A stretch of DNA of 64,000 bases from contig NZ_CP095491.1 in assembly GCF_023028105.1 (NCBI RefSeq), forward strand, positions 3,596,001-3,660,000. The letters are read 5' to 3'. Shown here piece by piece: positions 1 to 64,000 of the stretch. Made by a program: the position numbers and the translations under genes. The DNA is from Halosolutus gelatinilyticus (lineage in GTDB: Archaea > Halobacteriota > Halobacteria > Halobacteriales > Natrialbaceae). The stretch's first letter is position 1. Each line of letters starts with the position of its first letter. The notes beneath the pieces were generated by a model. The model was not told where the DNA came from. It did not search any database and saw nothing but the letters and a program-made list of their open reading frames with translations.

Positions 1-91
1 CATCCCCGAACGGAACGATATCGGACGCCGAGGCCGGAAGGACGGGACGTCTCTCTGCGTACGGCCAACACTACGGAGCGTAATCACGCAT

Positions 92-1480
92 ATGCCAACT
101 CCATCCGACAACCACGGATTCGATCTCGGCTACGAGAGCGGCGAAGAGTGGGACTACAACGACGAGTTCGAAACGCTCGAGGAGCGGGTCCCGGTCGTCG
201 CCGACGACGCCGATCGCGACGGGTACACCCCGTACGAAAACTCGGTGTTCCTCGCCCGAGATACGGGCGACGTCTACGTCGGCACCGAGACGGACTGGGA
301 ACACCGCGGCAACGTTACCGAACAGACGGTCCCCGTTACCGCGTACGGCGCCGTCGGAGACGGCGTCACCGACGACACGCAGGCGATCCAGGACGCGATA
401 GACGACGTTCATTTCGGCGTCTTCTTTCCCGAACCCGAGGACGCCTACCTCGTCTCCGAACCGATCGAATTCGGCCACGGGGGGCATTCGCGGTACCTCC
501 ACGGGAACGGCGAAGTCACCATCCGAGCCGACCCGGATGGAACGTGGCCGGACGGAAACGGCGTCCTGAACAGACCGAAACGAACCGAGTGGATCGACGG
601 TCACAATCTGACCGTCCGCGATCTGACCGTCGACGCTAACGGCGCCGCCGATCACGCACTTCGAATCAGTGCATCGGGTGCCGACGTGAACATCGTACTC
701 GACGTGACGAACGTCCACGGCATCCGCGCCGCGAGTCACGGCTTCGCGATCCACCGGCCGATCGTCTCGCGAATCGGCACCTGTCGCGCCCAGTACAACG
801 GCGGGAGCGGCTTTCTCGTCACCGGCCACGGAACGTCGACCCAGTTTACCACCTGTTACTCCCTCGACAACGACGGTCACGGCTACGAGATTCACCTGAT
901 GGATTACGCGGGTCTCGTCAACTGTGCGGCGGACAGAACCCGACGCGGCTACTCCCTTCACGGGACCGACGGCCACCGAAACATCGCGCTCGAGATCCAC
1001 CACTGCGGCGTCGAGTGGCCGGCAGCGGAAGCCTACTACCTCGAGAGCATCAACAACGCGCACATCGTCGCGCCGCACGTCCACGATCCCAGCGACGACC
1101 ATCCCATGCTCTCGTTCAACGCGTTCACCCGGATCACGGTGTCGAACTTCGTCTCGTTCGTCGAACCGCAGAACGCTCCCGTCGTCTCCGTGAACGCGGC
1201 CGGCGAGAACCAGACCCACTATCCGGATCTGTTGCACTTCGAGAACTCGCGGTTCGCCTCGATCGAGGGCGGCGACCTCGACCTCCGGTGGGTGTTGAGT
1301 TCGTACGGACTCGAGCTCGAGGACGACTCCCAGCTCGCGGAGTACAGCGTCAACGGCGACCTCTACTGCGGCGGCGACGACGGCAACGGTGTGATCGTCC
1401 GAGACCGTTCGACCGGCGCCCCTTACCGGATCACCGTCGAGGACGGGGAGGTCGTCGCCGACCCGGTGAACGAGCGATAG
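92..1480 (+). CDS. Pectate-lyase-like right-handed beta-helix protein
   Basis: A 462-residue protein. From about residue 86 it has the pectate_lyase_3 / tailspike-like opening motif (AYGAVGDGVTDDTQAIQDAI), followed by short beta-strand repeats rich in Asn, His and Gly, typical of a parallel beta-helix (glycosyl hydrolase 28 / polysaccharide lyase fold). Residues 45-75 (FLARDTGDVYVGTETDWEHR) look like a small capping or attachment segment. There is no signal peptide or membrane segment, so how it reaches a polysaccharide is unclear. The nearby DUF1616 and GalE genes suggest a role in modifying a surface glycan; this is inference. Fold well supported, substrate unknown. The ATG at 92 was chosen because the frame has no better upstream start; no TATA box is obvious before it. 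Confidence 0.85.
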   Translation: MPTPSDNHGFDLGYESGEEWDYNDEFETLEERVPVVADDADRDGYTPYENSVFLARDTGDVYVGTETDWEHRGNVTEQTVPVTAYGAVGDGVTDDTQAIQDAIDDVHFGVFFPEPEDAYLVSEPIEFGHGGHSRYLHGNGEVTIRADPDGTWPDGNGVLNRPKRTEWIDGHNLTVRDLTVDANGAADHALRISASGADVNIVLDVTNVHGIRAASHGFAIHRPIVSRIGTCRAQYNGGSGFLVTGHGTSTQFTTCYSLDNDGHGYEIHLMDYAGLVNCAADRTRRGYSLHGTDGHRNIALEIHHCGVEWPAAEAYYLESINNAHIVAPHVHDPSDDHPMLSFNAFTRITVSNFVSFVEPQNAPVVSVNAAGENQTHYPDLLHFENSRFASIEGGDLDLRWVLSSYGLELEDDSQLAEYSVNGDLYCGGDDGNGVIVRDRSTGAPYRITVEDGEVVADPVNER

Positions 1481-1604
1481 GTGAATCGCCACCGACAACG
1501 AACCGGTCCCGTCGCTCGACCGGCTCTCCCCGACTCGGTCCCCGAACGGTGCACTGCAGCGCCATGGACGACCGGACGGTCCGCCGATCGAACCGCCGGC
1601 AGCA

Positions 1605-2579
1605 TTACGCTTCGTCGTCAGTCACCTCTACCCAGAGGTCGACGTAATAGTCCGCGTTTTTGACGGACGGGTCGTCCGGCACGTCCCCATCAAGGTACAG
1701 CAGCCAGACGATTCGGACGTCCCGGCCCGTGATCGTCGGCTGGAATTCGTCCGTCCGGAGCCGCGTCTCGTCGTGTTCGAGGCGGATGTCGAACCTGTCG
1801 AGTTCGCGTTGCTCGTCGACGACTACCTCGGATTCGTTCGACTCGATATCCTGTTCCGCGACGACGACAGTGTAGTTCACTGGCCGGTGTTCGTGGTTGT
1901 CGATGCCGACGATTACCTCGCGTTCCTCGCCGAGTTCGAACTCGGTCGGGTAATCGTCGGCGACCAGCTCGCCGTCCTCGTCCTCGGTCAGGAGGTAGAT
2001 GGCCGAGTACGAGTCGGTCTGCGGCGTCATGGCGGCGTATCCGACGACCCCGATGAGGACCACCACCGCAACCACGAAGAGAACGGTTACCACAACCTCC
2101 CGCCACGCGAGCTGCCGGCGAGCGCCCGTCCGTTCCGACGCAGTCCCCGTTCGGGAGACGAGACGAAACCGTTCGGCGTCGAGAAGACGCCACCGTCTAC
2201 CGGCCGCGATCAGCGTCATGACCAGCACGAGCCCGCTCACGACGAGGACGACGGGGATGGCGTGGATATCCCGCTGCATCGCGACGAGCCCGAGCGCAGC
2301 CAACGGAACGATCGTGAGGCTCAGCCCGACCGAGAGCGCGACGCGTTTGACCCCACCGATTCCGCCGCCTCCGGGGAGGAGACAAGCGGCGACGACGTAC
2401 CCCGGAACGAACAAGAGGTACGGAAGCGCGAGCGGAACGGAGATCGGTACGTCGTGGGAAACCGGCGCGAGAACGACGGCGATACCGAAAATCGGTATTG
2501 CAACTACCGCGACGAGTGTGGCGAGAGGAGGGTGCCCGTCGCGCTGACGAGGTGATCCCTGCGACTCGTCGGCAGCCAT
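1605..2579 (-). CDS. DUF1616 family membrane protein
   Basis: A 324-residue haloarchaeal DUF1616 protein. Four hydrophobic segments lie in the N-terminal half, including one with the motif LPYLLFVPGYVVAACLLPGG, and a fifth lies near residue 195 (VVVTVLFVVAVVVLIGVVGY). After it comes an acidic domain, probably extracytoplasmic, beginning TDSYSAIYLLTEDEDGE and containing a predicted beta-sandwich (EREVIVGIDNHEHRPVNYTV). The family is often found beside surface-polysaccharide and glycosyltransferase genes, which fits the flanking epimerase and beta-helix genes; its biochemical role is not known. The start at 2579 is supported by a TATA-like element at 2603-2610, about 27 bases upstream, giving a leaderless message. 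Longer upstream in-frame sequence has no family similarity. Confidence 0.88.
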   Translation of the reverse strand: MAADESQGSPRQRDGHPPLATLVAVVAIPIFGIAVVLAPVSHDVPISVPLALPYLLFVPGYVVAACLLPGGGGIGGVKRVALSVGLSLTIVPLAALGLVAMQRDIHAIPVVLVVSGLVLVMTLIAAGRRWRLLDAERFRLVSRTGTASERTGARRQLAWREVVVTVLFVVAVVVLIGVVGYAAMTPQTDSYSAIYLLTEDEDGELVADDYPTEFELGEEREVIVGIDNHEHRPVNYTVVVAEQDIESNESEVVVDEQRELDRFDIRLEHDETRLRTDEFQPTITGRDVRIVWLLYLDGDVPDDPSVKNADYYVDLWVEVTDDEA

Positions 2580-2931
2580 TGCTCGTAGGCACCACCGTGG
2601 GTCATAAAAAGTTGAATTACAGTCGAGCTGACTTTCGTCGGCCCGAACACGTGGCGACCGCTGAACTGTCACTCGAACCGGCTCGTTTCGGTGCAATTCG
2701 AAAACGGGATGAGGACCGCTCTTTCGTGCGATTCGCTCACAGGAGCTGCGGGTACGGTGGACTACAGGCCCTCGAAACGGGATTCGACACACGTCCTCTC
2801 GGTCGACTGCCCGCCCGACTCGGTTTCTTCGCGGTCGAACAACGTTCGACCGCGGAACCGAACGACTCTCGAGGGCGATCGGACCGCCGTGGAGGGCAAA
2901 GGTCCATACACTTCTTCGTCGTCCATTCAGT
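2580..2931. other. Divergent intergenic region DUF1616 / epimerase
   Basis: A 352-base gap between divergently transcribed genes. It holds the TATA box of the DUF1616 gene near 2606 and presumably the epimerase promoter just before 2932, where only a weak element (around 2905-2912) is visible. The open frames crossing it look like antisense shadows and I see no further gene. Confidence 0.5.
2603..2610 (-). promoter_or_regulatory. TATA box of the DUF1616 gene
   Basis: The minus strand reads TTTTTATG, centred about 27 bases before the ATG at 2579. This is the spacing expected for a leaderless haloarchaeal transcript, and it fixes the start of the DUF1616 gene. Confidence 0.6.
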
Positions 2932-3885
2932 ATGCGGACACACGAACTCGGGGATTGCACGGTTCTCGTCACGGGCGGCGCCGGATTCATCGGCAGCCAT
3001 CTCGCGAACGCGCTCGCCGGCGAAACCGACCTCAGGATTCTCGATTCGTTCACGACGGGGCGGCGGGAACAAGTCCCCGACGGCGCGACGGTCGTCGAGG
3101 GCGACGTTCGGGACGAGGACGCGCTCGCTCGAGCGACCACGGGCGTCGACCTGATCTTTCACGAGGCCGCCCTCGTCAGCGTCGAGCGCTCCGTCGAGAA
3201 CCCGCTGGAGAGCCACTCGGTGAACGTCGACGCGACCCTCGCGCTGTTGGAACGGGCTCGAGCGCTCGACGCGCGGATCGTTCTCGCCTCCAGCGCGGCG
3301 ATTTACGGGCAGCCGGAGCGGGCGATCGTCTCGGAGTCCGGTCGGAAGCTGCCGAGTTCGCCGTACGGGCTCGAGAAGCTCGCGGTCGACCACTACGCGC
3401 GTCAGTACCACGACCTCTACGGGCTCGAGACGGTGGCGCTTCGCTACTTCAACGTCTACGGACCGGGACAGTTCAACAGTGACTACAGCGGTGTCATCAC
3501 CGCCTTCATCGATCGAGCGCTGGCCGGAGAGCTGATCTCGGTCCACGGAGACGGCGGCCAGACGCGGGACTTCGTCTTTGTCGAGGACGTGGTTCGGGCG
3601 AACCTCCTGGCTGCCACGACGGATCGCGTCGGCGGCGCGTACAACGTCGGGACGGGACGCGCCATCTCGATTCGCGAACTCGCGGAGCTGATCGTCGACG
3701 TGACCGACTCCGACTCCGAGATCGTTCACACGGACGAACGGGTCGGCGACATCCGCCACAGTCAGGCCGATATCGGTGCGGCGCGAGCCGACCTCGGCTA
3801 CGCGCCCGAAGTCTCGCTCCGCGAGGGACTCGAGCGGACCGTCGAGTGGGCGGCGGCGTCGAACCGGCTCGGGGAGTCCCGGTGA
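2932..3885 (+). CDS. NAD-dependent nucleotide-sugar epimerase/dehydratase (GalE-like)
   Basis: A 317-residue extended short-chain dehydrogenase. The N-terminal NAD-binding motif is GGAGFIGSHL. The catalytic YxxxK is at about residues 144-148 (PYGLEK), with the upstream Ser in ASSAAIYGQ. Later motifs (RYFNVYGPGQ, RDFVFVEDVV) are those of UDP-glucose 4-epimerase-like enzymes acting on nucleotide sugars in the cytoplasm. The family reaction is interconversion of UDP-glucose/galactose or the N-acetyl forms; the exact substrate cannot be read from sequence. Together with the upstream DUF1616 and beta-helix genes it suggests a surface-glycan locus that starts left of the window. Length is normal for the family. 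Confidence 0.9.
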   Translation: MRTHELGDCTVLVTGGAGFIGSHLANALAGETDLRILDSFTTGRREQVPDGATVVEGDVRDEDALARATTGVDLIFHEAALVSVERSVENPLESHSVNVDATLALLERARALDARIVLASSAAIYGQPERAIVSESGRKLPSSPYGLEKLAVDHYARQYHDLYGLETVALRYFNVYGPGQFNSDYSGVITAFIDRALAGELISVHGDGGQTRDFVFVEDVVRANLLAATTDRVGGAYNVGTGRAISIRELAELIVDVTDSDSEIVHTDERVGDIRHSQADIGAARADLGYAPEVSLREGLERTVEWAAASNRLGESR

Positions 3886-4218
3886 TCGTCTTCGAGGTCG
3901 AAACGGATCAGGTCGACCTCGATGGCGAATTCGATGGCGTCTCGGCGAGAGGGGGCGCGGTCCGGCCGGGCCTGCAAGATCCAGGGGCGTTGGTCCCATC
4001 CAATGGACCGATTAAGGGTCAGCTTCGACGAGGGGTCGTCGCGTCTGCGAACCCTCCCTGTGATCGCGAGCCGCAGTCTATCGTCGGCTCCCAGCGTTCG
4101 ATCGACCAATAAGACGGTGCTACCGCGCCGCCTCGTCGATCGTCCGTGGTAACCGCAGATTGATCGGACGGGACGCTCACAACAGTTACCCGCCTCCCTC
4201 GTGACGTCCCTCGAACCC
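3886..4218. other. Intergenic region, no gene recognised
   Basis: A 333-base stretch between the epimerase and a small membrane protein gene. Short frames exist on both strands (for example a minus-strand frame with good third-position GC near 3890-3960), but none has a start, length or motif that supports a gene. The tail may hold the promoter of the gene at 4219. Confidence 0.4.
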
Positions 4219-4566
4219 ATGTCCCAGGGAATTACGCACTTCGCCGTCGGCGGTGCCGTAACCGCAATCCTGGCCGCGCTCGTTCCCGATCTACCGTATC
4301 CGCGGACCCTCGTTCTCGTGGGCGGCGGCTGGGCGACCGTTCCCGACGCGGTCAAACTCGTACAGCATCCCGCGCTGGCCGCGCTTCACGAGCACCCGAT
4401 CGCCGACGTCTTCTGGTTCCACCGGACGCTCGATCGACTCGACGAGACCGATTCCGTCGCCGTCGCGAGCGCCGCGTTGGCGATCTTCATCGTCGTTACA
4501 TCGCTCCTCGAACGCCGCGCCTATCGAGCCCCGGAATCAATTCACGAGCGCCTCGGCACCGAGTGA
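4219..4566 (+). CDS. Small membrane protein, conserved haloarchaeal type
   Basis: A 115-residue protein of unknown function. It has an N-terminal hydrophobic stretch (residues 6-22, HFAVGGAVTAILAALVP), a second around LVLVGGGWATVPDAVKL, a His-rich polar segment (LHEHPIADVFWFHRTLDRLDE) and a C-terminal hydrophobic helix (SVAVASAALAIFIVVTSLL). The conserved His/Asp pattern is loosely like YdjM-type membrane metal-dependent hydrolases, but the protein is too short to assign. ATG 4219 was chosen over an upstream GTG at 4201 because the hydrophobic segment follows it directly. It precedes a NUDIX gene on the same strand by 70 bases. Confidence 0.6.
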   Translation: MSQGITHFAVGGAVTAILAALVPDLPYPRTLVLVGGGWATVPDAVKLVQHPALAALHEHPIADVFWFHRTLDRLDETDSVAVASAALAIFIVVTSLLERRAYRAPESIHERLGTE

Positions 4567-4636
4567 GCGGTTCTCGACCGTTCGTCGATACACTTCACGC
4601 TGCGGTTTTATGACCGTCCGAAGCGTACCACGACGA

Positions 4637-5092
4637 ATGGAGAGCGACGTCGTCTACGTCCCGAAAGTCTGCGCCTACGTCACTCGACTCTCGGGAGCGG
4701 ATCGCGGACCGGAACTGCTCGTGTTCGAGAGCCCGGAGCACGGCGGGCTACAGGTACCGAAGGGGACGATAGAACCCGGCGAGACGCCCCGGGAGGCGCT
4801 CCGGCGGGAGGTGGAGGAGGAGGCCGGGATTCCGACGCTCGATGCCGTTCGACACCTGACGACCGACGTGTGGACCCGTCGCCGCTCGCCGCCGAGGCGG
4901 TACCGACGGCACTTCTTCCACGCGAACGTCGAGGAGGATCGCGACGCGTGGACGCACGAGGTCACCGGATCCGGTTCGGAGACGGGTCTCGAGTTCGAGT
5001 TCTACTGGCTCGAACTGCCCACCTCGAAACGGTTCGCGCTGTCGCTGGACGACTACGTCGATCTGCTGGTGCAGACGCCGGACGTTCGGTGA
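4637..5092 (+). CDS. NUDIX hydrolase
   Basis: A 151-residue protein with a complete Nudix box at about residues 48-70: G-x5-E-x7-REVEEEAGI, reading GTIEPGETPREALRREVEEE. It is therefore a Mg-dependent pyrophosphohydrolase acting on a nucleoside diphosphate linked to another moiety; the substrate is unknown. A basic segment ([14 protein letters not shown]) after the box resembles that of diadenosine-polyphosphate-type NUDIX enzymes, but this is not diagnostic. ATG 4637 gives the family-like N terminus (VYVPKVCAYV). An upstream ATG at 4610 would add nine residues with no similarity and sits in a TATA-like TTTATG. Confidence 0.9.
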   Translation: MESDVVYVPKVCAYVTRLSGADRGPELLVFESPEHGGLQVPKGTIEPGETPREALRREVEEEAGIPTLDAVRHLTTDVWTRRRSPPRRYRRHFFHANVEEDRDAWTHEVTGSGSETGLEFEFYWLELPTSKRFALSLDDYVDLLVQTPDVR

Positions 5093-5135
5093 GCCGTCGG
5101 TTTCGGCGGCTCCGTACGACGCGACCGATCGCGAG

Positions 5136-6818
5136 TCAGACCGCGCTCCCGGGCTGGTACTCGCCGAACTCGTCGCGCATCACGTTACAGATCTCGCCGA
5201 CCGTCGCGTACGCCTTGACCGCCTCGATGATCGGCGGCATGAGGTTCTCGCCGCCGCGGGCCGTCTCCCGGAGCGCTTCGAGTTTGGCATCGACCGCTTC
5301 CTCATCGCGCTCGGCGCGAATCGATCGGAGGCTGTCGATCTGGCGCTGCTGGTCCTCCTCGGTGATCTCCTGGACGTCCATCTCGGGCTCTTCGTCGACC
5401 TCGAACTCGTTAACGCCGACGATGATGCGCTCTTTCTCCTCGATCTCGCGCTGGCGATCGAAGGCGGTGTCCTGGATCTGGCGCTGGACCCACTGCCGTT
5501 CGACGGCCTCGAGCATGCCGCCGCGCTCGTCGACCTCGTCCAGAATCTCGTACGCCTCCGCCTCGACCTCGTCGGTGAGCGACTCGACGTAGTAGCTGCC
5601 GGCGAGGGGATCGATCGTGTCGGCCGCCCCCGATTCGTGCGCCAGAATCTGCTGGGTCCGCAGCGCGGTTCGGACGGACTCTTCGGTCGGGAGCGCCAGC
5701 GCCTCATCCTTGCCGTTCGTGTGGAGACTCTGCGTGCCGCCCAGCACCGCCGCGAGGGCTTGGTAGGCGACCCGAACGACGTTGTTCTCGATCTGCTGGG
5801 CGGTGAGCATCGAGCCCGCGGTCTGGGTGTGAAACTTGAGCTGCTTGGACGTGGGATCCCGCGCGTCGAACCGGCCCTCCATGATGTCGTGCCACATCCG
5901 CCGGGCGGCGCGGAACTTCGCAACCTCCTCGAAGATGTTGTTGTGTCCGTTGAAGAAAAAGGAGAGTTGCGGGGCGAACTCGTCGACGTCCAGGCCGGCG
6001 TCGATCGCCGCCTCGACGTACTCGATGCCGTTGCCCAGCGTGAAGGCGAGTTCCTGGGCGGCGGTCGACCCGGCCTCGCGGATGTGGTAGCCCGAGATCG
6101 AGATGGTGTTGAACTTCGGCGTCTCCGCGGCGCAGAATTCGAAGATGTCCGTGATGATCCGCATCGACGGCCCCGGCGGGTAGATGTAGGTGTTGCGCGC
6201 GATGTACTCCTTGAGGAGGTCGTTCTGGATCGTCCCCCGTAGTTCGGCGCGGTCGACCCCCTGCTGGTCGCCCACGGCGATGTACATCGCCAGCAGGACG
6301 GAGGCCGGCGCGTTGATCGTCATCGACGTCGAGACCTCGTCCAGCGGAATGCCGTCGAAGACGGTCTCCATGTCGGACAGCGAGTCGATCGCCACGCCGG
6401 CTTTTCCGATCTCGCCGGCGGCCATGTCGGCGTCAGAATCGTACCCCATCTGGGTCGGCAGGTCGAACGCCATCGAGAGCCCGGTCTGACCCTGATCGAG
6501 CAGGTAGTGATAGCGCTCGTTCGTGTCCTCGGGCGTCGAGAAGCCGGCGTACTGGCGCATCGTCCAGAGCCGGCCGCGGTAGCCGGTCGAGTAGACGCCG
6601 CGGGTGTACGGCGGCTCGCCCGGATAGCCGAGATCCTCCCGGTAGTCCAGATCCGCGACGTCGGCCGGTGTGTAGAGTCGATCGACCTTCTGGCCCCCGG
6701 TGTCCGTCGTGAACGCCTCCGTTCGCTCACCGAACCGATCGAGCACGGGCTCGACCTCCTCCTCGTGCCACTCCTCCGCACCGGCACGGATTTCCTCGAG
6801 TTCGTCTGGATCGAACAT
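5136..6818 (-). CDS. mcmA: Methylmalonyl-CoA mutase, large (catalytic) subunit
   Basis: A 560-residue protein covering the TIM-barrel substrate-binding domain of methylmalonyl-CoA mutase. Motifs include RQYAGF and [17 protein letters not shown] near residues 90-115, [19 protein letters not shown], and the C-terminal [16 protein letters not shown] and [12 protein letters not shown] segments. It lacks the cobalamin-binding domain (no DxHxxG), as usual in archaea, where a separate small subunit carries B12; none is in this window. The enzyme interconverts (R)-methylmalonyl-CoA and succinyl-CoA in propionyl-CoA metabolism or the haloarchaeal methylaspartate cycle. The start at 6818 fits the family N terminus ([20 protein letters not shown]). 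Confidence 0.95.
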
Positions 6819-6982
6819 TATAGATATCGTCGGTCGGGGAGGGCTTCAACCTTGATGAACGCTCCGGCGTGGGCGGCGGACGCTCATCGGTTCCACGAGC
6901 GATGCTCGCCGACGGTCGTCGACGACTGACCGTCGCGATCGCTGATGCTGGCGTTTATGTGCCGCGGCGTCGACCGTCGGCT

Positions 6983-7222
6983 ATGGAGCCGTCGATGCCA
7001 GCGGATGAGGACGCCGGCAACCGGCGTCGTGCGGCGCTGTACACCCTTCCGTTTCTCGCGATCGGCCTGGGGAACCTGCTGCTGTTGCTCCAGTGGGGGC
7101 TGGACCCGCTCTGGGCGTTTCTAATCCTGCCGCCGATCCTGGCGCTCGCGGCGATCGGCTGGGTGGCGTTTCGCCACGGGTTCCACGAGGGGGCGCCCGG
7201 ACCGGACGGACGCGTGCGGTGA
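6983..7222 (+). CDS. Small two-helix membrane protein
   Basis: A 79-residue protein with two transmembrane helices, LPFLAIGLGNLLLLLQWG (about residues 21-38) and LWAFLILPPILALAAIGWVAF (about 43-63), and a short polar C terminus. No known family was recognised; small proteins of this type are common in haloarchaea. Third-position GC and hydrophobicity support it over the opposite-strand frame. ATG 6983 gives a short cytoplasmic N terminus; ATG at 6995 is an alternative. Confidence 0.65.
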   Translation: MEPSMPADEDAGNRRRAALYTLPFLAIGLGNLLLLLQWGLDPLWAFLILPPILALAAIGWVAFRHGFHEGAPGPDGRVR

Positions 7223-7300
7223 GTCCGTTCCGCGACTCAACTCGCTCCCGTCGTCTCGCCAGCCGCCCTCTCTCGCGTTTCGATCCGTCTTGCGCTCCCC

Positions 7301-7900
7301 TTACCGGCCCGTATCGTACTTGTAGGTCGCCGTGTCCGGATCGATGCCGAAGTCCTCGGGGGTCTCCTCGTTCGAGGGCTCCTCGTCCCGCTCGGAGGCG
7401 CGCTTGAACGCCTCCCGGAGTCGATCGGGCATCCGGAACCGCTCGATCTCGATCGAGAGCGGCACCGCGTCGGGGTCGACGCCGTCCCGTTTGGCGGCCA
7501 GTCGATCGCGCAGCGGCGGCGGCAGTTGCGCCTCGTCGATCCGGCGGAAGCCGAACTGGGCGAGGTAGGCGCTCTCGCCGGTCAGCGCGTAGACGATATC
7601 GAACCCGTCGTCGCCCGCGTACTCGAGCAGTCGCTCGATCACGTGCGCCCCGACGCCCTGGTTTCGCCAGCTCTCGAGGACGCCGATGCTGGTCAACTCG
7701 CAGACCTCGGCGGGCCACTCGTCGTCGTCCTCGCCGATCTTGTGGATACGAACCCGACCGAAACCGGCTTTTTCACCGGAGGTCTCGTCGATGGCGACGA
7801 CGTAATCGCGCGAGCGGAACGCCGTATCGTCGAGCCCCATCGCCTCGATGTGATCGAGAAGCCAGACCTCTTCCCTGTTTTTCGCGTCCCGCACGTACAT
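7301..7900 (-). CDS. GNAT family N-acetyltransferase
   Basis: A 199-residue protein. Its central part carries the GNAT acetyl-CoA motif, CELTSIGVLESWRNQGVGAH (about residues 65-84; R/Q-x-x-G-x-G/A type), then HVIERLLEYAGDDGFDIVYALT and YLAQFGFRRID, the classic late strand-turn of these enzymes. The C-terminal 60 residues are an added acidic tail. It probably acetylates a small molecule or a protein N terminus; the substrate is unknown. It is divergent from the aldehyde:ferredoxin oxidoreductase gene, with which it shares a 171-base promoter region. ATG 7900 gives MYVRDAKNREEVWLLDHI. Confidence 0.88.
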   Translation of the reverse strand: MYVRDAKNREEVWLLDHIEAMGLDDTAFRSRDYVVAIDETSGEKAGFGRVRIHKIGEDDDEWPAEVCELTSIGVLESWRNQGVGAHVIERLLEYAGDDGFDIVYALTGESAYLAQFGFRRIDEAQLPPPLRDRLAAKRDGVDPDAVPLSIEIERFRMPDRLREAFKRASERDEEPSNEETPEDFGIDPDTATYKYDTGR

Positions 7901-8071
7901 GATTCGACGTAGGTGGCGTGCGGCCAAAAGCGTTTGCGGGGCGTCCGCTCGGTCTCGGGATTTCGGGACGAGATCCGACCGCGGATCGTCCCGGCGGCGG
8001 CCGGGTTCGTGACGCACCGGTCGGTCCCCCCGGCGAACACTCCTATAGGTTCTGCCCTGGTAGTACCGGAT

Positions 8072-9781
8072 ATGCGCCACGCGAAGGGGCCGCTGCTCAC
8101 CGTCGACGTCGGTGAGCGAACGGCGACCGACACGGCGATCGACGAGGTGTTCGAAACGTACGTCGGGGGGCGTGCGGCCGCGACGGCGCTGGCCCACGAG
8201 CGAATCCCGTTCGACGCGGACCCGTTCGGACCGGAAAACCGAGTCTACCTGTCGACGGGGCCGCTCCAGCAGTCGACGATGTCCTTCACCGGACGGACGA
8301 ACATGACGGGGCTGTCGCCGCTGACCGACGGCCTCCTCTCGGCCAACGCCGGGGGCTACCTCTCGCGGAACGTCGTCGGAACCGGGATCGGCGTCCTCGA
8401 GCTGGTCGGCGAGAGCGACGAGCTGCTGGCGATCCACGTTCGCGATAGTGTCGACGCGTCGCGATCGGCGGACGGGGAGGCGACGTCTCGCCCGCGGGTC
8501 GAGTTCGAGGAGATCCCCGAACTCGCAGGCGCCACGGTTCCCGAAACCTCCGAGTACGTGGTCGAGAACCAGGACCTCGGACCCGAACACTGCATCGCGA
8601 TCGGTCCGGCGGGCGAGAACCTGGTCCGCTTCGCGTCGGTGATGACCTTCGACTCGCGGGCGTTCGGCCGTGGCGGACTCGGCGCGGTGCTCGGGTCGAA
8701 GAACGTCAAGTGCGTCACTTTCGACGGGAACTCGGCGCCGCCGGTCGAGATTCCTGATCCACCCGAGACGGACGTTCACCGCGAGGCGGCCCGGTCCGAC
8801 GACCTGATGCGACGACAGGGGACGACGGGAAGCACGGAGTTCATCAACGAGAACTTCGCGCTTCCCACCCGCTACTTCGAGGAGGACGAGTTCGAAGACG
8901 CCGCGGCGATCGGCGGCGACGCCGTCGCGGAGAAGAAGTACGAGAAGGGCGCGTGCTCGGCCTGCGCCTACGCCTGTAAACTGCCGACGCGGGACGAGAC
9001 GGCGGGCGTCGAGACCGAGGGGCCGGAGTTCGAGACGGTCTTCTCCTTCGGGTCGTGCCAGGGCGTGGGGGACGTCGTCGACGTCATGACGGCGAACGAG
9101 CTGTGCGATTCACTCGGGATGGACGCCGTCTCCGCCGGCGTCACCGTCGCGGCGTACCTCAAAAGCGAGGACGAGTTCGGCAACGCGGACCTCGCCCAGG
9201 AAGTGACGGAGAAAATCGCGTCCCGCGAGGGGATCGGCGACCTGCTCGCGGAGGGCGTCGATCGCTGTCACGAGGAACTCGGCGTCGACAACTACACCGT
9301 CAAGGGAATGGAGTTCGCCGCCCACGACGGGCGCGTCCTCCACGGGCAGGGCCTCTCCTACGCGGTCGCGAACCGCGGCGCGGACCACATGTACGCCGGG
9401 CTGATGAACCTCGAGTACAGCGGCGAACTCGACCCGCAGGGCACCCTCGGAAAGGCCGAGACGCTGGTCGAGGCGGAGAACGCCGCGGCGTTCCGAGATA
9501 CCGGCATCGTCTGCGCCTTCGGGAGCGACTACGTCACCGAAGAGCGGCTCGAAACCCTGTTCGACGCCGACTACGAGGAGCTGCTGGCCGTCGGCGCCGC
9601 CACCGTTCGCCTCGAACGACACTTCAACAACCGGCGCGGATTCGACCGATCGGCGGACGAGTTGCCGTACGAGATCCCCGATCTGGAGGCCGCGATCGAC
9701 GAGTACTACGCGGTCCGCGGCTGGGAGGACGGGATCGTACCCGACGAGCAGGTCGACGCGATCGCCCCCGAGGCGAACTGA
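8072..9781 (+). CDS. aor: Aldehyde:ferredoxin oxidoreductase family protein (tungsten-dependent)
   Basis: A 569-residue AOR-family enzyme. Domain 1 opens KGPLLTVDVGERT and contains the bis-pterin binding region (GPLQQSTMSFTGRTNMTG). The [4Fe-4S] ligands are C-x2-C-x3-C at about residues 294-301 (KGACSACAYACKLP), with the fourth Cys near residue 480 (DTGIVCAFGSD). Family enzymes oxidise aldehydes to carboxylates with ferredoxin as acceptor, using a W (or Mo) bis-pterin cofactor in the cytoplasm. ATG 8072 was chosen because it begins the conserved strand; upstream in-frame sequence is unrelated. A MoaD/SAMP-like protein is encoded 1.4 kb downstream on the other strand. The physiological aldehyde is unknown. 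Confidence 0.93.
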   Translation: MRHAKGPLLTVDVGERTATDTAIDEVFETYVGGRAAATALAHERIPFDADPFGPENRVYLSTGPLQQSTMSFTGRTNMTGLSPLTDGLLSANAGGYLSRNVVGTGIGVLELVGESDELLAIHVRDSVDASRSADGEATSRPRVEFEEIPELAGATVPETSEYVVENQDLGPEHCIAIGPAGENLVRFASVMTFDSRAFGRGGLGAVLGSKNVKCVTFDGNSAPPVEIPDPPETDVHREAARSDDLMRRQGTTGSTEFINENFALPTRYFEEDEFEDAAAIGGDAVAEKKYEKGACSACAYACKLPTRDETAGVETEGPEFETVFSFGSCQGVGDVVDVMTANELCDSLGMDAVSAGVTVAAYLKSEDEFGNADLAQEVTEKIASREGIGDLLAEGVDRCHEELGVDNYTVKGMEFAAHDGRVLHGQGLSYAVANRGADHMYAGLMNLEYSGELDPQGTLGKAETLVEAENAAAFRDTGIVCAFGSDYVTEERLETLFDADYEELLAVGAATVRLERHFNNRRGFDRSADELPYEIPDLEAAIDEYYAVRGWEDGIVPDEQVDAIAPEAN

Positions 9782-9815
9782 GGAGCCCGGGGACTCGATC
9801 GGACGACCGCCGAGC

Positions 9816-10379
9816 TTACGGCCGGTGCAACCGCGTCTCGGCTCGGGGTTCGCGCGCCAGTTCGACGAGGCGATCGATCCGCTCGTCCGTGGACGGGTGC
9901 GTCGAGAAGATCCGTCGCCAGCGATCGTCCTCGGTCGTGTGCACGTACAGCGCCTCGAGTTCGTCGGCGGTCAGGAGGTGAAAGAGCGATCGGTCGAGCA
10001 CGACGGCGCCGTTTCGGGCACTTCCGAGCGCGAAGGCGTTTGGCGTCGGCAATCGCGCCACGAGTATCGTCGGGTCGTCGACCGCCATCCGCCCTGCCGT
10101 TCGATCGAGGCGGCGGTAGAATTCGGGAACGGTCGATCGCGGCAGTTCGACGGCGTCGATTCGCGAGCGGAGTCGCGCCGTTCCGAGCCGATAGCTCAGG
10201 TAGCCGACCCCGAACGCGGTGCAGACGACGATCGCGACGGTCGCCTCGAGATCCAGCGCGACGGCCCAGAGCGCGGAGAGACCGAGGGAGGCGATCGTCG
10301 CCAGCCAGAGGTACAACAGAAGCACCGAACAGCCGACGAGCGCCATCAGGATCCTCGTCCCCGCTCGGTGTCTCCGCAT
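9816..10379 (-). CDS. M48/HtpX-like membrane protein lacking the peptidase core
   Basis: A 187-residue protein with two N-terminal transmembrane helices (about residues 10-30 and 40-62) and a conserved HtpX-like strand region (DPTILVARLPTPNAFALGSA, then GAVVLDRSLFHLLTADELEA). In M48 peptidases this is followed immediately by the zinc motif HELAH, more helices and a distal Glu. Here the sequence passes directly to ALYVHTTEDD and the C-terminal family signature STHPSTDERIDRL. About one central domain is therefore missing in frame, and no HExxH exists anywhere in the protein. It cannot be a conventional zinc protease; it may be a pseudoenzyme, a regulatory remnant or a decaying gene. The frame remains open with good codon bias. 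Confidence 0.7.
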   Translation of the reverse strand: MRRHRAGTRILMALVGCSVLLLYLWLATIASLGLSALWAVALDLEATVAIVVCTAFGVGYLSYRLGTARLRSRIDAVELPRSTVPEFYRRLDRTAGRMAVDDPTILVARLPTPNAFALGSARNGAVVLDRSLFHLLTADELEALYVHTTEDDRWRRIFSTHPSTDERIDRLVELAREPRAETRLHRP

Positions 10380-10426
10380 GGCCGAGCTACGATCGGCGCG
10401 AGCAAACGAGTTGCGCTCGCGGGGCG

Positions 10427-11089
10427 TTACTCGACGACCGCGGGCAACTCCGCGAGCGACGTCAGCCGATACGTCGCTTCGACGTCCGTCTCCGGCGCGG
10501 TTCCGTCCCGCTGTAGGTGCGCCGCGTCGATGCCGGCGTTTCGCGCCGCCCGCACGTCGACCGATCGATCGCCGACGTACAGCGCCGACTCGGCGTCGAG
10601 CGCCGCCATCGCGGCGCGGATGTTCCGCGGGTCGGGCTTGCGCCGGGCCAGCCCGTCCGGCGTGAGGGGACAGCCGTGGACGGTCTCGAACAGCGACTCG
10701 AAGCCGAACCGGTCGAGCAGCGTCGAGACGACGGACGGGTGGTTGTCGCTGACGATCCCGAGTGGCCGCCCGATCGATCGCACGGCGACGACGTCGTCGT
10801 AGGCCGATCGCAGGCCGCGCTCGACCGCCTCTAACTGGGTCCGGACGAGTTCTCGCGCGGCGCGCGCGCAGAACGCTTCCGTCTCGATTCCGAGGCTTCG
10901 ACACCGCCGCGTGATCGACTCGAAGTCGCCCTCGAGGAGCGCGCCGAGCGTCTCGGCTACCGGTCCCGACCTGCCGAATTCGACCGGTTGGGCGTCGTAC
11001 GCGCGGCGCACGGCGTCGGAGAACCGATCCATCGACGGCCCCTCGACGAGGACGCCGTCGAAGTCGAACAGGACCGCATCGTACTGCAT
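10427..11089 (-). CDS. HAD-superfamily hydrolase, phosphoglycolate-phosphatase type
   Basis: A 220-residue HAD subfamily IA hydrolase. Motif I is near the N terminus (LFDFDGVLVEG, with both catalytic Asp), motif II is in LGIVSDNHPSVV, motif III is the Lys in LARRKPDPRNI, and motif IV is ALYVGDRSVDVRAARNAG. A helical cap lies between motifs I and II. It resembles Gph-type small-molecule phosphatases; the substrate is not determinable. It sits 47 bases upstream of the M48-like gene on the same strand, so the two may be cotranscribed. Confidence 0.9.
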   Translation of the reverse strand: MQYDAVLFDFDGVLVEGPSMDRFSDAVRRAYDAQPVEFGRSGPVAETLGALLEGDFESITRRCRSLGIETEAFCARAARELVRTQLEAVERGLRSAYDDVVAVRSIGRPLGIVSDNHPSVVSTLLDRFGFESLFETVHGCPLTPDGLARRKPDPRNIRAAMAALDAESALYVGDRSVDVRAARNAGIDAAHLQRDGTAPETDVEATYRLTSLAELPAVVE

Positions 11090-11194
11090 GCTGCGCGATG
11101 GTATTCGCCCGAACGTCTTAACAGTAGTAGGTGGTGACAGTCGCGACGAGAGGACAAAAGCGGATCGGGCGCCAACAGCTGCTATCGAGGCCGT

Positions 11195-11476
11195 TCAGCC
11201 GCCGTACACCGACGGGACCAGCCGAACGATCGCGTCCGGGTCGAGACGCGTTTCGAGCCCGTCGAGGTGGACGACGTTCCGCTCGTCTTTCGTCACGACA
11301 GTGTCCCCCGCGAGCCCGCTCCCGTCGGCCGCCGCGAGTCGTCCCTCGAGCGCCGGAAACTCGGCCTCGAGTTCGCGGAGGAGGCCGCCGATCGTCTCGA
11401 CCTCGGTCTCGAAGTGGACCGTCTTCTCGCCGACGTCGTCACGAAACGGACCGAAGAAGACGCACGTTACCCGCAC
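11195..11476 (-). CDS. MoaD/SAMP-like ubiquitin-fold protein (SAMP3-like)
   Basis: A 93-residue beta-grasp protein ending in the diglycine needed for thiocarboxylate or isopeptide chemistry (VPSVYGG). The core has the MoaD/ThiS pattern: VTCVFFGPFRDDVGEKTV, then LLRELEAEFPALEGRL and a late strand, KDERNVVHLDGLETRL. This late strand closely resembles the haloarchaeal small archaeal modifier SAMP3. Such proteins act in molybdopterin/tungstopterin sulfur transfer, protein sampylation, or both, after activation by UbaA. The GTG start at 11476 was chosen because it begins the first strand; upstream frame sequence overlaps a plus-strand gene remnant. Nearby AOR (pterin enzyme) and a JAMM protease elsewhere in the window give context. 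Confidence 0.82.
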   Translation of the reverse strand: MRVTCVFFGPFRDDVGEKTVHFETEVETIGGLLRELEAEFPALEGRLAAADGSGLAGDTVVTKDERNVVHLDGLETRLDPDAIVRLVPSVYGG

Positions 11477-11503
11477 GGATCGACGTTTTGTGCGAAACGC
11501 CTT

Positions 11504-11725
11504 GTAGCCGACGGGTCCGGCGCGGCCTACCGGGAGTACGTCGAGGAACTGATCCTCGAAAATCGGCTGCGCGAGGGCGAGTGGCGGTTGAACGGCCGCG
11601 ACGTCGACCTCCCGGTCGGCCACGTCGGCCTCTCGACCGCGCCCGAGGCCCACGAGGGGTGGCCCCGCGTCCGGGAGTGGCTCGCGGCCCGACGCGAACC
11701 GTCGTCAAAACGAGCGACGGCGTAG
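11504..11725 (+). pseudogene. Remnant resembling the C terminus of PHA synthase (PhaC)
   Basis: A plus-strand segment with strong third-position GC but no plausible start codon. Its translation contains AAYREYVEELILENRLREGE, WRLNGRDVDL and then PVGHVGLSTAPEAHEGWPRV followed by REWLAARR. The last part resembles the end of class III PHA synthases, with the catalytic His in GHVGLS, and the first part resembles a region about 40-50 residues earlier in those enzymes. Between NGRDVDL and PVGHVG (around 11610) the expected catalytic-Asp segment is missing, and everything N-terminal is gone, replaced by the start of the SAMP-like gene on the opposite strand. I read it as a truncated, internally deleted gene. 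Family identity is from memory of the motif and is moderate. Confidence 0.5.
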
Positions 11726-11763
11726 CGCCGGTTCGCAGGCGGACGGCAGAACCGGGGGTCGCG

Positions 11764-12639
11764 TCAGGAGTCGTCCCCGCTCGCGGCCGTCCGATCGAGG
11801 AACGATCGAACCGTCGCGTCGAAGGTGAGTTTTCGCTCGTGGAAGGCGCCGTGTTTCGCCCCCGGAACGAGTTCGAGCGTTCCGTTCGGGAGTTCGTCGG
11901 CCGTCCGTCCGGCGAGCGCCGCGGTGAAGTAGGGGTCCCGCTCGCCGCCGAAGACGAGCGTCGGCTGGCGGAGCTCGTCGAGTCGATCGCAGCCATCGAA
12001 CGCGAGGATGAACTCGAGCGATCGCCGCACGTCGGCGGGTTCCGCGGGCCGGGGCAGCAGGAATCGGCCGATCGTCTGGACTATCGGCGGGTAGGTGATC
12101 GCGCGACCGTCCGAGAACATGTCCCTGGCGAGTTTCGATCGGATCGACTGCCAGTCGCGAGCACGGGCATAGCGTTCGAACTCGCGGACGTCCGATCGGG
12201 CGTCCGCGTCGAGCCGGCAGGCCGAGTTCGCGAGGACGAGTCGGTCGACGAGGTCGGGACGGCGTCGCGCGAGGGCTTGGCCGATCAGTCCGCCCATCGA
12301 GATGCCGAGCAGGTCGACGCCCTCGTGCGAGTCGGCGATCGATTCGAGCGGTCGGGCGTGAGTTTCGGCCGCGCGATCGGCGTCGTATTCCGGCGGAAGC
12401 CCGCGCGGGCGGCTGACCAGGTACACCGTGTACTCGTCGAGGTACCGGGCGAAGTACGGAGCGAGCGCCAGTCCGGCTCCCGGCGGGTACGCGCCCGGGA
12501 ACATCGCGTCGCCGAAGCCGGGGAGCACGGCGAGCGCTCGCGAGCCGCTTCCGACGACGGCGTACGGGTGCCCGCCCGGGAGCGTTCCGGTGTCCTGCGA
12601 GAACGGACTCGACTGCGGAAACGGCGTCGTCCGCTGCAT
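11764..12639 (-). CDS. Alpha/beta hydrolase
   Basis: A 291-residue alpha/beta-hydrolase-fold protein. The nucleophile elbow is GISMGGLIG (G-x-S-x-G, about residue 116). The oxyanion region is LAVLPGFGDAM near residue 40. The acid follows in VFGGERDPYF, and the His is in VPGAKHGAFHERK. It is a serine hydrolase or esterase of unknown substrate, probably cytoplasmic as there is no signal peptide. It lies 4 bases downstream of the DUF892 gene on the same strand, suggesting cotranscription. Confidence 0.88.
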   Translation of the reverse strand: MQRTTPFPQSSPFSQDTGTLPGGHPYAVVGSGSRALAVLPGFGDAMFPGAYPPGAGLALAPYFARYLDEYTVYLVSRPRGLPPEYDADRAAETHARPLESIADSHEGVDLLGISMGGLIGQALARRRPDLVDRLVLANSACRLDADARSDVREFERYARARDWQSIRSKLARDMFSDGRAITYPPIVQTIGRFLLPRPAEPADVRRSLEFILAFDGCDRLDELRQPTLVFGGERDPYFTAALAGRTADELPNGTLELVPGAKHGAFHERKLTFDATVRSFLDRTAASGDDS

Positions 12640-12643
12640 CAGC

Positions 12644-13189
12644 TTACGACGGCGTCAGTCGGTCCCACAGCGATTTCATCTCGGACGCCGTCGACAGCGT
12701 GTCGAGTTCGCGGTAGGCCGACTTCTCCTCGTCGTAGTTCGCCTCCAGCGGCGTTTGCACGTCGTCGCCGAGTTCGAGTTCGGTCGCCAGCATCGACAGT
12801 CCCTCGTAGGCCGTCATCTCGACCCGTTCGGTCATCATCCCCGCGTTGAGGTAGACCATGTCGAGCATGTCGTCGTCCGTGATCTGATCCTCGAGGTTCC
12901 GACGCTCCGTTTCGAGGGCGTCGAGCACCGGATCCTCCCGCGCTTCGGGCCGCTCGCCGAGCGCGTCGAACGCGTCTTCGATGCGGTCGACCTGCGTTCG
13001 CGTCTCGTCGCGGTGGTCGGCGAACCCGGTGCTCAGCCGATCGTTGCTCGCGTTGAGCGCCATCTCGTCGAGCGCGTCGACGAGTTCCTGTTCGACGTAG
13101 TACTGCTGTGCGAGTTTGTGGACGAATAGCTGGTGAAGGTCGTCTATCGCCATGTGCGAACCGTCGCCGTCCCGTTGGATAGTCGCCAT
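12644..13189 (-). CDS. DUF892 (YciF-like) ferritin-fold protein
   Basis: A 181-residue helical protein of the DUF892/YciE-YciF family. It has conserved metal-ligand-like residues in four helices: FVHKLAQQYYVEQELVDALD, HRDETRTQVDRIEDAF, a TERVEMTAYEGL segment, and a C-terminal helix with EEKSAYRELDTL. These ferritin-like proteins bind a di-metal centre and are linked to stress responses, but their reaction is not established. Alternative start ATG 13153 (MAIDDLHQLF) would shorten it by 12 residues. A paralogue lies at 22002-22520 on the plus strand. The alpha/beta hydrolase gene follows closely. Confidence 0.88.
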   Translation of the reverse strand: MATIQRDGDGSHMAIDDLHQLFVHKLAQQYYVEQELVDALDEMALNASNDRLSTGFADHRDETRTQVDRIEDAFDALGERPEAREDPVLDALETERRNLEDQITDDDMLDMVYLNAGMMTERVEMTAYEGLSMLATELELGDDVQTPLEANYDEEKSAYRELDTLSTASEMKSLWDRLTPS

Positions 13190-13287
13190 CCCCGAACACG
13201 CAGGCACCGTCGGAATCCTCGAAAAGGAGCGAATCGGTGCGTGCGCCGAACCCGGCGCGGGCGGGGCGAAGTTGCGATCGCGGACCG

Positions 13288-13845
13288 TCACTCGGCGTCG
13301 GCCGGGACGTCGAAGTCGTGGTAGTGTTCTCCCTTCTCCGTGCTGAGGATATCGAGGGCCGCCGCGCCGCCGTCGCCAGCGGCGATCACGGCCTGCCACT
13401 CCTCGGCCCGAACCATCGCGCCGGTCGCGTACAGTCCGTCAACGCTGGTCTCCATGCTCAGGTTCACGTCGACGGTGCCCTCGTCGTCGAACTCGCAGCC
13501 GATCTCTTCGGCGATGGACCGATCGGCGCCGGTCGCGAGGACGACGTACTCCGCGTCGTACTCGTCGTCCTCCGTCTCGACCCGGAATCCGTCGTCCGTC
13601 CGCTCGAGGTCCGTCACCGGTTCCTCCAGGTGCAGATCGGCGCCGTGATTCCGGACCTGGTCGCGAGTCTCCGACACGAATTCGCTCCCGTCGATGCTCC
13701 GAATCCCCGGATAGTTGAACAGGTGCGCCTTGTGCATCCACGTCTTGTCGGTGTCGAAGACGATCGTTTCGAGCTCGTTTTTCGCGGTGAACAGTGCTGC
13801 GCTCAGGCCGGCGGGGCCGCCGCCGACGACGATTACGTCAGCCAT
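13288..13845 (-). CDS. Small FAD-dependent oxidoreductase, thioredoxin-reductase-like
   Basis: A 185-residue flavoprotein. It opens with the dinucleotide motif MADVIVVGGGPAGLSAAL and has the second FAD signature near the C terminus, TSVDGLYATGAMVRAEEWQA followed by VIAAGDGGAAA. Between them lies NYPGIRSIDGSEF, a thioredoxin-reductase hallmark. It is little more than half the length of thioredoxin reductase: the NADPH-binding insertion and the redox CxxC are absent, so electrons probably come from another partner. Similar short flavoproteins occur in haloarchaea. It is upstream of the DUF892 gene on the same strand (98-base gap). Confidence 0.85.
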   Translation of the reverse strand: MADVIVVGGGPAGLSAALFTAKNELETIVFDTDKTWMHKAHLFNYPGIRSIDGSEFVSETRDQVRNHGADLHLEEPVTDLERTDDGFRVETEDDEYDAEYVVLATGADRSIAEEIGCEFDDEGTVDVNLSMETSVDGLYATGAMVRAEEWQAVIAAGDGGAAALDILSTEKGEHYHDFDVPADAE

Positions 13846-14014
13846 GTATCAAAGTTACACGACCGGCGGGATAACGTTCTTCCAACGTGCACGAATCGCC
13901 GGTTTTCGTCACGACCGCGATTCCCGATCGGACTCCTCGCACCGGGTCGGAATTCCGGTTCCGTTCCCGAAGAGCGTGTTACCGTTTTGGTGCTGCTCGT
14001 GGTCCGATCACCGT

Positions 14015-14842
14015 ATGTCCGATCGCGCATTCGACTTCCTGCACGTCAACGACCGAGAATCCAAACCCCGCGAGAAGGGGATCACCGAGATCCGCGGGCC
14101 GTACTACGATCCGATGGGGCCCCGGGAGCTGCGGGACATCCTCGAAACGATGGGCGAGTACGTCGACATCTACAAGTTCTCCGGCGGCTCGTTCGCGCTG
14201 ATGCCGGAAGACGTCGTCCGAGAACTGATCGACGTCTGTCACGAACACGACGTTCAAGTGTCGACCGGCGGCTTCGTCGAACACGTCCTGATTCGGGACT
14301 ACGATCAGGTCGATCGCTACGTCGAGGAGGCGGCCGACCTCGGCTTCGACGTCGTCGAAGTGTCGAGCGGCTTCCTCGCGATCGACGTCGACGACATGGT
14401 TGCGCTGACGGAACTCGTCCAGGATCACGGCCTGAAGGCGAAACCGGAGATCAACGTCCAGTTCGGAGCCGGCGGGGCCTCGAGCGTCGAGGAACTCGAA
14501 TCGGAGACGACGATCGACCCGACGAGCGCGATCGAGGAGGGACGGCGCCACCTGGAGGCCGGCGCGTACAAGATCATGGTCGAGTCGGAGGGAATCACCG
14601 AGCAGGTGCGCGACTGGCGGACCGACGTGGCGTTCAAGATCGCCGACGGCCTCGGCGTGGAGAACTGCGTCTTCGAGGCCGCCGATCCCGAGGTGTTCGA
14701 GTGGTACATCAAGCAGTTCGGCCCGAAGGTGAACCTCTTCGTCGACAACTCTCAGATCGTCGAACTCGAGTGTATGCGGTCGGGGCTGTGGGGCAAGAAG
14801 TCGTCCTGGGGTCGGATCGCGAGTTACGAGCCCGACGGGTAA
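14015..14842 (+). CDS. Phosphosulfolactate synthase family protein (ComA-like)
   Basis: A 275-residue TIM-barrel protein of the ComA family. Conserved segments include KGITEIRGPYYDPMG, EYVDIYKFSGGSF, HDVQVSTGGFVEHVL, GFDVVEVSSGFLAI, and EAGAYKIMVESEGITE; the last carries catalytic-type Lys and Glu. ComA condenses phosphoenolpyruvate with sulfite to phosphosulfolactate, the first step of coenzyme M synthesis in methanogens. Haloarchaea do not use coenzyme M for methanogenesis, so the product may feed sulfolactate, cysteate or another sulfonate. That last point is inference; no other com gene is visible here. The start at 14015 gives MSDRAFDFLHV. Confidence 0.85.
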   Translation: MSDRAFDFLHVNDRESKPREKGITEIRGPYYDPMGPRELRDILETMGEYVDIYKFSGGSFALMPEDVVRELIDVCHEHDVQVSTGGFVEHVLIRDYDQVDRYVEEAADLGFDVVEVSSGFLAIDVDDMVALTELVQDHGLKAKPEINVQFGAGGASSVEELESETTIDPTSAIEEGRRHLEAGAYKIMVESEGITEQVRDWRTDVAFKIADGLGVENCVFEAADPEVFEWYIKQFGPKVNLFVDNSQIVELECMRSGLWGKKSSWGRIASYEPDG

Positions 14843-14846
14843 CCGA

Positions 14847-16217
14847 TCAATCGTCGGCGTGGTGCGGTGTGTCCCGCTTCGAGACGGCGCTGCTGATCGT
14901 CCCGGCGGTCCGCCTGACGAGTCGCTGGAACTCCCGTCGACGGTGGACGAACAGCGCCAGACCGAGCAGGATGTAGACGCCGCTGTAGACGAGCAACGTC
15001 TCGTAACTCGAGATCGGAAGCGCGACGAACTCGCGGATGATGGCGAACTCGATCAACACCTGCGAGGTGAACAGCACCAGCAACGCGATCGCTTCCCGGG
15101 CCGTGATCTCGAAGTTGATCAGGAGGGCGACGGCGAAGAAGGACTGGGCCGCCGTGAGCCAGATTTCAGCCGCCTGTTTCTGATCGAACGCCAGGGTCCC
15201 GTACTGCCCGAGCGCGAGGGAGTAGACGACGACGAGGGTCCCGATGAGCAGGGTCCACTGGTTGAGCTTCGACGAGATCAGCGCGTTGAAGCCGGCGGTC
15301 GACCGCGCCTTGTTCACGAGGTAGGCGACGACGATGAGCTCCGGCGATTCGGAGGCAAGCGGGGCGATCCACTGGATCATGAAGAACGCAGGGATGCCGA
15401 CGTCCGTCCCGAGCTCCTCGAGGCCGTGTGCGAACGGTTCGACGGCGACGAAGATCACTAACCCGGAGAAGGCGAACAGCGACACGACGGTAGCGATCCG
15501 GAGCGGCTTGGGAAACGACTGGAGGTACGCCGGGACGCCAGTGTGCGCCTCGCTGGGATCGACGTCACCGCGGAGGACGATGCCGATGTACGCGACGTAC
15601 AGCCCGACTAGAACCGCCATGTCGAGCGCGTCGATGCCGCCGTTCAGCGGGACCAGAAACGCCCACAGTGTGGCGACCAGGAGGAAGATGATCTCGAGGC
15701 CGATGTCCCGATCGACCGTCACCGCGTCGCTCAGGAATCCGTCCCGGTTCACGACGGTGGGGTCGACCGACGCTTTTGACCGAAACACGGTGAAGAGGGC
15801 GATTCCGGACCAGCCGAGCCCGATCAGAATGCGGTTGGCCCCGGTCATGTTGGCGACGGCGAGGTTGCCCGCCTCGATCCCGCGTTCGGTTCCCGCGAAC
15901 TGGCCCGCGTTCCAGGCGTAGAGCGCGTCGACCGCGTACTCGGGGGCGACCGCCAGCACGGCGAGGACCGCGATCGCGAACGCTCGCGGGACGTCCTTCT
16001 CCGCGGTCTCGGCGGCCCACGCAAGCAGGAACGCGGCGCCGAGGATCGAGACGCCGCTGATGGCTACGGTCCCGAGCGTCGAGAGGTTCGCGACGACCGA
16101 CGGGGCCGCGCCTTCAAGTCCGACGGCTGGAAGGGCGTCGGTCGCCAGCCAGATGGCTATCCACGGAACCGTCAGTGCGACGGCGAACGCGATCGTTTGC
16201 AGTGATCGTCTGCTCAC
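14847..16217 (-). CDS. Sodium/calcium (cation) exchanger family protein
   Basis: A 456-residue integral membrane protein with about 11 transmembrane helices. Two alpha-repeat-like signatures typical of the Ca2+/cation antiporter superfamily are visible: LAVLAVAPEYAVDALYAWNA in the first half (about residues 85-105) with GNLAVANMTGAN following, and PLASESPELIVVAYLVNKAR in the second half. These acidic repeats bind Ca2+ or Na+. It probably exports Ca2+, or another cation, in exchange for Na+ or H+. The start is a GTG at 16217 (SRRSLQTIAFAVAL). It converges with the ComA-like gene, the stops lying 4 bases apart. Confidence 0.88.
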   Translation of the reverse strand: MSRRSLQTIAFAVALTVPWIAIWLATDALPAVGLEGAAPSVVANLSTLGTVAISGVSILGAAFLLAWAAETAEKDVPRAFAIAVLAVLAVAPEYAVDALYAWNAGQFAGTERGIEAGNLAVANMTGANRILIGLGWSGIALFTVFRSKASVDPTVVNRDGFLSDAVTVDRDIGLEIIFLLVATLWAFLVPLNGGIDALDMAVLVGLYVAYIGIVLRGDVDPSEAHTGVPAYLQSFPKPLRIATVVSLFAFSGLVIFVAVEPFAHGLEELGTDVGIPAFFMIQWIAPLASESPELIVVAYLVNKARSTAGFNALISSKLNQWTLLIGTLVVVYSLALGQYGTLAFDQKQAAEIWLTAAQSFFAVALLINFEITAREAIALLVLFTSQVLIEFAIIREFVALPISSYETLLVYSGVYILLGLALFVHRRREFQRLVRRTAGTISSAVSKRDTPHHADD

Positions 16218-16470
16218 GGTTCTCCTCCTCGATTCGCCGTCCGGCCTCCCCGTGGGGACGCGGACGGACTGCCACGTCTCGGCTCGGGGCGAACGACCCC
16301 GTGCGGACCGAACAGTCTCGTCTCGTACACGAATCCACGTATTCGCACGAACGAGTAAAATCTGCCGTTTGCGTTTTCGTACTCACGCGAACGGACTTTT
16401 TTCCGCGTCTCGAGCGCTCTCGGCGCCGAGAACTGCACCGCCGCCGACCCGGAAACCGCGAACCGGAGCG

Positions 16471-17892
16471 CTAGTCGTCGCTGGGGCCGATCGACGCGGG
16501 GTCGGCGTCCGCGGTCCCGTCCGGCGCTACCGCATCGAACAGCGGGCTCTCTTCGCCCGGGACGAACGTGTTGAGCAGCAGCGCCGACAGCGCGGTGACG
16601 ATGACCGGCTGTCCGAAGAACGTCTCGGCGGCGTTCGGGAGTCCCTTGAGCGCTTCGGGCGTCGTGGCGACGCCGAGTCCGAGTCCCAGCGCGACCGCGA
16701 CGATGACGGTGTTCCGGCGATCGAGGTCCGCGTGCGTGACGACCAGTCGGACCCCACTCGCCGCGACCATGCCGGCCATGAGCAGGACCGCGCCGCCGAA
16801 GACCGCGCTCGGGATGGTCGCGACGGCGGCGCCGACTGTGGGGCTCAGTCCGAGGATCGCGAGAAAGACGCCGCCGATGCCGACGACGTGCCGGCTCATC
16901 ACGCCGGTGAAGTTGACGATGCCGACGTTCTGGGAGAACGACGTGATCGGGAACGCGGCGAAGACGGCGCCGATCGAACTCAGGAGGCCGTCGTTGAACA
17001 GGCCGCCGCGGAACTCCTCGTTCGTCGGGTTCCGACCCTCGGCGGCCGTCACGCCCGACATGTCGCCGACGGTCTCCATCGCGGAGACGAGAAAGAGGAA
17101 GGCGAACGTGACGATCGCGATCGGCTCGAACTCGAAGCCGAACCGGGTGGGCGAGGGCAGCGCGATCCAGGCCGCGTTGCCGACGGGCGAGAAGTCGATC
17201 AGTTCGAGCCCGAAGCCGAGCCCGAGGGAGGCGGCGAGCGTGGACCCGAACGCGACCGCGTAACTCACGCCGATCGCGACGAGGACGCTCAGTAGCCGCG
17301 TGACGCCGCGCGTGAACATGTTGAGGCCGACGGCGATCGCCAGGACGAGCGCGGCCAGTCCGATGTTGTGCAGCGCGCCGTAATCGTCCGCGCCGGCGCC
17401 GCCGGCGGCGTAGTCCATCCCGATGGGAATCAGGTAGAGGCCGATGATGACGACGACGAGGCCGGTGACGAGCGGCGGGAAGAATGGTCTGATGCGAGAG
17501 AACTGCCAGCCGATGAGTCCTTCGACGGCGAATCCGGTGACGAGGATCGCACCGAAGACGGCGGCCAACCCGTAGTCCGCCCCGATCGCGATCGACGCGC
17601 CGACGAACGTGAAGCTCGATCCCATCACGATCGGGAGGCGCGCGCCGATCGGGCCGACGGTGTACGCCTGGATGACCGTCGCCAGGCCCGAAAACAGAAG
17701 GACCATCTGGACGATGTACGCCGTATCGGCGGGATCGAGACCGATGTCGCCGGCGACGACGTACGCGACCGCCGTCGCGGGCACAATCATGACCGCGACG
17801 TGCTGTAACCCGAGCAGGATCGACCGCGGCAATGGCGGCCGATCATCGAGCCCGTATTCTAGCTGAATGCCCTCGTCCGGTTCGGTTGACAT
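16471..17892 (-). CDS. Uracil/xanthine permease family transporter (NCS2)
   Basis: A 473-residue nucleobase:cation symporter-2 protein with about 14 membrane segments. Signatures include LPRSILLGLQHVAVMIVPAT at the N terminus, GARLPIVMGSSFTFVGASIA, an ETVGDMSGVTAAEGRNPT segment in the middle (the Glu of NCS2 transporters) and TSFSQNVGIVNFTGVMSRH, the NCS2 signature. It imports uracil, xanthine or another purine. The hpt gene, 166 bases upstream on the same strand, favours a purine substrate (inference). ATG 17892 (MSTEPDEGIQLEYG) is preferred over an upstream in-frame start at 17925. TATA-like sequences lie at 17921-17943. Confidence 0.92.
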   Translation of the reverse strand: MSTEPDEGIQLEYGLDDRPPLPRSILLGLQHVAVMIVPATAVAYVVAGDIGLDPADTAYIVQMVLLFSGLATVIQAYTVGPIGARLPIVMGSSFTFVGASIAIGADYGLAAVFGAILVTGFAVEGLIGWQFSRIRPFFPPLVTGLVVVIIGLYLIPIGMDYAAGGAGADDYGALHNIGLAALVLAIAVGLNMFTRGVTRLLSVLVAIGVSYAVAFGSTLAASLGLGFGLELIDFSPVGNAAWIALPSPTRFGFEFEPIAIVTFAFLFLVSAMETVGDMSGVTAAEGRNPTNEEFRGGLFNDGLLSSIGAVFAAFPITSFSQNVGIVNFTGVMSRHVVGIGGVFLAILGLSPTVGAAVATIPSAVFGGAVLLMAGMVAASGVRLVVTHADLDRRNTVIVAVALGLGLGVATTPEALKGLPNAAETFFGQPVIVTALSALLLNTFVPGEESPLFDAVAPDGTADADPASIGPSDD

Positions 17893-18058
17893 GCTCTGGT
17901 CATCCCCTTTCGAAGCCCGCACCAAAAAGTTTCGTATATGCGCTCAGGACAACCCTGTTATCGGATAGAAATGTGCACATACGTGTATAGGTCGTCTGGA
18001 TATGTGGACGGCGGACTACCGGCTATCGATCGCCACAAAACATAGGATGTTTTAGATA
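17893..18058 (-). promoter_or_regulatory. hpt-permease intergenic region with AT-rich partial inverted repeats
   Basis: A 166-base AT-rich gap between hpt and the NCS2 permease. It contains an 8-base palindrome TGTGCACA followed by ATACGTGTAT (about 17971-17988) and TATA-like sequences nearer the permease start. This suggests the permease has its own promoter and possibly an operator. No protein or riboswitch was recognised. Confidence 0.35.
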
Positions 18059-18604
18059 TCAGTGAACCGTTACGTCGCCGTCCTCGACCGTGATGTCGAT
18101 GAGGCTGGTCGCCTCGAACTCGGTGTCGTCGAGCGCGGAGGGGCCGGCCTTCCGCATCACGACAACGATGTCGACGATCTTGGCCCCGATGTCGGACAGC
18201 GCCTCGCAGATCGCGGCCAGCGTCCCGCCGGTCGAGAGCATGTCGTCGACGACGACGACGCGATCGCCCGCCTCGACGTCGTTGATGTACATCTCCGACT
18301 CCGAGTAACCCGTCTGCTGGTGCAACGAGACCTCGCCGTCGAGGCCGTAGGCTCGTTTCCGGATCACGACGAGCGGGATGTCGGTCTGGAGCGAGAGCGC
18401 GGTGGCGAGGTGGATCCCCATCGCCTCCGGGGCGACGATCTTGTCGACGTCCAGATCGGCCGTCTGCATGACCTCGACGACCACCTCCCGCAACAGGTCG
18501 GGGTCGAGCATCGGGACGCCGTTGCTGATGGGGTGGACGAGGTACTCGTAGCCGTCCTTGTCGATGATCGGTGCCTCGTCGAGGGACGTGATGAGCTTCT
18601 CCAT
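18059..18604 (-). CDS. hpt: Hypoxanthine/guanine phosphoribosyltransferase
   Basis: A 181-residue type I phosphoribosyltransferase of the archaeal Hpt/PurR-like group. The PRPP-binding motif is [19 protein letters not shown] near residue 115. The N-terminal part ([20 protein letters not shown], then [12 protein letters not shown]) matches haloarchaeal Hpt, and [17 protein letters not shown] is the pre-PRPP loop. It converts hypoxanthine or guanine plus PRPP to IMP or GMP in purine salvage. A TATA-like GCTTTTGCC about 27 bases before ATG 18604 supports the start. The permease gene downstream on the same strand would supply the base. Confidence 0.92.
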
Positions 18605-18773
18605 ACCGCCGGTTCGGGCAATCGGGGCAAAAGCCGATCGTTCTCCGGTCGATCGCGCGGCCGTCGGCGCACGAACGCCCGGCGGGCACCGGTCTCGCGC
18701 CTTCGCCGTCCGTTCGAGGCGTCGCGGCCGATCGTCCCGGCGGTCCGTGAACGCCCGTCGTGCACCGGGTTCC

Positions 18774-18780
18774 GAATTAA
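18774..18780 (+). promoter_or_regulatory. TATA-like box of the E1-alpha gene
   Basis: GAATTAA is centred about 28 bases before the ATG at 18805 in otherwise GC-rich DNA. This is consistent with a leaderless transcript starting at the E1-alpha ATG. Confidence 0.5.
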
Positions 18781-18804
18781 CTCCCCGGGGAGCGTACGAT
18801 CGCT

Positions 18805-19932
18805 ATGACCGAGGAGACGGTCGCGCGGTTCGATATCAGATCGGTACAGGTCCTCTCGCCGGACGAGACGGTCGACGAAGAACTGGTTCCCGATCTGACC
18901 GACGACCAGTTGCTCGACCTGTACGAGTGGATGAAACGATCGCGCCGGCTCGACGAGCGTGCGATCGCGCTGCAGCGCCGGGGTGAACTCGGCACGTACG
19001 CGCCCGCGATCGGGCAAGAAGCGGCCCAGATCGGGACCGCCTTCGCCGCGGCCGACGACGACTGGCTCGTTCCGTCGTTCCGCGAACAGCCCGCCCTCAT
19101 GGTCCACGGGACGCCGCCCGAGAAGGTGCTCCAGTACGCGATGGGCATGGAGGAGGGCGCCGAGATTCCGGGCGGCGAGGGCGCGCTGCCGCCGGCGATC
19201 CCGGTCGGCTCGCAGCCGCTGCACGCGACCGGCGTCGGCTGGGGGGAGTCGCTCCAGGGGCGGGACACGGTCGCGGTCACGTACTTCGGCGACGGCGCGA
19301 CCAGCGAAGGCGACGTCTACGAGGCGCTCAACCTCGCCGGGGTCTACGACGCCCAGACGGTCTTCGTCTGTCAGAACAACCGGTACGCCATTTCCACCGG
19401 GATCGAGAAGCAGACCGAGGCGGAGACGCTCGCCCAGAAGGCGATTGCGGCGGGGATCGAGGGGATCCAGGTCGACGGCAACGACGTCCTGGGCGTGTAC
19501 CGCGTCGCGAACGAGGCCGTCGAGAAGGCCCGCAACGGCGACCCAGTCATGATCGAGGCGCTCACGTACCGACGATCGATGCACACGACCTCCGACGATC
19601 CCTCGGTATACCGCGAGGCCGACGAGGAAGCCGAGTGGGAGGCCCGCGATCCGATCGTCCGCTTCCAGATGTACCTGGAAGACCGAGGGGTTCTGGACGA
19701 GGAGACGAAAGCCGAGATCGAAGACCGGATCGAGTCCGAGGTCGCCGGCGCGATCGATCGAGCGCGGGAGGCTAAAGCGGAGATCGATCCGGCGGACATG
19801 TTCAGGTACGTCTACGCGGACATGCCGCCCGAACTCGAGCGCCAGTTCGAGGCGTTCGAGCGGAGCGAGGAAGCCGAACGCGTCCCCGACGGTGGCGTCG
19901 ACCGCGATTCCGGGGGTGGTCTCGATGGCTGA
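18805..19932 (+). CDS. 2-oxoacid dehydrogenase E1 component, alpha subunit
   Basis: A 375-residue thiamine-diphosphate enzyme subunit of the pyruvate/branched-chain 2-oxoacid dehydrogenase E1-alpha family. The TPP motif is at about residues 160-200: FGDGATSEGDVYEALNLAGV, continuing FVCQNNRYAIST. The phosphorylation-loop-like region YRRSMHTTSDDPSVYR is also present. With E1-beta it decarboxylates a 2-oxoacid and acylates a lipoyl E2. No E2, E3 or lipoyl-ligase gene is in the window, so the partner complex is encoded elsewhere or the pair works with another acceptor. Its last codons overlap the E1-beta start by 8 bases. Confidence 0.93.
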   Translation: MTEETVARFDIRSVQVLSPDETVDEELVPDLTDDQLLDLYEWMKRSRRLDERAIALQRRGELGTYAPAIGQEAAQIGTAFAAADDDWLVPSFREQPALMVHGTPPEKVLQYAMGMEEGAEIPGGEGALPPAIPVGSQPLHATGVGWGESLQGRDTVAVTYFGDGATSEGDVYEALNLAGVYDAQTVFVCQNNRYAISTGIEKQTEAETLAQKAIAAGIEGIQVDGNDVLGVYRVANEAVEKARNGDPVMIEALTYRRSMHTTSDDPSVYREADEEAEWEARDPIVRFQMYLEDRGVLDEETKAEIEDRIESEVAGAIDRAREAKAEIDPADMFRYVYADMPPELERQFEAFERSEEAERVPDGGVDRDSGGGLDG

Positions 19933-20887
19933 GCGCCTCCGGATGGTCGAGGCCGTCCGCGAGACGCTCCGCGCGGAGCTCGAACGCGACGATGGCGTCG
20001 TCGTCTACGGCGAGGACGTCGGCCGCGCGGGCGGGGTCTTTCGCGCCACGCAGGGCCTGATGGACGAGCATCCGGATCGAGTCTTCGACGCGCCGGTCGC
20101 GGAGGCGGGAATCGTCGGCATGGGCGTCGGGCTCGCGGCCACCGGAATGACGCCCGTCCCGGAGATCCAGTTCCAGAGCTTCCTCTACCAGGGGTTTCAC
20201 CAGCTGGCCCAGCACGTCGCGCGCATCCGAAGTCGAACCCGCGGCACGATCACCTGTCCGATGACGATCCGGACGCCGTACGGCGGGGGCATCCACGCCC
20301 TGGAACTCCACTCCGAGAGCTTCGAGGCCGGATTCGCTCACGTACCCGGCCTGCAGGTGGTCTTCCCGTCTTCTCCGGCCGAGACGAAGGGGTTGCTCAC
20401 CGCCGCGATCCGCAGTCCGGATCCGGTTGTCTTCATGGAGCCGACGCGGCTGTATCGATCGTTCCGGGAGGAGGTCCCGGACGAACACGAGATCCCGCTC
20501 GGCGAGGCCCGCGTGGTCGAGTCGGGCGAGGACATCACCGCGATCGCGTGGGGGTCGATGCTCCGCGAGACCCTCGACGCGGCCGACGAAGTCGATGCGA
20601 GCGTCGAGGTGATCGATCCCCGAACCCTCTACCCGCTGGACACGGCGACGATCGTCGACTCCGTGCGGAAGACCGGCCGCTGCTGCGTCGTCCACGAGGC
20701 GCCACGGACGGCCGGGATGGCCGGCGAGATCACCGCCCGAATCAACGAGGAGGCGTTCTACTACCTCGAAGCTCCGATCGAGCGAGTCACCGGCTACGAC
20801 GTGCCCGTGCCGCTGTTCGCTCGCGAGGACGCCTACCTGCCCGACGCGGACCGGATCGAGACCGGACTCCGCCGGGCGCTCGAGTAG
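19925..20887 (+). CDS. 2-oxoacid dehydrogenase E1 component, beta subunit
   Basis: A 320-residue transketolase-like E1-beta subunit. Motifs include VYGEDVGRAGGVFRATQGLM near the N terminus, the E1-beta signature EIQFQSFLYQGFHQLAQHVA, and RTPYGGGIHALELHSE; the C-terminal transketolase domain carries VEVIDPRTLYPLDTATIVDS. It forms the alpha2beta2 E1 heterotetramer with the upstream gene. ATG 19925 lies inside the end of the alpha gene (8-base overlap), indicating translational coupling. An upstream in-frame start at 19892 is unlikely. An SDR gene begins 12 bases after the stop. Confidence 0.93.
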   Translation: MAERLRMVEAVRETLRAELERDDGVVVYGEDVGRAGGVFRATQGLMDEHPDRVFDAPVAEAGIVGMGVGLAATGMTPVPEIQFQSFLYQGFHQLAQHVARIRSRTRGTITCPMTIRTPYGGGIHALELHSESFEAGFAHVPGLQVVFPSSPAETKGLLTAAIRSPDPVVFMEPTRLYRSFREEVPDEHEIPLGEARVVESGEDITAIAWGSMLRETLDAADEVDASVEVIDPRTLYPLDTATIVDSVRKTGRCCVVHEAPRTAGMAGEITARINEEAFYYLEAPIERVTGYDVPVPLFAREDAYLPDADRIETGLRRALE

Positions 20888-20899
20888 GGTGAGCGAACC

Positions 20900-21895
20900 G
20901 TGACTCCTGCACCGGCGACCGAGGTTTCCGAGCGTCGATCCGCCCGGAGCGACCGCTCTTTCCGGCGGAACCCCGCCGAACGACCGGCACCCACGATCCT
21001 CGTCACCGGCTGCTCGTCGGGGATCGGACGCGCGACGGCCCGCGCCTTCCTCGACGAGGGTTGGATCGTCTACGCGACCGCCCGCGACCCGAACGACCTG
21101 CGCGACCTGGAGGCGGCGGGCGCCGCGATCGATCGGCTCGACGTCACCTCGACCGAGGACGCCGATCGGGTGGTCGAGCGGATCGTCGCCGAGCGCGGCC
21201 GACTCGACTGCCTCGTCAACAACGCCGGCTTCAGCCAGATGGGGCCGATCGAGGACGTGCCGATCGCCGACGTCCGCGAGCAGTACGAGGTGAACGTCTT
21301 CGGCCCGCACCGGCTGATCCGGGCCGCCCTACCGCACATGCGCGAGCGCGGGTCGGGGCGGATCGTCAACGTCACGAGCATCACCGATCGGTTCCCGATC
21401 GCCGGAACCGGCGTCTACAGCGGCTCCAAGGCCGCGCTCGCGGCCACCAGTCAGGCCCTTCGACAGGAGGTTCGCGACTCGGGGATCGACGTCGTCGTGG
21501 TCGAACCGACGGTCGTCGCGACGCGCCACTACGATCGGACGCGCGAGGAACTCGTCGACGTCGACCACGGCGCGGCGTACACCGACCTCTACGAGCTGCA
21601 CGAACTGTTGCACACGATCAAGAGCGGCGGGCCGGGAATCGCCTCGCCCGAGACCGTCGCCGAGACGATCCTCGAAGCGGCGACCAGCGAGCGCCCGAAG
21701 CGGCGGTACTCGGTCGGCTGGACGGCGAAAGTCGGCGCCGCCGTCGCCGCTGCGGTCCCCGACTCGTGGCGGACCCCGCTCCTCTACACGGGCGTCCGCG
21801 CCGCCACCTCAGAGCCGGGGAAGCGACTGCTCCGGTGGTGGTTCGCGAGGAACCACCGCGCGGACGCCGTCGACGATCGGCGAGGCAGCCGGTGA
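20900..21895 (+). CDS. Short-chain dehydrogenase/reductase
   Basis: A 331-residue classical SDR. The cofactor motif is TGCSSGIGRATARAF (about residues 36-50). NNAGFSQMGPIEDV follows, the catalytic Ser is in VNVTSITDRF, and the YxxxK is GVYSGSKAALAATS. The C-terminal extension of about 80 residues resembles that of SDRs acting on retinol- or lipid-like alcohols; the substrate is unknown. The N terminus has a 30-residue arginine-rich lead before the Rossmann strand, so a start inside it is possible. The GTG at 20900, 12 bases after the E1-beta stop, suggests one operon with the E1 genes. Confidence 0.88.
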   Translation: MTPAPATEVSERRSARSDRSFRRNPAERPAPTILVTGCSSGIGRATARAFLDEGWIVYATARDPNDLRDLEAAGAAIDRLDVTSTEDADRVVERIVAERGRLDCLVNNAGFSQMGPIEDVPIADVREQYEVNVFGPHRLIRAALPHMRERGSGRIVNVTSITDRFPIAGTGVYSGSKAALAATSQALRQEVRDSGIDVVVVEPTVVATRHYDRTREELVDVDHGAAYTDLYELHELLHTIKSGGPGIASPETVAETILEAATSERPKRRYSVGWTAKVGAAVAAAVPDSWRTPLLYTGVRAATSEPGKRLLRWWFARNHRADAVDDRRGSR

Positions 21896-22001
21896 CCGCC
21901 GACGAACGCCCCGGACGATCGTTTCGCCTCCCGCGACCGTCTCTCACGACCGAAAAAGGGCTTTGTGAGCGCTCGTCGAAACATCCCGCGAAACCGTGAG
22001 T

Positions 22002-22520
22002 ATGCCTTCGCCGGAGATCCGAAACTTCAGCGACCAGTTCGTCCACGACCTCGCCGCCGTCTACGATATGGAGCTGAAACTGGTCGACGCGCTCGACGAC
22101 CTGTCGCGACGAGCCGCGAACGACAACCTCAGTAAGGGGTTCGCGATCCACCAAACCGAGACGAAAACCCAGGTCCGACGCGTCGAGGAGGCGTTCGCGG
22201 CGCTGGATCGGGAGCCCGAACGGCGGGCAAATCCGATCGTCGACGGCCTGCTGGCGGACACCGAGGAGTTCGACGATCGGGCGAGAAGCGCCGGCCCCCG
22301 GAACCTCCACTACCTGACCGCGGCCACGATGACGGAGCGGATCGAGATCACCAGCTACGAGGGGCTGCTGCTGACGGCCGACCGCGCCGGCCTCGGCGAC
22401 GACGCGACGGCACCGCTCGAAGCCAACCTCGAGCAGGAGGAAAAGACCCTGCGAAAGCTCGAGGGGCTCGCGGCCGGCACCGGACGAAAGCGCGGCTGGA
22501 AGACGATCCTCGGGCGCTAA
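22002..22520 (+). CDS. DUF892 (YciF-like) ferritin-fold protein, second copy
   Basis: A 172-residue paralogue of the protein at 12644-13189. The same four-helix pattern is present: FVHDLAAVYDMELKLVDALD, HQTETKTQVRRVEEAF, MTERIEITSYEGLL and a C-terminal EQEEKTLRKLEGL helix. Conserved Glu/His positions match between the copies, suggesting a di-metal site. The C terminus is basic (GTGRKRGWKTILGR), unlike the acidic first copy. Function is stress-related in the family but biochemically undefined. A GTG two codons upstream (21996) is an alternative start. Confidence 0.87.
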   Translation: MPSPEIRNFSDQFVHDLAAVYDMELKLVDALDDLSRRAANDNLSKGFAIHQTETKTQVRRVEEAFAALDREPERRANPIVDGLLADTEEFDDRARSAGPRNLHYLTAATMTERIEITSYEGLLLTADRAGLGDDATAPLEANLEQEEKTLRKLEGLAAGTGRKRGWKTILGR

Positions 22521-22563
22521 TCCCGTCTTCGAAGTCGCGGCCGACCGCGGCTAGCATCCGGCC

Positions 22564-23319
22564 CTACTTCGTTCGAATCTTCTCGAGATCGATTCGCGTC
22601 GCTTCGGGGACCGACCGATCCGCATCACCCACGACGGCGAACTCGCCCCGATCGTCCCGTTCGTCCCGTTCGTCCACGTCCGCGGCGAGCACGATCGGAC
22701 CCTCGGCGAGCAGCGGGGCGATTACACCCGCGACGACGGTCCGGGGATCCGACAGCGGCGCACGGACGACGACCCGATCGCCCCGTTCGAGCCCGTACTC
22801 GTCGACGATCGTCCCGGCCGAGTCGAGGGCCGTCTCGTGAGTGAGCGTTCGATCGCCGTCGGCCAGCAAATCCGTCTCGGGATCGATCGAGAGCGGCGGA
22901 AACGACGGATTCTCGCTCCAGAGGCCGGCATCGAAGTGGTGGACGCCCGGGTCGTCGGGCGCGTCCCCGTAGCCGACCCGCTGGGCCCCGCGGGGGAGGT
23001 CGTAGCCGTCGAGGTCGTCGACGGGGGCGACGATCGCCCGAACGTCGTCGACGTCCGAGAGCGCGGTCGGCGGATCGAACCACGTCGTCCCCTCCAGCAG
23101 TGTCGTGCCGAAGCAGGCGAGCAGCGCCAGCGGCCCCTCGCCTGCGACGCCGACGGTGACGCCCTCGCGAACGCCCGCGTGTCGCAGGAAGTTGCCCGCC
23201 TTCCACGAGGTCGTACACAGCCAGTGACGGTCGTACTCCCGTCCGGTCGCGTCGACGAGCGCCGTCCGATCGTCGCGCCGCTCCCGCGCGAGCAGGTCGT
23301 CGACTGTCGCCGCGTTCAT
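22564..23319 (-). CDS. Stand-alone AMP-ligase-like N-terminal domain protein
   Basis: A 251-residue protein resembling the first part of acyl-CoA synthetases (adenylating AMP-binding enzymes). It has an opening such as MNAATVDDLLARERRDDRTA and VDATGREYDRHWLCTTSWKA, then GVREGVTVGVAGEGPLALLA where ligases have the VA-x-x-x-N segment, and LTHETALDSAGTIVDEYGLE late in the protein. The phosphate-binding loop (SSGTTG-x-PK) and the C-terminal lysine domain are absent, so it should not adenylate by the normal route. Similar short proteins occur in haloarchaea, so this is probably an established variant. Role unknown. Confidence 0.7.
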   Translation of the reverse strand: MNAATVDDLLARERRDDRTALVDATGREYDRHWLCTTSWKAGNFLRHAGVREGVTVGVAGEGPLALLACFGTTLLEGTTWFDPPTALSDVDDVRAIVAPVDDLDGYDLPRGAQRVGYGDAPDDPGVHHFDAGLWSENPSFPPLSIDPETDLLADGDRTLTHETALDSAGTIVDEYGLERGDRVVVRAPLSDPRTVVAGVIAPLLAEGPIVLAADVDERDERDDRGEFAVVGDADRSVPEATRIDLEKIRTK

Positions 23320-23526
23320 ACGACGTCATCGGGAACCGGCCGAAAAAAGCCCGCCGACTCGCGGCCGATCGCCGAACGGCCGTCACGGTCGTATTTCCGG
23401 AACTAGCGTCTCGAGGCGGCACAACGACGCGCCGAACGTCGATCCGTCGACCGAGGGACGATCGGCGGATCGAGCGACGAACCGCGGACCAAACGAAACC
23501 GGAGCGAGGAGCGCCTCCGATCGCGC

Positions 23527-24681
23527 TCAGAAGGCGCGCTTGATCTTCTCGAAGAACCCGTCCTTGACCTCGATCTCGTCGCCGCCGGCTTCGGCGAACG
23601 CCTCGAGGGCTTCGCGCTGTTCCTCGTTTAAGGATTCGGGGGTGACGACCTGCACCTGGACGTAGAGGTCGCCGCGGCCGCGGCCGCGGAGACGCGGCAT
23701 CCCCTTCCCCGACAGGCGGAAGGTCTCGCCGCTTTGGGTTCCCTTCGGAACGTCGAACTCGACGGCCCCGTCGAGGGTCGGCACTTCGACCGCGTCGCCG
23801 AAGGTCGCTTGCGGGAACGAGATCGGGAGCCGGTACCGGAGGTCGTCGCCCTCGCGCTCGAACTCCTCGTGCTCGGCGATCGTCACGTCGATAAGGAGGT
23901 CGCCGTGGGGACCGCCCTCGGGGCTCGGCGCGCCTTCGCCCTCCATCCGGAGCGTCTGGCCGTCCTGGATTCCGGCGGGGACGTCGACGGTCAGCGTCGC
24001 CTCGTTGCGGACGTAGCCCTGGCCGCGACACTCGCCGCAGGTCTCCGAGTAGAGGGTTCCGTCGCCCTCGCAGCGGCGGCAGGTGGTCGTCTGCTGGACG
24101 CGTCCGAGCGGCGTCTGTTGAACCTGCGTCACCTGGCCGCGACCCTGACACTCGGGGCAGGTCCGGGCGTCCGCGTCCGGCGGATGGCCCTCGCCGCCGC
24201 AGACGTCGCAGGCTTCAGGCCGCTCGACGGTGAACTGCTTCTCGACGCCCTCGTAGGCCTGCTCGAGGTCAATCTCGAGTTCGGTCCGGAGGTCTCGTCC
24301 CTTTCGCGGGCGACTTCGCCCGCGGCCGCCGCCACCGCCGAAGACCTGCTCGAAGATGTCTCCGAGGCCGCCGCCCATGCCACCGCCCATTCCGCCGAAC
24401 GGGTCGCCGCCCATGCCGCCGGCGCCGCCTCCGCCGGCGTCGAAGCCGTGCTTCTCGGCCTGCTCGTACCGATCGTGCCCCATCCGATCATATGCTTGGC
24501 GTTTCTCCTCGTCGGTAAGGACCTGCTTTGCCTTCTGGATCTTCTTGAACTTCTCCTCGGCGTTCGGGTCGTCGCTGACGTCCGGATGGTACTCCGTAGC
24601 CTTCTTTCGATAGGCCTGTTTGATCTCGTCGGCGGAGGCGTCACGACTCACGCCAAGAGCGTCGTAGAAATCCTCGCTCAT
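23527..24681 (-). CDS. dnaJ: Chaperone protein DnaJ
   Basis: A 384-residue type I Hsp40. The J domain is at residues 1-70 with the HPD motif in KATEYHPDVSDD. A Gly-rich region follows (GGMGGGMGGG). Four zinc-finger CxxCxGxG repeats are clear (CDVCGGEG, CPECQGRG, CRRCEGDG, CGECRGQG), then the C-terminal substrate-binding domain. It recruits substrates to DnaK and stimulates its ATPase. ATG 24681 gives MSEDFYDALGVSRDA. The gene lies 197 bases downstream of dnaK on the same strand and has a TATA-like GTATATCC in that gap (near 24772-24779), so it may also be transcribed on its own. Confidence 0.97.
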   Translation of the reverse strand: MSEDFYDALGVSRDASADEIKQAYRKKATEYHPDVSDDPNAEEKFKKIQKAKQVLTDEEKRQAYDRMGHDRYEQAEKHGFDAGGGGAGGMGGDPFGGMGGGMGGGLGDIFEQVFGGGGGRGRSRPRKGRDLRTELEIDLEQAYEGVEKQFTVERPEACDVCGGEGHPPDADARTCPECQGRGQVTQVQQTPLGRVQQTTTCRRCEGDGTLYSETCGECRGQGYVRNEATLTVDVPAGIQDGQTLRMEGEGAPSPEGGPHGDLLIDVTIAEHEEFEREGDDLRYRLPISFPQATFGDAVEVPTLDGAVEFDVPKGTQSGETFRLSGKGMPRLRGRGRGDLYVQVQVVTPESLNEEQREALEAFAEAGGDEIEVKDGFFEKIKRAF

Positions 24682-24878
24682 TCGTTGTGGGCTGGTACTC
24701 GGTTGAGCCACTTGAAACGAACGTTCTCGCACGCACCTTTTTCCGCTCGGGTTCGCTCGCGTCGCTCACTCGGATATACGAATATGTCAAACCACAAGGC
24801 GAGCGGGTATCGGACTCGCCTGTTCAGTCCACGTTTCCGTCGACGTCGTCGGGCTACGTCCGACGAGCCGAAGACCCG

Positions 24879-26795
24879 TTATTCGTCGACGTCGTCCTCG
24901 TCGCCGAAGTCGACGTCCTCGAAGTCCGCGTCGACGAACTCTTCGCCCTCGTCAGCGGCACCGCCGGTCGCGCCGCCCGGGCCGGGGTTCGGACCGGCGC
25001 CGCCCATGCCGCCGGGACCAGCACCGGCCGCGCCGCCGGCGTCCGCAGCGCCGGCCTGCTGGTAGACCTGCTTGCCGATTTCCTGGAGCTCCTTGCTCAG
25101 GTTCTCGGTCGACGCCTCGATGTCCTCGGCGTCGGCGTCCGAGTCGTCGATCGTCTCCTCGACGTCCTCGATCGCGGCCTCGATGTCGTCGCGGAGGTCG
25201 TCGTCGACCTGGTCGTTCTCCTCCAAGAGCGTCTCGGCGCGCTGGATCGTCGCCTCGGCCGTGTTGCGGGCCTCGATCCGCTCGCGCTTCTTCTTGTCCT
25301 CTTCGGCGTGCTGCTCGGCCTCACGCTGCATACGGTCGATCTCCGAGTCGGAGAGACCGGCGCCGCCCTCGATCGTGATCTCCTCGCTCTCGCCGGTGCC
25401 CTTGTCCTCCGCGGAAACGTTCACGATGCCGTTTTCGTCGATCGAGAAGGTGACCTCGATCTGGGGCGTCCCGGCGGGCGCCGGCGGGATGCCGGTCAGG
25501 TGGAACTCGCCGAGTAGTTCGTTCTTCTCGGCCAGTTCGCGCTCGCCCTGGAAGACCCGCACCTGCACGGAGGTCTGGTTGTCCGCGGCGGTGGTGAAGA
25601 TCTTCGACTCCTCGGTCGGGATCGTCGTGTTCTTCTCGATGAGGCGCTCAAAGAGGCCACCCTTGACCTCGATTCCGAGCGAGAGGGGCGTGACGTCAAG
25701 TAGGACGATGTCGTCGACCTCACCGCCGAGGACGCCGCCTTGGATCGCCGCGCCGAGCGCGACGGCCTCGTCGGGGTTGACGTTCTTCTGGGGCTCCTTG
25801 CCCGTCAGCTCCTCGACCTTCTCGGAGACCTGGGGCATCCGGGTGGAACCGCCGACGAGGAGAACCTCGTCGATGTCGTCCTTGTCGTAGCCGGCGTCTT
25901 CGAGGGCCTGTTCGGTCGGCTCGACGGTGCGATCGATGAGGTCCGAGGTGAGCGACTCGAACTTCGCGCGGGTCAGACTCTCTTCGAGGTGGATCGGGCC
26001 GTCGTCGGTCGCCGTGATGAAGGGGAGGTTGATCTCCGTCTCCTTGCGCGAGGAGAGTTCGATCTTGGCTTCCTCGGCGGCGTCTTTGAGCCGCTGGAGC
26101 GCCTGGCGATCGTCGCGGAGGTCGATGCCGTGTTCGGCCTCGAACTCGTCGGCGAGCCAGTCGATGATCGCGTGGTCCCAGTCGTCGCCGCCGAGGTCGT
26201 TGTCGCCGTTGGTCGCGACGACCTCGTAGACGCCGCCGCCGAGATCGAGGATCGAAACGTCGAACGTTCCGCCGCCTAAGTCGTAGACGAGGACGGTCTG
26301 GTCCTCGTCGTCGTCGAGGCCGTAGGCCATCGACGCCGCGGTCGGCTCGTTGATGATGCGCTCGACCTCGAAGCCAGCGATCTCGCCGGCGTCCTTGGTC
26401 GCCTGGCGCTGTCGATCGGAGAAGTACGCGGGGACCGTAATGACGGCCTTCTCGACCTCGTCACCGAGGTAGTCTTCGGCGTCGCGCTTGATCTTCTGGA
26501 GGATCATCGCCGAGATCTGTTCGGGCGTGTACTCCTCGTCGTCCACCTCGACGGTGTAGTCCTCCTCGCCGATGTGGCGCTTGATAGACTGGATCGTCTT
26601 TTCGGGGTTCTGAACCGCCTGATTCTTCGCCGGTTTCCCGACGAGTCGCTCGTCGTCGTCGGTGAACGCGACGACGGAGGGCGTCGTCCGTTCTCCCTCG
26701 GCGTTGACGATGATCTCCGGATCACCGCCTTCCATCACGGCGAACGCGCTGTTCGTCGTCCCGAGGTCGATTCCGAGAATCTTGTTGCTCGCCAT
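24879..26795 (-). CDS. dnaK: Chaperone protein DnaK (Hsp70)
   Basis: A 638-residue Hsp70. The N-terminal ATPase domain carries [37 protein letters not shown] and [13 protein letters not shown]. The substrate-binding domain follows the linker [13 protein letters not shown], and the tail is Gly/Ala-rich and acidic ([16 protein letters not shown], ending EDDVDE). It is an ATP-driven folding chaperone with DnaJ and GrpE. ATG 26795 (MASNKILG) is the usual start; a GTG seven codons upstream is also in frame. dnaJ is downstream and grpE about 2 kb upstream, separated by three regulator genes. Confidence 0.98.
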
Positions 26796-26821
26796 CAGGA
26801 AATCTGTTGCGCGCACTTTGG

Positions 26822-26863
26822 TTTAAAGCTTACCACAGAATTTCACTGCACTTGGTTTTATAG
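26822..26863 (-). promoter_or_regulatory. dnaK promoter region with two TATA-like boxes
   Basis: On the minus strand there is TATAAAA at 26857-26863, about 65 bases before the dnaK ATG, and a second element, AAGCTTTAAAC, at about 26821-26831, roughly 30 bases before it. The distal box would give a short leader of about 40 bases and the proximal one a leaderless transcript. Two start sites, for example basal and heat-induced, are possible but not shown. Confidence 0.45.
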
Positions 26864-27203
26864 CTCGGTCGCGCGTTCGATCGGGTTCCGGCGATCGGCG
26901 TGAAACAGCTCAAGAGAGGACGGTTGGGTGGTCCCGAAGCGCGATCGATGACTCCAGAGTACTGCTGCTCGTTAGTCCCATCCATTGGCGGTGAAATTCG
27001 AACGCTAACAGCGGCTGGCGGTGCGGTTTATCACTCAAGTTTCGGAATGGAATCTGTGGTGAATTCGGTACGTGGAGATGCGAACCTAACACCGGCATTC
27101 CTATCATATAGATGTTATTTTGGCAGAGCCGTGCTGAATACATAGCGTACCTATTAAATACTGTCTAGAAACAGGAACGAATCGATGGACACGGGGCAGG
27201 AGA
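26864..27203. other. AT-richer intergenic region upstream of dnaK
   Basis: A 340-base stretch with noticeably lower GC than its surroundings, between the dnaK promoter and the DUF7344 gene. Two overlapping frames of about 80 codons on opposite strands lack family similarity and good codon bias. I see no RNA gene or insertion sequence. It may be part of the segment inserted between grpE and dnaK. Confidence 0.4.
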
Positions 27204-27617
27204 TTATTCTTCTCCTCTGTCAGTTGCGGCGAGGGAGAGAACGCGTTCGACCAGGTGTGTTGTTTCCGATATCCGTACCAGATCACGGTCCTGATCGTAT
27301 TCAACGACTCCTGCATCCACCAGTTTTGGAATATGAGCATGATAGAGCGACGTAGAGATCGTCCGGACTGTCTCTTTTGGAATCTCTGTACGCGGTCTCT
27401 CGTTCTCGCGGACAGCAACATTCTCGGCCAGATTGGTCAGCGCTATTGCCTGTGTGTGGTCTATCAGGCACGCGAGGACGTACTGGCGGCGCTGATTGGC
27501 GAGGAGGTCGCAAACTGCATCGAGCGATTGCTCGTCCGGGCCAATGTGCTCCGCCACATCCGCTTTTGGGGAATGCCCAGTCACATATGCTATAAGGGCC
27601 CCTGCACGGAAGGACAC
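27204..27617 (-). CDS. DUF7344-type winged-helix regulator
   Basis: A 137-residue haloarchaeal protein with the DUF7344 winged-helix pattern: LDAVCDLLANQRRQYVLACL, the helix LTNLAENVAVRENER, and TISTSLYHAHIPKLVDAGVV followed by EYDQDRDLVRIS, where the wing and recognition helix lie. Such proteins are predicted transcription regulators, sometimes sensory. Start uncertain: GTG 27617 gives the listed length and GTG 27584 removes 11 residues; both lie before the domain. GC and codon use are lower than the flanking chaperone genes. It may have a small hairpin at its 3' end (27199-27217). Confidence 0.75.
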   Translation of the reverse strand: MSFRAGALIAYVTGHSPKADVAEHIGPDEQSLDAVCDLLANQRRQYVLACLIDHTQAIALTNLAENVAVRENERPRTEIPKETVRTISTSLYHAHIPKLVDAGVVEYDQDRDLVRISETTHLVERVLSLAATDRGEE

Positions 27618-27685
27618 TGTGGAAGCCGAACCTCAATACGCTCGGGATTACACAGCATCCAGTCGAAAAGCGAATGAATCCGCAG

Positions 27686-27982
27686 TTACGCTTGATCAGT
27701 CGTTTCTGACTCTTTCCTCGATGACTCGTCTGTTTTCGCTTCCGTTGGCTGCTCGTCGATGCTAACCTTCCCGTTCCCGTCTACGGTGACTGCGTACCCG
27801 TAGTACGTAAACTCCACACGGAGGATTGCCTGCGTCTGTCGATCGCCGGTACCGTTTGTGAGGGCTTCGAGCGCATCCGGATCGATCACATCATACAGTA
27901 GGACGTCGAGATCGATCGGATCAACGCCTTCGCGTTCGGCGATTTGCTCGACAATCTCAGCTCCGACCAGTGGTGATTTCAC
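27686..27982 (-). CDS. HalOD1 domain protein
   Basis: A 98-residue protein that is nearly all one HalOD1 (halobacterial output domain 1): VGAEIVEQIAEREGVDPIDL, YDVIDPDALEALTN, and the strands ILRVEFTYYGYAVTVDGNGK. The tail is Lys/Glu/Ser-rich. HalOD1 proteins are predicted output or regulatory modules restricted to haloarchaea; the ligand or partner is not known. The GTG at 27982 is the only start before the domain. It lies between the DUF7344 and Lrp genes on the same strand. Confidence 0.85.
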   Translation of the reverse strand: MKSPLVGAEIVEQIAEREGVDPIDLDVLLYDVIDPDALEALTNGTGDRQTQAILRVEFTYYGYAVTVDGNGKVSIDEQPTEAKTDESSRKESETTDQA

Positions 27983-28086
27983 TACCCTCCTTTTTCGTTG
28001 AAGAGGATTAATCCTGTGGATTACTGTGCTTTATCGACCATGTCTGTTTATTCCACAGGATATATAAAAATATTCACTCCAAACAG

Positions 28087-28560
28087 TCAATCCTTGATGA
28101 CATCCTTGCCGAAGTGGTTGAACGGTTGAACGTGAAGATTATTGATAATCTGTGTGGACTCGATTTCGAGATCAGTGACATTCTCGATTCCAACGCGGGC
28201 CTCATCGGCTGCATCGGAATCGACAGCCACCACCTCGATGTGGATGTTGTGGGCGCCGGTTGTCAGTTCACGGACGCTGACTACGCCGGGAAGTTCTAAC
28301 GCCTTCTTCGCCAATTCGGTTCGTTTTGCAGTCGGCGCTCGACACACGATGAACAGGTGGAGCTCAAACCCTGCCTCCTCGTAATCGAGCTCAGGATGGT
28401 AACCGCGAATCACGCCCTCTTCAAGGTAGTCGATGCGATTTCGGACTGTGCTGGCCGAGGTTTCAACCATGTCGGCCATATCTGCGGCAGTCGCTTCTCG
28501 TGCGTCCGCCTGGAGTGCATGGAGAATACCTCGGTCAACGTCATCGAGGTTATGAACCAT
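28087..28560 (-). CDS. Lrp/AsnC family transcription regulator
   Basis: A 157-residue Lrp-like protein. The N-terminal winged HTH reads LDDVDRGILHALQADAREAT then ADMADMVETSASTVRNRIDY; the C-terminal RAM ligand-binding domain has GFELHLFIVCRAPTAKR and LPGVVSVRELTTGAHNIHIE. Archaeal Lrp proteins form dimers or octamers and respond to amino acids or other effectors. The ATG at 28560 is directly before the conserved helix. It is encoded in AT-richer DNA between grpE and dnaK, so local autoregulation or control of the neighbouring chaperone genes is possible but not shown. Confidence 0.92.
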   Translation of the reverse strand: MVHNLDDVDRGILHALQADAREATAADMADMVETSASTVRNRIDYLEEGVIRGYHPELDYEEAGFELHLFIVCRAPTAKRTELAKKALELPGVVSVRELTTGAHNIHIEVVAVDSDAADEARVGIENVTDLEIESTQIINNLHVQPFNHFGKDVIKD

Positions 28561-28807
28561 GCTGTCGCTAAAGGGCTGCTGGCAAAAAAGCTACTGTCGT
28601 GTTATGGTATTCGAGGAGTTTGAATTCCCACTTAACAGACATTAACAAAATATAGATGGTTCTCGATCTAATGTGTTATACCATTCATCTGCACGTAACA
28701 GAAAAATCACATGGGTCCTCGACTGGAGAAACACGAGTACCGTGCACTGATCGGGCGCTAAACGGTAGTTCAGCGGGCGACGCCGGACCGGCCGATCGCC
28801 CGATCGC
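28561..28807. other. AT-rich gap between Lrp and grpE
   Basis: A 247-base non-coding stretch, AT-rich near 28560-28720. It probably holds the Lrp promoter and the grpE terminator. No gene was seen. Confidence 0.4.
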
Positions 28808-29926
28808 TCACTCGTCGTCGGCGTCGTCGCTCGCAATTTCGCCGCCGAGTTCGATCGCTTCCGCTTCCTCGTCGTTCTCGGCGGAAGCGTTCTCGCCGAC
28901 TTCGTCTCCGTCGCCGTCCGCGTCGGATTCGGCGTCGTCCGATTCGGACTCGGTCGTCTCGTCCGAGGATTCGTCGCCCGCGTCATCGCCTGACTCGCCC
29001 TCCTCGTCCGAGGCGTCTCCCTCCCCGTCGGCGAGTTCCCCGTTCGAAACCGTCACCTGCGCGTTCTGGATGACCTTCTCGCCCATCTCGTAGCCGGGGG
29101 TGTAGACGTCGGCGATCGTCCCCTCGGGCTGATCGCTGTCGACGCGCATCATGACCTCGTGGCGCTGCGGGTCCGTCTCGGTGCCGGGACCGGGATCGAT
29201 CTCGGAGACGTTCTCGTCTTCGAGGATGCGATCGAACTCCCGGAGCGTCATCTCGATCCCCTCCCGGAGGCTGTCGACGTCCTCGCTGTCCTCGCCGAGG
29301 GCGCGCTTTAAGTTGTCGCGGACGCCGATGAGCCGCTCGACGAGATCCTCGGTGGCCCGGTCTTTGATCTGTTGCTGGCGCTTTTTGGCCCGTTTCTTGT
29401 AGTTCTGGAAGTCCGCCTGTTTGCGCTTGAGGCGGCTTTTCAGGTCCGCGACCTCCTCCTCGTACTCCTCGAGTCGCTCGTCGCGCTCGCCGAGCGCCTC
29501 CCGGTGAGCCTCGAGTTCGTCGTGGAGTTCCTCGATCGTCTCGGCCTGCGCTTCGACGCGCTCGGTGAGGTCCTCGAGTTCCTCGCGCTGGTGGGCGACG
29601 GTGCCGTTCAGGTTTCGCGCCTCCTCAACGATAGCGTTGACCCGGTGGGCGAGTTCGTCGTCGAACTCGGTCACGCGATCCAGGATCTCCTGGATGTCCT
29701 CGCTCGTCTCCGGGGGATCGGGAAGTTCGGATTCCTCGTCGTCGGCCGCTCGCTCGGCGTCCGACTCCTCTCCGGCCGATTCGTCGGCGGCGTCGGCGTC
29801 CGTCTCCGATTCCGATCCGTCCGCCGCCGTCCCCTCCGTCGCGACGTCGGCCGCATCGCCGTCGTCGGATTGCTCCTCGGACGGGACACCCTGGGCGGAC
29901 GCGTTCGTGCCCTCGTCTTCGCTCAT
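28808..29926 (-). CDS. grpE: Nucleotide exchange factor GrpE with acidic extensions
   Basis: A 372-residue GrpE. A long disordered acidic N terminus (residues 1-90, rich in Glu/Asp/Ala) precedes an extended coiled coil (EELEDLTERVEAQAETIEEL through KQADFQNYKKRAKKRQ). The conserved GrpE head follows (LVERLIGVRDNLKRAL, MTLREFDRILEDEN, EGTIADVYTPGYEMGEKVIQ), then a further acidic tail of about 75 residues. GrpE opens the DnaK nucleotide site for ADP release. Bacterial GrpE is about 200 residues; the extra length is acidic tails. A TATA box 26 bases upstream fixes ATG 29926. Confidence 0.93.
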   Translation of the reverse strand: MSEDEGTNASAQGVPSEEQSDDGDAADVATEGTAADGSESETDADAADESAGEESDAERAADDEESELPDPPETSEDIQEILDRVTEFDDELAHRVNAIVEEARNLNGTVAHQREELEDLTERVEAQAETIEELHDELEAHREALGERDERLEEYEEEVADLKSRLKRKQADFQNYKKRAKKRQQQIKDRATEDLVERLIGVRDNLKRALGEDSEDVDSLREGIEMTLREFDRILEDENVSEIDPGPGTETDPQRHEVMMRVDSDQPEGTIADVYTPGYEMGEKVIQNAQVTVSNGELADGEGDASDEEGESGDDAGDESSDETTESESDDAESDADGDGDEVGENASAENDEEAEAIELGGEIASDDADDE

Positions 29927-29945
29927 GTGGCAGTCAACGAACAGC

Positions 29946-29957
29946 GATAATAAAAGG
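29946..29957 (-). promoter_or_regulatory. grpE TATA box
   Basis: The minus strand reads CCTTTTATTATC, centred 26 bases before the grpE ATG at 29926. This is a good leaderless core promoter and supports the start. Confidence 0.65.
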
Positions 29958-30076
29958 GTTGAGGTACGCCCTGTCGGGTCGATCGTCTGTCCGTAATCGT
30001 GACCGTTGCGAACTACCGTGACCGCCGAGAATAGCGGACCCGACAGTATTTGTGCGTCCTGGCCCGACTATCGATC

Positions 30077-31540
30077 GTGGCTTCGGAACGCGATCTCGGC
30101 TCGCGGACGATCGAACTCCGCTACGAGGAGGGGACGATCCGCATCGACGGACTCGACGGCTTCGACGACGGTTCGGACGACGGGCTCACAACGACGCTCC
30201 GGGAGCGCGTCCCCGAACTCGAACCTGATCCGCGGACCGGCGGCTGGCGGGCGCCCGCGTTTCGCTACGCGGTCCTTCGATCCGCCCTGACCCAGTCGAA
30301 CGCAACGATCAACGATCGAGTCGACGTCGGCGACGGCCTGCCGTCGCTCCATTCGGACTACGAACTCCGCGAGTACCAGCGGACGGCGTTGAACGCGTGG
30401 CTGGAAACCGATCGGTGGGCCGACGTTTCCGCCGCGGAACCCGCGGGCTCGATCGATCGGGCGCCAGCGGGCATCCTCGAACTACCCACCGGGAGCGGCA
30501 AGACGGTCATCGGGGTGAAGGCGATCGAGCGCTTCGGCGTCCCGACGCTCGTCGTCGTCCCGACAATCGACCTGCTCGACCAGTGGCAGCGGGAACTCGA
30601 AACGGAGTTCGACCGGCCGATCGGTCGGTTCGGCGGCGGCGAGCAGCGCGTCGAGCCGATCACCGTCTCGACGTACGACTCGGCGTACCTGAAGGCCGAT
30701 GCGGTCGGCGATCGGTTCAGCCTGGTGATCTTCGACGAAGTGCACCACCTCGGCGGCGAGGGGTTCCGAGAGATCGCCCGACTGCTCGCCGCGCCCACCC
30801 GTCTGGGCCTGACGGCGACGTTCGAACGGCCCGACGGTGCCCACGAGGTCGTCGAGGAGATCGTCGGCCCCGTGGTCTCCCGGATCGAACCCGACGAGTT
30901 GGCGGGCGAGCACCTGGCGCCGTACGAGATCAAGCGACTCGAGGTGTCGCTCACGCCCGAGGAGCGCGAGGCCTACCGGTACAATCAGGAGGTGTTCACG
31001 AACTACCTGGCGCGATCGAACATCGACATGCGCAGCGGGTCGGACTACCAGGAACTCGTGAAGCGATCGGGCTCCGATCCGAAGGCTCGCGAGGCACTGC
31101 TGGCCCGCCAGCGCGCCCGCGAGATCGTGTACGGCAGCGACGCGAAGATCGAGGCCCTCGAAGGGATCCTCGACGACCACCGCGACGATCGGACGATCGT
31201 CTTCACGGCGCACAACGACCTCGCCTACGACGTCAGCGAGCGGTTCTTGATCCCGACGATCACCCACCAGACCGGTGCGGCGGAACGACGCGAGGTTCTG
31301 TCGCGGTTCCGGGAGGGGACCTACACCCGGATCGCGACCTCGAACGTCCTCGACGAGGGCGTTGACGTCCCCGAAGCCAGCGTCGGCGTCATCCTCTCGG
31401 GCAGCGGCAGCGGTCGCGAGTACCGCCAGCGGCTCGGCCGGATCCTCCGGCCAACCGACGACGGCACTCACGCGACCCTCTACGAGGTCGTCGCCACAGA
31501 TACCAGCGAGGAACGCGTCGCCGAGCGCCGTCGGGGGTAG
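30077..31540 (+). CDS. XPB/Rad25-type DEAD/DEAH helicase
   Basis: A 487-residue superfamily 2 helicase of the archaeal XPB group. A damage-recognition-like N-terminal domain (about residues 1-90) precedes HD1 with Walker A ELPTGSGKTVIG near residue 136 and the DEAH-type box FDEVHHLGG near residue 219. HD2 carries VATSNVLDEGVDVPEASV and EYRQRLGRILRP. Archaeal XPB unwinds DNA and works with the nuclease Bax1, which is encoded 3.5 kb downstream at 34993. The GTG at 30077 was chosen because it begins the conserved strand (ASERDLGSRTIELRYEEG). An RED-like or thumb insertion sits between the helicase domains. Confidence 0.9.
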   Translation: MASERDLGSRTIELRYEEGTIRIDGLDGFDDGSDDGLTTTLRERVPELEPDPRTGGWRAPAFRYAVLRSALTQSNATINDRVDVGDGLPSLHSDYELREYQRTALNAWLETDRWADVSAAEPAGSIDRAPAGILELPTGSGKTVIGVKAIERFGVPTLVVVPTIDLLDQWQRELETEFDRPIGRFGGGEQRVEPITVSTYDSAYLKADAVGDRFSLVIFDEVHHLGGEGFREIARLLAAPTRLGLTATFERPDGAHEVVEEIVGPVVSRIEPDELAGEHLAPYEIKRLEVSLTPEEREAYRYNQEVFTNYLARSNIDMRSGSDYQELVKRSGSDPKAREALLARQRAREIVYGSDAKIEALEGILDDHRDDRTIVFTAHNDLAYDVSERFLIPTITHQTGAAERREVLSRFREGTYTRIATSNVLDEGVDVPEASVGVILSGSGSGREYRQRLGRILRPTDDGTHATLYEVVATDTSEERVAERRRG

Positions 31541-31941
31541 CGTTCTCGATCGGGACCGTCCGCGAGGCGTCCGGCGGCCGGATCGTCGTCCTCCGGGATC
31601 TGAGCCGCATCTATTCCGGCGGAACGGTCGTCGATGCCGGGGTGAATACGGGGACCGAGCGCTGAGAACCGGTCGATGATCGCCGACTCCGATCTGCTGC
31701 CCTTGCGACGAACGGGGTGACGTTTAGGCCGCTCATTCTGGAGGATAGATCACACCGGTCACGTTCACTCCGGACGACGATTCCGTTCGGAATGCAGGGC
31801 AGAGATCGTGCCGGCCGATTCCGACCGGCAAGGCCGTCCGATCGAAGCGTTTCGGGCGATCGTCGACCGATCGAACGCGCGGCGATTTCCCGGCTCGCTG
31901 GGCCTGCGCTGGACGATTCGACCAACTACGAGTTTCGAACG
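31541..31941. other. Intergenic region upstream of the catalase gene
   Basis: A 401-base gap after the XPB gene. Open frames run through it, including an N-terminal extension of the catalase frame, but its codon use and composition (Arg/Ser-rich translation) do not support coding. No clear TATA box was seen directly before ATG 31942, and no RNA gene was recognised. Confidence 0.4.
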
Positions 31942-34200
31942 ATGCCAGAGGACACTCACGACGCGGACGACGGAGAGAATCGACCGGACGCAACCGACGG
32001 CGGTACCGCGGATGACTCGCAGCCGAGTTCCGAATCGAGTCGAACCGGCACCAGCGGCGACGGAGACGACGTCGACGAGAACAGCAAACGGGAGCAACTC
32101 GATACCGTGCGGGAGAGTTCGGAGGAAGAGGCGTTGACGACGGACCACGGGGTCAAGATCGACGATACCGACAACTCCCTGACGGCGGGCGAGCGCGGCC
32201 CGACGATCATGGAGGACTTCCACTTCCGGGAGAAGATGACCCAGTTCGACCACGAGTCGATCCCGGAACGGGTCGTCCACGCCCGGGGGACGGGTGCTCA
32301 CGGCTACTTCCAGCCCTACGAGGACCCCGATCTCGGGGAGTACGACGACGTTTCCGAACTGACGAAGGCCTCGTTCCTGCAGGATCCCGGTCGGAAGACG
32401 CCCGTGTTCACCCGTTTCTCGACGGTCGTCGGCTCGCGCGGCTCGGCCGACACCGTCCGGGACGTCCGCGGCTTCGCGACCAAGTTCTACACCGAGGAGG
32501 GTAACTGGGATCTCGTGGGGAACAACATCCCCGTGTTCTTCATCCAGGACGCGATGGAGTTCCCGGACCTGGTCCACGCGATCAAACCGGAGCCCGACGA
32601 CGGCACCCCCCAGGCCTCCGCGGCCCACGACACGTTCTGGGACTTCGCCTCGCTGAAACCGGAGATCACGCACATGATCATGTGGGTCCTTTCCGGACGC
32701 GCCCTCCCCCGGGCGTATCGGATGATGCAGGGGTTCGGGGTCCACACGTTCCGGCTGGTCAACGACGACGGCGACGCGACGTTCGTCAAGTTCCACTGGA
32801 CGCCGAAGCTCGACACCAGTCAACTCGTCTGGGACGAGACGCAGAAAATCGCCGGCAAGAACCCCGACTTCAACAGGATGGACCTCTACGACGTCATCGA
32901 GGAGGGGTACGAGCCCGAGTGGGAACTCGGCGTCCAGCTCTTCGACGAGGAAGACGCCGCGGAATTCGACTTCGACGTGCTCGATCCGACGAAGATCGTC
33001 CCCGAGACGGAGGTCCCCGTCAGACCGATCGGCAGGATGGTCTTAAACGAGACGCCGGACAACTTCTTTGCGGAGGTCGAGCAGGTCGCGTTCCACCCCG
33101 GAAACGTCGTTCCCGGCATCGACTTCTCGAACGATCCGCTCCTGCAGGGCCGGCTGTTCTCCTACCAGGACACCCAGCTCAACCGTTTCGGGAGCGCCAA
33201 CTGGGACGAGATCCCGATCAACCGGCCGATCGCCGAGCGGCACAACAACCAGCGCGCCGGCTTCATGCGCCAAGAGATCAACCAGGGCAAGGCCTCCTAC
33301 AAGCCCAACTCGATCGGCGACGACGATCCGCGGGAGGTTCCCGAGGAGGAGGGCGGCTACGAACACTACGCCGAGAAGATCTCGGGCGAGAAGATCCGCA
33401 ACCGCAGCGAGAGCTTCCAGAACCACTTCGAGCAGGCGCGGCTGTTCTGGAACAGCATGACCGACGCCGAGGAACAGAACATCGTCGACGCCGCCCACTT
33501 CGAACTCGGAAAGGTCGACCGAATGGAGATCCGCGAGCGGATGGTCTACGACCTGTTCAACAACGTCGACCACGAGTTCGCAAAGCGGGTCGCGGAGGGA
33601 ATCGGCGTCGAACCGCCCGAGGTGCCCGGCGACGAGATGTCGACCCACGACGCCGAGGACCCTGCGCTCAGCATCGAGGGACGCCGCGACGCCGACACGA
33701 TCGAGACGCGGAAGATCGCGATCCTCGTCGACGATGGCTTCGACGGCGACCACCTCGAAACGGTTCGATCGACGCTGCAGGACGAGGGCGCGCGCGTGAA
33801 GGTCGTCTCTAAAGCCCTCGGCGACAAGGAGTCCGAAGCCGGCGACGCGGTCGAGGCTGACAAGAGCCACGTGACGACCGAGTCCGTGCTGTTCGACGCC
33901 GTGTTCGTCCCCGGCGGCGAGGACCACGTCGACGCCCTCCTGGACCAGGGCGACGCAAAACACTTCGTCGCGGAGGCGTTCAAGCACAAGAAGCCGATCG
34001 CCGCGATCGGCGAGGGAACCGAACTGCTCGAGGCGGTAGAACTTCCGGACGTCGAGATCGCCGCCAACGGCGAGACGATCTCGAGCGACGGCGTTGTGAC
34101 GAGTCACGGCGACGATCTCGAGGCGTTCGCGGAGCGGTTCGTCGACGCGATCGCCGAGCACCGCCACTGGGGTCGGAATCCGAAGGACGTCCCCGCCTGA
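31942..34200 (+). CDS. katE: Large-subunit catalase (KatE/HPII type) with C-terminal DJ-1-like domain
   Basis: A 752-residue clade 2 catalase. A disordered acidic N terminus (about residues 1-85) precedes the catalase barrel: active-site His in PERVVHARGTGAHGYF (about residue 111), FTRFSTVVGSRGSADTVRDV, the distal Asn in GNNIPVFFIQDAM, and the heme-ligand Tyr in LFSYQDTQLNRFGSANWDE (about residue 407). From about residue 590 there is a flavodoxin/DJ-1-like domain (KIAILVDDGFDGDHLETVR, FDAVFVPGGEDHVDAL). It decomposes H2O2 in the cytoplasm. It lies between the XPB helicase and DacZ/Bax1 genes, a stress and repair context. Confidence 0.96.
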   Translation: MPEDTHDADDGENRPDATDGGTADDSQPSSESSRTGTSGDGDDVDENSKREQLDTVRESSEEEALTTDHGVKIDDTDNSLTAGERGPTIMEDFHFREKMTQFDHESIPERVVHARGTGAHGYFQPYEDPDLGEYDDVSELTKASFLQDPGRKTPVFTRFSTVVGSRGSADTVRDVRGFATKFYTEEGNWDLVGNNIPVFFIQDAMEFPDLVHAIKPEPDDGTPQASAAHDTFWDFASLKPEITHMIMWVLSGRALPRAYRMMQGFGVHTFRLVNDDGDATFVKFHWTPKLDTSQLVWDETQKIAGKNPDFNRMDLYDVIEEGYEPEWELGVQLFDEEDAAEFDFDVLDPTKIVPETEVPVRPIGRMVLNETPDNFFAEVEQVAFHPGNVVPGIDFSNDPLLQGRLFSYQDTQLNRFGSANWDEIPINRPIAERHNNQRAGFMRQEINQGKASYKPNSIGDDDPREVPEEEGGYEHYAEKISGEKIRNRSESFQNHFEQARLFWNSMTDAEEQNIVDAAHFELGKVDRMEIRERMVYDLFNNVDHEFAKRVAEGIGVEPPEVPGDEMSTHDAEDPALSIEGRRDADTIETRKIAILVDDGFDGDHLETVRSTLQDEGARVKVVSKALGDKESEAGDAVEADKSHVTTESVLFDAVFVPGGEDHVDALLDQGDAKHFVAEAFKHKKPIAAIGEGTELLEAVELPDVEIAANGETISSDGVVTSHGDDLEAFAERFVDAIAEHRHWGRNPKDVPA

Positions 34201-34262
34201 GCGTTCGGTTGGGGACGATTCCGACCTCCTGCGACGGGGCGGCGACCTTCGGTTCGACGGCG

Positions 34263-34841
34263 TCAGACGTACGATTCGCCGTCCACGTTCCACACGCCGC
34301 CAAGTTCCGATCGGTCGTACGAGTCAAACGAGCCGCTCTCGAAGATCGTCACGCGGCCGCTCTCCTCGCTCAGCGTCAGCGTCGTGACCACGTTCGGCCG
34401 CCGCGACGTGTCCAGCGCGCTCATGTGGCGCGATCCCATCCAGTCCTCGTAGTCGTCGGTCTGCTCCGAGATGTCGTCGCGCTCGCCGGGCATGATGTCG
34501 TTGAACCTGACCATCTGCTCCTGTACGACGCCGTCGATGCTGATGACGACGGCACCGTCGCGACTCAGCGCGACCTCCTGTGCCGTCTCGAAAAAGCTCT
34601 GGATGTGGCCGGGAATCTCCCGACAGCGATCGATCGGCCACTTGTTGCGTCCCATGGGATCGGCGAAGGCGGCGACCGACGGGCCCGTGACGACGGCGAC
34701 GTATATCCCCGGGCCCGAAACGTAACGCTCGCCCCACCGATCGAAGTTCAGGCTGATCCCCTCGAGCGTGTAGCGGAGACAGTCGATCAACTCCCGGACG
34801 CCATTGTGACTCTCGTAATCGATACGGAGCGTGTCGGCCAT
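34263..34841 (-). CDS. dacZ: Diadenylate cyclase DacZ (c-di-AMP synthase)
   Basis: A 192-residue archaeal DAC-domain protein. Two catalytic signatures are visible: the DGA motif in ALSRDGAVVISIDGVVQEQM, followed by VRFNDIMPGER, and the RHR-type region as GSRHMSALDTSRRPNVVTTL. The bacterial form of the second motif is RHRAA, so the Met/Ser version is presumably the haloarchaeal DacZ variant. It joins two ATP into cyclic di-AMP, an essential, osmostress-linked messenger in Haloferax. It is convergent with katE and divergent from the Bax1 gene. ATG 34841 gives MADTLRIDYESHNGVRELID. Confidence 0.88.
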   Translation of the reverse strand: MADTLRIDYESHNGVRELIDCLRYTLEGISLNFDRWGERYVSGPGIYVAVVTGPSVAAFADPMGRNKWPIDRCREIPGHIQSFFETAQEVALSRDGAVVISIDGVVQEQMVRFNDIMPGERDDISEQTDDYEDWMGSRHMSALDTSRRPNVVTTLTLSEESGRVTIFESGSFDSYDRSELGGVWNVDGESYV

Positions 34842-34992
34842 ACTGAGACTACCGGTCGGCGAACCGTAACATCCGTGCTTGACCGGGAGTTCAACCGACC
34901 GATCCGGCGCTGATCCCGTCGGGAGCCGTCGCCGAGAGCAGTCCCGAACGGTGCGAGGGGCTTTTGACGTCGCCGCCCCGTGTTCGACGTAG

Positions 34993-36522
34993 ATGCTGAC
35001 GAAGGACCTGCTCCGCGTCTCGCGCGCCGGCGGGGGCTACCACCCCCAGTTCGCCGGGCGCGAACATCGGCCGCTCGCCGCCCGCGTCATCGGCACCTTC
35101 CAGGGCCACGTCGGCGAACCCCGGGCCGATCTGGAGGACGCGCTCACCGATCTGGAGCGCGACGCGGACGACTTCAAACTCGTCCGCGGGTTCGCCGCGC
35201 TGATCGATCGGGAGTCGACGTTCGAAACGGACGCCGCGATCGATCCCGAGCGGGCGCGACGGGCCGCTTTCGAGGCAGGGGAAGCGGTCGGCGTCGTCAC
35301 GGAAGCCGAACGGGGGGCGGCGCTGGATCGAGCGAGCGACTCGGTCGGCTGTACGCCGGCCGCACTCGCCGCGGCGCTGTACGCCGACCTCGACGAACGG
35401 CAGGTGCTCGAATCGGTCGATCCGCGCTGGGACCCCGACGACCTGGTCGCCCAGTACAACCTCTCGCTCGCGCAGACGGCGCTGTTCGACGCGACGGAAA
35501 TCCGGGTCCGGTCGAGCGATCCGAAGGCGCTCGTCTCGGCGATCAAACGCCTGCGCCTGATGTACGAGATCCGGAAACTCGACGAGAGCGAAGTCGCAAG
35601 CGGACCCACGGAGCGCGAGATCGTCGTCACCGGTCCGACGCGACTCTTCCGGGCGACCCGACGGTACGGCACGCGATTCGCCCGACTCCTGCGGACGATC
35701 GCCAAGACCGACGCGTGGACGCTCGAGGCGACGATCGACGATCGGGGTACCGAGCGCAGGCTCGACCTCTCCTCCGAAGATCCGATCCGGGTGCCGGACG
35801 CCGATCCCGTCGCGGACGTGTCGTTCGACAGCAGCGTCGAAGCCGACTTCGCCGGGCGATTTTCGACGCTCGATCTCGACTGGAGCCTCGTCCGGGAGCC
35901 GGAACCGCTCGCGACGGGCACGCGCGTGATGATCCCCGATTTTGCGTTCGAATACAAGCACGGGCATTTTCGGGTGTACTTCGAGATCATGGGGTTCTGG
36001 ACGCCCGAATACGTCGAGAAGAAACTCGGTCAACTCGAGGGGTTGGAGGACGTCGAACTGATCGTCGCCGTCGACGAGTCGCTGGGCGTCGGCGAGGAGA
36101 TCGCCGCGACCGACTTCCGGGCGATCCCGTACTCGGGGACCGTCCGAGTGAAAGACGTCGCCGACGTCCTCCGGGAGTACGAGCGTCAACTCGTCGCCGA
36201 GAGCGCGGCCGGCCTTCCCGACGAACTCCGCCCCGAGGCGGACGTCGTCTCGCTCGAATCGATCGCCGCTCGCCGCGGCGTGAGCGAGGACGCCCTCGCG
36301 GACGTCGCCTTTCCGGCGCACGATCGGGTCGGTCGAACCCTCGTTCGTCCGGCGGTACTCGACGCGCTCGCCGACGAGATCGAGACCGGGATGTCCCTCT
36401 CCGACGCCGAGGACGTACTCGACCGCCACGGCTTCGACGACGCGAGCGCGGTGCTCTCCCGGCTGGGCTACCGCGTCGAGTGGGAAGGCCTCGCCGGGGG
36501 AACGCTCGTCGATCGGGAGTGA
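34993..36522 (+). CDS. bax1: Bax1 / DUF790 nuclease, XPB partner
   Basis: A 509-residue DUF790 protein (Bax1, binds archaeal XPB). It opens MLTKDLLRVSRAGGGYHPQF with the conserved family start. The nuclease core is near residues 310-370: MIPDFAFEYKHGHFRVYFEI and GFWTPEYVEKKLGQLEGLED, with D and E residues of a PD-(D/E)XK-like site. In Sulfolobus and Thermoplasma, Bax1 and XPB form a helicase-nuclease that opens and cuts DNA bubbles in nucleotide excision repair. These genes are usually adjacent, but here katE and dacZ lie between Bax1 and the XPB gene at 30077. Length is normal for the family. Confidence 0.9.
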   Translation: MLTKDLLRVSRAGGGYHPQFAGREHRPLAARVIGTFQGHVGEPRADLEDALTDLERDADDFKLVRGFAALIDRESTFETDAAIDPERARRAAFEAGEAVGVVTEAERGAALDRASDSVGCTPAALAAALYADLDERQVLESVDPRWDPDDLVAQYNLSLAQTALFDATEIRVRSSDPKALVSAIKRLRLMYEIRKLDESEVASGPTEREIVVTGPTRLFRATRRYGTRFARLLRTIAKTDAWTLEATIDDRGTERRLDLSSEDPIRVPDADPVADVSFDSSVEADFAGRFSTLDLDWSLVREPEPLATGTRVMIPDFAFEYKHGHFRVYFEIMGFWTPEYVEKKLGQLEGLEDVELIVAVDESLGVGEEIAATDFRAIPYSGTVRVKDVADVLREYERQLVAESAAGLPDELRPEADVVSLESIAARRGVSEDALADVAFPAHDRVGRTLVRPAVLDALADEIETGMSLSDAEDVLDRHGFDDASAVLSRLGYRVEWEGLAGGTLVDRE

Positions 36523-36603
36523 CGTTCGGCCCGGCGAGAAGTTCGACCCGTGCTCCCCGCCGGCGGCCACAGCGTTATTCGGGGCGGAGGCGTACGATCG
36601 GGT

Positions 36604-37533
36604 ATGCCAGACCCGATCCTCGGCATCCATCACGTCACCGCGATCGCCAGCGATCCCGGCGAGAACCACGCGTTCTACACCGAGACGCTCGGCCTCCGAC
36701 TGGTGAAACGGAGCGTCAACCAGGACGACGTGTCCGTCTACCACCTGTTCTACGCCGATCACGAGGGCTCGCCGGGAACGAGCATGACGTTCTTTCCGTA
36801 CGAGGATGCCCGATTGGGCCGAGTTGGAACCGGACAGGTCAGCACGGTGTCGTTTCTCGTTCCCGAGGGGTCGATCGACTACTGGGCCGACCGGCTCGAC
36901 GAGGCGGGCGCCGACCCCGAGGACCAGTTCGAACGGTTCGGCGACGCCGTCCTCCGGTTCCGGGATCCGGACGGCCTGCCGCTGGAACTGGTCGCCCGAG
37001 CGGACGCCCCGCCAGCGAACCTGCCCGAGAGTCCCGTTCCCCACGCGCACGCGATCCGAGGCTTCTTCGGCGTCGAACTCTCGCTGACGAGCGCCGATCC
37101 GACCGGCGAGCTGTTGGAAACAATGGGATACGAAGAAACCGATCGCGAGGGGACGCGACGACGGTACGAGGCCGCCGGTGACCTCGGGTTCGTCGTCGAT
37201 CTGAAGGTCGATCCACAGGGGCTGCAGGGGATTCCCGGCGCCGGCACCGTCCACCACGTCGCGTTTCGGGTGACGTCGAACGACCAGGCCGAGTGGCGCC
37301 AGCACCTGATCGACCGGGGCCTTCGACCGACGGAGATCATCGATCGCAAGTGGTTCCGATCGGTCTACGCCCGCGAGTACGAGGGCGTCCTCTTCGAGTA
37401 CGCCACCGAGGATCCCGGATACACGGTCGACGAGGATCTCGACGAACTCGGCGAGCGGCTGGTGGTACCGGAGTGGCTCGAGGACCGTCGCGAATCGATC
37501 GAAACCGAATTACCGCCGCTGTCATCCGGGTGA
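36604..37533 (+). CDS. VOC-family ring-cleaving dioxygenase-like protein
   Basis: A 309-residue protein with two vicinal-oxygen-chelate (glyoxalase/dioxygenase) modules: LGIHHVTAIASDPGENHAFY near residue 5, and GAGTVHHVAFRVTSNDQAEW near residue 215. Metal-binding His occur in HHVT and HHVAF, with Glu in GVLFEYATEDPGY. It matches the bacterial and archaeal YkcA/LinE-like ring-cleaving dioxygenase group annotated from hydroquinone dioxygenases. The substrate in haloarchaea is unknown. The start at 36604 (MPDPILGIHHV) fits the family. Confidence 0.88.
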   Translation: MPDPILGIHHVTAIASDPGENHAFYTETLGLRLVKRSVNQDDVSVYHLFYADHEGSPGTSMTFFPYEDARLGRVGTGQVSTVSFLVPEGSIDYWADRLDEAGADPEDQFERFGDAVLRFRDPDGLPLELVARADAPPANLPESPVPHAHAIRGFFGVELSLTSADPTGELLETMGYEETDREGTRRRYEAAGDLGFVVDLKVDPQGLQGIPGAGTVHHVAFRVTSNDQAEWRQHLIDRGLRPTEIIDRKWFRSVYAREYEGVLFEYATEDPGYTVDEDLDELGERLVVPEWLEDRRESIETELPPLSSG

Positions 37534-37710
37534 CCGGTGTCGTTTGATCGTCGATCCGCGGGTTCCGGTCGTCGAACGCGACGATCGAGCGCGCGCGATT
37601 CGAGCCCATCTCGCTGGACCAGTTCGCTCGAACGGCGCTTGACCCCGTGAGACGGCCGAGATCGCCCGCACGCGGTCAGTCCGTTCGAGCGTTCTCCCGG
37701 ACGTCGGTTC

Positions 37711-37742
37711 GCGATACCGATCGGTCGCGATACCGATCGGTC
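37711..37742. repeat. Tandem 16-bp repeat, two exact copies
   Basis: The unit GCGATACCGATCGGTC occurs twice without a gap (37711-37726 and 37727-37742). The unit itself contains the palindrome ACCGATCGGT. It could be a pair of protein-binding sites. Confidence 0.85.
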
Positions 37743-37964
37743 GGTGACAATACGGCGCGACCGCCACCCGCATCTCTCGGCCTATCGCTCGCTTCTCTCT
37801 TGGAGTGTGACTGTCGCCAGATCCGTCCATCAGGTCGCGGCACGTCTCGTCGCGGTCACGGTCGGATTGTTTGCTCGAAACGTGACGATTTCCGACGCTG
37901 TGACGCCCGCCGGTCGCAACTGGTAGGGTCACCGACTCGACCGGTGTAACGAAGGCGGCCCTCG

Positions 37965-37980
37965 GCGATCGATCGATCGC
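37965..37980. repeat. Perfect 16-bp palindrome
   Basis: GCGATCGATCGATCGC reads the same on both strands and lies inside the long non-coding region. GATCG words are very common in this genome, so it could be chance amplification of that word or an operator. Confidence 0.85.
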
Positions 37981-38002
37981 GCCCACTGCCGATTACTCCC
38001 GC

Positions 38003-38017
38003 GAAAAGCTGCTTTTC
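38003..38017. repeat. Inverted repeat in the non-coding region
   Basis: GAAAAGC, one central T, then GCTTTTC: a perfect 7-base inverted repeat. The loop is too short to be a good terminator, so a dimeric binding site is more likely. Function unknown. Confidence 0.6.
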
Positions 38018-38385
38018 TCGTGACAAGAGCGACGGAGCAGTCGCCACAGGGTGCCAACGTATCGGACGAGACGCGTCGGTACGCAGCGAACGCGCTTCCG
38101 ATTGCACGGTTCAATTCGCCGTTTTTCGGGCCTGAACGGTGCTGATGTCATTCCGCTCCCGACAGTTTCGGAGTAACCGAATACGAATTGATCATTTCAC
38201 GGGTGGAGCTGTCAGTATCGGAAACTCGCGAGAACGACAAATTGCTTACGCGTAATCCACACCAAAACCGATCACTTGCTAATACTCCCAGCCGGAACAA
38301 ATTAACCGATACGAGATGAAACGGTCGGGGGCGTTTATTCAAGAATCCGATCAAGGTTGCGTCGTCCCGTTAGGGGCGTGAGAGA

Positions 38386-38958
38386 ATGAGCGAACAGGAA
38401 CATACAGGCGAATCGAGACGGTCGTTTATGGCGAAGAGTGCCCTTACGACCGGCGCGCTCACGCTAGGTACGGCGAGTATCGGCGCGGGCGTGGCGGGCG
38501 CACAGGATGAAAGCAGCGAAGCAGCGTTCTTCGCGGACAACTACTATCCCGGCGCGAATTTCGACGTTGTCGCTCAGCTCGAAGCGAGCACGACGGTCAA
38601 CACACTACAGATCGACGGAGAAACCGTCGACGAGATTTCGCAGCCCGACGAGTGGAACGGGTACATCATCCGGTACGACATCGGAGCCCAGTCGGGAATC
38701 ACGACGTTCATGTTCGTCCGCAGTGCGACGCTGAGCGAGGGCGACAGCGGAACGGCCGGCGAAGACGCGTCGGTGTTGAGTTCCGAACTGAACCTCCTCA
38801 CTACGTCACTGAACGGTGGCGGAGGCGGAGACGACAACGGAGACACGAACGGTGATGAGGAAATAACCGACGATGAGGACAACGGCGACCTCAACGAGAG
38901 CAACGGCGACCTCAACGAGAGCAATGGCAACCTCAACGAAAGCGAGGGTGATCAATAA
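38386..38958 (+). CDS. Tat-exported protein, tandem paralogue 1
   Basis: A 190-residue secreted protein. A twin-arginine signal is at residues 10-40 (SRRSFMAKSALTTGALTLG, cleavage likely after GVAGAQ). The mature domain of about 95 residues has FDVVAQLEASTTV, EISQPDEWNGYIIRYD and DSGTAGEDASVLSSELNLL. The same pattern recurs in the next two genes. A Gly/Asp-rich linker follows, with three 7-residue NGDLNES repeats at the end. No known family was recognised; the domain is predicted all-beta. It is the first gene of a three-gene tandem array and its stop overlaps the next start by one base. Confidence 0.8.
   Translation: MSEQEHTGESRRSFMAKSALTTGALTLGTASIGAGVAGAQDESSEAAFFADNYYPGANFDVVAQLEASTTVNTLQIDGETVDEISQPDEWNGYIIRYDIGAQSGITTFMFVRSATLSEGDSGTAGEDASVLSSELNLLTTSLNGGGGGDDNGDTNGDEEITDDEDNGDLNESNGDLNESNGNLNESEGDQ
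38881..38943 (+). repeat. Three 21-bp tandem repeats inside the coding sequence
   Basis: Three in-frame 21-base units at 38881-38901, 38902-38922 and 38923-38943 encode NGDLNES, NGDLNES and NGNLNES. The first two are identical in DNA; the third differs at a few bases. They form an acidic, Asn-rich C-terminal tail on paralogue 1. Slippage of such units could alter tail length between strains. Confidence 0.85.
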
Positions 38959-39290
38959 TGGTCCAAGATGATGATGATGATGCCCGAGTGCTCGTGTTCG
39001 CGTACGACTACGAGGCCGGAGCGGAGTTCAATGTCGTTTCGCAGCTCGAAACGAGCACGACGGTGAGCATTCTCCAGACCACCGAGGGGGAGAACGTTCC
39101 GGAGATCTCCCAACCCGACGAATACACCGGGCACGTCATCCGGTACAACGGCGACGACCCACCGTTGGCCCCGACGACGCTCCTGTTCACCCAGGACAGT
39201 GGCTTGGGCGAGGACGACAGCGGAACGCTCAGCGACGACGCGTCGATGTTCAGCACGACGCTGAATCTCCTCGAGACGTCGCTGGAATAG
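38958..39290 (+). CDS. Tandem paralogue 2, no signal peptide
   Basis: A 110-residue protein consisting almost only of the domain seen in paralogue 1: FNVVSQLETSTTV, EISQPDEYTGHVIRYN, and DSGTLSDDASMFSTTLNLLE. It starts MVQDDDDDARVLVFAYD and has no export signal. Its ATG shares one base with the stop of paralogue 1 (TAATG), so it is translationally coupled. Alternatively, paralogues 1 and 2 were once one two-domain secreted protein split by a frameshift: a -1 shift near 38955 would fuse them. If it is not exported, its place of action differs from paralogue 1. A T-rich stretch at 39309-39317 may end the transcript. Confidence 0.78.
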   Translation: MVQDDDDDARVLVFAYDYEAGAEFNVVSQLETSTTVSILQTTEGENVPEISQPDEYTGHVIRYNGDDPPLAPTTLLFTQDSGLGEDDSGTLSDDASMFSTTLNLLETSLE

Positions 39291-39444
39291 TCGGAGTCGC
39301 AGTATATTCTTGTTTTTACTCGACCGCTTTTCGTCGCCCGGCCGAGTTCGGTTCGGACACCGTGAGGGACCGATGAACGCGTTAAAGAGCAACTACTCCG
39401 TGTTCTCTGTCCATACGGGCGTCAACCAACGAGGGCAAATGTGA

Positions 39445-40059
39445 ATGAACCAACGGAACCCGATACCCGATCGAAACGCGAACAGGGAGGACGAATCGCA
39501 ACCGTCTACGGATGGGACCCCGAACGGGGCGATGAAACGGGGGGTGATAGCCGCCGGCGCGCTCGCCGCCGGTGCGTCCGCGCTGGATACCGGGACCTCC
39601 GAACCGTCCGAGGGATCGTCGTCCGCCGACTCGACGGACTCGGCGATCGCGGCACCCGTCGATCGACAGTCCGATCCGCTCGTTCTCGTGCCGTTACCGG
39701 ATTTCAACCCGGGGCTGTCGGTCCGCGTCGTCGATCGCCTTCCCGCGCCGACGACGGTTCAACTCCTCCGGTTGCCGAACGACGAGACGGTTTCCGTTTT
39801 GACGCAACCCGACGAGTACACGGGATACGTCGTCCGCTCCGAGCCCGAGGACGAGCGCGTTCACTCGACGACGTTCGTGTTCACCCGCGGGACGCTGGAA
39901 ACTGGCGGGAGGTATCGGTTCGGAACCGATGCGAAAGTGTTCAGCATGCAGTTGAACCTGTTCCGGGCGACCGCTCGACGCGTCGATTCGGACGACGGCG
40001 CGAACGGTGACGGCGGCAACTCCACGTCCGAAGAGACGAACGATTCTGGAGGAGCGTAA
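39445..40059 (+). CDS. Tandem paralogue 3 with N-terminal hydrophobic segment
   Basis: A 204-residue protein. A polar N terminus is followed by a hydrophobic segment, MKRGVIAAGALAAGASALD (about residues 30-48), which may be a non-canonical signal or anchor with KR rather than RR. After a Ser/Asp linker comes the third copy of the domain, the most diverged: VRVVDRLPAPTTVQLLRLPN, TQPDEYTGYVVRSE, TTFVFTRGTLETG and DAKVFSMQLNLFRAT. The acidic C-terminal tail is Gly/Asn-rich. It is separated by 154 bases from paralogue 2, so it may have its own promoter. Function unknown. Confidence 0.75.
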   Translation: MNQRNPIPDRNANREDESQPSTDGTPNGAMKRGVIAAGALAAGASALDTGTSEPSEGSSSADSTDSAIAAPVDRQSDPLVLVPLPDFNPGLSVRVVDRLPAPTTVQLLRLPNDETVSVLTQPDEYTGYVVRSEPEDERVHSTTFVFTRGTLETGGRYRFGTDAKVFSMQLNLFRATARRVDSDDGANGDGGNSTSEETNDSGGA

Positions 40060-40207
40060 CTGCGACTCTCGCCGGCGTTCCTCCGGTGTTCCGCCGACGC
40101 TTCCGATCGGCGTTCCGTTCTCAACTGGCGACGGTCACCGCGTCCCGGCTTCGTGACGGCGTATTCGATCGACTGAGCCGCACGCGCTACGCGGATGCTC
40201 GATCGAC

Positions 40208-41134
40208 TCAGTCGCCGGCGTTTTTCACCGCCCACGGGCGAAGGATCGAGTAGACCGTCCGCGTCCGGGGCGCGTCGACGCCGTGCTCGTCGGCCTTCCG
40301 GACCACCGTTCCCTGGAGCGCGTCGACCTCCATTCGCTTGCCGTTGGTCATGTCGTAGTGGAGCGACGAGTACGTGTCGCGATCGAGGTCGCGCGCGAAC
40401 GCGATCCAGTTGTCGATAACCTCGTCAGCGACGTGTACTCCCTCGGCGGCCGCCACCTCCTGTACTTCCTCGAGAATGCCGACGAAAAGCTCCCACGACT
40501 CGTCGACCTCGCGGATGTTGCCGATCGGGAGGCGGATCGCCGCCGTCACGCTCGACACCGCGGCGATCAGCGCGTACTTGTTCCAGAGGTCGGTCCAGAT
40601 GTCCGCCGAGAGGACGCCCTCCATCCCGTCGGCCCGCTCGCAACGGTCGTGGAAACGCTCGATGCGATCGCTCCGTTCGCCGTCGAGTTCGCCGTAGACG
40701 ATCCGCGCCGGCCCGTCGGTGTGTTCGATCGTGCCGGGCTCGCCGATCGTCGAGAAGATGTAGGTGACGCCGCCCAGGACGTGTTCGCGGCCGATCTCGT
40801 CGGCGAGTTTTTCCTCGTTGTCGACTCCGTTTTGGAGCGAGATCACGGCCGTCTCTTTTCCAAGCAGCGGCTCCATCCTGCGGGCTGCGGAGGCGGTGTC
40901 GAATGACTTCACGCAGAACAGGACGACGTCGCACTCGCCGACCTCGGCGGGGTCGTCCGTCGCCGGGAGGTCGACCTCGAAATCGCCGTGAATGCTCTCG
41001 ACCTTCAGTCCGTCCTCCCGGAGCGCGTCGAGGTGGGGTCCTCGCGCGATCAGGTGTACGTCGGCGCCGGCATTCGCCAATCGACCGCCGAAGTACGCGC
41101 CGACGCCGCCCGCGCCGTAGACTACGATTTTCAT
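40208..41134 (-). CDS. panE: Ketopantoate reductase (2-dehydropantoate 2-reductase)
   Basis: A 308-residue protein of the PanE/ApbA family. The N-terminal NADPH motif is VVYGAGGVGAYFGGRLANAG. Next come CDVVLFCVKSFDTASAAR, SLQNGVDNEEKLADE and the catalytic Lys in DLWNKYALIAAVS (about residue 185), then the C-terminal helical domain with DYDMTNGKRMEVDALQG-like sequence (HYDMTNGKRMEVDALQGTVV). It reduces ketopantoate to pantoate for coenzyme A. Archaeal forms are NADH- or NADPH-dependent and feedback-regulated by CoA. ATG 41134 begins MKIVVYGAGG. A hairpin lies 7 bases upstream. Confidence 0.94.
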   Translation of the reverse strand: MKIVVYGAGGVGAYFGGRLANAGADVHLIARGPHLDALREDGLKVESIHGDFEVDLPATDDPAEVGECDVVLFCVKSFDTASAARRMEPLLGKETAVISLQNGVDNEEKLADEIGREHVLGGVTYIFSTIGEPGTIEHTDGPARIVYGELDGERSDRIERFHDRCERADGMEGVLSADIWTDLWNKYALIAAVSSVTAAIRLPIGNIREVDESWELFVGILEEVQEVAAAEGVHVADEVIDNWIAFARDLDRDTYSSLHYDMTNGKRMEVDALQGTVVRKADEHGVDAPRTRTVYSILRPWAVKNAGD

Positions 41135-41141
41135 GCAAGAG

Positions 41142-41159
41142 AGTGGGCGCAAGCCCACT
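41142..41159 (-). promoter_or_regulatory. GC hairpin in the panE leader
   Basis: On the minus strand AGTGGGC-TTGC-GCCCACT forms a perfect 7-bp stem with a 4-base loop, ending 7 bases before the panE ATG. If transcribed it would fold in the leader and hinder ribosome access. It could instead be a terminator of the upstream methyltransferase operon or the end of a mobile element remnant. No T-run follows it. Confidence 0.6.
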
Positions 41160-41211
41160 TCAGTGTGCTGGCGCCGAATCCGATCGGTCCGGGACCCCGC
41201 TTCTAGAGTCG

Positions 41212-41775
41212 CTACAGGTCCCGCTGGCGCCCCTTTGGGACCACCGATCGCAGTTCGCCGTGCAGGTAGAGGCCGACGCCGAGCGGTTCCAGCCCGCCGC
41301 CCACGACGTGGCTGGCGATCAGATACCCCCAGTCGCCGTCCCACTCCAATTCCTGATCCTTGCCGGCGGCGAACCGCGCCGCGGCCTCGCGATCGAGGTC
41401 TATCACGCACTCCGTGGCGTGGCGGCCGAAGCGCTGGACGAAGTCCGTCGTCGGCTTCCAGTGTTCTTGGCGCGTTCGGAGGCAGGTCATCCCGATCGCC
41501 TCGATCTCCAGCGGCGTCGGGGCGTCCCCGGCGTAGATCCAGATCTTGCCGGCGCCTTTCTCCCAGAAGGTGTGCCCGTCGAAGGTCTCGGGTGGAATGC
41601 CGAACCGATCGGCGAAGTAGTCGACGACCTCCGCGCGGCTGACGCGCCCCTCGACCGTTCGCTCCGAGGGGGTCTCGGGGAGACGATCGAACCGCTGGCC
41701 GTCGTTCTGCTCGAGGTCGCGGCCCTCCTCGCCCGTCGCATCCGCGCCGCCGATCGCGTCCTCGCCGTCGGCCAT
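41212..41775 (-). CDS. PUA-like partner protein of the NOP2/Sun methyltransferase
   Basis: A 187-residue protein resembling the C-terminal PUA-like domain of NOL1/RsmF-type RNA methyltransferases: VVDYFADRFGIPPETFDGHT, then FWEKGAGKIWIYAGD in the middle, and LEPLGVGLYLHGELRSVVPK near the end. It probably helps bind RNA for the methyltransferase encoded immediately upstream, whose stop overlaps this start by one base (TGATG). In other lineages the two domains are fused, so this is a split version. The first 40 residues are acidic and disordered. Confidence 0.82.
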   Translation of the reverse strand: MADGEDAIGGADATGEEGRDLEQNDGQRFDRLPETPSERTVEGRVSRAEVVDYFADRFGIPPETFDGHTFWEKGAGKIWIYAGDAPTPLEIEAIGMTCLRTRQEHWKPTTDFVQRFGRHATECVIDLDREAAARFAAGKDQELEWDGDWGYLIASHVVGGGLEPLGVGLYLHGELRSVVPKGRQRDL

Positions 41776-42683
41776 CAGGCGGTCACCTCCAGCTTCGCGA
41801 CGAAGAACCCGCCCGTATCGTTGTGGTGGGGGTAGATCCGGGCCGCCCTGGTGAGGCTCTCGTCGTACTCGTCGCCGTTCCACTCGGTGAGGCCGGGCGC
41901 GTACTCGAGGTCGAGATCGAAGTCGACGACGCGGCAATCCTCCTCGTCGAGCGCGTGCTGGACGACCGCCTCGTTCTCCTCGGGCGCGAACGTGCAGGTC
42001 GAGTAGACCACCGTGCCGCCCTCGCGGGTCGTCTGGATCGCCCGCCGGAGAATGCCCTTCTGAATTCCCGACACCGACGAGATGTGCCCCTCGGACCAGT
42101 CGTCGAGCGCGTCCGGGTTCTTCCGGATCGTCCCCTCACACGAACAGGGCGCGTCGACGAGGGCTCGATCGAACGCGTCGAAGTCGAACCGGGAGAGCGA
42201 GTAGTTTCGCGCGTCCTCGTTCGTCACCGCGACGCTCGTCGCGCCGAGACGCTCGGCGTTGAACCGCAGCGCCGAGATGCGCCCGAGGTTGCTGTCGTTG
42301 GCGACGACGGTTCCCCGATCGTCCATCAGCGCCGCGAGCTGGGTTGCCTTCCCGCCCGGGGCGGCGCAGCAGTCCCAGACGCGCTCGCCGGGTTGCGGGT
42401 CGAGGACGACCGGCGGGACGGCGGAGACCTCCTCCTGACCGTGGGTGAAGCCGTGGAACGAGGCCCGCGTCGATCCCGGCGAATCGGTGTCGAGGCGCAG
42501 CACGTGCGGATTCCAGTCGACCCGCTCGTAGCCGACGCCGTCCTCCTCGAGCGCGGCGAGCGTCCGATCGACGGAGGCCTTGATCGTGTTCACGCGAACG
42601 GCGGTGCCAAGCGCCCGCTCGCAGGCCGCGAGAAACGCCTCGAAATCGTCGACGACGGGTCGGTACCGCTCGAGTGGCTCCAT
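41775..42683 (-). CDS. RsmB/NOP2-Sun family RNA m5C methyltransferase
   Basis: A 302-residue SAM-dependent RNA methyltransferase. Motif I is VWDCCAAPGGKATQLAALMD, motif IV is the first catalytic-type Cys in LVDAPCSCEGTIRKNP, and motif VI carries the second Cys in VVYSTCTFAPEENEAV. It makes 5-methylcytosine in tRNA or rRNA. The N-terminal RNA-binding region is about 90 residues; the PUA-like part is in the separate overlapping downstream gene. ATG 42683 gives MEPLERYRPVVDDFEAF. Confidence 0.92.
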   Translation of the reverse strand: MEPLERYRPVVDDFEAFLAACERALGTAVRVNTIKASVDRTLAALEEDGVGYERVDWNPHVLRLDTDSPGSTRASFHGFTHGQEEVSAVPPVVLDPQPGERVWDCCAAPGGKATQLAALMDDRGTVVANDSNLGRISALRFNAERLGATSVAVTNEDARNYSLSRFDFDAFDRALVDAPCSCEGTIRKNPDALDDWSEGHISSVSGIQKGILRRAIQTTREGGTVVYSTCTFAPEENEAVVQHALDEEDCRVVDFDLDLEYAPGLTEWNGDEYDESLTRAARIYPHHNDTGGFFVAKLEVTA

Positions 42684-42805
42684 TACTCGCGAGTTCGAAC
42701 GGCCGGCGCTTGTGGGTTTCGAAGCGGGGACGGCTCCTGATCCGATCGATCGCTCCGGACGCCGTCGCCTGTGTTTTTATCACGCTGCCTCGCGACCGTC
42801 TCGAT

Positions 42806-43546
42806 ATGGCAGGTATCCAGCGACGGGGTCCCGAGGCGGACCTCGACGACCCGATCCTCGTCGAGGGCTTCCCGGGGCTCGGACTCGTCGGCAAGCTCGC
42901 GACCGACCACCTCGTGAACGAACTCGAGATGCGCCACTACGCCAGCGTCGACTGTGACGGGCTTCCAAAGGTCGGCGTCTACCGCGGCGGCGACCGGACC
43001 GTTCGCCCGCCCGTGCGGATCTACGTCAGCGAAGACGACGACTTGCTCGCGCTCCAGAGCGATACGCCGATCAGTTCGCAGGCGGTCGAGACGGTGGCGA
43101 ACTGCGTTACGGGTTGGATCGTCTCTCGGCAGGTGACGCCGGTCTACCTCAGTGGCCTCCCCGCCGAACGGGACGACCGGCCCGACGTCTACGGCGTCGC
43201 AACCGGGAACGCGGGCGAGGCTCTCGAGCGCCACGACATCCCCGCCCCGCCGGAAGACGGCGTCGTCACCGGGCCGACCGGCGCGCTCATCAACCGGGCC
43301 GCACAGGACGGACACGACAGTTTCGGGCTGGTCGTCCAATCGAACCCGCAGTTTCCCGACCCCGAGGCCGCGAGCGTCCTGCTCGAGGACGGCATCGCGC
43401 CGATCGCCGACCTCTCGGTCGACGTTCGGGACCTGCTCGATCGGGCCGAAGAGATCAAGGAGAAGCGCGAGCAGTTCGCCCAGCAGATGCAACAGGTCGG
43501 TCAGGACGAGAGTTCTCAGGCGCAGCCGCTGCGGATGTACCAGTAG
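42806..43546 (+). CDS. PAC2 family protein (proteasome-assembly-chaperone-like)
   Basis: A 246-residue archaeal PAC2/PbaB-like protein. The opening is DPILVEGFPGLGLVGKLATD, followed by HYASVDCDGLPKVGVYRGG, TPVYLSGLPAE and VVTGPTGALINRAAQ. The C terminus is a charged helix with a Gln-rich end (QFAQQMQQVGQ). Archaeal PbaA/PbaB proteins are related to eukaryotic PAC proteasome chaperones, but direct action on the proteasome is not proven for every member. ATG 42806 is directly before the conserved strand. It is divergent from the methyltransferase. Confidence 0.88.
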   Translation: MAGIQRRGPEADLDDPILVEGFPGLGLVGKLATDHLVNELEMRHYASVDCDGLPKVGVYRGGDRTVRPPVRIYVSEDDDLLALQSDTPISSQAVETVANCVTGWIVSRQVTPVYLSGLPAERDDRPDVYGVATGNAGEALERHDIPAPPEDGVVTGPTGALINRAAQDGHDSFGLVVQSNPQFPDPEAASVLLEDGIAPIADLSVDVRDLLDRAEEIKEKREQFAQQMQQVGQDESSQAQPLRMYQ

Positions 43547-43664
43547 CGCCGAGACGCGGCCCGATCGGACGAGCGCGGTCCGGCGTCCGACGGCGCATCC
43601 CCGGCCCGTTCGATAGCCGTACCAGTAGGACTATTCCGGGCATCGTGGACGTTTCAGCCTGGAT

Positions 43665-44147
43665 ATGGTACGACCAAACGAGAGTGAGACCGAACCGATT
43701 CGACCGATCGACCGCCGAGACGTTCTCCGCGGAACCGCGGGTGCGGTTGCGGCCGGACTCGGCGTGGCGGCGTTCAGCGGCGGCGCCGCCGCTCACTTCC
43801 CGTCCGAACTCGACGTCGACGTCGTGGGGGCGATCAACCCCGATACGCCCGCTCGCGTTCCCGTCCGGATCCGGCGGACGGAGATCGACGGCGAGGAGTT
43901 CGATCCGACGGAACGGGATCTGCGGTACCGATTCGGGTCGCCGGACGGCGTCGCCGACGGCGGCGGCGCAACCCCGGTCGATCACGTCGAACAACCGAAC
44001 GCCGTCTGGTTGTTCTTCCGGGCGGACGAGACCGGATTCGACGGCGATGACTCCACGGGCGAGTTGCGCTGGGACAAAGACGAGACGCGCGAGCACGGGT
44101 ACTCAGGGACCGACAGCGTCCATATCGTCGGTCGACGATCCCGGTAG
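43665..44147 (+). CDS. Tat-exported protein of unknown function
   Basis: A 160-residue protein with a twin-arginine signal (DRRDVLRGTAGAVAAGLGVA, predicted cleavage after GGAAA). The mature part is an acidic beta-rich domain: LDVDVVGAINPDTPARVPVR, YRFGSPDGVADGG and VWLFFRADETGFDGDDS. Similar small secreted proteins occur in haloarchaea, but I recognise no family. It is unrelated to the three-paralogue domain at 38386-40059. The ATG at 43665 precedes the signal by 16 residues. Confidence 0.75.
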   Translation: MVRPNESETEPIRPIDRRDVLRGTAGAVAAGLGVAAFSGGAAAHFPSELDVDVVGAINPDTPARVPVRIRRTEIDGEEFDPTERDLRYRFGSPDGVADGGGATPVDHVEQPNAVWLFFRADETGFDGDDSTGELRWDKDETREHGYSGTDSVHIVGRRSR

Positions 44148-44249
44148 ATCGTCGTACCTGATCCGTAGCCGACGCCGCTGGCGGACCGGATCCCGACTCG
44201 ACTTCCGCTTTCGCAACCCCTTTTCGCATCGTTCCCCGATCGGTGGCAC

Positions 44250-45080
44250 ATGGGAGACGAACCGTCTGCGGACGCGTGTCCGACCGCGAACGGAATGCCG
44301 ATGCTCGGACTGGGGACCTGGCAAAACGCCGACCCGGAGCAGTGCGCCAAGAGCGTCCGAACCGCGCTCGAGACGGGCTACCGGCACATCGACACCGCGC
44401 AGGTCTACGACAACGAAGTCGCCGTCGGCGACGGGATCGAGCGGGCCGACGTCGATCGCGAGGATGTCTTCCTCGCGACGAAGGTCTGGATCTCGAACCT
44501 CGCCTACGAGGACGTCCTCGAGACGGCTCGAGAGAGCCTCGATCGCCTCGGCGTCGACTACGTCGACCTGCTGTACGTCCACTGGCCCGCGCGGACCTAC
44601 GACCCCGAAGAGACGCTCGCCGCCCTCGACGAACTGTACGACGAAGGGCTGATCGAGAACGCGGGTGTCAGCAACTTCCTCCCGGAGCAGGTGGCCGACG
44701 CAGTCGATCGTTGCGACGCGCCGATCCTGGCGAACCAGGTCGAACTTCACCCGCTGCTTCCGCAATTGGAACTGCGAGCGGCCTGCGACGAGCGCGACGT
44801 CGAGGTGGTCGCGTACTCGCCGCTGGCCCGCGGCGCCGTTTTCGACCGGCCCGCGATCCAGGACATCGCGGCGAAACACGATGCGAGCGAGGCGCAGGTC
44901 AGCCTCGCCTGGCTGCGCGAGAAGGGCGTCACCGCGATTCCGAAGGCCACGGGCGAGGCCCACATCCGAGATAACTGGGAGTCGCTGTTCGTCGACCTCG
45001 ACGACGAGGACGTGGCCGCGATCGACGCGATCGAGGAGACGAACCGCGAGGTCGATCCCGGGTTCGCGCCGTGGAACTGA
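44250..45080 (+). CDS. Aldo/keto reductase
   Basis: A 276-residue (beta/alpha)8 aldo/keto reductase. The catalytic tetrad is recognisable: Asp and Tyr in GYRHIDTAQVYDNEVAVGDG, Lys in VFLATKVWISN and His in LLYVHWPAR. The nucleotide-binding end carries VTAIPKATGEAHIRDN. It reduces aldehydes, ketones or sugars with NADPH; haloarchaeal members are annotated as 2,5-diketo-D-gluconate reductase-like. The true substrate is unknown. Start ATG 44250. Confidence 0.93.
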   Translation: MGDEPSADACPTANGMPMLGLGTWQNADPEQCAKSVRTALETGYRHIDTAQVYDNEVAVGDGIERADVDREDVFLATKVWISNLAYEDVLETARESLDRLGVDYVDLLYVHWPARTYDPEETLAALDELYDEGLIENAGVSNFLPEQVADAVDRCDAPILANQVELHPLLPQLELRAACDERDVEVVAYSPLARGAVFDRPAIQDIAAKHDASEAQVSLAWLREKGVTAIPKATGEAHIRDNWESLFVDLDDEDVAAIDAIEETNREVDPGFAPWN

Positions 45081-45194
45081 CGCCGTTCCGGAACTGACCG
45101 CCCGACGGCGCTCGGTACGTGACGCCCCGTTCGACCTGACGTTCCCGGAGAAAAAGCAGGAAAGTTTACGGTACGCGGGCTTTTTGCCTCGCGT

Positions 45195-45965
45195 ATGTCT
45201 ACCCGCTCACGACGCGGTGGCGGTGGTGGCGTCGTCGGTGCGATCCGGACCGACTTAGAGCGGTTACACGGTGCGTGGATGGAACTTGCCTTTCCGCGAC
45301 AGCGTGGCCGCGGCCACTCAGTTATGGGGAAGTGGAAACCGGAGACGCTCCCGCAGAAGCTCGGCTATCACGGCTGGAGCGTTCTCGGCACGATCGGGCT
45401 CCTGCTCCTCTATCCGTTCACCGTCATCGGCCTCGCGACCCGCTTCTACGCGGCGAAACTCGACTCGACCCGGACCAGGTTCGGAATCGTCGGCGTCACG
45501 GGCGTCGCGTTGCTCGGCTGGGGGCTGCTGACGCTCGCCTGGGGAGCGATGTCGTACACGGACCAGGTCAACATCCCCACCGACGCCGTGCTCGCGGTCG
45601 CGGCGGCGAGTGCGGTCGCGACGGTCTCGACCGCGCTCGCCGCGACCTTCTCGAAGGTCGGCGGCCGCGGCGTGACGGTCGTCCTCGCATACCCGTTCGC
45701 GATGACGGCGCTGTTTCTCCCGCCGGTCGTCGCCGCGCTCGTGACGCCCGCGCTCGAACCCTACATCCTCGAGCCGAGCTACGACTTCGCCGCCTGGGCG
45801 CTCGACAACGTCCTCGTCGTCGGCGGCGTAAACGAGTACCTGCGATCGAACTACCAGCTCGAAGGCGCCGCGTACGCGGCGATGTGGTTCGGGCTGTCGG
45901 TCCCGATCGGGTGGTTCCTCGGGATCGTCGTCGCGCTCGCGAACGTGGTGCGGCCGTCGGAGTGA
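45195..45965 (+). CDS. Conserved multi-pass membrane protein
   Basis: A 256-residue protein with about five transmembrane helices (around residues 58-78, 92-112, 122-145, 155-180 and 225-250) after a basic N terminus. No transporter or enzyme signature was found. The segment LPQKLGYHGWSVLGTIG and the C-terminal VPIGWFLGIVVALANVV are distinctive. ATG 45195 is supported by a GTTTAC element about 29 bases upstream; ATG 45324 (MGKWKPETL) is an alternative start. Confidence 0.65.
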   Translation: MSTRSRRGGGGGVVGAIRTDLERLHGAWMELAFPRQRGRGHSVMGKWKPETLPQKLGYHGWSVLGTIGLLLLYPFTVIGLATRFYAAKLDSTRTRFGIVGVTGVALLGWGLLTLAWGAMSYTDQVNIPTDAVLAVAAASAVATVSTALAATFSKVGGRGVTVVLAYPFAMTALFLPPVVAALVTPALEPYILEPSYDFAAWALDNVLVVGGVNEYLRSNYQLEGAAYAAMWFGLSVPIGWFLGIVVALANVVRPSE

Positions 45966-46056
45966 CAGCGCACCGCCGGTCGGATATCGATTCGACGGTT
46001 TCGAACGGACTGCCGATTCCCGGTACCATTTGGTGTCGGGCTTCGAATCGCCACGT

Positions 46057-46248
46057 ATGGAATTCGACCTGCCGACCACGGCCGCGGCCTTCATCGCGCT
46101 GATCGCCCTCGGCGTCGTCGGAATGATCGGCGCCGATATGATGCCGACCGACACGGTTCTGATGATGGTGGCGCCCTCCATGGCGATCTTCGGCCTGCTC
46201 ATGCTCCTGATCGGCGTCAAACACGGCGAGTATCGCACGACGAACTGA
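46057..46248 (+). CDS. Small membrane protein (DUF7333-like)
   Basis: A 63-residue protein with two hydrophobic helices, TAAAFIALIALGVVGMIG and TVLMMVAPSMAIFGLLMLL, and a short charged C terminus. It matches, from memory, a widespread small haloarchaeal membrane protein family opening MEFDLPTTAAAF. Role unknown. ATG 46057 was chosen because the helix follows directly. Confidence 0.7.
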   Translation: MEFDLPTTAAAFIALIALGVVGMIGADMMPTDTVLMMVAPSMAIFGLLMLLIGVKHGEYRTTN

Positions 46249-46385
46249 CGCGATCGGCGTCGACGGCGTTCGGCGAGTCGTAGCGAGGAACGGAGAGCCG
46301 TCCTCGAGTCGACCCGGATGACAGTCGCGACGAGGTGCGAGACTACTTTATCCTCTCTCCCGTCGTACGCGTCTCACCCTTCTGT

Positions 46386-46394
46386 AAGGAGGTG
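46386..46394 (+). promoter_or_regulatory. Strong Shine-Dalgarno site
   Basis: AAGGAGGTG lies 7 bases before the ATG at 46402. Its last eight bases match the complement of the haloarchaeal 16S rRNA 3' end (CACCUCCU). Most genes here look leaderless, so this near-perfect site is unusual and decides the start of the flavoprotein gene. Confidence 0.85.
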
Positions 46395-46401
46395 CGTTCC
46401 G

Positions 46402-47814
46402 ATGAGCAGTGACCCATCCATCCGCGAGGAAGCCGTCGTTTCCGAACTCAGAACCGCCGTCGACGGCGACGTGATCGCCCGCGCCGATCCGAACTATACC
46501 GCGGCCCGACGCCTCTGGAACGGCCGAATCGACCGCCGTCCGGCCGTCTTCGTTCGTGCCGCGTCGAGCGAGGACGTCGCCGCGGGAATCGCGATGGCCC
46601 GCGAGTACGACCTTCCGCTGTCGGTCCGGGGCGGCGGACACCACGTCACGGGGTCGGCCCTCGTCGAGGACGGGCTCGTGATCGACCTGGGCGCGATGAA
46701 CGAGGTCGTAATCGATCCGGAGACTCGAACGGCGAGAGTCGGTCCCGGGTCGCGAGTATCCGACGTGCTCGACCCCGCCCAGGAGCACGGCCTCGCGCCG
46801 ATCGTCGGATCGGCGGCGCAAAACGGCGTCGCCGGTTCGACGCTGGCCGGCGGCATCGGCTGGCTCCGCCGCAAGTTCGGGCTCGGTATCGACGCCCTCC
46901 GCTCCGTCGAACTCGTCACCGCCGACGGCGCCGTCCTGACTGCCAGCGAGTCCGAGAATGCGGAGCTGTTCTGGGCGGTTCGCGGCGGCGGCTCGACCGT
47001 CGGCGCGATCACGGGGTTCGAGCTGGAACTCGTCGAGGTCGGCCCCGACGTCGCCGTCGCCCAGACCGTCTATCCGATCGAAGCCGCCCGCGACGTTCTC
47101 GACGCGTACCGCGAGTACGCCGCGAACGCGCCGGACGAAGTGACGACGCTGGTCGCGGTGACGCGGGTTCCGCCGCTCCCCGAAGTCCCGCCGGAGGCCG
47201 TCGGCGCCCCGGTAGTCATGGTCTACGGCGTGTACGCCGGGCGGGTCGAAGCGGGCCGGACGGCCATGGCTCCGCTACGGGAACTCGGCGAGTCCCTGAT
47301 GGACGCCAGCGGCGCACAGCCACTCGCCGAGGTTCACGAGGTGGCTCGGCTCCTGTTTCCCGACGATCGGCGCTACTCCTGGCACTCGCTGTACGCCGAC
47401 GAGTTGAGCAACGACGTGATCGAGACGCTGATCGAGTCGCTGGCGACGTCGCCGTCGGACGAGAGCGACCTCTCCATCTACCACATGGGCGGGTCGATCG
47501 CCGACGTCGAACCCGATGCGAGCGCCTTCGGCTTCCGCGACGCCGACTATCTGCTGTGCGTCTCGGCCGCCTGGGAGGACGCCGAGGCGGACACGGAAAA
47601 CGTCGCCTGGGCTCGCCGCGCCTGGGACGCGCTTCGAGAGCGCTCCGCGACCGTCGACGGATTCTATCCGGGCTTCCCCGGGTTCGTCGAGGGTGAGGAA
47701 CGGGCTCGGATGGCGTACGGCGACAACTACGATCGGCTGGCCGCGATCGCGGCCGAGTACGACCCGGACGGCTGTTTTGGGCTATCCCCGACCGCCGAAC
47801 CGTCGTCGGAGTAA
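46402..47814 (+). CDS. FAD-linked oxidoreductase (BBE/PCMH type)
   Basis: A 470-residue flavoprotein of the berberine-bridge-enzyme group. The PCMH FAD domain carries LPLSVRGGGHHVTGSALVED (with the His that can bind FAD covalently) and AAQNGVAGSTLAGGIGWLRR. The C-terminal substrate and BBE domain ends YGDNYDRLAAIAAEYDPDGC. It oxidises a secondary alcohol, sugar or similar substrate with O2 or another acceptor; the substrate is unknown. It has no signal peptide. The start is fixed by the Shine-Dalgarno site at 46386-46394. Confidence 0.92.
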   Translation: MSSDPSIREEAVVSELRTAVDGDVIARADPNYTAARRLWNGRIDRRPAVFVRAASSEDVAAGIAMAREYDLPLSVRGGGHHVTGSALVEDGLVIDLGAMNEVVIDPETRTARVGPGSRVSDVLDPAQEHGLAPIVGSAAQNGVAGSTLAGGIGWLRRKFGLGIDALRSVELVTADGAVLTASESENAELFWAVRGGGSTVGAITGFELELVEVGPDVAVAQTVYPIEAARDVLDAYREYAANAPDEVTTLVAVTRVPPLPEVPPEAVGAPVVMVYGVYAGRVEAGRTAMAPLRELGESLMDASGAQPLAEVHEVARLLFPDDRRYSWHSLYADELSNDVIETLIESLATSPSDESDLSIYHMGGSIADVEPDASAFGFRDADYLLCVSAAWEDAEADTENVAWARRAWDALRERSATVDGFYPGFPGFVEGEERARMAYGDNYDRLAAIAAEYDPDGCFGLSPTAEPSSE

Positions 47815-47971
47815 CCGATCGCGAACCCGAACGGCTCGCTTCCGATTTCGCGGGCGAGATTCGCGTTCAGCGGTGGACGATGTCGGTCCCGAACGCGTCG
47901 TTACAACCCGCGTTCGAAAAATGAGGCATCGACGAGGCCGCCGCGGCTGCGAGTTCGAACTCGGGGGTCGG

Positions 47972-48943
47972 TTACATGTAGCCGAGGTCGCGCAGGCGCT
48001 CCATCAGGTCCTCCTTGTCCTGGGCGCGGCCCGCGCGCTCGGTCGTTCCTTCGAGGTCCTGCAGCCAGGCGGGGTCGTCCTCGGTCTTCTCCGTGCTGAT
48101 CTCGCTGCCGAGCGATCGGAAGCCCTCCCAGTACTTGGGCGAGACGGGGGTGTCCTCGGGCGCGAGGTCGTTCGGCAGGTCGTCCTTGCCTTCGGGGACG
48201 TAGCCCTCGTCCGGGAACGCCTCGACGGTGTCCGGGACGACGAAGTTCCAGAAGGCCTCCCAGACCGCGGCCTCGTCGAACTGGAGGATGGGCTGGACGC
48301 GGTCGTGGGGCGGGTAGATGTCCGGGTCGTGGCGCGGCGAGAAGAACGTCTCGTCGGCGCGGGCTTCCTGTTCGTCCCAGCGAACGCCAGAGAGGATGCC
48401 GTCGACGTCGTACTCCTCGAGTGCGTCGTTGAGCGCGACCGTCTTCAGCAGGTGGTTGCCGGCGTAGGTGTCGAGCAGGAACGGGAACGTGTCCTCCTCG
48501 TACTCGAGGATGTTGTCGACGTGGTGTCGGTTGTGCTCGGAGAGTTCGTCGACGGGGATGTCGTCGCCGGGTTCGAGGTCGTTCTCCTCGACGTACTGGC
48601 CGATGTCCTCGTTGCGCGCGTAGATGACCTCGAGACCCCACTCGCCGGCCCAGCGATCGACGAAGTCGTGGATCTCGTCGAAGTGCTGGTAGTGGTCGAT
48701 GAAGATCGCCGGCGGCACCTCGAGATCGTACCGGTCGGCGACCTCTTTGACGAAGTAGAGCACCAGCGTCGAGTCCTTCCCGCCGGTCCACATGACCGCG
48801 GGGTTCTCGTACTGTTCGAGCCCCTGGCGGGTGACTTCGACCGCCTTCTCGATCTTGTCGTTGATGTGCGGGTAGTCTTCCGGATTTTCGCCTTCGCCGT
48901 CGGTGTAATCGACGTCTACGTAGTCGGGGAAGTTCGCTGTCAT
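47972..48943 (-). CDS. PAPS reductase / sulfate adenylyltransferase subunit 2-like protein
   Basis: A 323-residue adenine-nucleotide alpha-hydrolase fold protein. The PP-loop motif is AVMWTGGKDSTLVLYFVKEV (about residue 48), followed by PPAIFIDHYQHFDEIHDFVD, and the C-terminal part has ILSGVRWDEQEARADE and FFSPRHDPDIYPPHDRVQPI, which are typical of CysD/CysH relatives. Family members activate or reduce sulfate, or handle adenylylated or thiolated substrates. No CysN, sulfite reductase or sulfate transporter is nearby, so its pathway is unclear. A leaderless TATA element overlapped by a palindrome lies upstream of ATG 48943. Confidence 0.9.
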   Translation of the reverse strand: MTANFPDYVDVDYTDGEGENPEDYPHINDKIEKAVEVTRQGLEQYENPAVMWTGGKDSTLVLYFVKEVADRYDLEVPPAIFIDHYQHFDEIHDFVDRWAGEWGLEVIYARNEDIGQYVEENDLEPGDDIPVDELSEHNRHHVDNILEYEEDTFPFLLDTYAGNHLLKTVALNDALEEYDVDGILSGVRWDEQEARADETFFSPRHDPDIYPPHDRVQPILQFDEAAVWEAFWNFVVPDTVEAFPDEGYVPEGKDDLPNDLAPEDTPVSPKYWEGFRSLGSEISTEKTEDDPAWLQDLEGTTERAGRAQDKEDLMERLRDLGYM

Positions 48944-48967
48944 CTGGTGTAATTAGATATAATTAGG

Positions 48968-48980
48968 ACGGTTAAACCGT
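48968..48980 (-). promoter_or_regulatory. Palindrome overlapping the core promoter of the PAPS-reductase-like gene
   Basis: ACGGTT-A-AACCGT is a perfect 6-base inverted repeat around one base. On the minus strand it contains the TATA-like GGTTTAACC centred about 31 bases before ATG 48943. A repressor bound here would block TBP. AT-rich repeats AATTAG (48951-48956 and 48961-48966) lie between it and the start. Confidence 0.5.
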
Positions 48981-49234
48981 TTGGGGGAGCGGAAACCTCT
49001 GACGGAACTTGGGACCGCCGAACGGTCGGACCGAACGACGATCGACCGGCGCCCGCCCTCGCTCGGTGTCGTCGATCGGTCCGCAGCTTCACCGTCGAAC
49101 CGACGGCCCGAACCGATCCCGTGAGCGGTGGTCGCGCTTACCGGCCGCGATCGGACGCCTCTCGGGGTCGTCCCGAAAACCGGACATCGTCTCCGCGTCT
49201 TCGGAACCTTCATCGCCGACATCCAGTCACGGCT

Positions 49235-50350
49235 TCACGACAGCGGCGACGGTTCGGGATCGATCTCAGTCTCCGGTTCGCCGCTCTCGAGTTGCCGCTC
49301 TAGGAGTCCGACGATCCGCTGTCCGGCGAGGCCGTCGCCGTACGGTTGGGCGTTCGTCACCGGGTTCCGATCGGTCCGGAGCGCCCGTCGAATCCGATCG
49401 GCGTTCGGGCCGACGAGGACGTTCAAGCCACTGTCGACGGTTTCCGTCCACTCGGTTTCGTTTCGCAGCGTCACGCAGGGCGTCTCGAGGAAGAACGCTT
49501 CCTTCTGGACGCCGCCGGAATCCGTCGCGACGCGCTCGGCCGCGTCGAGCAGGCGGACGAAATCGAGGTACCCCTGCGGCTCGATCAGGTCGCACACCGC
49601 CGTCGCGCGCTCCCACAGCCCGTGCCGTTCGAGGCGATCGACCGTCCGCGGGTGCGCCGGAAACACGACCGGCAGCGGGGAGTCCGCGAAGCCGTCGAGA
49701 ATCGCTTCGAGGTTCGATCGCACGTCCGTGTTGCTCTCCCGGTGGACGGTCGCCAGCACGTACTCGCCCGGTTCCAGCCCCAGATCCTCGAGAATCGTCG
49801 ACCGATTCGTCGCCCGTTCGCGCGCGTCGAGGATCGCGTCGTACATCACGTCCCCCGTCCAGTGGACGCCGTCGTCGATCCCCTCCTCGGCAAGGTTCTC
49901 GACGGCGCGTTTGCTCGGGGCGAAACAGCAGTCTGCGGCGTGATCCGTCAGGATCCGGTTAATCTCCTCGGGCATGTCGCGGTTCTCGCTGCGGAGGCCG
50001 GCCTCGACGTGTGCAACGGTCACGTCGCGTTTCGAGCCGACGATCGCGCCCGCCAGCGTCGAGTTCGTGTCACCGTACAGCAGGAGGGCGTCGGGGTCGA
50101 CCTCCTCGACGACCGGTTCGATCGCCGCGATCATCTTCCCCGTCTGCTCGCCGTGTGGCCCCGATCTGACGCCGAGGTTGTGCTCCGGCTCGGGGATGTC
50201 CAGTTCCTCGAAGAACACGTCCGAGAGCTCCTCGTCGTAGTGTTGACCCGTGTGAACGAGGACCTCTTCGCCCGCCGACTCGAGTTCCCTGGAGACGACG
50301 GCCGCCTTGATGAACTGCGGGCGCGCGCCGACGATCGAGCAGACCCGCAT
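49235..50350 (-). CDS. wecB: UDP-N-acetylglucosamine 2-epimerase (non-hydrolysing)
   Basis: A 371-residue WecB-family enzyme. The N terminus (VCSIVGARPQFIKAAVVSRE) and the signature regions VLVHTGQHYDEELSDVFFEE, LLYGDTNSTLAGAIV, VAHVEAGLRSENRDMPEEIN and ATDSGGVQKEAFFLETPCVT are all present. It interconverts UDP-GlcNAc and UDP-ManNAc for surface glycans or S-layer/archaellin glycosylation. It stands alone here with no glycosyltransferase neighbours. ATG 50350. Confidence 0.95.
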   Translation of the reverse strand: MRVCSIVGARPQFIKAAVVSRELESAGEEVLVHTGQHYDEELSDVFFEELDIPEPEHNLGVRSGPHGEQTGKMIAAIEPVVEEVDPDALLLYGDTNSTLAGAIVGSKRDVTVAHVEAGLRSENRDMPEEINRILTDHAADCCFAPSKRAVENLAEEGIDDGVHWTGDVMYDAILDARERATNRSTILEDLGLEPGEYVLATVHRESNTDVRSNLEAILDGFADSPLPVVFPAHPRTVDRLERHGLWERATAVCDLIEPQGYLDFVRLLDAAERVATDSGGVQKEAFFLETPCVTLRNETEWTETVDSGLNVLVGPNADRIRRALRTDRNPVTNAQPYGDGLAGQRIVGLLERQLESGEPETEIDPEPSPLS

Positions 50351-50769
50351 TAGCTCACCTCCGTTCCCACCGCGCCGGTTCGTACGGACCCGATCGACTC
50401 GCCGGCGAGCCGTGTCGCGGTTCCGTCGACGGGCTCGGTTCGGCCGTCCGTCCCGAGCGCAGCGAGGGGGTGTTTCCGGCCGTTCGCGACGGGTTCCGTC
50501 CTGGGAGAGAAGAAACGTTTCATGTGAAACACCGTGTAGGGACCTCTTCCAGCACTCGCTGTATAGTTAGTAGCGAGGTATTCGGCAGTAGCACGCCCTT
50601 GACAGATCGGTGCAGGTTGCGATCCCACTCCCGTACCGAACGGGTACCACGGGCCCGGTACCCGGCACAATATCGTCATCACTCGTTTCGTCCGAAGTAA
50701 TCACAACATTATCATGATAGTCTCAGATCCAATTATTTATCCGATAGTGATACGTACCCCGTCGTCACG
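50351..50769. other. Divergent intergenic region wecB / membrane protein, AT-rich at its right end
   Basis: A 419-base gap between divergent genes. The right 120 bases are AT-rich, with a 10-base palindrome TATCATGATA (50710-50719) and the TATA-like AATTATTTATCC (50731-50742) about 32 bases before ATG 50770. The left part is GC-rich and shows no gene or RNA. Confidence 0.5.
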
Positions 50770-51429
50770 ATGGATCTCGGCAGTATCGCGCTCGTGCTGG
50801 GCGGTGTAGTCCTCCTGTTCGGCGGTGCCGCGCTCTCGGTGTACGGCGTCGTGCTCCTCGGCGCCCTCCTGGGTGGCAGCGGTGGTTACCTCGCCGGTCC
50901 GACTGTCGCTGCCGCGATCGGGTTCGAGGGGATCGTCGCCGTCGCCGGATCGATCGTTCTCGGAGCCGTGGCCGGCGGCGTTCTCGGGTACGTGCTCCTT
51001 TCGGCCGCCGTGGCCGCGATGAGCTTCGTCGTCGGCACGTTCCTCGGACTGACGACGCTCGCCCCGGTGCTCGTCGACGGACCGTGGTACGTCGAGGCCG
51101 GCGCGGCGATCGCACTCGGTCTCGTCGCGGCGGTCCTCGGGGCGCTCCTGACGAAGCGGATGATGGGCCTGCTCACGGCGTTCGTCGGCGCCGCGTTCGC
51201 GTCCCGATCGATCACGATCGATCACTTCGTCGCCGCGCGGGAGGCGTTCCACCCCGAGCCCCTGCTGTTCGACGTCACCGCGCCGGCGTTTCTCGCGCTC
51301 GTCGCGCTCGGCATCTGCTCGCAGGTCGGCCTCTTCAAGTTCGGCTACGTGACGCGGATCGCCCGCCTGCTTCCCGGTTCGAAAGCCATCCCCGGACGTC
51401 GGCGCCGCGACGACTCCAAACCGACCTGA
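50770..51429 (+). CDS. Multi-pass Gly/Ala-rich membrane protein (DUF4203/TMEM198-like)
   Basis: A 219-residue protein with about seven hydrophobic segments rich in small residues (SIALVLGGVVLLFGGAALSV at the start; VAGGVLGYVLLSAAVAAMSF; AAIALGLVAAVLGALL) and a basic C-terminal tail (KAIPGRRRRDDSKP). The Gly-rich alternating pattern resembles DUF4203/TMEM198-type membrane proteins; the match is loose. Function unknown. The start is supported by an upstream TATA-like element. Confidence 0.7.
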   Translation: MDLGSIALVLGGVVLLFGGAALSVYGVVLLGALLGGSGGYLAGPTVAAAIGFEGIVAVAGSIVLGAVAGGVLGYVLLSAAVAAMSFVVGTFLGLTTLAPVLVDGPWYVEAGAAIALGLVAAVLGALLTKRMMGLLTAFVGAAFASRSITIDHFVAAREAFHPEPLLFDVTAPAFLALVALGICSQVGLFKFGYVTRIARLLPGSKAIPGRRRRDDSKPT

Positions 51430-51582
51430 ACGCGTTCGAGGACCGCTCGTAGCGTTCGTGTTGTTCAGTTCGACGGCGGCTACACGCGTGCGCGTAGAAT
51501 TAGCAAAACTACAAGAGAAAGAGAGATCGGTCTCGATCGAGCCCGATCGGTCGTTTATGAGGGTTCGTCACGAACGCCGGGT

Positions 51583-51912
51583 ATGGTGCTCGATCGATAC
51601 TCCGAGGAACGAACCGACCTCGACCCGGCCGACGGCGAAGTTGAGACGGCCGAACTGGCCGTTACGGACGACGTACTCGTCAAGGCGTTCGCCCTCGGAC
51701 CGAACGCGGAACTCGACCCTCACGATCACCCCGACAGCACGAACGTCTTCCACGTGCTCGAAGGGGCGGTCACGGTCGTCCGAGACGACGAGAGCGAACG
51801 AGTCGCGGCCCCCGGTGTCGTACTCCACGAACGGGGCGCCGTCCACGGAGCGCGGAACGAAACCGACGAGACGGTCGTGTTTACGGCGAGCCTCTGTCCC
51901 CTCCCGTCGTAA
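51583..51912 (+). CDS. Cupin domain protein
   Basis: A 109-residue single-domain cupin. Motif 1 is AELDPHDHPDSTNVFHVLEG (metal His and Glu-like positions), and motif 2 is PGVVLHERGAVHGARNETDE. Such proteins bind a metal ion and can be enzymes, sugar isomerases or effector sensors; no specific role can be read. Start ATG 51583. Confidence 0.9.
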   Translation: MVLDRYSEERTDLDPADGEVETAELAVTDDVLVKAFALGPNAELDPHDHPDSTNVFHVLEGAVTVVRDDESERVAAPGVVLHERGAVHGARNETDETVVFTASLCPLPS

Positions 51913-51944
51913 GCGAGTTCGCGTTTCGCACTCCCTTCGCCGTT

Positions 51945-53120
51945 TCAGCTCCGATCGGGGTTCGAGCCCTCGGAGTCGGATTCTGCCCCCCGATCGGGTT
52001 CGGGTCGGGGACCGGTCGACGTCTCCGAAATGCTATCGATCTCGTCGGGTTCGCTCGAAACGTCTCCCTCCTTGATGGCCTGGGCCTCCTGTTCCATCGC
52101 CTCGACGTCCAGAGTCGCCTCCTCGTCGATCTCGCCGATCATCTCGGCGATGTCGTCGAGGCCGATCAGTTCGCGGGTCTCCTCGTCGAACTCGAGGCTC
52201 TCGAGTTGGCCGTCGCCGTCCGCGACGTCGCTGCCGGTGAGGTGTCTGCCGTAGCGGCCGATCATCGAGGACAGCTCCTGCGGGAGCACGAACGTCGTCG
52301 ACTCGCTCTCGCCGATCTCGGTCAGCGCGTCCATCCCCTTGTCGATCACCGCGCGTTCGCCCATCGACTCCGCCGATCGCGCGCGAAGCACGGTCGAGAT
52401 GGCGTCACCCTGCGCTTCGAGGATCTGGCTCTGTTTCTCCCCCTGGGCGCGGATGATGTTCGACTGCTTGTCGCCCTCGGCCTTCTCGACGGCGCTGCGG
52501 CGTTCACCCTGCGCTTCGAGGATCATCGCCCGCCGTCTGCGCTCGGCGGAGGTTTGCTGTTCCATCGCCCCTTTGACGCCCTGCGACGGCGTCACTTCCC
52601 GGACCTCGACGCTCTCGACGCGGATCCCCCACTCGTCGGTGGGTTCGTCGAGTTCCGTCCGGATGCGCTCGTTGATCATCTCGCGCCTGCTCAGGGTGTC
52701 GTCGAGTTCCATGTCGCCGATCACGGCGCGGAGGGTCGTCTGCGCGAGGTTCGAGACCGCCCGCCGGTAATCGTCGACCTCGAGGAACGCGCGTTCGGCG
52801 TCCATCACCCTGATGTAGACGACGGCGTCGGCGGTGACGGGCGAGTTGTCCCGCGTGATCGCCTCCTGGGACGGCACGTCGATCGTCTGGGTTCGCATAT
52901 CGAACGTGTACACCCGGGAAACGAACGGCGGCACGACGTTCAACCCCGGTTCGAGGAGGCCGCGGTACTCGCCGAAGATCGTCAGCGCACCCCTGTCGTA
53001 CGCGTCGACGATCTCGATCATCGAGACGACGGTGACGGCCGCGACCACGAGTACGAGGCCGCCAACCAGCAGCGTCGGATCGCCGACTTGCAGGGGGAAG
53101 ACGGACGAGGGGATCATCAT
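51945..53120 (-). CDS. SPFH/band-7 (stomatin-like) membrane protein
   Basis: A 391-residue stomatin-type protein. One N-terminal transmembrane segment (TLLVGGLVLVVAAVTVVSMI) precedes the SPFH domain (GLLEPGLNVVPPFVSRVYTF, TIDVPSQEAITRDNSPVTAD). A helical coiled-coil region follows with RRAMILEAQGERRSAVEKAE and GDKQSNIIRAQGEKQSQILE, and the C-terminal tail is acidic. It organises membrane microdomains or controls proteases. An NfeD partner is usual in operons but none is adjacent. The start could also be the second Met at 53117. Confidence 0.93.
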   Translation of the reverse strand: MMIPSSVFPLQVGDPTLLVGGLVLVVAAVTVVSMIEIVDAYDRGALTIFGEYRGLLEPGLNVVPPFVSRVYTFDMRTQTIDVPSQEAITRDNSPVTADAVVYIRVMDAERAFLEVDDYRRAVSNLAQTTLRAVIGDMELDDTLSRREMINERIRTELDEPTDEWGIRVESVEVREVTPSQGVKGAMEQQTSAERRRRAMILEAQGERRSAVEKAEGDKQSNIIRAQGEKQSQILEAQGDAISTVLRARSAESMGERAVIDKGMDALTEIGESESTTFVLPQELSSMIGRYGRHLTGSDVADGDGQLESLEFDEETRELIGLDDIAEMIGEIDEEATLDVEAMEQEAQAIKEGDVSSEPDEIDSISETSTGPRPEPDRGAESDSEGSNPDRS

Positions 53121-53255
53121 CTACACATCGGTCTCCAGCCGAAAAACAGTTTACCCGGCATTAGTAATTACGTCCGGTCTAGCCTCGTTACGGAAGACGA
53201 GCACGGCGAGCCTTCCGCCGTTCGCGCGGGTAGTGGACGATCTACGCCTCCGTCG

Positions 53256-54164
53256 TCAGCCGACCAATTCGATCAGCACGAACAGCGACCCGATCGACGC
53301 GACGGTGGTGACGAAGACGTTGAGCGAGGCGAACGACGCGTCGCCGCCGAGTTCGTTCGCGAAGACGTACGTCGAGACCGCCGTCGGCGTCCCGAGCATC
53401 ACGACGCTGGCGGCGAACGTGGCGGAGTCGACCGCGAGCGTCGAGAAGACGAGCCACGCGAGGACCGGCATCCACCCGATCTTGAGCGCAGCAACGGCGG
53501 CCGTCGTCCCGACGTCGACGTCCGGGAGATCGACCCGGAGCGACGCGCCGACGCAGAGCAACGCGAGCGGCAGCGCGAGCGACCCGATCGCGTCCAGGCC
53601 GGTGACGACGGGGCCGGGGATCGAGAGGCCGATCGAGCCGACCGCGAGGCCGAGGACCAGCACGGACAGCACCGGGTTCGTCAGGAGCGACCGGAGTTCG
53701 TCGGCGATCGCGGCGTCGGACCCGTTGAACGACGACAGCACCACGATCGTCAGCGGCACCTGCATCAGGGAAACGATGCCGAGGATGACGCTCGCGGCGG
53801 CCGTCACCGCGGCGTCGAACGTCGCGGCGACGAGCGGCAGCCCGAGGTAGCCGAGGTTCGAGTGATACGACTGGATGATCGCGACGCTCTGTCGCGGCCG
53901 CGAACCCCGCCCGCGGTGGACGATCCACGCCGCGCCCGCGGTGGCGAACAGGACGATCGAGAGGCCTGCGAACAGCGCCGGCGAGAGGAGGTCGCCGATC
54001 GCCTGGTCGAACGTCGAGACGAAGATGAGCGCCGGGAGCGCGACGTAGTAGGCGGTCGCGTTGAGCCGCGCGGTCCGCCCGGCGTCGAGGACGCCGATCG
54101 CGCGCAGCCCCGTTCCGAGCAACAACACGACGAGCAGCGCAGCCAGTCGAACGAGAACCTCCAT
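53256..54164 (-). CDS. AEC family transporter (auxin efflux carrier type)
   Basis: A 302-residue protein with ten predicted transmembrane helices in two halves of five. Features include NATAYYVALPALIFVSTFDQ, SYHSNLGYLGLPLVAATFDA and LCVGASLRVDLPDVDV, and the half-helix region TPTAVSTYVFANELGGDASF. AEC proteins export or exchange organic anions or auxin-like compounds; the substrate here is unknown. Start ATG 54164. Confidence 0.9.
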   Translation of the reverse strand: MEVLVRLAALLVVLLLGTGLRAIGVLDAGRTARLNATAYYVALPALIFVSTFDQAIGDLLSPALFAGLSIVLFATAGAAWIVHRGRGSRPRQSVAIIQSYHSNLGYLGLPLVAATFDAAVTAAASVILGIVSLMQVPLTIVVLSSFNGSDAAIADELRSLLTNPVLSVLVLGLAVGSIGLSIPGPVVTGLDAIGSLALPLALLCVGASLRVDLPDVDVGTTAAVAALKIGWMPVLAWLVFSTLAVDSATFAASVVMLGTPTAVSTYVFANELGGDASFASLNVFVTTVASIGSLFVLIELVG

Positions 54165-54254
54165 GTATCCGGCCAGTCGACTCGCGGGTTTGACGGTTCG
54201 GATTCCGGCCGAAAACGCGAGGGGGTGCGACGGCCGGGATCGGATGCGGTTCGA

Positions 54255-54494
54255 TTACCGCGCGTCGGACTCGGATTCGGAGCGGAGCCCGCGATCGGTC
54301 AGGTCGTCTACGTGTTCGCGGATCGCGTCGACGTCCTGGCGTCGCTCGCCGATCGTCGCTCCGACGAGGGCGCCGAGGGCGGCCCCGGTGCTCGCGGCGT
54401 TTCGACTGACCAGTCCGCCGACGAAGGCGCCGATCGCGGCGCCGGTCGCTGCGTATCGCGCCCGGTTCAGAACGCGCGTCACGTGGTCGAGCAT
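54255..54494 (-). CDS. Small Gly-zipper protein
   Basis: A 79-residue protein with a central glycine-zipper (YAATGAAIGAFVGGLVSRNA then STGAALGALVGATIG), able to insert in or associate with membranes, and a polar charged C terminus. Role unknown. A textbook TATA box (GGTTATAAATG on the plus strand, 54516-54526) sits 27 bases before ATG 54494, supporting a leaderless start. Confidence 0.75.
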   Translation of the reverse strand: MLDHVTRVLNRARYAATGAAIGAFVGGLVSRNAASTGAALGALVGATIGERRQDVDAIREHVDDLTDRGLRSESESDAR

Positions 54495-54515
54495 GTATCG
54501 AACTTCGCGACTGTC

Positions 54516-54526
54516 GGTTATAAATG
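54516..54526 (-). promoter_or_regulatory. TATA box of the Gly-zipper gene
   Basis: The minus strand reads CATTTATAACC, centred 27 bases before the start at 54494, a strong leaderless haloarchaeal promoter element. Confidence 0.7.
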
Positions 54527-54591
54527 TACGACCTCGAATCGAGGATCGGCGGGCCGTCTCCGACGGTCGAACGGGGGCGCTCGGCCCGCCG

Positions 54592-55566
54592 TCACCGCCG
54601 AAGTCTGGCGACGGGCTCCCCGCCCCGGTCGTCGACCTCGACTAGCCCGTCGTCTTCGAGATCCGAGAGCAGGCCGCGGAGCCACTCCCGTCCGTACTCG
54701 CCGTCGGGGGTGTAATCGATCCGGATCCGGTGGCCGAGCGTATCGATCCCGAGTTCGTCGTACTCCCGGAGCGTCCCGACCACGCGGCCCCGGAACTGGC
54801 GACGGCTCCCCTCGAAGGAGGGCTGCGTGGGGACGTCGGGCGCCGTAAAGTCGCCGCTGGCGTAGGCGCCACACCACTCGCGCCACGGGCAGCCGACCTC
54901 GTCGCAGCGCGGCGTCTGCGTGCAGGCGACCCCGCCGAGTTCCATGATCGCGTTGTTCCAGACGCGGGACTCGCCCTCGGGCATGAGTTCGTTCGCAGCC
55001 GCCTCGAAGGCCCGATCGTCGTCCGGGATATCGAAGGCGCGGTAGGTGACCCGCTTGACGTTCGTGTCGACGACGGCGTCGCCGTTGTCGAACGCGAAAC
55101 TCGCCACCGCGTTCGCGGTGTAGGGACCGACGCCCATCAGCTCCTGTAAGCCCTCGGGCGTCGTCGGGAACTCGCCGTCGAACTCCCGTTCCACCTGTCC
55201 GGCCGCCTCGTGGAGGTACTTCGCCCGGTTGTTGTAGCCGAGACTGTGGCCCGTCCAGAAGCCGACGACGTCCGCCCGATCGGCCGCCGCCAGCTCCGCG
55301 GTCGTCGGCCACCGATCGAGAAAGTCCTCCCAGGCCGCGACGACCCGATCGAGCTGGGTCTGCTGGCTCATCACCTCGCTGACGAGGATCTCGTAGGGAT
55401 CGTCGGTCTCCCGCCACGGGAACGATCGGTGGTCGGCTTCGTACCACGCGATCAGCGCCTCCCGAACCGCGTCGAGGTCGTCCGGGAGCGTCCACTCACC
55501 GGTCTCGTTCGCCTCGCCGGTGCCGTCATCGTCGTCCGGCCCCCGCTCTGACTCCGCGTCGCTCAT
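54592..55566 (-). CDS. mutY: A/G-specific adenine glycosylase MutY
   Basis: A 324-residue MutY. The HhH-GPD core contains catalytic Glu in EILVSEVMSQQTQLDRVV, the helix-hairpin-helix LMGVGPYTANAVASF and catalytic Asp in AVVDTNVKRVTYRAF. The [4Fe-4S] Cys set is C-x5-C-x4-C-x5-C (CTQTPRCDEVGCPWREWC). The C-terminal region (SRRQFRGRVVGTLREYDELG) is shorter than the bacterial NUDIX-like domain. It removes adenine mispaired with 8-oxoguanine. It starts with an acidic lead of about 40 residues after ATG 55566. The upstream frame does not align. Confidence 0.93.
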   Translation of the reverse strand: MSDAESERGPDDDDGTGEANETGEWTLPDDLDAVREALIAWYEADHRSFPWRETDDPYEILVSEVMSQQTQLDRVVAAWEDFLDRWPTTAELAAADRADVVGFWTGHSLGYNNRAKYLHEAAGQVEREFDGEFPTTPEGLQELMGVGPYTANAVASFAFDNGDAVVDTNVKRVTYRAFDIPDDDRAFEAAANELMPEGESRVWNNAIMELGGVACTQTPRCDEVGCPWREWCGAYASGDFTAPDVPTQPSFEGSRRQFRGRVVGTLREYDELGIDTLGHRIRIDYTPDGEYGREWLRGLLSDLEDDGLVEVDDRGGEPVARLRR

Positions 55567-55723
55567 CGGTCGTGCTAGCCAACGGGACGGCTTACGTGTA
55601 CTGGTCCCGATCGCGCTCTCGACCGATCGGTGCTGCGCTGTGCGGCCGGGAACGACGGCGTCGGTAATTCGACGTCGGACGGAGCACGAAAGGACTATCC
55701 GCCCGGCTGAACTCCGCTCTCGT

Positions 55724-56047
55724 ATGAGCCTCGACGATCTCACCGAGGACGTAGAGCAGTCGTACGCCGGCATCGAGGAGGAACTGTCCGTCTCGCTCGA
55801 TCGGGAGACCCGAAACGAACTCGCCCTGCTCGAGGCCGCGCTCGAGCCCGAGGATACCGACGAACTCGTTCGTCGGGCGATCCACCTGCTGTTCCAGACG
55901 ACCGTCGACACCGGAAAGCTCGACTTCCAGCTTCGATCGGCCTACGACGTCACCTACGACGAGTACCTCTCGGGGATGACCTTCGATGAGATGACCGGCG
56001 CGGATCAGTATCCGACGATGGACGACGAGCGGCGCTACCAGTTCTAG
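55724..56047 (+). CDS. Conserved haloarchaeal protein of unknown function
   Basis: A 107-residue acidic protein with two predicted helical regions, SVSLDRETRNELALLEAALE and DTDELVRRAIHLLFQTTVDT, and a conserved C-terminal segment (YDEYLSGMTFDEMTGADQYP). No family name recalled. Its stop overlaps the convergent receiver gene by four bases. ATG 55724 starts MSLDDLTEDVEQSYAG. Confidence 0.75.
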   Translation: MSLDDLTEDVEQSYAGIEEELSVSLDRETRNELALLEAALEPEDTDELVRRAIHLLFQTTVDTGKLDFQLRSAYDVTYDEYLSGMTFDEMTGADQYPTMDDERRYQF

Positions 56048-56559
56048 CGGACGCGATCGTCCCGGTTCGGGAGTCGGGCGGTCGACACCCAAAACAGGAC
56101 GAGGCGAGCGAGCACGTCGTCGAACGCCTCGCGATCGGCGGGGACCGGAACGTACGCGTTCGCGTGCCGATCGTAGTAGGCTCGCACCTCGGACGCCGTC
56201 GCCGCCGATCCGGTTCGGTTCTCGTCGCCGTCCGGGCGGCGCGACTCGACCGGGGCGCCGAAAACGACGACGGGAATGCGGGCGAGCCGCCGGTCGTTGG
56301 CGATCGCTTCGAGGAATTCGTGGCCGCCTATACCGTCCCTGACGTCGAGCAACACGAGACTCGCCTGCGGGATGCCGGCGTCGGACTCACGATCGCCGAG
56401 GAACGCGAGCGCCTCGGCGGGTTCCTCGACCGCGTGGAGGTCGACGTCGCGGTCGTCGGCCTCGACGGTCGCGGTCGTGATTCGAACCAGCTCGGACGAC
56501 CGCGAGATCAGCAGTACGGTCGTCCGTTCGAAGGTGCTGTGTCGATCGAACATTGCCAT
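56044..56559 (-). CDS. Orphan response-regulator receiver-like protein
   Basis: A 171-residue single receiver domain. The phosphoacceptor-like Asp is in SLVLLDVRDGIGG, followed by LARIPVVVFGAPVESRR (T/S loop replaced by Gly). The usual acidic pair at the end of strand 1 is missing (VLLISRSSELVR), and the conserved Lys appears replaced in HANAYVPVPAD. It is therefore a degenerate or atypical receiver, possibly phosphorylation-independent. No histidine kinase is adjacent. ATG 56559 or 56553 are both possible. Confidence 0.8.
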   Translation of the reverse strand: MAMFDRHSTFERTTVLLISRSSELVRITTATVEADDRDVDLHAVEEPAEALAFLGDRESDAGIPQASLVLLDVRDGIGGHEFLEAIANDRRLARIPVVVFGAPVESRRPDGDENRTGSAATASEVRAYYDRHANAYVPVPADREAFDDVLARLVLFWVSTARLPNRDDRVR

Positions 56560-56676
56560 CTGGTCGGATTCATCTGTGGTGCCGGGACGCGTCGGCGTCG
56601 AGTCTCGTCTCCGCCGTCGTTCTCCCGCCGAGCGTCCGTCTCCCGCCGCGGCTGCTGGTTCGCGATCGGTCGCAGC

Positions 56677-58581
56677 TCAGTCGTCGATCGGCGCCGCGCT
56701 CGAGAGGTCCTCGTCGATGTCCGCCTCGGCCATCTTCTCGACCAGGGCGTCGATGACCTCCTCGCGGCGACCCTTGACGAATTTGATCGAGCCGACGACG
56801 AGGTGGCCGCCGCCGGAGACGCCGCCGCCGGGGACCTCCGCTTCGAGTTCGGAGACCATCCGCGGGATGTCGAGTCGGACGCCGTCGGACCGAAGCACCG
56901 CGAAGTCGGGTCCGTAGCCGACCGTGATCACGGGGTCGCCGGTCTCCTCGATCTTGCGATCGTGGATCTCGCCCGTCGTTTTACCCGGCGCGGGGTAGGT
57001 AAAGCGGTGGGCGAAGTTCTCGACGTCGATCCGGTAGAGGTGGGCGCCGTTGTCCAGTTCCTCGTGTTCGAGGTGGGCCATCGCGGCGTCGAGTTGCTCG
57101 TCGACCTCCTCGCGGGCCCGATCCGCGAAGAAAGAAACGAGGTCGCGGTGGTGCCCCTCGTCGTCCGAGTCGAGCTGGAGCAGATCCCGGATCAGCTGGT
57201 CGCCGGCGTTGTACCGCAGCCAGAAGGCCGCGTAGTCGAGCGCCTCGCTGACGTCCTGGAGCCGCTCCTCGTCGTACCCCTCCTCGGCGGCGAGCGCGAG
57301 GTAGTCGTCCATCGCGTCGGCCTTCGATCGGTCCGAGAGCCCGGCGACGGCCGGGACGTGCCGGAGCTCGTCGGTGATCTCCGGGTAGATCATCCGCGCG
57401 AGCTCGACGCAGCACATCCCCGTCGTGATCCGGTAGTCTTCGTCGTGGAGGTACGGATTGACGTGAGCGTCGAGCAGATCCTCGACGGCCTCGGGGTCGG
57501 GGTGGTGGTGGTCGACGACCGCGATCGGGATGTCGTAGTGGGCCAGCGTCTCGTAGGCCGGGACGTCCTCGGCCGTCGAGCCGTTGTCGAGCATGAGCAG
57601 GAGGGGAAGCTGCTGGCCGTGTTTCTCGCGGTCCTCGAGCGCGAAGTTCAGGTCGCGCGTGGCATCTTCCATCTCGTAGAACGGCGCCTTGGCGGGCAGG
57701 CGCTTGATGAGGTGACGCGCCGCGTCGGCGTCCTCGTGGACGTCGGCGATGAACCGTTCGAGGGCGATCTGGACCGGGACGGCGGCGCACATCCCGTCGC
57801 CGTCGGCGTGGTGGCGCACGCGGATCGGACGGCCGTCGAGGACCGTCCGCCGGAGCAGTTTCGCGACCTCGCGGAGGTCGGGGCGGAGCTTCTCAAACGC
57901 CGGCCAGTCGATCAGCGGCTCGACGTCGTGGGGTTCGGCGCGCTCTTCGAGCGCGATCTCGAGTCGTTCACGGGCGTCTTCCGCGTCTTCACCCTCGAAC
58001 TTCGAGAGCCCGTCGACCTCGATCTGCAGCGTGTTCTCGCGGTGTTCGGGCACCCCGGTGACGCGGACGACGTCACCGACCTCGATCCGGGGATAGGCGC
58101 GGACGCCGGCCTCCTCGAAGGCGGCACAGGGGACGACGCCGTACTCGTCGGCGACGTGGAAGATCGTCGGGCCGCCGGTCTGTTTGACCTGAACGACCTC
58201 GCCCTCGAGGTGGATCTGCTCGCCGACGTTCGACTCGAGCCGATCGGTGCTCGTCAGGGGGTAGTCGTGATCGACATCCTCCAGCGTGTACTCGTCGACG
58301 TCGACCGGTTCGAACGCCATGTCGCCGTTGTCGCGGACGCTCTCCAGTTCGACCACGAACTCGTCGCCGACGGTGTAGGTCCCTTCGAGGACCGATTCGT
58401 GGACGAGTCCGGAGACCGAGTCGGAGAGATCGACGAAAACGCCGTAATCGACGATACCGTTGATCTCGGCGAGATAGGGGGTGTTCCGTTCGACGTCGTC
58501 TGCGGTGCACTCGGCAGCGAGATCGTAGACGACGGAATCCCCGTCGCGCGCGCCGGATTCGCCGGCAGGCTCAGCTGTCAT
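56677..58581 (-). CDS. Archaeal RecJ-like DHH phosphoesterase with S1/OB domains
   Basis: A 634-residue protein. An N-terminal S1 domain (YLAEINGIVDYGVFVDLSDS) and a second OB fold (LEGEVVQVKQTGGPTIFHVA) precede the DHH core: motif I IRVRHHADGDGMCAAVPV, motif III VVDHHHPDPEAVEDLLD. The DHHA1 end carries GGGVSGGGHLVVGSIKF. It is of the haloarchaeal RecJ group, predicted single-strand nucleases on DNA or RNA that can associate with the replisome (GINS/GAN-like); S1/OB domains may bind the nucleic acid. ATG 58581 was chosen; a TATA-like GGTTATACG about 29 bases upstream supports it. Confidence 0.92.
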   Translation of the reverse strand: MTAEPAGESGARDGDSVVYDLAAECTADDVERNTPYLAEINGIVDYGVFVDLSDSVSGLVHESVLEGTYTVGDEFVVELESVRDNGDMAFEPVDVDEYTLEDVDHDYPLTSTDRLESNVGEQIHLEGEVVQVKQTGGPTIFHVADEYGVVPCAAFEEAGVRAYPRIEVGDVVRVTGVPEHRENTLQIEVDGLSKFEGEDAEDARERLEIALEERAEPHDVEPLIDWPAFEKLRPDLREVAKLLRRTVLDGRPIRVRHHADGDGMCAAVPVQIALERFIADVHEDADAARHLIKRLPAKAPFYEMEDATRDLNFALEDREKHGQQLPLLLMLDNGSTAEDVPAYETLAHYDIPIAVVDHHHPDPEAVEDLLDAHVNPYLHDEDYRITTGMCCVELARMIYPEITDELRHVPAVAGLSDRSKADAMDDYLALAAEEGYDEERLQDVSEALDYAAFWLRYNAGDQLIRDLLQLDSDDEGHHRDLVSFFADRAREEVDEQLDAAMAHLEHEELDNGAHLYRIDVENFAHRFTYPAPGKTTGEIHDRKIEETGDPVITVGYGPDFAVLRSDGVRLDIPRMVSELEAEVPGGGVSGGGHLVVGSIKFVKGRREEVIDALVEKMAEADIDEDLSSAAPIDD

Positions 58582-58897
58582 CTTGGCCCGTAATTTGAGA
58601 CGGTCGCGTATAACCCTTGTCAAGAAGGGATGTCACCGCCTCGTACCGGCCGCGGTTCCGACACTGCACCGGCGGTCGATCGATCGGCGCGCGGGGTAGC
58701 GCCCCTCTCGAGACCGGTTCCGATCTGAAGCGAGCTGACGGAGCGGGAAGACGCGTCTCGGTTGGGTCGCTGGCGCACCCGAGACGGGATGCGGTACGGT
58801 CGGACGTCTTCCGGTTCGACGGGCGCGTCCTCCGGTTCGACCGGGACGTCGAAGCTCGAAGCAGCCGCGATCGAACTCGCGCCTTCGCGTTCTCGCC
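58582..58897. other. Intergenic region RecJ-like / UspA
   Basis: A 316-base gap between the start of the RecJ-like gene and the stop of uspA, both on the minus strand. The left end holds the RecJ-like promoter (TATA-like element near 58606-58614). The rest is GC-rich, without a plausible gene or RNA. A frame across it is an antisense shadow. Confidence 0.45.
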
Positions 58898-59344
58898 TCA
58901 GTTCGTGACCACGGTGACCGGCCCGTCGTACTCCAGGAGGACCTGCTGGGTCGCGTCGCCGAACAGGGCCTTCCCCGCGGGAGAGCGCTTGCGACCCGAG
59001 AGGAAGACGTGGTCGCAATCGTACTCGTCGGCGGCGTCGAGGATGACGTCGCCTTTGTCGCCGACGTAGCCGACCGTTTCGTACTCGACGCCGAACTCCG
59101 ACAGGACCTCCGCCGCGACGTCCTGCGCGAATCGTTCGGCGCCCTCGCGGGCGTCGTCGGTTGTGTACGTTCCCTCGGAGCTGGCGATCGACGACATCGC
59201 CTGCTTGCGAGCGGCGTACTCCTCGTCGGTCGTCGCGTGAATCAGGACGATCGTCGCGGCGGTGCATTCGGCGAACGTCCCTGCCTTGCGTGCGAGGGCT
59301 TTCGATTCGGCCGTCGGCTCGACCACTACGAGTGCTCGTTCCAT
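58898..59344 (-). CDS. Universal stress protein UspA family
   Basis: A 148-residue UspA domain: RALVVVEPTAESKALARKAG at the start and the ATP-binding G-2x-G-9x-G(S/T)-like end, VFLSGRKRSPAGKALFGDAT with QQVLLEYDGPVTVV. Such proteins bind ATP or AMP and act in stress or transport regulation. The gene is divergent from the GntP-family permease, with which it shares a 139-base AT-rich promoter region, a common USP-transporter pairing. Confidence 0.92.
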   Translation of the reverse strand: MERALVVVEPTAESKALARKAGTFAECTAATIVLIHATTDEEYAARKQAMSSIASSEGTYTTDDAREGAERFAQDVAAEVLSEFGVEYETVGYVGDKGDVILDAADEYDCDHVFLSGRKRSPAGKALFGDATQQVLLEYDGPVTVVTN

Positions 59345-59483
59345 ATGTTGGACGCTATTTTACGAATGACTAAATACGTGTGGAAATAGCTAGTTTATGC
59401 ATACTAACAATAACTAATATTCATACTATTTTCGGATCTAGATCAAAAACTATACCAATTTAAATCGGGAACCCTGTTGGCAA
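59345..59483. promoter_or_regulatory. AT-rich bidirectional promoter uspA / gntP
   Basis: A 139-base AT-rich region between divergent start codons. For gntP, ATTTAAATC at 59458-59466 lies about 22 bases before the ATG and ACTATACC at 59449-59456 about 31 bases before. For uspA, ATTTTACG (59352-59359) is close to the start. Shared regulation is plausible. Confidence 0.5.
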
Positions 59484-60896
59484 ATGGAGCTACTACCGCT
59501 ACAAGGGTTGGAGTTTACACACAGCCCACTGTTGACATTTCTCGTCGGATTGTCTATGGTCGTTCTCCTCCTCGTCCGACTCGACTTTCCCGCATTCGTC
59601 GGGTTGATCCTGGCCGCGTTCAGCGTCGGGGTAGTCAACGCGGTGTTCGTCCCCGATTTCGGCTCGGCCGAGGCCGCGACGAGGGTCGCGCAAGCGTTCG
59701 GGGAGAACATGACCGGGATCGGGATTCCGATCCTCGCCGCGGCCATCATCGGAAAATCGATGCTGGAAAGCGGCGCCGCACAGCGCGTCGTCCGCGGGTT
59801 CCAGAACGTGCTGGGGAAGGAAAACTCCGACATCTCGTTGCTCGGGAGCAGTTCCGTGCTCGCGATTCCGGTCTTCTTCGACAGCGTGTTCTACCTGATG
59901 GCCCCGCTTGCGCGATCGATGCGGGCACGCGTCGGTCGAGACTACACACTGTTCCTGGTCGTTGTCGGGGCCGGCGCGGCGACCGCGCACGTCTTCGTGC
60001 CGCCGACGCCCGGTCCGCTCGCGGTCGCGGACCGGGTCAACAGCGACCTCGGCATGACGATCCTCATCGGCGCGGTGACCGCCGTGCCGTCGGTGATCCT
60101 CGGCGGCCTCGTCTACGGCCGGTGGATCAACGCCCGCCTCGATATCCCGCTTCGGGACACCATGTCGACGACGACCGAGGAACTGCAGGAGGTCGCCGAT
60201 AAACCGACGAGTTCGCTACCCGGGATGTTCGCGTCGCTCGCCCCGATCCTCGTCGCCGTCGGCCTCATCGGCTCGTACACCTTCGTCGACACGTTCGCGG
60301 ACGTCTACGCCCCGCTCGAGGTGATCCAGCCGATCGTCGTCTTCCTCGGCGAAAAGAACGTCGCGTTGATGCTCGCCGCCGTCGTGGCCGCGTACATCCT
60401 GTACAGCCACAACGACATGACGTCGAGCGAGTGGAGCGAGGAGCTAACGGAGGCGCTGAAAAGTGGGGGTAACATCGCCGCGATCACGGCCGCCGGCGGC
60501 GCGTTCGGTGCGATGCTGGCGGCTTCGGGAATCGGCGACTATCTCGGGAGCGCGCTCCAGGAGTTCGGCGTCGGCCTGCTGGTCACGGCCTGGCTCATCG
60601 CCGCGATCGTCCGGATCGCACAGGGATCGGCGACCGCCGCGATGCTGACCGCGGCCGGCATCATGGCGCCGCTCGTTGGCCAGCTGTCAGTCCACCCGGC
60701 GTACCTCGTCATGGTCATCGGTGCCGGCGGCAACATCTTCTCGTGGTACAACGACTCCGGGTTCTGGCTCGTCAAGGAGATCGGCGGCCTCACGCAGGAG
60801 GAGACGCTGAAGACGTGGACCGTCCTGACGACGATCATCTCGGTGGCCGGGTTGGTGACGACGTTGATCCTCTCGTCGCTGTTCCCGTTCGCGTAG
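59484..60896 (+). CDS. GntP family permease (gluconate:H+ symporter type)
   Basis: A 470-residue membrane protein with about 12-14 transmembrane helices of the GntP/GntT family. Typical segments are TFLVGLSMVVLLLVRLDFPA near the start, AVFVPDFGSAEAATRVAQAF, IAQGSATAAMLTAAGIMAPL and SWYNDSGFWLVKEIGGLTQEE. It imports gluconate or a related hydroxy acid. Haloarchaea often degrade sugars by the semiphosphorylative Entner-Doudoroff route, so gluconate-type substrates fit, but none of those enzymes is encoded nearby. The start at ATG 59484 has TATA-like sequence 22-31 bases upstream. Confidence 0.93.
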   Translation: MELLPLQGLEFTHSPLLTFLVGLSMVVLLLVRLDFPAFVGLILAAFSVGVVNAVFVPDFGSAEAATRVAQAFGENMTGIGIPILAAAIIGKSMLESGAAQRVVRGFQNVLGKENSDISLLGSSSVLAIPVFFDSVFYLMAPLARSMRARVGRDYTLFLVVVGAGAATAHVFVPPTPGPLAVADRVNSDLGMTILIGAVTAVPSVILGGLVYGRWINARLDIPLRDTMSTTTEELQEVADKPTSSLPGMFASLAPILVAVGLIGSYTFVDTFADVYAPLEVIQPIVVFLGEKNVALMLAAVVAAYILYSHNDMTSSEWSEELTEALKSGGNIAAITAAGGAFGAMLAASGIGDYLGSALQEFGVGLLVTAWLIAAIVRIAQGSATAAMLTAAGIMAPLVGQLSVHPAYLVMVIGAGGNIFSWYNDSGFWLVKEIGGLTQEETLKTWTVLTTIISVAGLVTTLILSSLFPFA

Positions 60897-61071
60897 CCGC
60901 CGCGGAGCTGGTTTTCCGAAGCGGAATCGCGGAGATCGGCCGCTCTCGTTCCGGCACGCCCGATCGGAGCGTCGACGCGCCCGATCTCGTAGCGCCGGCC
61001 GCCGCCGTCGAAGCCGATCCGGCCGTCGAACGGACGGTAGCTACAAGTTCTCCAACCGGGATTCGTGGTAC

Positions 61072-61491
61072 ATGGACGTGTCGCTGCCGCCGACCGAAGG
61101 GGACGAATACACCTACGAACGAACCTTCGATCCCGAGGACGTTCGAGCGTTCGGCGAACTGTCGGGGGATCAGCAGGCGATCCACACCGACCCGGACGAG
61201 GATGGACGGCTGATCGTACAGGGCCTGCTCACCGCCACGCTGCCGACGAAGATCGGCGGCGACATGAGCTACATCGCTCGCATCGTGGAGCTCGAGTTTT
61301 ACCGGCCGGTGTTCACGGGCGAGACGATCGCCTGTACGATGGTCGTCGAGTCCGTCGCCGAGACCGACGATCGGTACGAGGTCGAGTGTTCCGGAATCTG
61401 CACGAACGAGGCGGACGAGGTGGTCATGGACGGGACGTTCGACGGGATCGTACGCAAGGACGGAACCGACGGCGACGATCACGAACGGTAG
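61072..61491 (+). CDS. MaoC family dehydratase (hot-dog fold)
   Basis: A 139-residue hot-dog protein. The hydratase-2 motif region is DVRAFGELSGDQQAIHTDPD (Asp and His catalytic-type residues), followed by GRLIVQGLLTATLPTKIG and YRPVFTGETIACTMVV. Family members hydrate (R)-specific enoyl-CoA or related thioesters. It might serve beta-oxidation or polyhydroxyalkanoate monomer supply; a PHA-synthase-like remnant lies at 11504 but is far away. Start ATG 61072. Confidence 0.88.
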   Translation: MDVSLPPTEGDEYTYERTFDPEDVRAFGELSGDQQAIHTDPDEDGRLIVQGLLTATLPTKIGGDMSYIARIVELEFYRPVFTGETIACTMVVESVAETDDRYEVECSGICTNEADEVVMDGTFDGIVRKDGTDGDDHER

Positions 61492-61617
61492 GAAGGCGCA
61501 TCGGCGATCCCGGGGACGCGGGCGCGATCGCGAGCCCGTCGACGCGCTCGATCGACCAGGCGGAGCAGGGTGATACCTATCGGAACGTTTAGCAACCGCA
61601 AGCCCACAGGTACGGGT

Positions 61618-62115
61618 ATGGGGCTGCTCGACGCGCTGTTTCGATCGAATGAGATCCTCGGGATCGCCGAGGAGACCCTCGAGTTCGCCCTCGAATCCTC
61701 GGAGGCGTCCCACCCGAACGAGTACATGGGCTTTCTCCGGGGAACCGAGGCCGATCGACTGGGACTCGATCGGGACGGGCTCGTCATCACGGACGTCCTC
61801 GTGGTGCCGGGCACCGAGTCCAACAGCGTCAGCGCGACCGTCAGGACGAACCAGATTCCGAACGACGTGAACGCGCTCGGGAGCGTCCACTCCCACCCGA
61901 ACGGCGTCATCCGGCCGAGCAGCGCTGACCTTGACACGTTCGGCCGCGGGAGCGTTCACATCATCATCGGGGCGCCCTACGGTCGCTCCGACTGGAAGGC
62001 CTTCGATTCGCAGGGAACGCCGACGTCTCTGAACGTGATCGACGTCGATCTTCCCGAAACCGAGGAGTTCTTCGACTTTACCCAGGCGGACATCGACGAG
62101 GAACTGCGAGGATGA
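61618..62115 (+). CDS. JAMM/MPN+ metalloprotease (desampylase-like)
   Basis: A 165-residue JAB1/MPN+ protease. The metal site is complete: Glu in [16 protein letters not shown], then the JAMM core [20 protein letters not shown] (H-x-H-P-x7-S-x2-D). In Haloferax, JAMM proteins cleave SAMP conjugates (desampylase). The gene overlaps ribL by four bases (ATGA), so the two are coupled. A SAMP-like protein is also encoded in the window at 11195. The start at ATG 61618 follows TACGGGT. Confidence 0.9.
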
Positions 62116-62543
62116 CGCGCCGGGTCATCGCACAGGGGACGTTCGACATCCTCCACCCCGGACACGTCCACTACCTCGAAGAAGCCGCCGCGATGGGCGA
62201 CGAGCTGATCGTCATCGTCGCCCGCACGTCGAACGTCGACCACAAGGAGGCGCCCATCTGTCCCGCGAGACAGCGCCGGGACGTCGTGGCCGCGCTCGAA
62301 GCCGTCGACGACGCGGTTCTCGGCCACGAGGAGGACATTTTCGTCCCGGTCGAGGAACTCGATCCCGACGTGATCGCGATCGGGCACGACCAGCACCACG
62401 ACGTCGACGCCATCGAAGCCGAACTCGAGCGCCGGGGCGTCGACTGTCGGGTCGAGCGCGCGAGCGCCCGCGAACCCGAACGCGAGGACGAACTCTTATC
62501 CACGCGGCTGATCGTCGATCGGATCCTCGAGCGCCGGGGCTGA
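62112..62543 (+). CDS. ribL: FAD synthetase RibL (archaeal FMN adenylyltransferase)
   Basis: A 143-residue nucleotidyltransferase. The HxGH-type motif is [20 protein letters not shown], and the late motif is [11 protein letters not shown] in place of [25 protein letters not shown] is the archaeal FMN adenylyltransferase region. It transfers AMP to FMN to make FAD. Its start overlaps the stop of the JAMM gene by 4 bases. Confidence 0.92.
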
Positions 62544-62577
62544 GCAGGCCGATCGAGCGAAACGACGTTCGTTCCGA

Positions 62578-63348
62578 TCAGGAGCGACGCGCGAGTCCGC
62601 CGGCGAACAAGCCGACGAAGAGGGCGACGAGGGCGGCGGTGATACCGAAGCTTGGGATCGAGTCCACCGTTCCCTCGGCGCTCCCGTCGTTTCCCTCGCC
62701 ATCTGCGGCGCTAGGATCGCCGTTGCCGTCGCCACCGCTCGTCTCGTTCGCGTCGCCGACCACCGCGGGGCCGTCCGGCGGCGACGCGTCGACGACGTCC
62801 GCTCCCTCTGAGACCGAAACGGATCCGTCGTGAGTGAACGTTTGCAGCGGCCAGTTGTTGGTCAGGCCGCTCTCGACATCCGCGATGGCCACCGTCGACT
62901 CCGTGCCGTCGGCGTCTTCGGCGACCCTGAACGTGATCGTGACGAGGCGCGCGTTCCCGGTCGCGCCACCGTCCGCGGGGTCGCGGCGCTGATCGATGTG
63001 GACGTAGCCCGCTTCGTCGTCGACGTCCGCGTCGGCGACGACCTCAGTCTCGTTCCCCTGCTCCATCCACGGCCCACGGTGGATCGTTTCGACGGTCAGG
63101 ACGTCGGGGTCGTACTCGATTCCGATCGCGGTGCGCTCGACGCCGGCACCGCCGTAGCCGCCGTCGCTGGCCATCTCCACCGCGACGTGGATCGTCTCGC
63201 CGGGTGGCGCTTCGGCGGCCTCCGGTTCGATCTCCAAGACCGCCGCGCTGTCGCTGGCGCCGGCCGCGCCGACGAACGCGATCGCCACCGCCGCCGCGAT
63301 CACCACTACCGCGATCGCGAATACGGGGCCGGATTTTCGCACGGTCAC
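62578..63348 (-). CDS. Cohesin-like surface protein with C-terminal sorting signal
   Basis: A 256-residue exported protein. The N-terminal signal or anchor is VFAIAVVVIAAAVAIAFVGA. A cohesin-type beta domain follows (residues about 35-150: APPGETIHVAVEMASDGGYG, IGIEYDPDVLTVETIHRGPW, NARLVTITFRVAEDADGTES). A Gly/Asp/Asn-rich linker leads to a C-terminal hydrophobic segment preceded by SIPSFG and followed by Arg-Arg, resembling the PGF-CTERM archaeosortase signal. It is probably S-layer- or membrane-anchored. The GTG start at 63348 overlaps the stop of the upstream gene by 4 bases. Confidence 0.85.
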   Translation of the reverse strand: MTVRKSGPVFAIAVVVIAAAVAIAFVGAAGASDSAAVLEIEPEAAEAPPGETIHVAVEMASDGGYGGAGVERTAIGIEYDPDVLTVETIHRGPWMEQGNETEVVADADVDDEAGYVHIDQRRDPADGGATGNARLVTITFRVAEDADGTESTVAIADVESGLTNNWPLQTFTHDGSVSVSEGADVVDASPPDGPAVVGDANETSGGDGNGDPSAADGEGNDGSAEGTVDSIPSFGITAALVALFVGLFAGGLARRS

Positions 63349-64000
63349 ACCTCCTCCAGCTCGAACGTCAGTTCACCCGGCGATCGGAAGGCGGTTTCGT
63401 ACCCCTGGTGGCGGGCCGCCTGCGACGGCGTCTCGACCGAGACGACCACCTGGTCACCCGCCCGCAGATCGGCGATCGGCGCCCCGTAGTGGTAGTGCAA
63501 CTCGTGATCGAGCGTCTCTCGGAGCGTCGTTTCGGCGATCGTCTCGTCGCCGCGCGCGACGCGGGCCGACAGCGCCTGCTGTGGCAAGACGCAGCGGTTG
63601 TACGGCGTCCGGGAGGAGACTGCCAGGTAGTACTCGTCGCCGTCGACGAACCGCGACCCCGGCGATAGCAGCGTCGTCGCGTAGACGGCGTCGTCGTGGG
63701 TCGGCTCGCCGAGCAGTCGTCCCGGGAGCGCCTCGACGGGGGGGACCGACGAGTAAGGCATCTCGTGTCCTCCTCCCCGTTCGTGATCGCCGCTCTCGTC
63801 GCGATCGGACGACTCGCCCTCGCCGTGACGATCGCCCATCGGCGGCACCGCGTCCCGCGATCCCCACCGGCCCTCGTCGAAGCGTTCGATCCGATCGACG
63901 AGTTCTCGGCGGGTCTCCTCGTCGAGTTCGAACTCGACGGTCGCCGAGGTGCGCTCGTCGAACCGGCCGGCGAACTCACCGGTCAGGCGAACATCGCTCA
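63345..64000 (-). CDS. Protein of unknown function, 5' end outside the window (DUF7350-like?)
   Basis: A partial minus-strand gene whose N terminus lies right of base 64000. The visible 217 residues include TSATVEFELDEETRRELVDR and IERFDEGRWG at the start. An acidic His/Glu-rich loop follows (GDRHGEGESSDRDESGDHER), then a beta domain, FVDGDEYYLAVSSRTPYNRC, VLPQQALSARVARGDETIAE, LDHELHYHYGAPIADLRAG. From memory, this last domain resembles haloarchaeal DUF7350/iron-transporter-like secreted proteins, but I am not sure. It overlaps the downstream cohesin-like gene by 4 bases (GTGA), so the two are one transcript. ATG 63848 is an internal Met, not the start. Confidence 0.75.
   Translation of the reverse strand, partial: SDVRLTGEFAGRFDERTSATVEFELDEETRRELVDRIERFDEGRWGSRDAVPPMGDRHGEGESSDRDESGDHERGGGHEMPYSSVPPVEALPGRLLGEPTHDDAVYATTLLSPGSRFVDGDEYYLAVSSRTPYNRCVLPQQALSARVARGDETIAETTLRETLDHELHYHYGAPIADLRAGDQVVVSVETPSQAARHQGYETAFRSPGELTFELEEV

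Follow-up and report, generated by a model that had tools for sequence, protein, structure and literature searches.

A haloarchaeal family of small tandem paralogues as candidate subunits of a Tat-exported heteromer

Introduction

The closest described systems are the hitchhikers of the twin-arginine (Tat) pathway. Export of folded partners with the signal supplied by one subunit is established for bacterial hydrogenases and formate dehydrogenases, and in Tat heterodimers the signal lies on one subunit and a C-terminal tail sometimes on the other (PMC10924467). The hitchhikers named there, Ni-Fe hydrogenases and formate dehydrogenases, are cofactor-loaded enzymes (PMC10924467). In this study, a 64,000-nucleotide stretch of the Halosolutus gelatinilyticus genome (the window) was analysed, in which three tandem genes, A, B and C, encode small paralogous proteins. 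The locus resembles the hitchhikers in that one subunit bears a twin-arginine signal, the signal-less partner is encoded alongside (B overlaps A by TAATG), and a tail is found on one subunit, sometimes the other one. However, the subunits at this locus are paralogues that all derive from a single small domain, for which no cofactor is predicted, and both their complex and its export are putative.

Results

The three genes and the elements ahead of them are as follows.

38318-38338, plus strand: conserved promoter box AACRRTCG-N6-YTTAT (here GAAACGGTCG GGGGCG TTTAT), TATA-like at 38334, present upstream of Tat-carrying members in two families
38363-38378, plus strand: short leader hairpin CGTCCC-GTTA-GGGGCG just 5' of the A start codon (p=0.025)
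38386-38958, plus strand: gene A; Tat signal 38386-38505, domain about 38521-38814, acidic/Gly/Asn tail about 38815-38955
38956-38960, plus strand: TAATG, overlap of the A stop and B start, putative translational coupling of A and B
38958-39290, plus strand: gene B; domain alone, with neither signal nor C-terminal tail
39445-40059, plus strand: gene C; degenerate signal KRGVIAAGALAAGASALD at about 39532-39588, domain about 39676-39969, Asp/Gly/Asn tail

The open reading frames at 38386, 38958 and 39445 agree with the three consecutive plus-strand genes of the initial annotation, and so do their N-termini: a Tat signal on A (RRSFMAKSAL...AGAQ), none on B, and a KR-type hydrophobic lead on C. 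The Tat models TIGR02811 and TIGR01409 matched A weakly, below their cut-offs. The N-terminus of B (MVQDDDD...) lies approximately where a mature protein would begin. Acidic or Gly/Asn-rich ends had been ascribed to all three proteins, and this is right for the tails of A and C but not for B, which ends about 3 residues past the domain (LETSLE) and has an acidic stretch at its N-terminus only. The neighbouring genes (window 31717-34200 and 34993-43546) encode a large catalase, a DUF790 protein, a glyoxalase-like protein, a ketopantoate reductase, a DUF7122 protein, an RsmB/F methyltransferase and a PAC2 protein, and nothing in these intervals pointed to a surface or secretion system.

The domain common to A, B and C spans about 95 residues. 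A whole-genome search with B returned, besides B, no proteins other than A (51%, E=8.2e-24) and C (37%, E=4.3e-13), and the alignment of the three contains 27 invariant columns, including QPDE, G, R, TT..F and DA...S..LNL. The single shared domain proposed by the initial annotation thus rests on homology far above chance, and neither outcome that it had named as refuting, a non-significant alignment or a match to a characterised family, was obtained. The family is undescribed, as the annotation had supposed, because no significant match to a characterised family was found in Pfam, NCBIfam, PHROGs, PADLOC, PDB sequences or PDB folds. A PHROG match at E=0.004 was seen; a viral origin was rejected, relatives being absent from the viral contigs and phages searched. 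Several members weakly matched bacterial SH3-like domains (PF08239 SH3_3, PF18348 SH3_16 and TIGR04211; best E 0.0012), whose fold is small and beta-rich like that predicted for the family. However, every family score fell under the curated cut-offs, the fold search gave no significant SH3 structure, and the family model has a helix after the second strand. Some family members are named in the PLSDB annotation 'calcium-binding protein' (e.g., WP_235217989 and WP_246975992), a name for which no support was found here: no calcium-binding domain or motif model matched the three proteins or 36 aligned members.

AlphaFold2 models were obtained for B (pLDDT 77, pTM 0.65) and for a Haladaptatus member (pLDDT 85, pTM 0.77), the latter with six strands and one helix. 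Structure prediction followed by fold comparison, which had been suggested from the outset, gave no significant PDB fold: Foldseek with both models returned nothing at E<=0.001, and the search with the first, weaker model (B) was uninformative. Small beta barrels, namely the Pf3 ssDNA-binding protein (1pfs) and EutN/CcmL proteins (2hd3 and 5v74), were loosely similar (TM <=0.52 on the target), but every match had E >0.3 and a probability of at most 0.63 and was not significant. The models suggest that the domain is possibly a small beta barrel.

Relatives were found in 76 of 392 genomes of the order Halobacteriales, nearly all from two families: Natrialbaceae, which includes the window's genome, Natrinema, Halovivax and Haloterrigena, and the family that holds Haladaptatus. 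A sister genus of Haladaptatus also carries them. No convincing relative was detected among the genomes sampled outside the order. A (7 rows), B (7) and C (9) each formed a supported clade of its own in a 77-row tree, every genome contributing one member to a clade; in a 159-row tree, the clades had 16, 16 and 15 rows, and some genomes held two clusters. These clades span about 15 other Natrialbaceae genomes. Since A, B and C fall into separate well-supported clades common to other genera, the triplication is older than the split of those genera, and the trio appears to be an old set inherited as a unit, contrary to the local gene expansion that had initially been proposed. At L037 and L042/L043, A and B cluster by genome and not by type, as gene conversion between neighbours or separate duplications would give.

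The trio is patchily distributed, because nothing corresponding to the window flanks (28-50 kb) was found next to the other clusters compared and two sampled relatives in the same genus hold a different cluster type. A function inferred from neighbouring genes was rejected, as these flanks are unshared and plasmid neighbours vary between records.

To follow the signals across the family, each copy in 84 usable regions was scored for the motif RR-x-[FVLI] ahead of an uncharged stretch. The 53 tandem clusters comprise 128 genes and 61 canonical Tat signals; at least one canonical Tat paralogue was present in 53 of 53 clusters and exactly one in 47, the classes resting on a regular expression, not a trained predictor, and on inferred start codons. 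Two or three canonical signals occurred in the remaining six (L038, L040, L045, L051, L074 and L141). When signals were shuffled among the same genes, a mean of 41.3 clusters had a signal and all 53 never did in 20,000 shuffles, a comparison that overstates significance since the clusters are related by descent. Among solitary copies, 30 of 34 were canonical; of the exceptions, L140 has broken copies beside it, L171 a frameshifted partner and L174 an adjacent divergent pair, and L056 is a true exception. Moreover, the pattern does not reflect one inherited event, because the signal state needs 19 changes on the 159-row tree, at least 10 of them forced by supported branches. None of the 15 rows of the C clade has a Tat motif that this regular expression classes as canonical.

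The partners of the Tat-carrying copy have either a degraded signal or a start at the mature N-terminus. Many partners, such as those at L042 (partner 'MALQEDGNVLAF' versus carrier 'VAAQEDGNALVF') and L173 (partner 'MMQENAQQPNTGLVF' versus carrier 'GAQENAQEPNTGLVF'), begin at the position where cleavage of the carrier would occur, and partner N-termini are often similar to the mature N-terminus of the carrier. In many other partners, only the arginines are lost and the hydrophobic stretch and an AxA-like site are kept; the degenerate leader of L045, 'ARLTKGALAATGLGLGATATAGSAAAQ', keeps its n-, h- and c-regions. The carrier bears the acidic or Gly/Asn tail in most clusters from Natrialbaceae, and in one sister genus of Haladaptatus a Thr-rich tail (24-48% Thr, 43-121 aa) sits on the signal-less partner. 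Such Thr-rich tails resemble those known from secreted proteins of haloarchaea. In most triads, the ATG of B lies at -1 or +2 nt relative to the stop of A.

In many Tat-carrying copies, the promoter box is followed by a leader with a CCCC/GGGG hairpin, often with GAGAG ahead of the ATG. The strict box pattern occurs once in this genome, and 0.02 occurrences are expected by chance in the window. The promoter-plus-leader model gave its sole confident match in this genome upstream of the trio (E=2.2e-14; next 0.26) and no match below E=0.02 in the family-less genomes searched. As an RNA structure, the leader hairpin is weakly supported: it reached p<0.05 in 18 of 66 dereplicated leaders, and nothing in Rfam came near its gathering score for the leader. 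A strongly covarying RNA was not borne out, RNAalifold keeping only 3 consensus pairs with little covariation. Structured leaders have been described as not typical of haloarchaea, and 72% of protein-coding transcripts are leaderless in Haloferax volcanii (PMC4983044).

The idea that this promoter and leader are private to the family holds in the Natrialbaceae tested and fails in Haladaptatus. There, a similar box and leader stand ahead of non-family genes (L198:1501-1581, L205:1501-1581 and L215:1501-1565), which encode a Gln-rich protein that has a Cys-rich domain and a protein judged SnoaL-like by inspection.

Discussion

The trio may represent three paralogous subunits that are expressed and inherited together, each formed around a version of the same small beta-rich domain. 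A would be exported folded by its twin-arginine signal, and B, and probably C, would have lost functional signals and most likely leave the cell bound to A in a folded heteromer, in the manner of hitchhikers. Outside the cell, the complex would be held at the surface or shed from it, one of its subunits bearing a flexible tail that is acidic, Gly/Asn-rich or Thr-rich. We consider the chances that the untagged partners hitchhike on the tagged one to be evenly balanced; co-expression, complex formation, hitchhiking and the extracellular fate of B and C are the parts that we infer from sequence. The initial annotation had proposed a secreted or surface module, which for A is supported by the Tat signal and for B and C is an inference.

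The hitchhiker reading is favoured because every tandem cluster retains at least one canonical Tat copy while its partners have repeatedly lost theirs, and because solitary copies nearly always keep the signal, three of the four exceptions adjoining a broken, frameshifted or divergent copy. It is further favoured because many partners start where the carrier would be cleaved, because signal-less partners in one genus bear Thr-rich tails, because the start of B is so close to the stop of A in most triads, and because A, B and C each form a separate supported clade. Counting against it, C frequently keeps a degenerate leader that could remain functional for Sec or Tat, six clusters have two or three canonical signals, and the argument from tails draws on what is generally known of secreted haloarchaeal proteins.

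Alternatively, A may be secreted and B and C remain cytosolic, where they would bind the same ligand or hold A inside as a chaperone before Tat export. B has neither signal nor tail, the tail of A could be the extracellular feature, and the overlapping start of A and B would suit a dedicated chaperone. However, long Thr-rich tails typical of exported proteins are found on signal-less partners in several genomes, and many other partners have lost the arginines only, with the hydrophobic stretch and AxA-like site remaining. Moreover, B is a paralogue of its supposed cargo, which to our knowledge no Tat chaperone is. We regard such a dual localisation as unlikely. The leaders that keep n-, h- and c-regions, as at L045, would be consistent with relaxed selection on the arginine pair after duplication, by which copies whose leaders are degenerate go through Sec rather than Tat and truly signal-less ones such as B stay inside; yet this leaves unexplained both the many copies starting at the mature N-terminus and the retention of at least one canonical copy in every cluster, and it appears improbable. 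That B and C are formerly secreted paralogues heading for loss without a joint function is very improbable, for although broken copies exist (a truncated match only for the C gene of G018; L140, L169 and L171), B and C occur as intact orthologues in many genomes and have a conserved domain core.

If the hitchhiker reading holds, a small paralogous family with repeated signal loss, in every case next to a tagged sister, would provide a clean and testable system for folded co-export in archaea, and signal-peptide surveys would undercount secreted haloarchaeal proteins. In broader terms, and tentatively, at somewhat less than an even chance, this undescribed haloarchaeal family may have repeatedly evolved a split of labour in which a tagged and often tailed paralogue co-exports signal-less sisters in preassembled heteromers, expression being driven from a characteristic promoter with a hairpin leader. 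The present study also offers a first description of the domain, whose current label 'calcium-binding protein' has no visible support. A paper on antagonism precursors (PMC12893001) was considered and set aside; it concerns HFX_0892, and nothing ties HFX_0892 to the trio family.

Several further features were observed around the clusters. Next to the triad, several genomes (L034:9515-11425, L059:5099-7024, L061:5036-6961 and L037) encode, in divergent orientation, a protein of about 640 aa with a Tat-like leader. This protein had no Pfam match and was dropped as a functional neighbour of the trio, since the window's genome gave no match to it. Broken or frameshifted family copies (L038:7890-8417, L171:1568-2143, L140 and L169) represent either real decay or assembly error. 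In G028, L042 and L043 are two near-identical clusters on different contigs.
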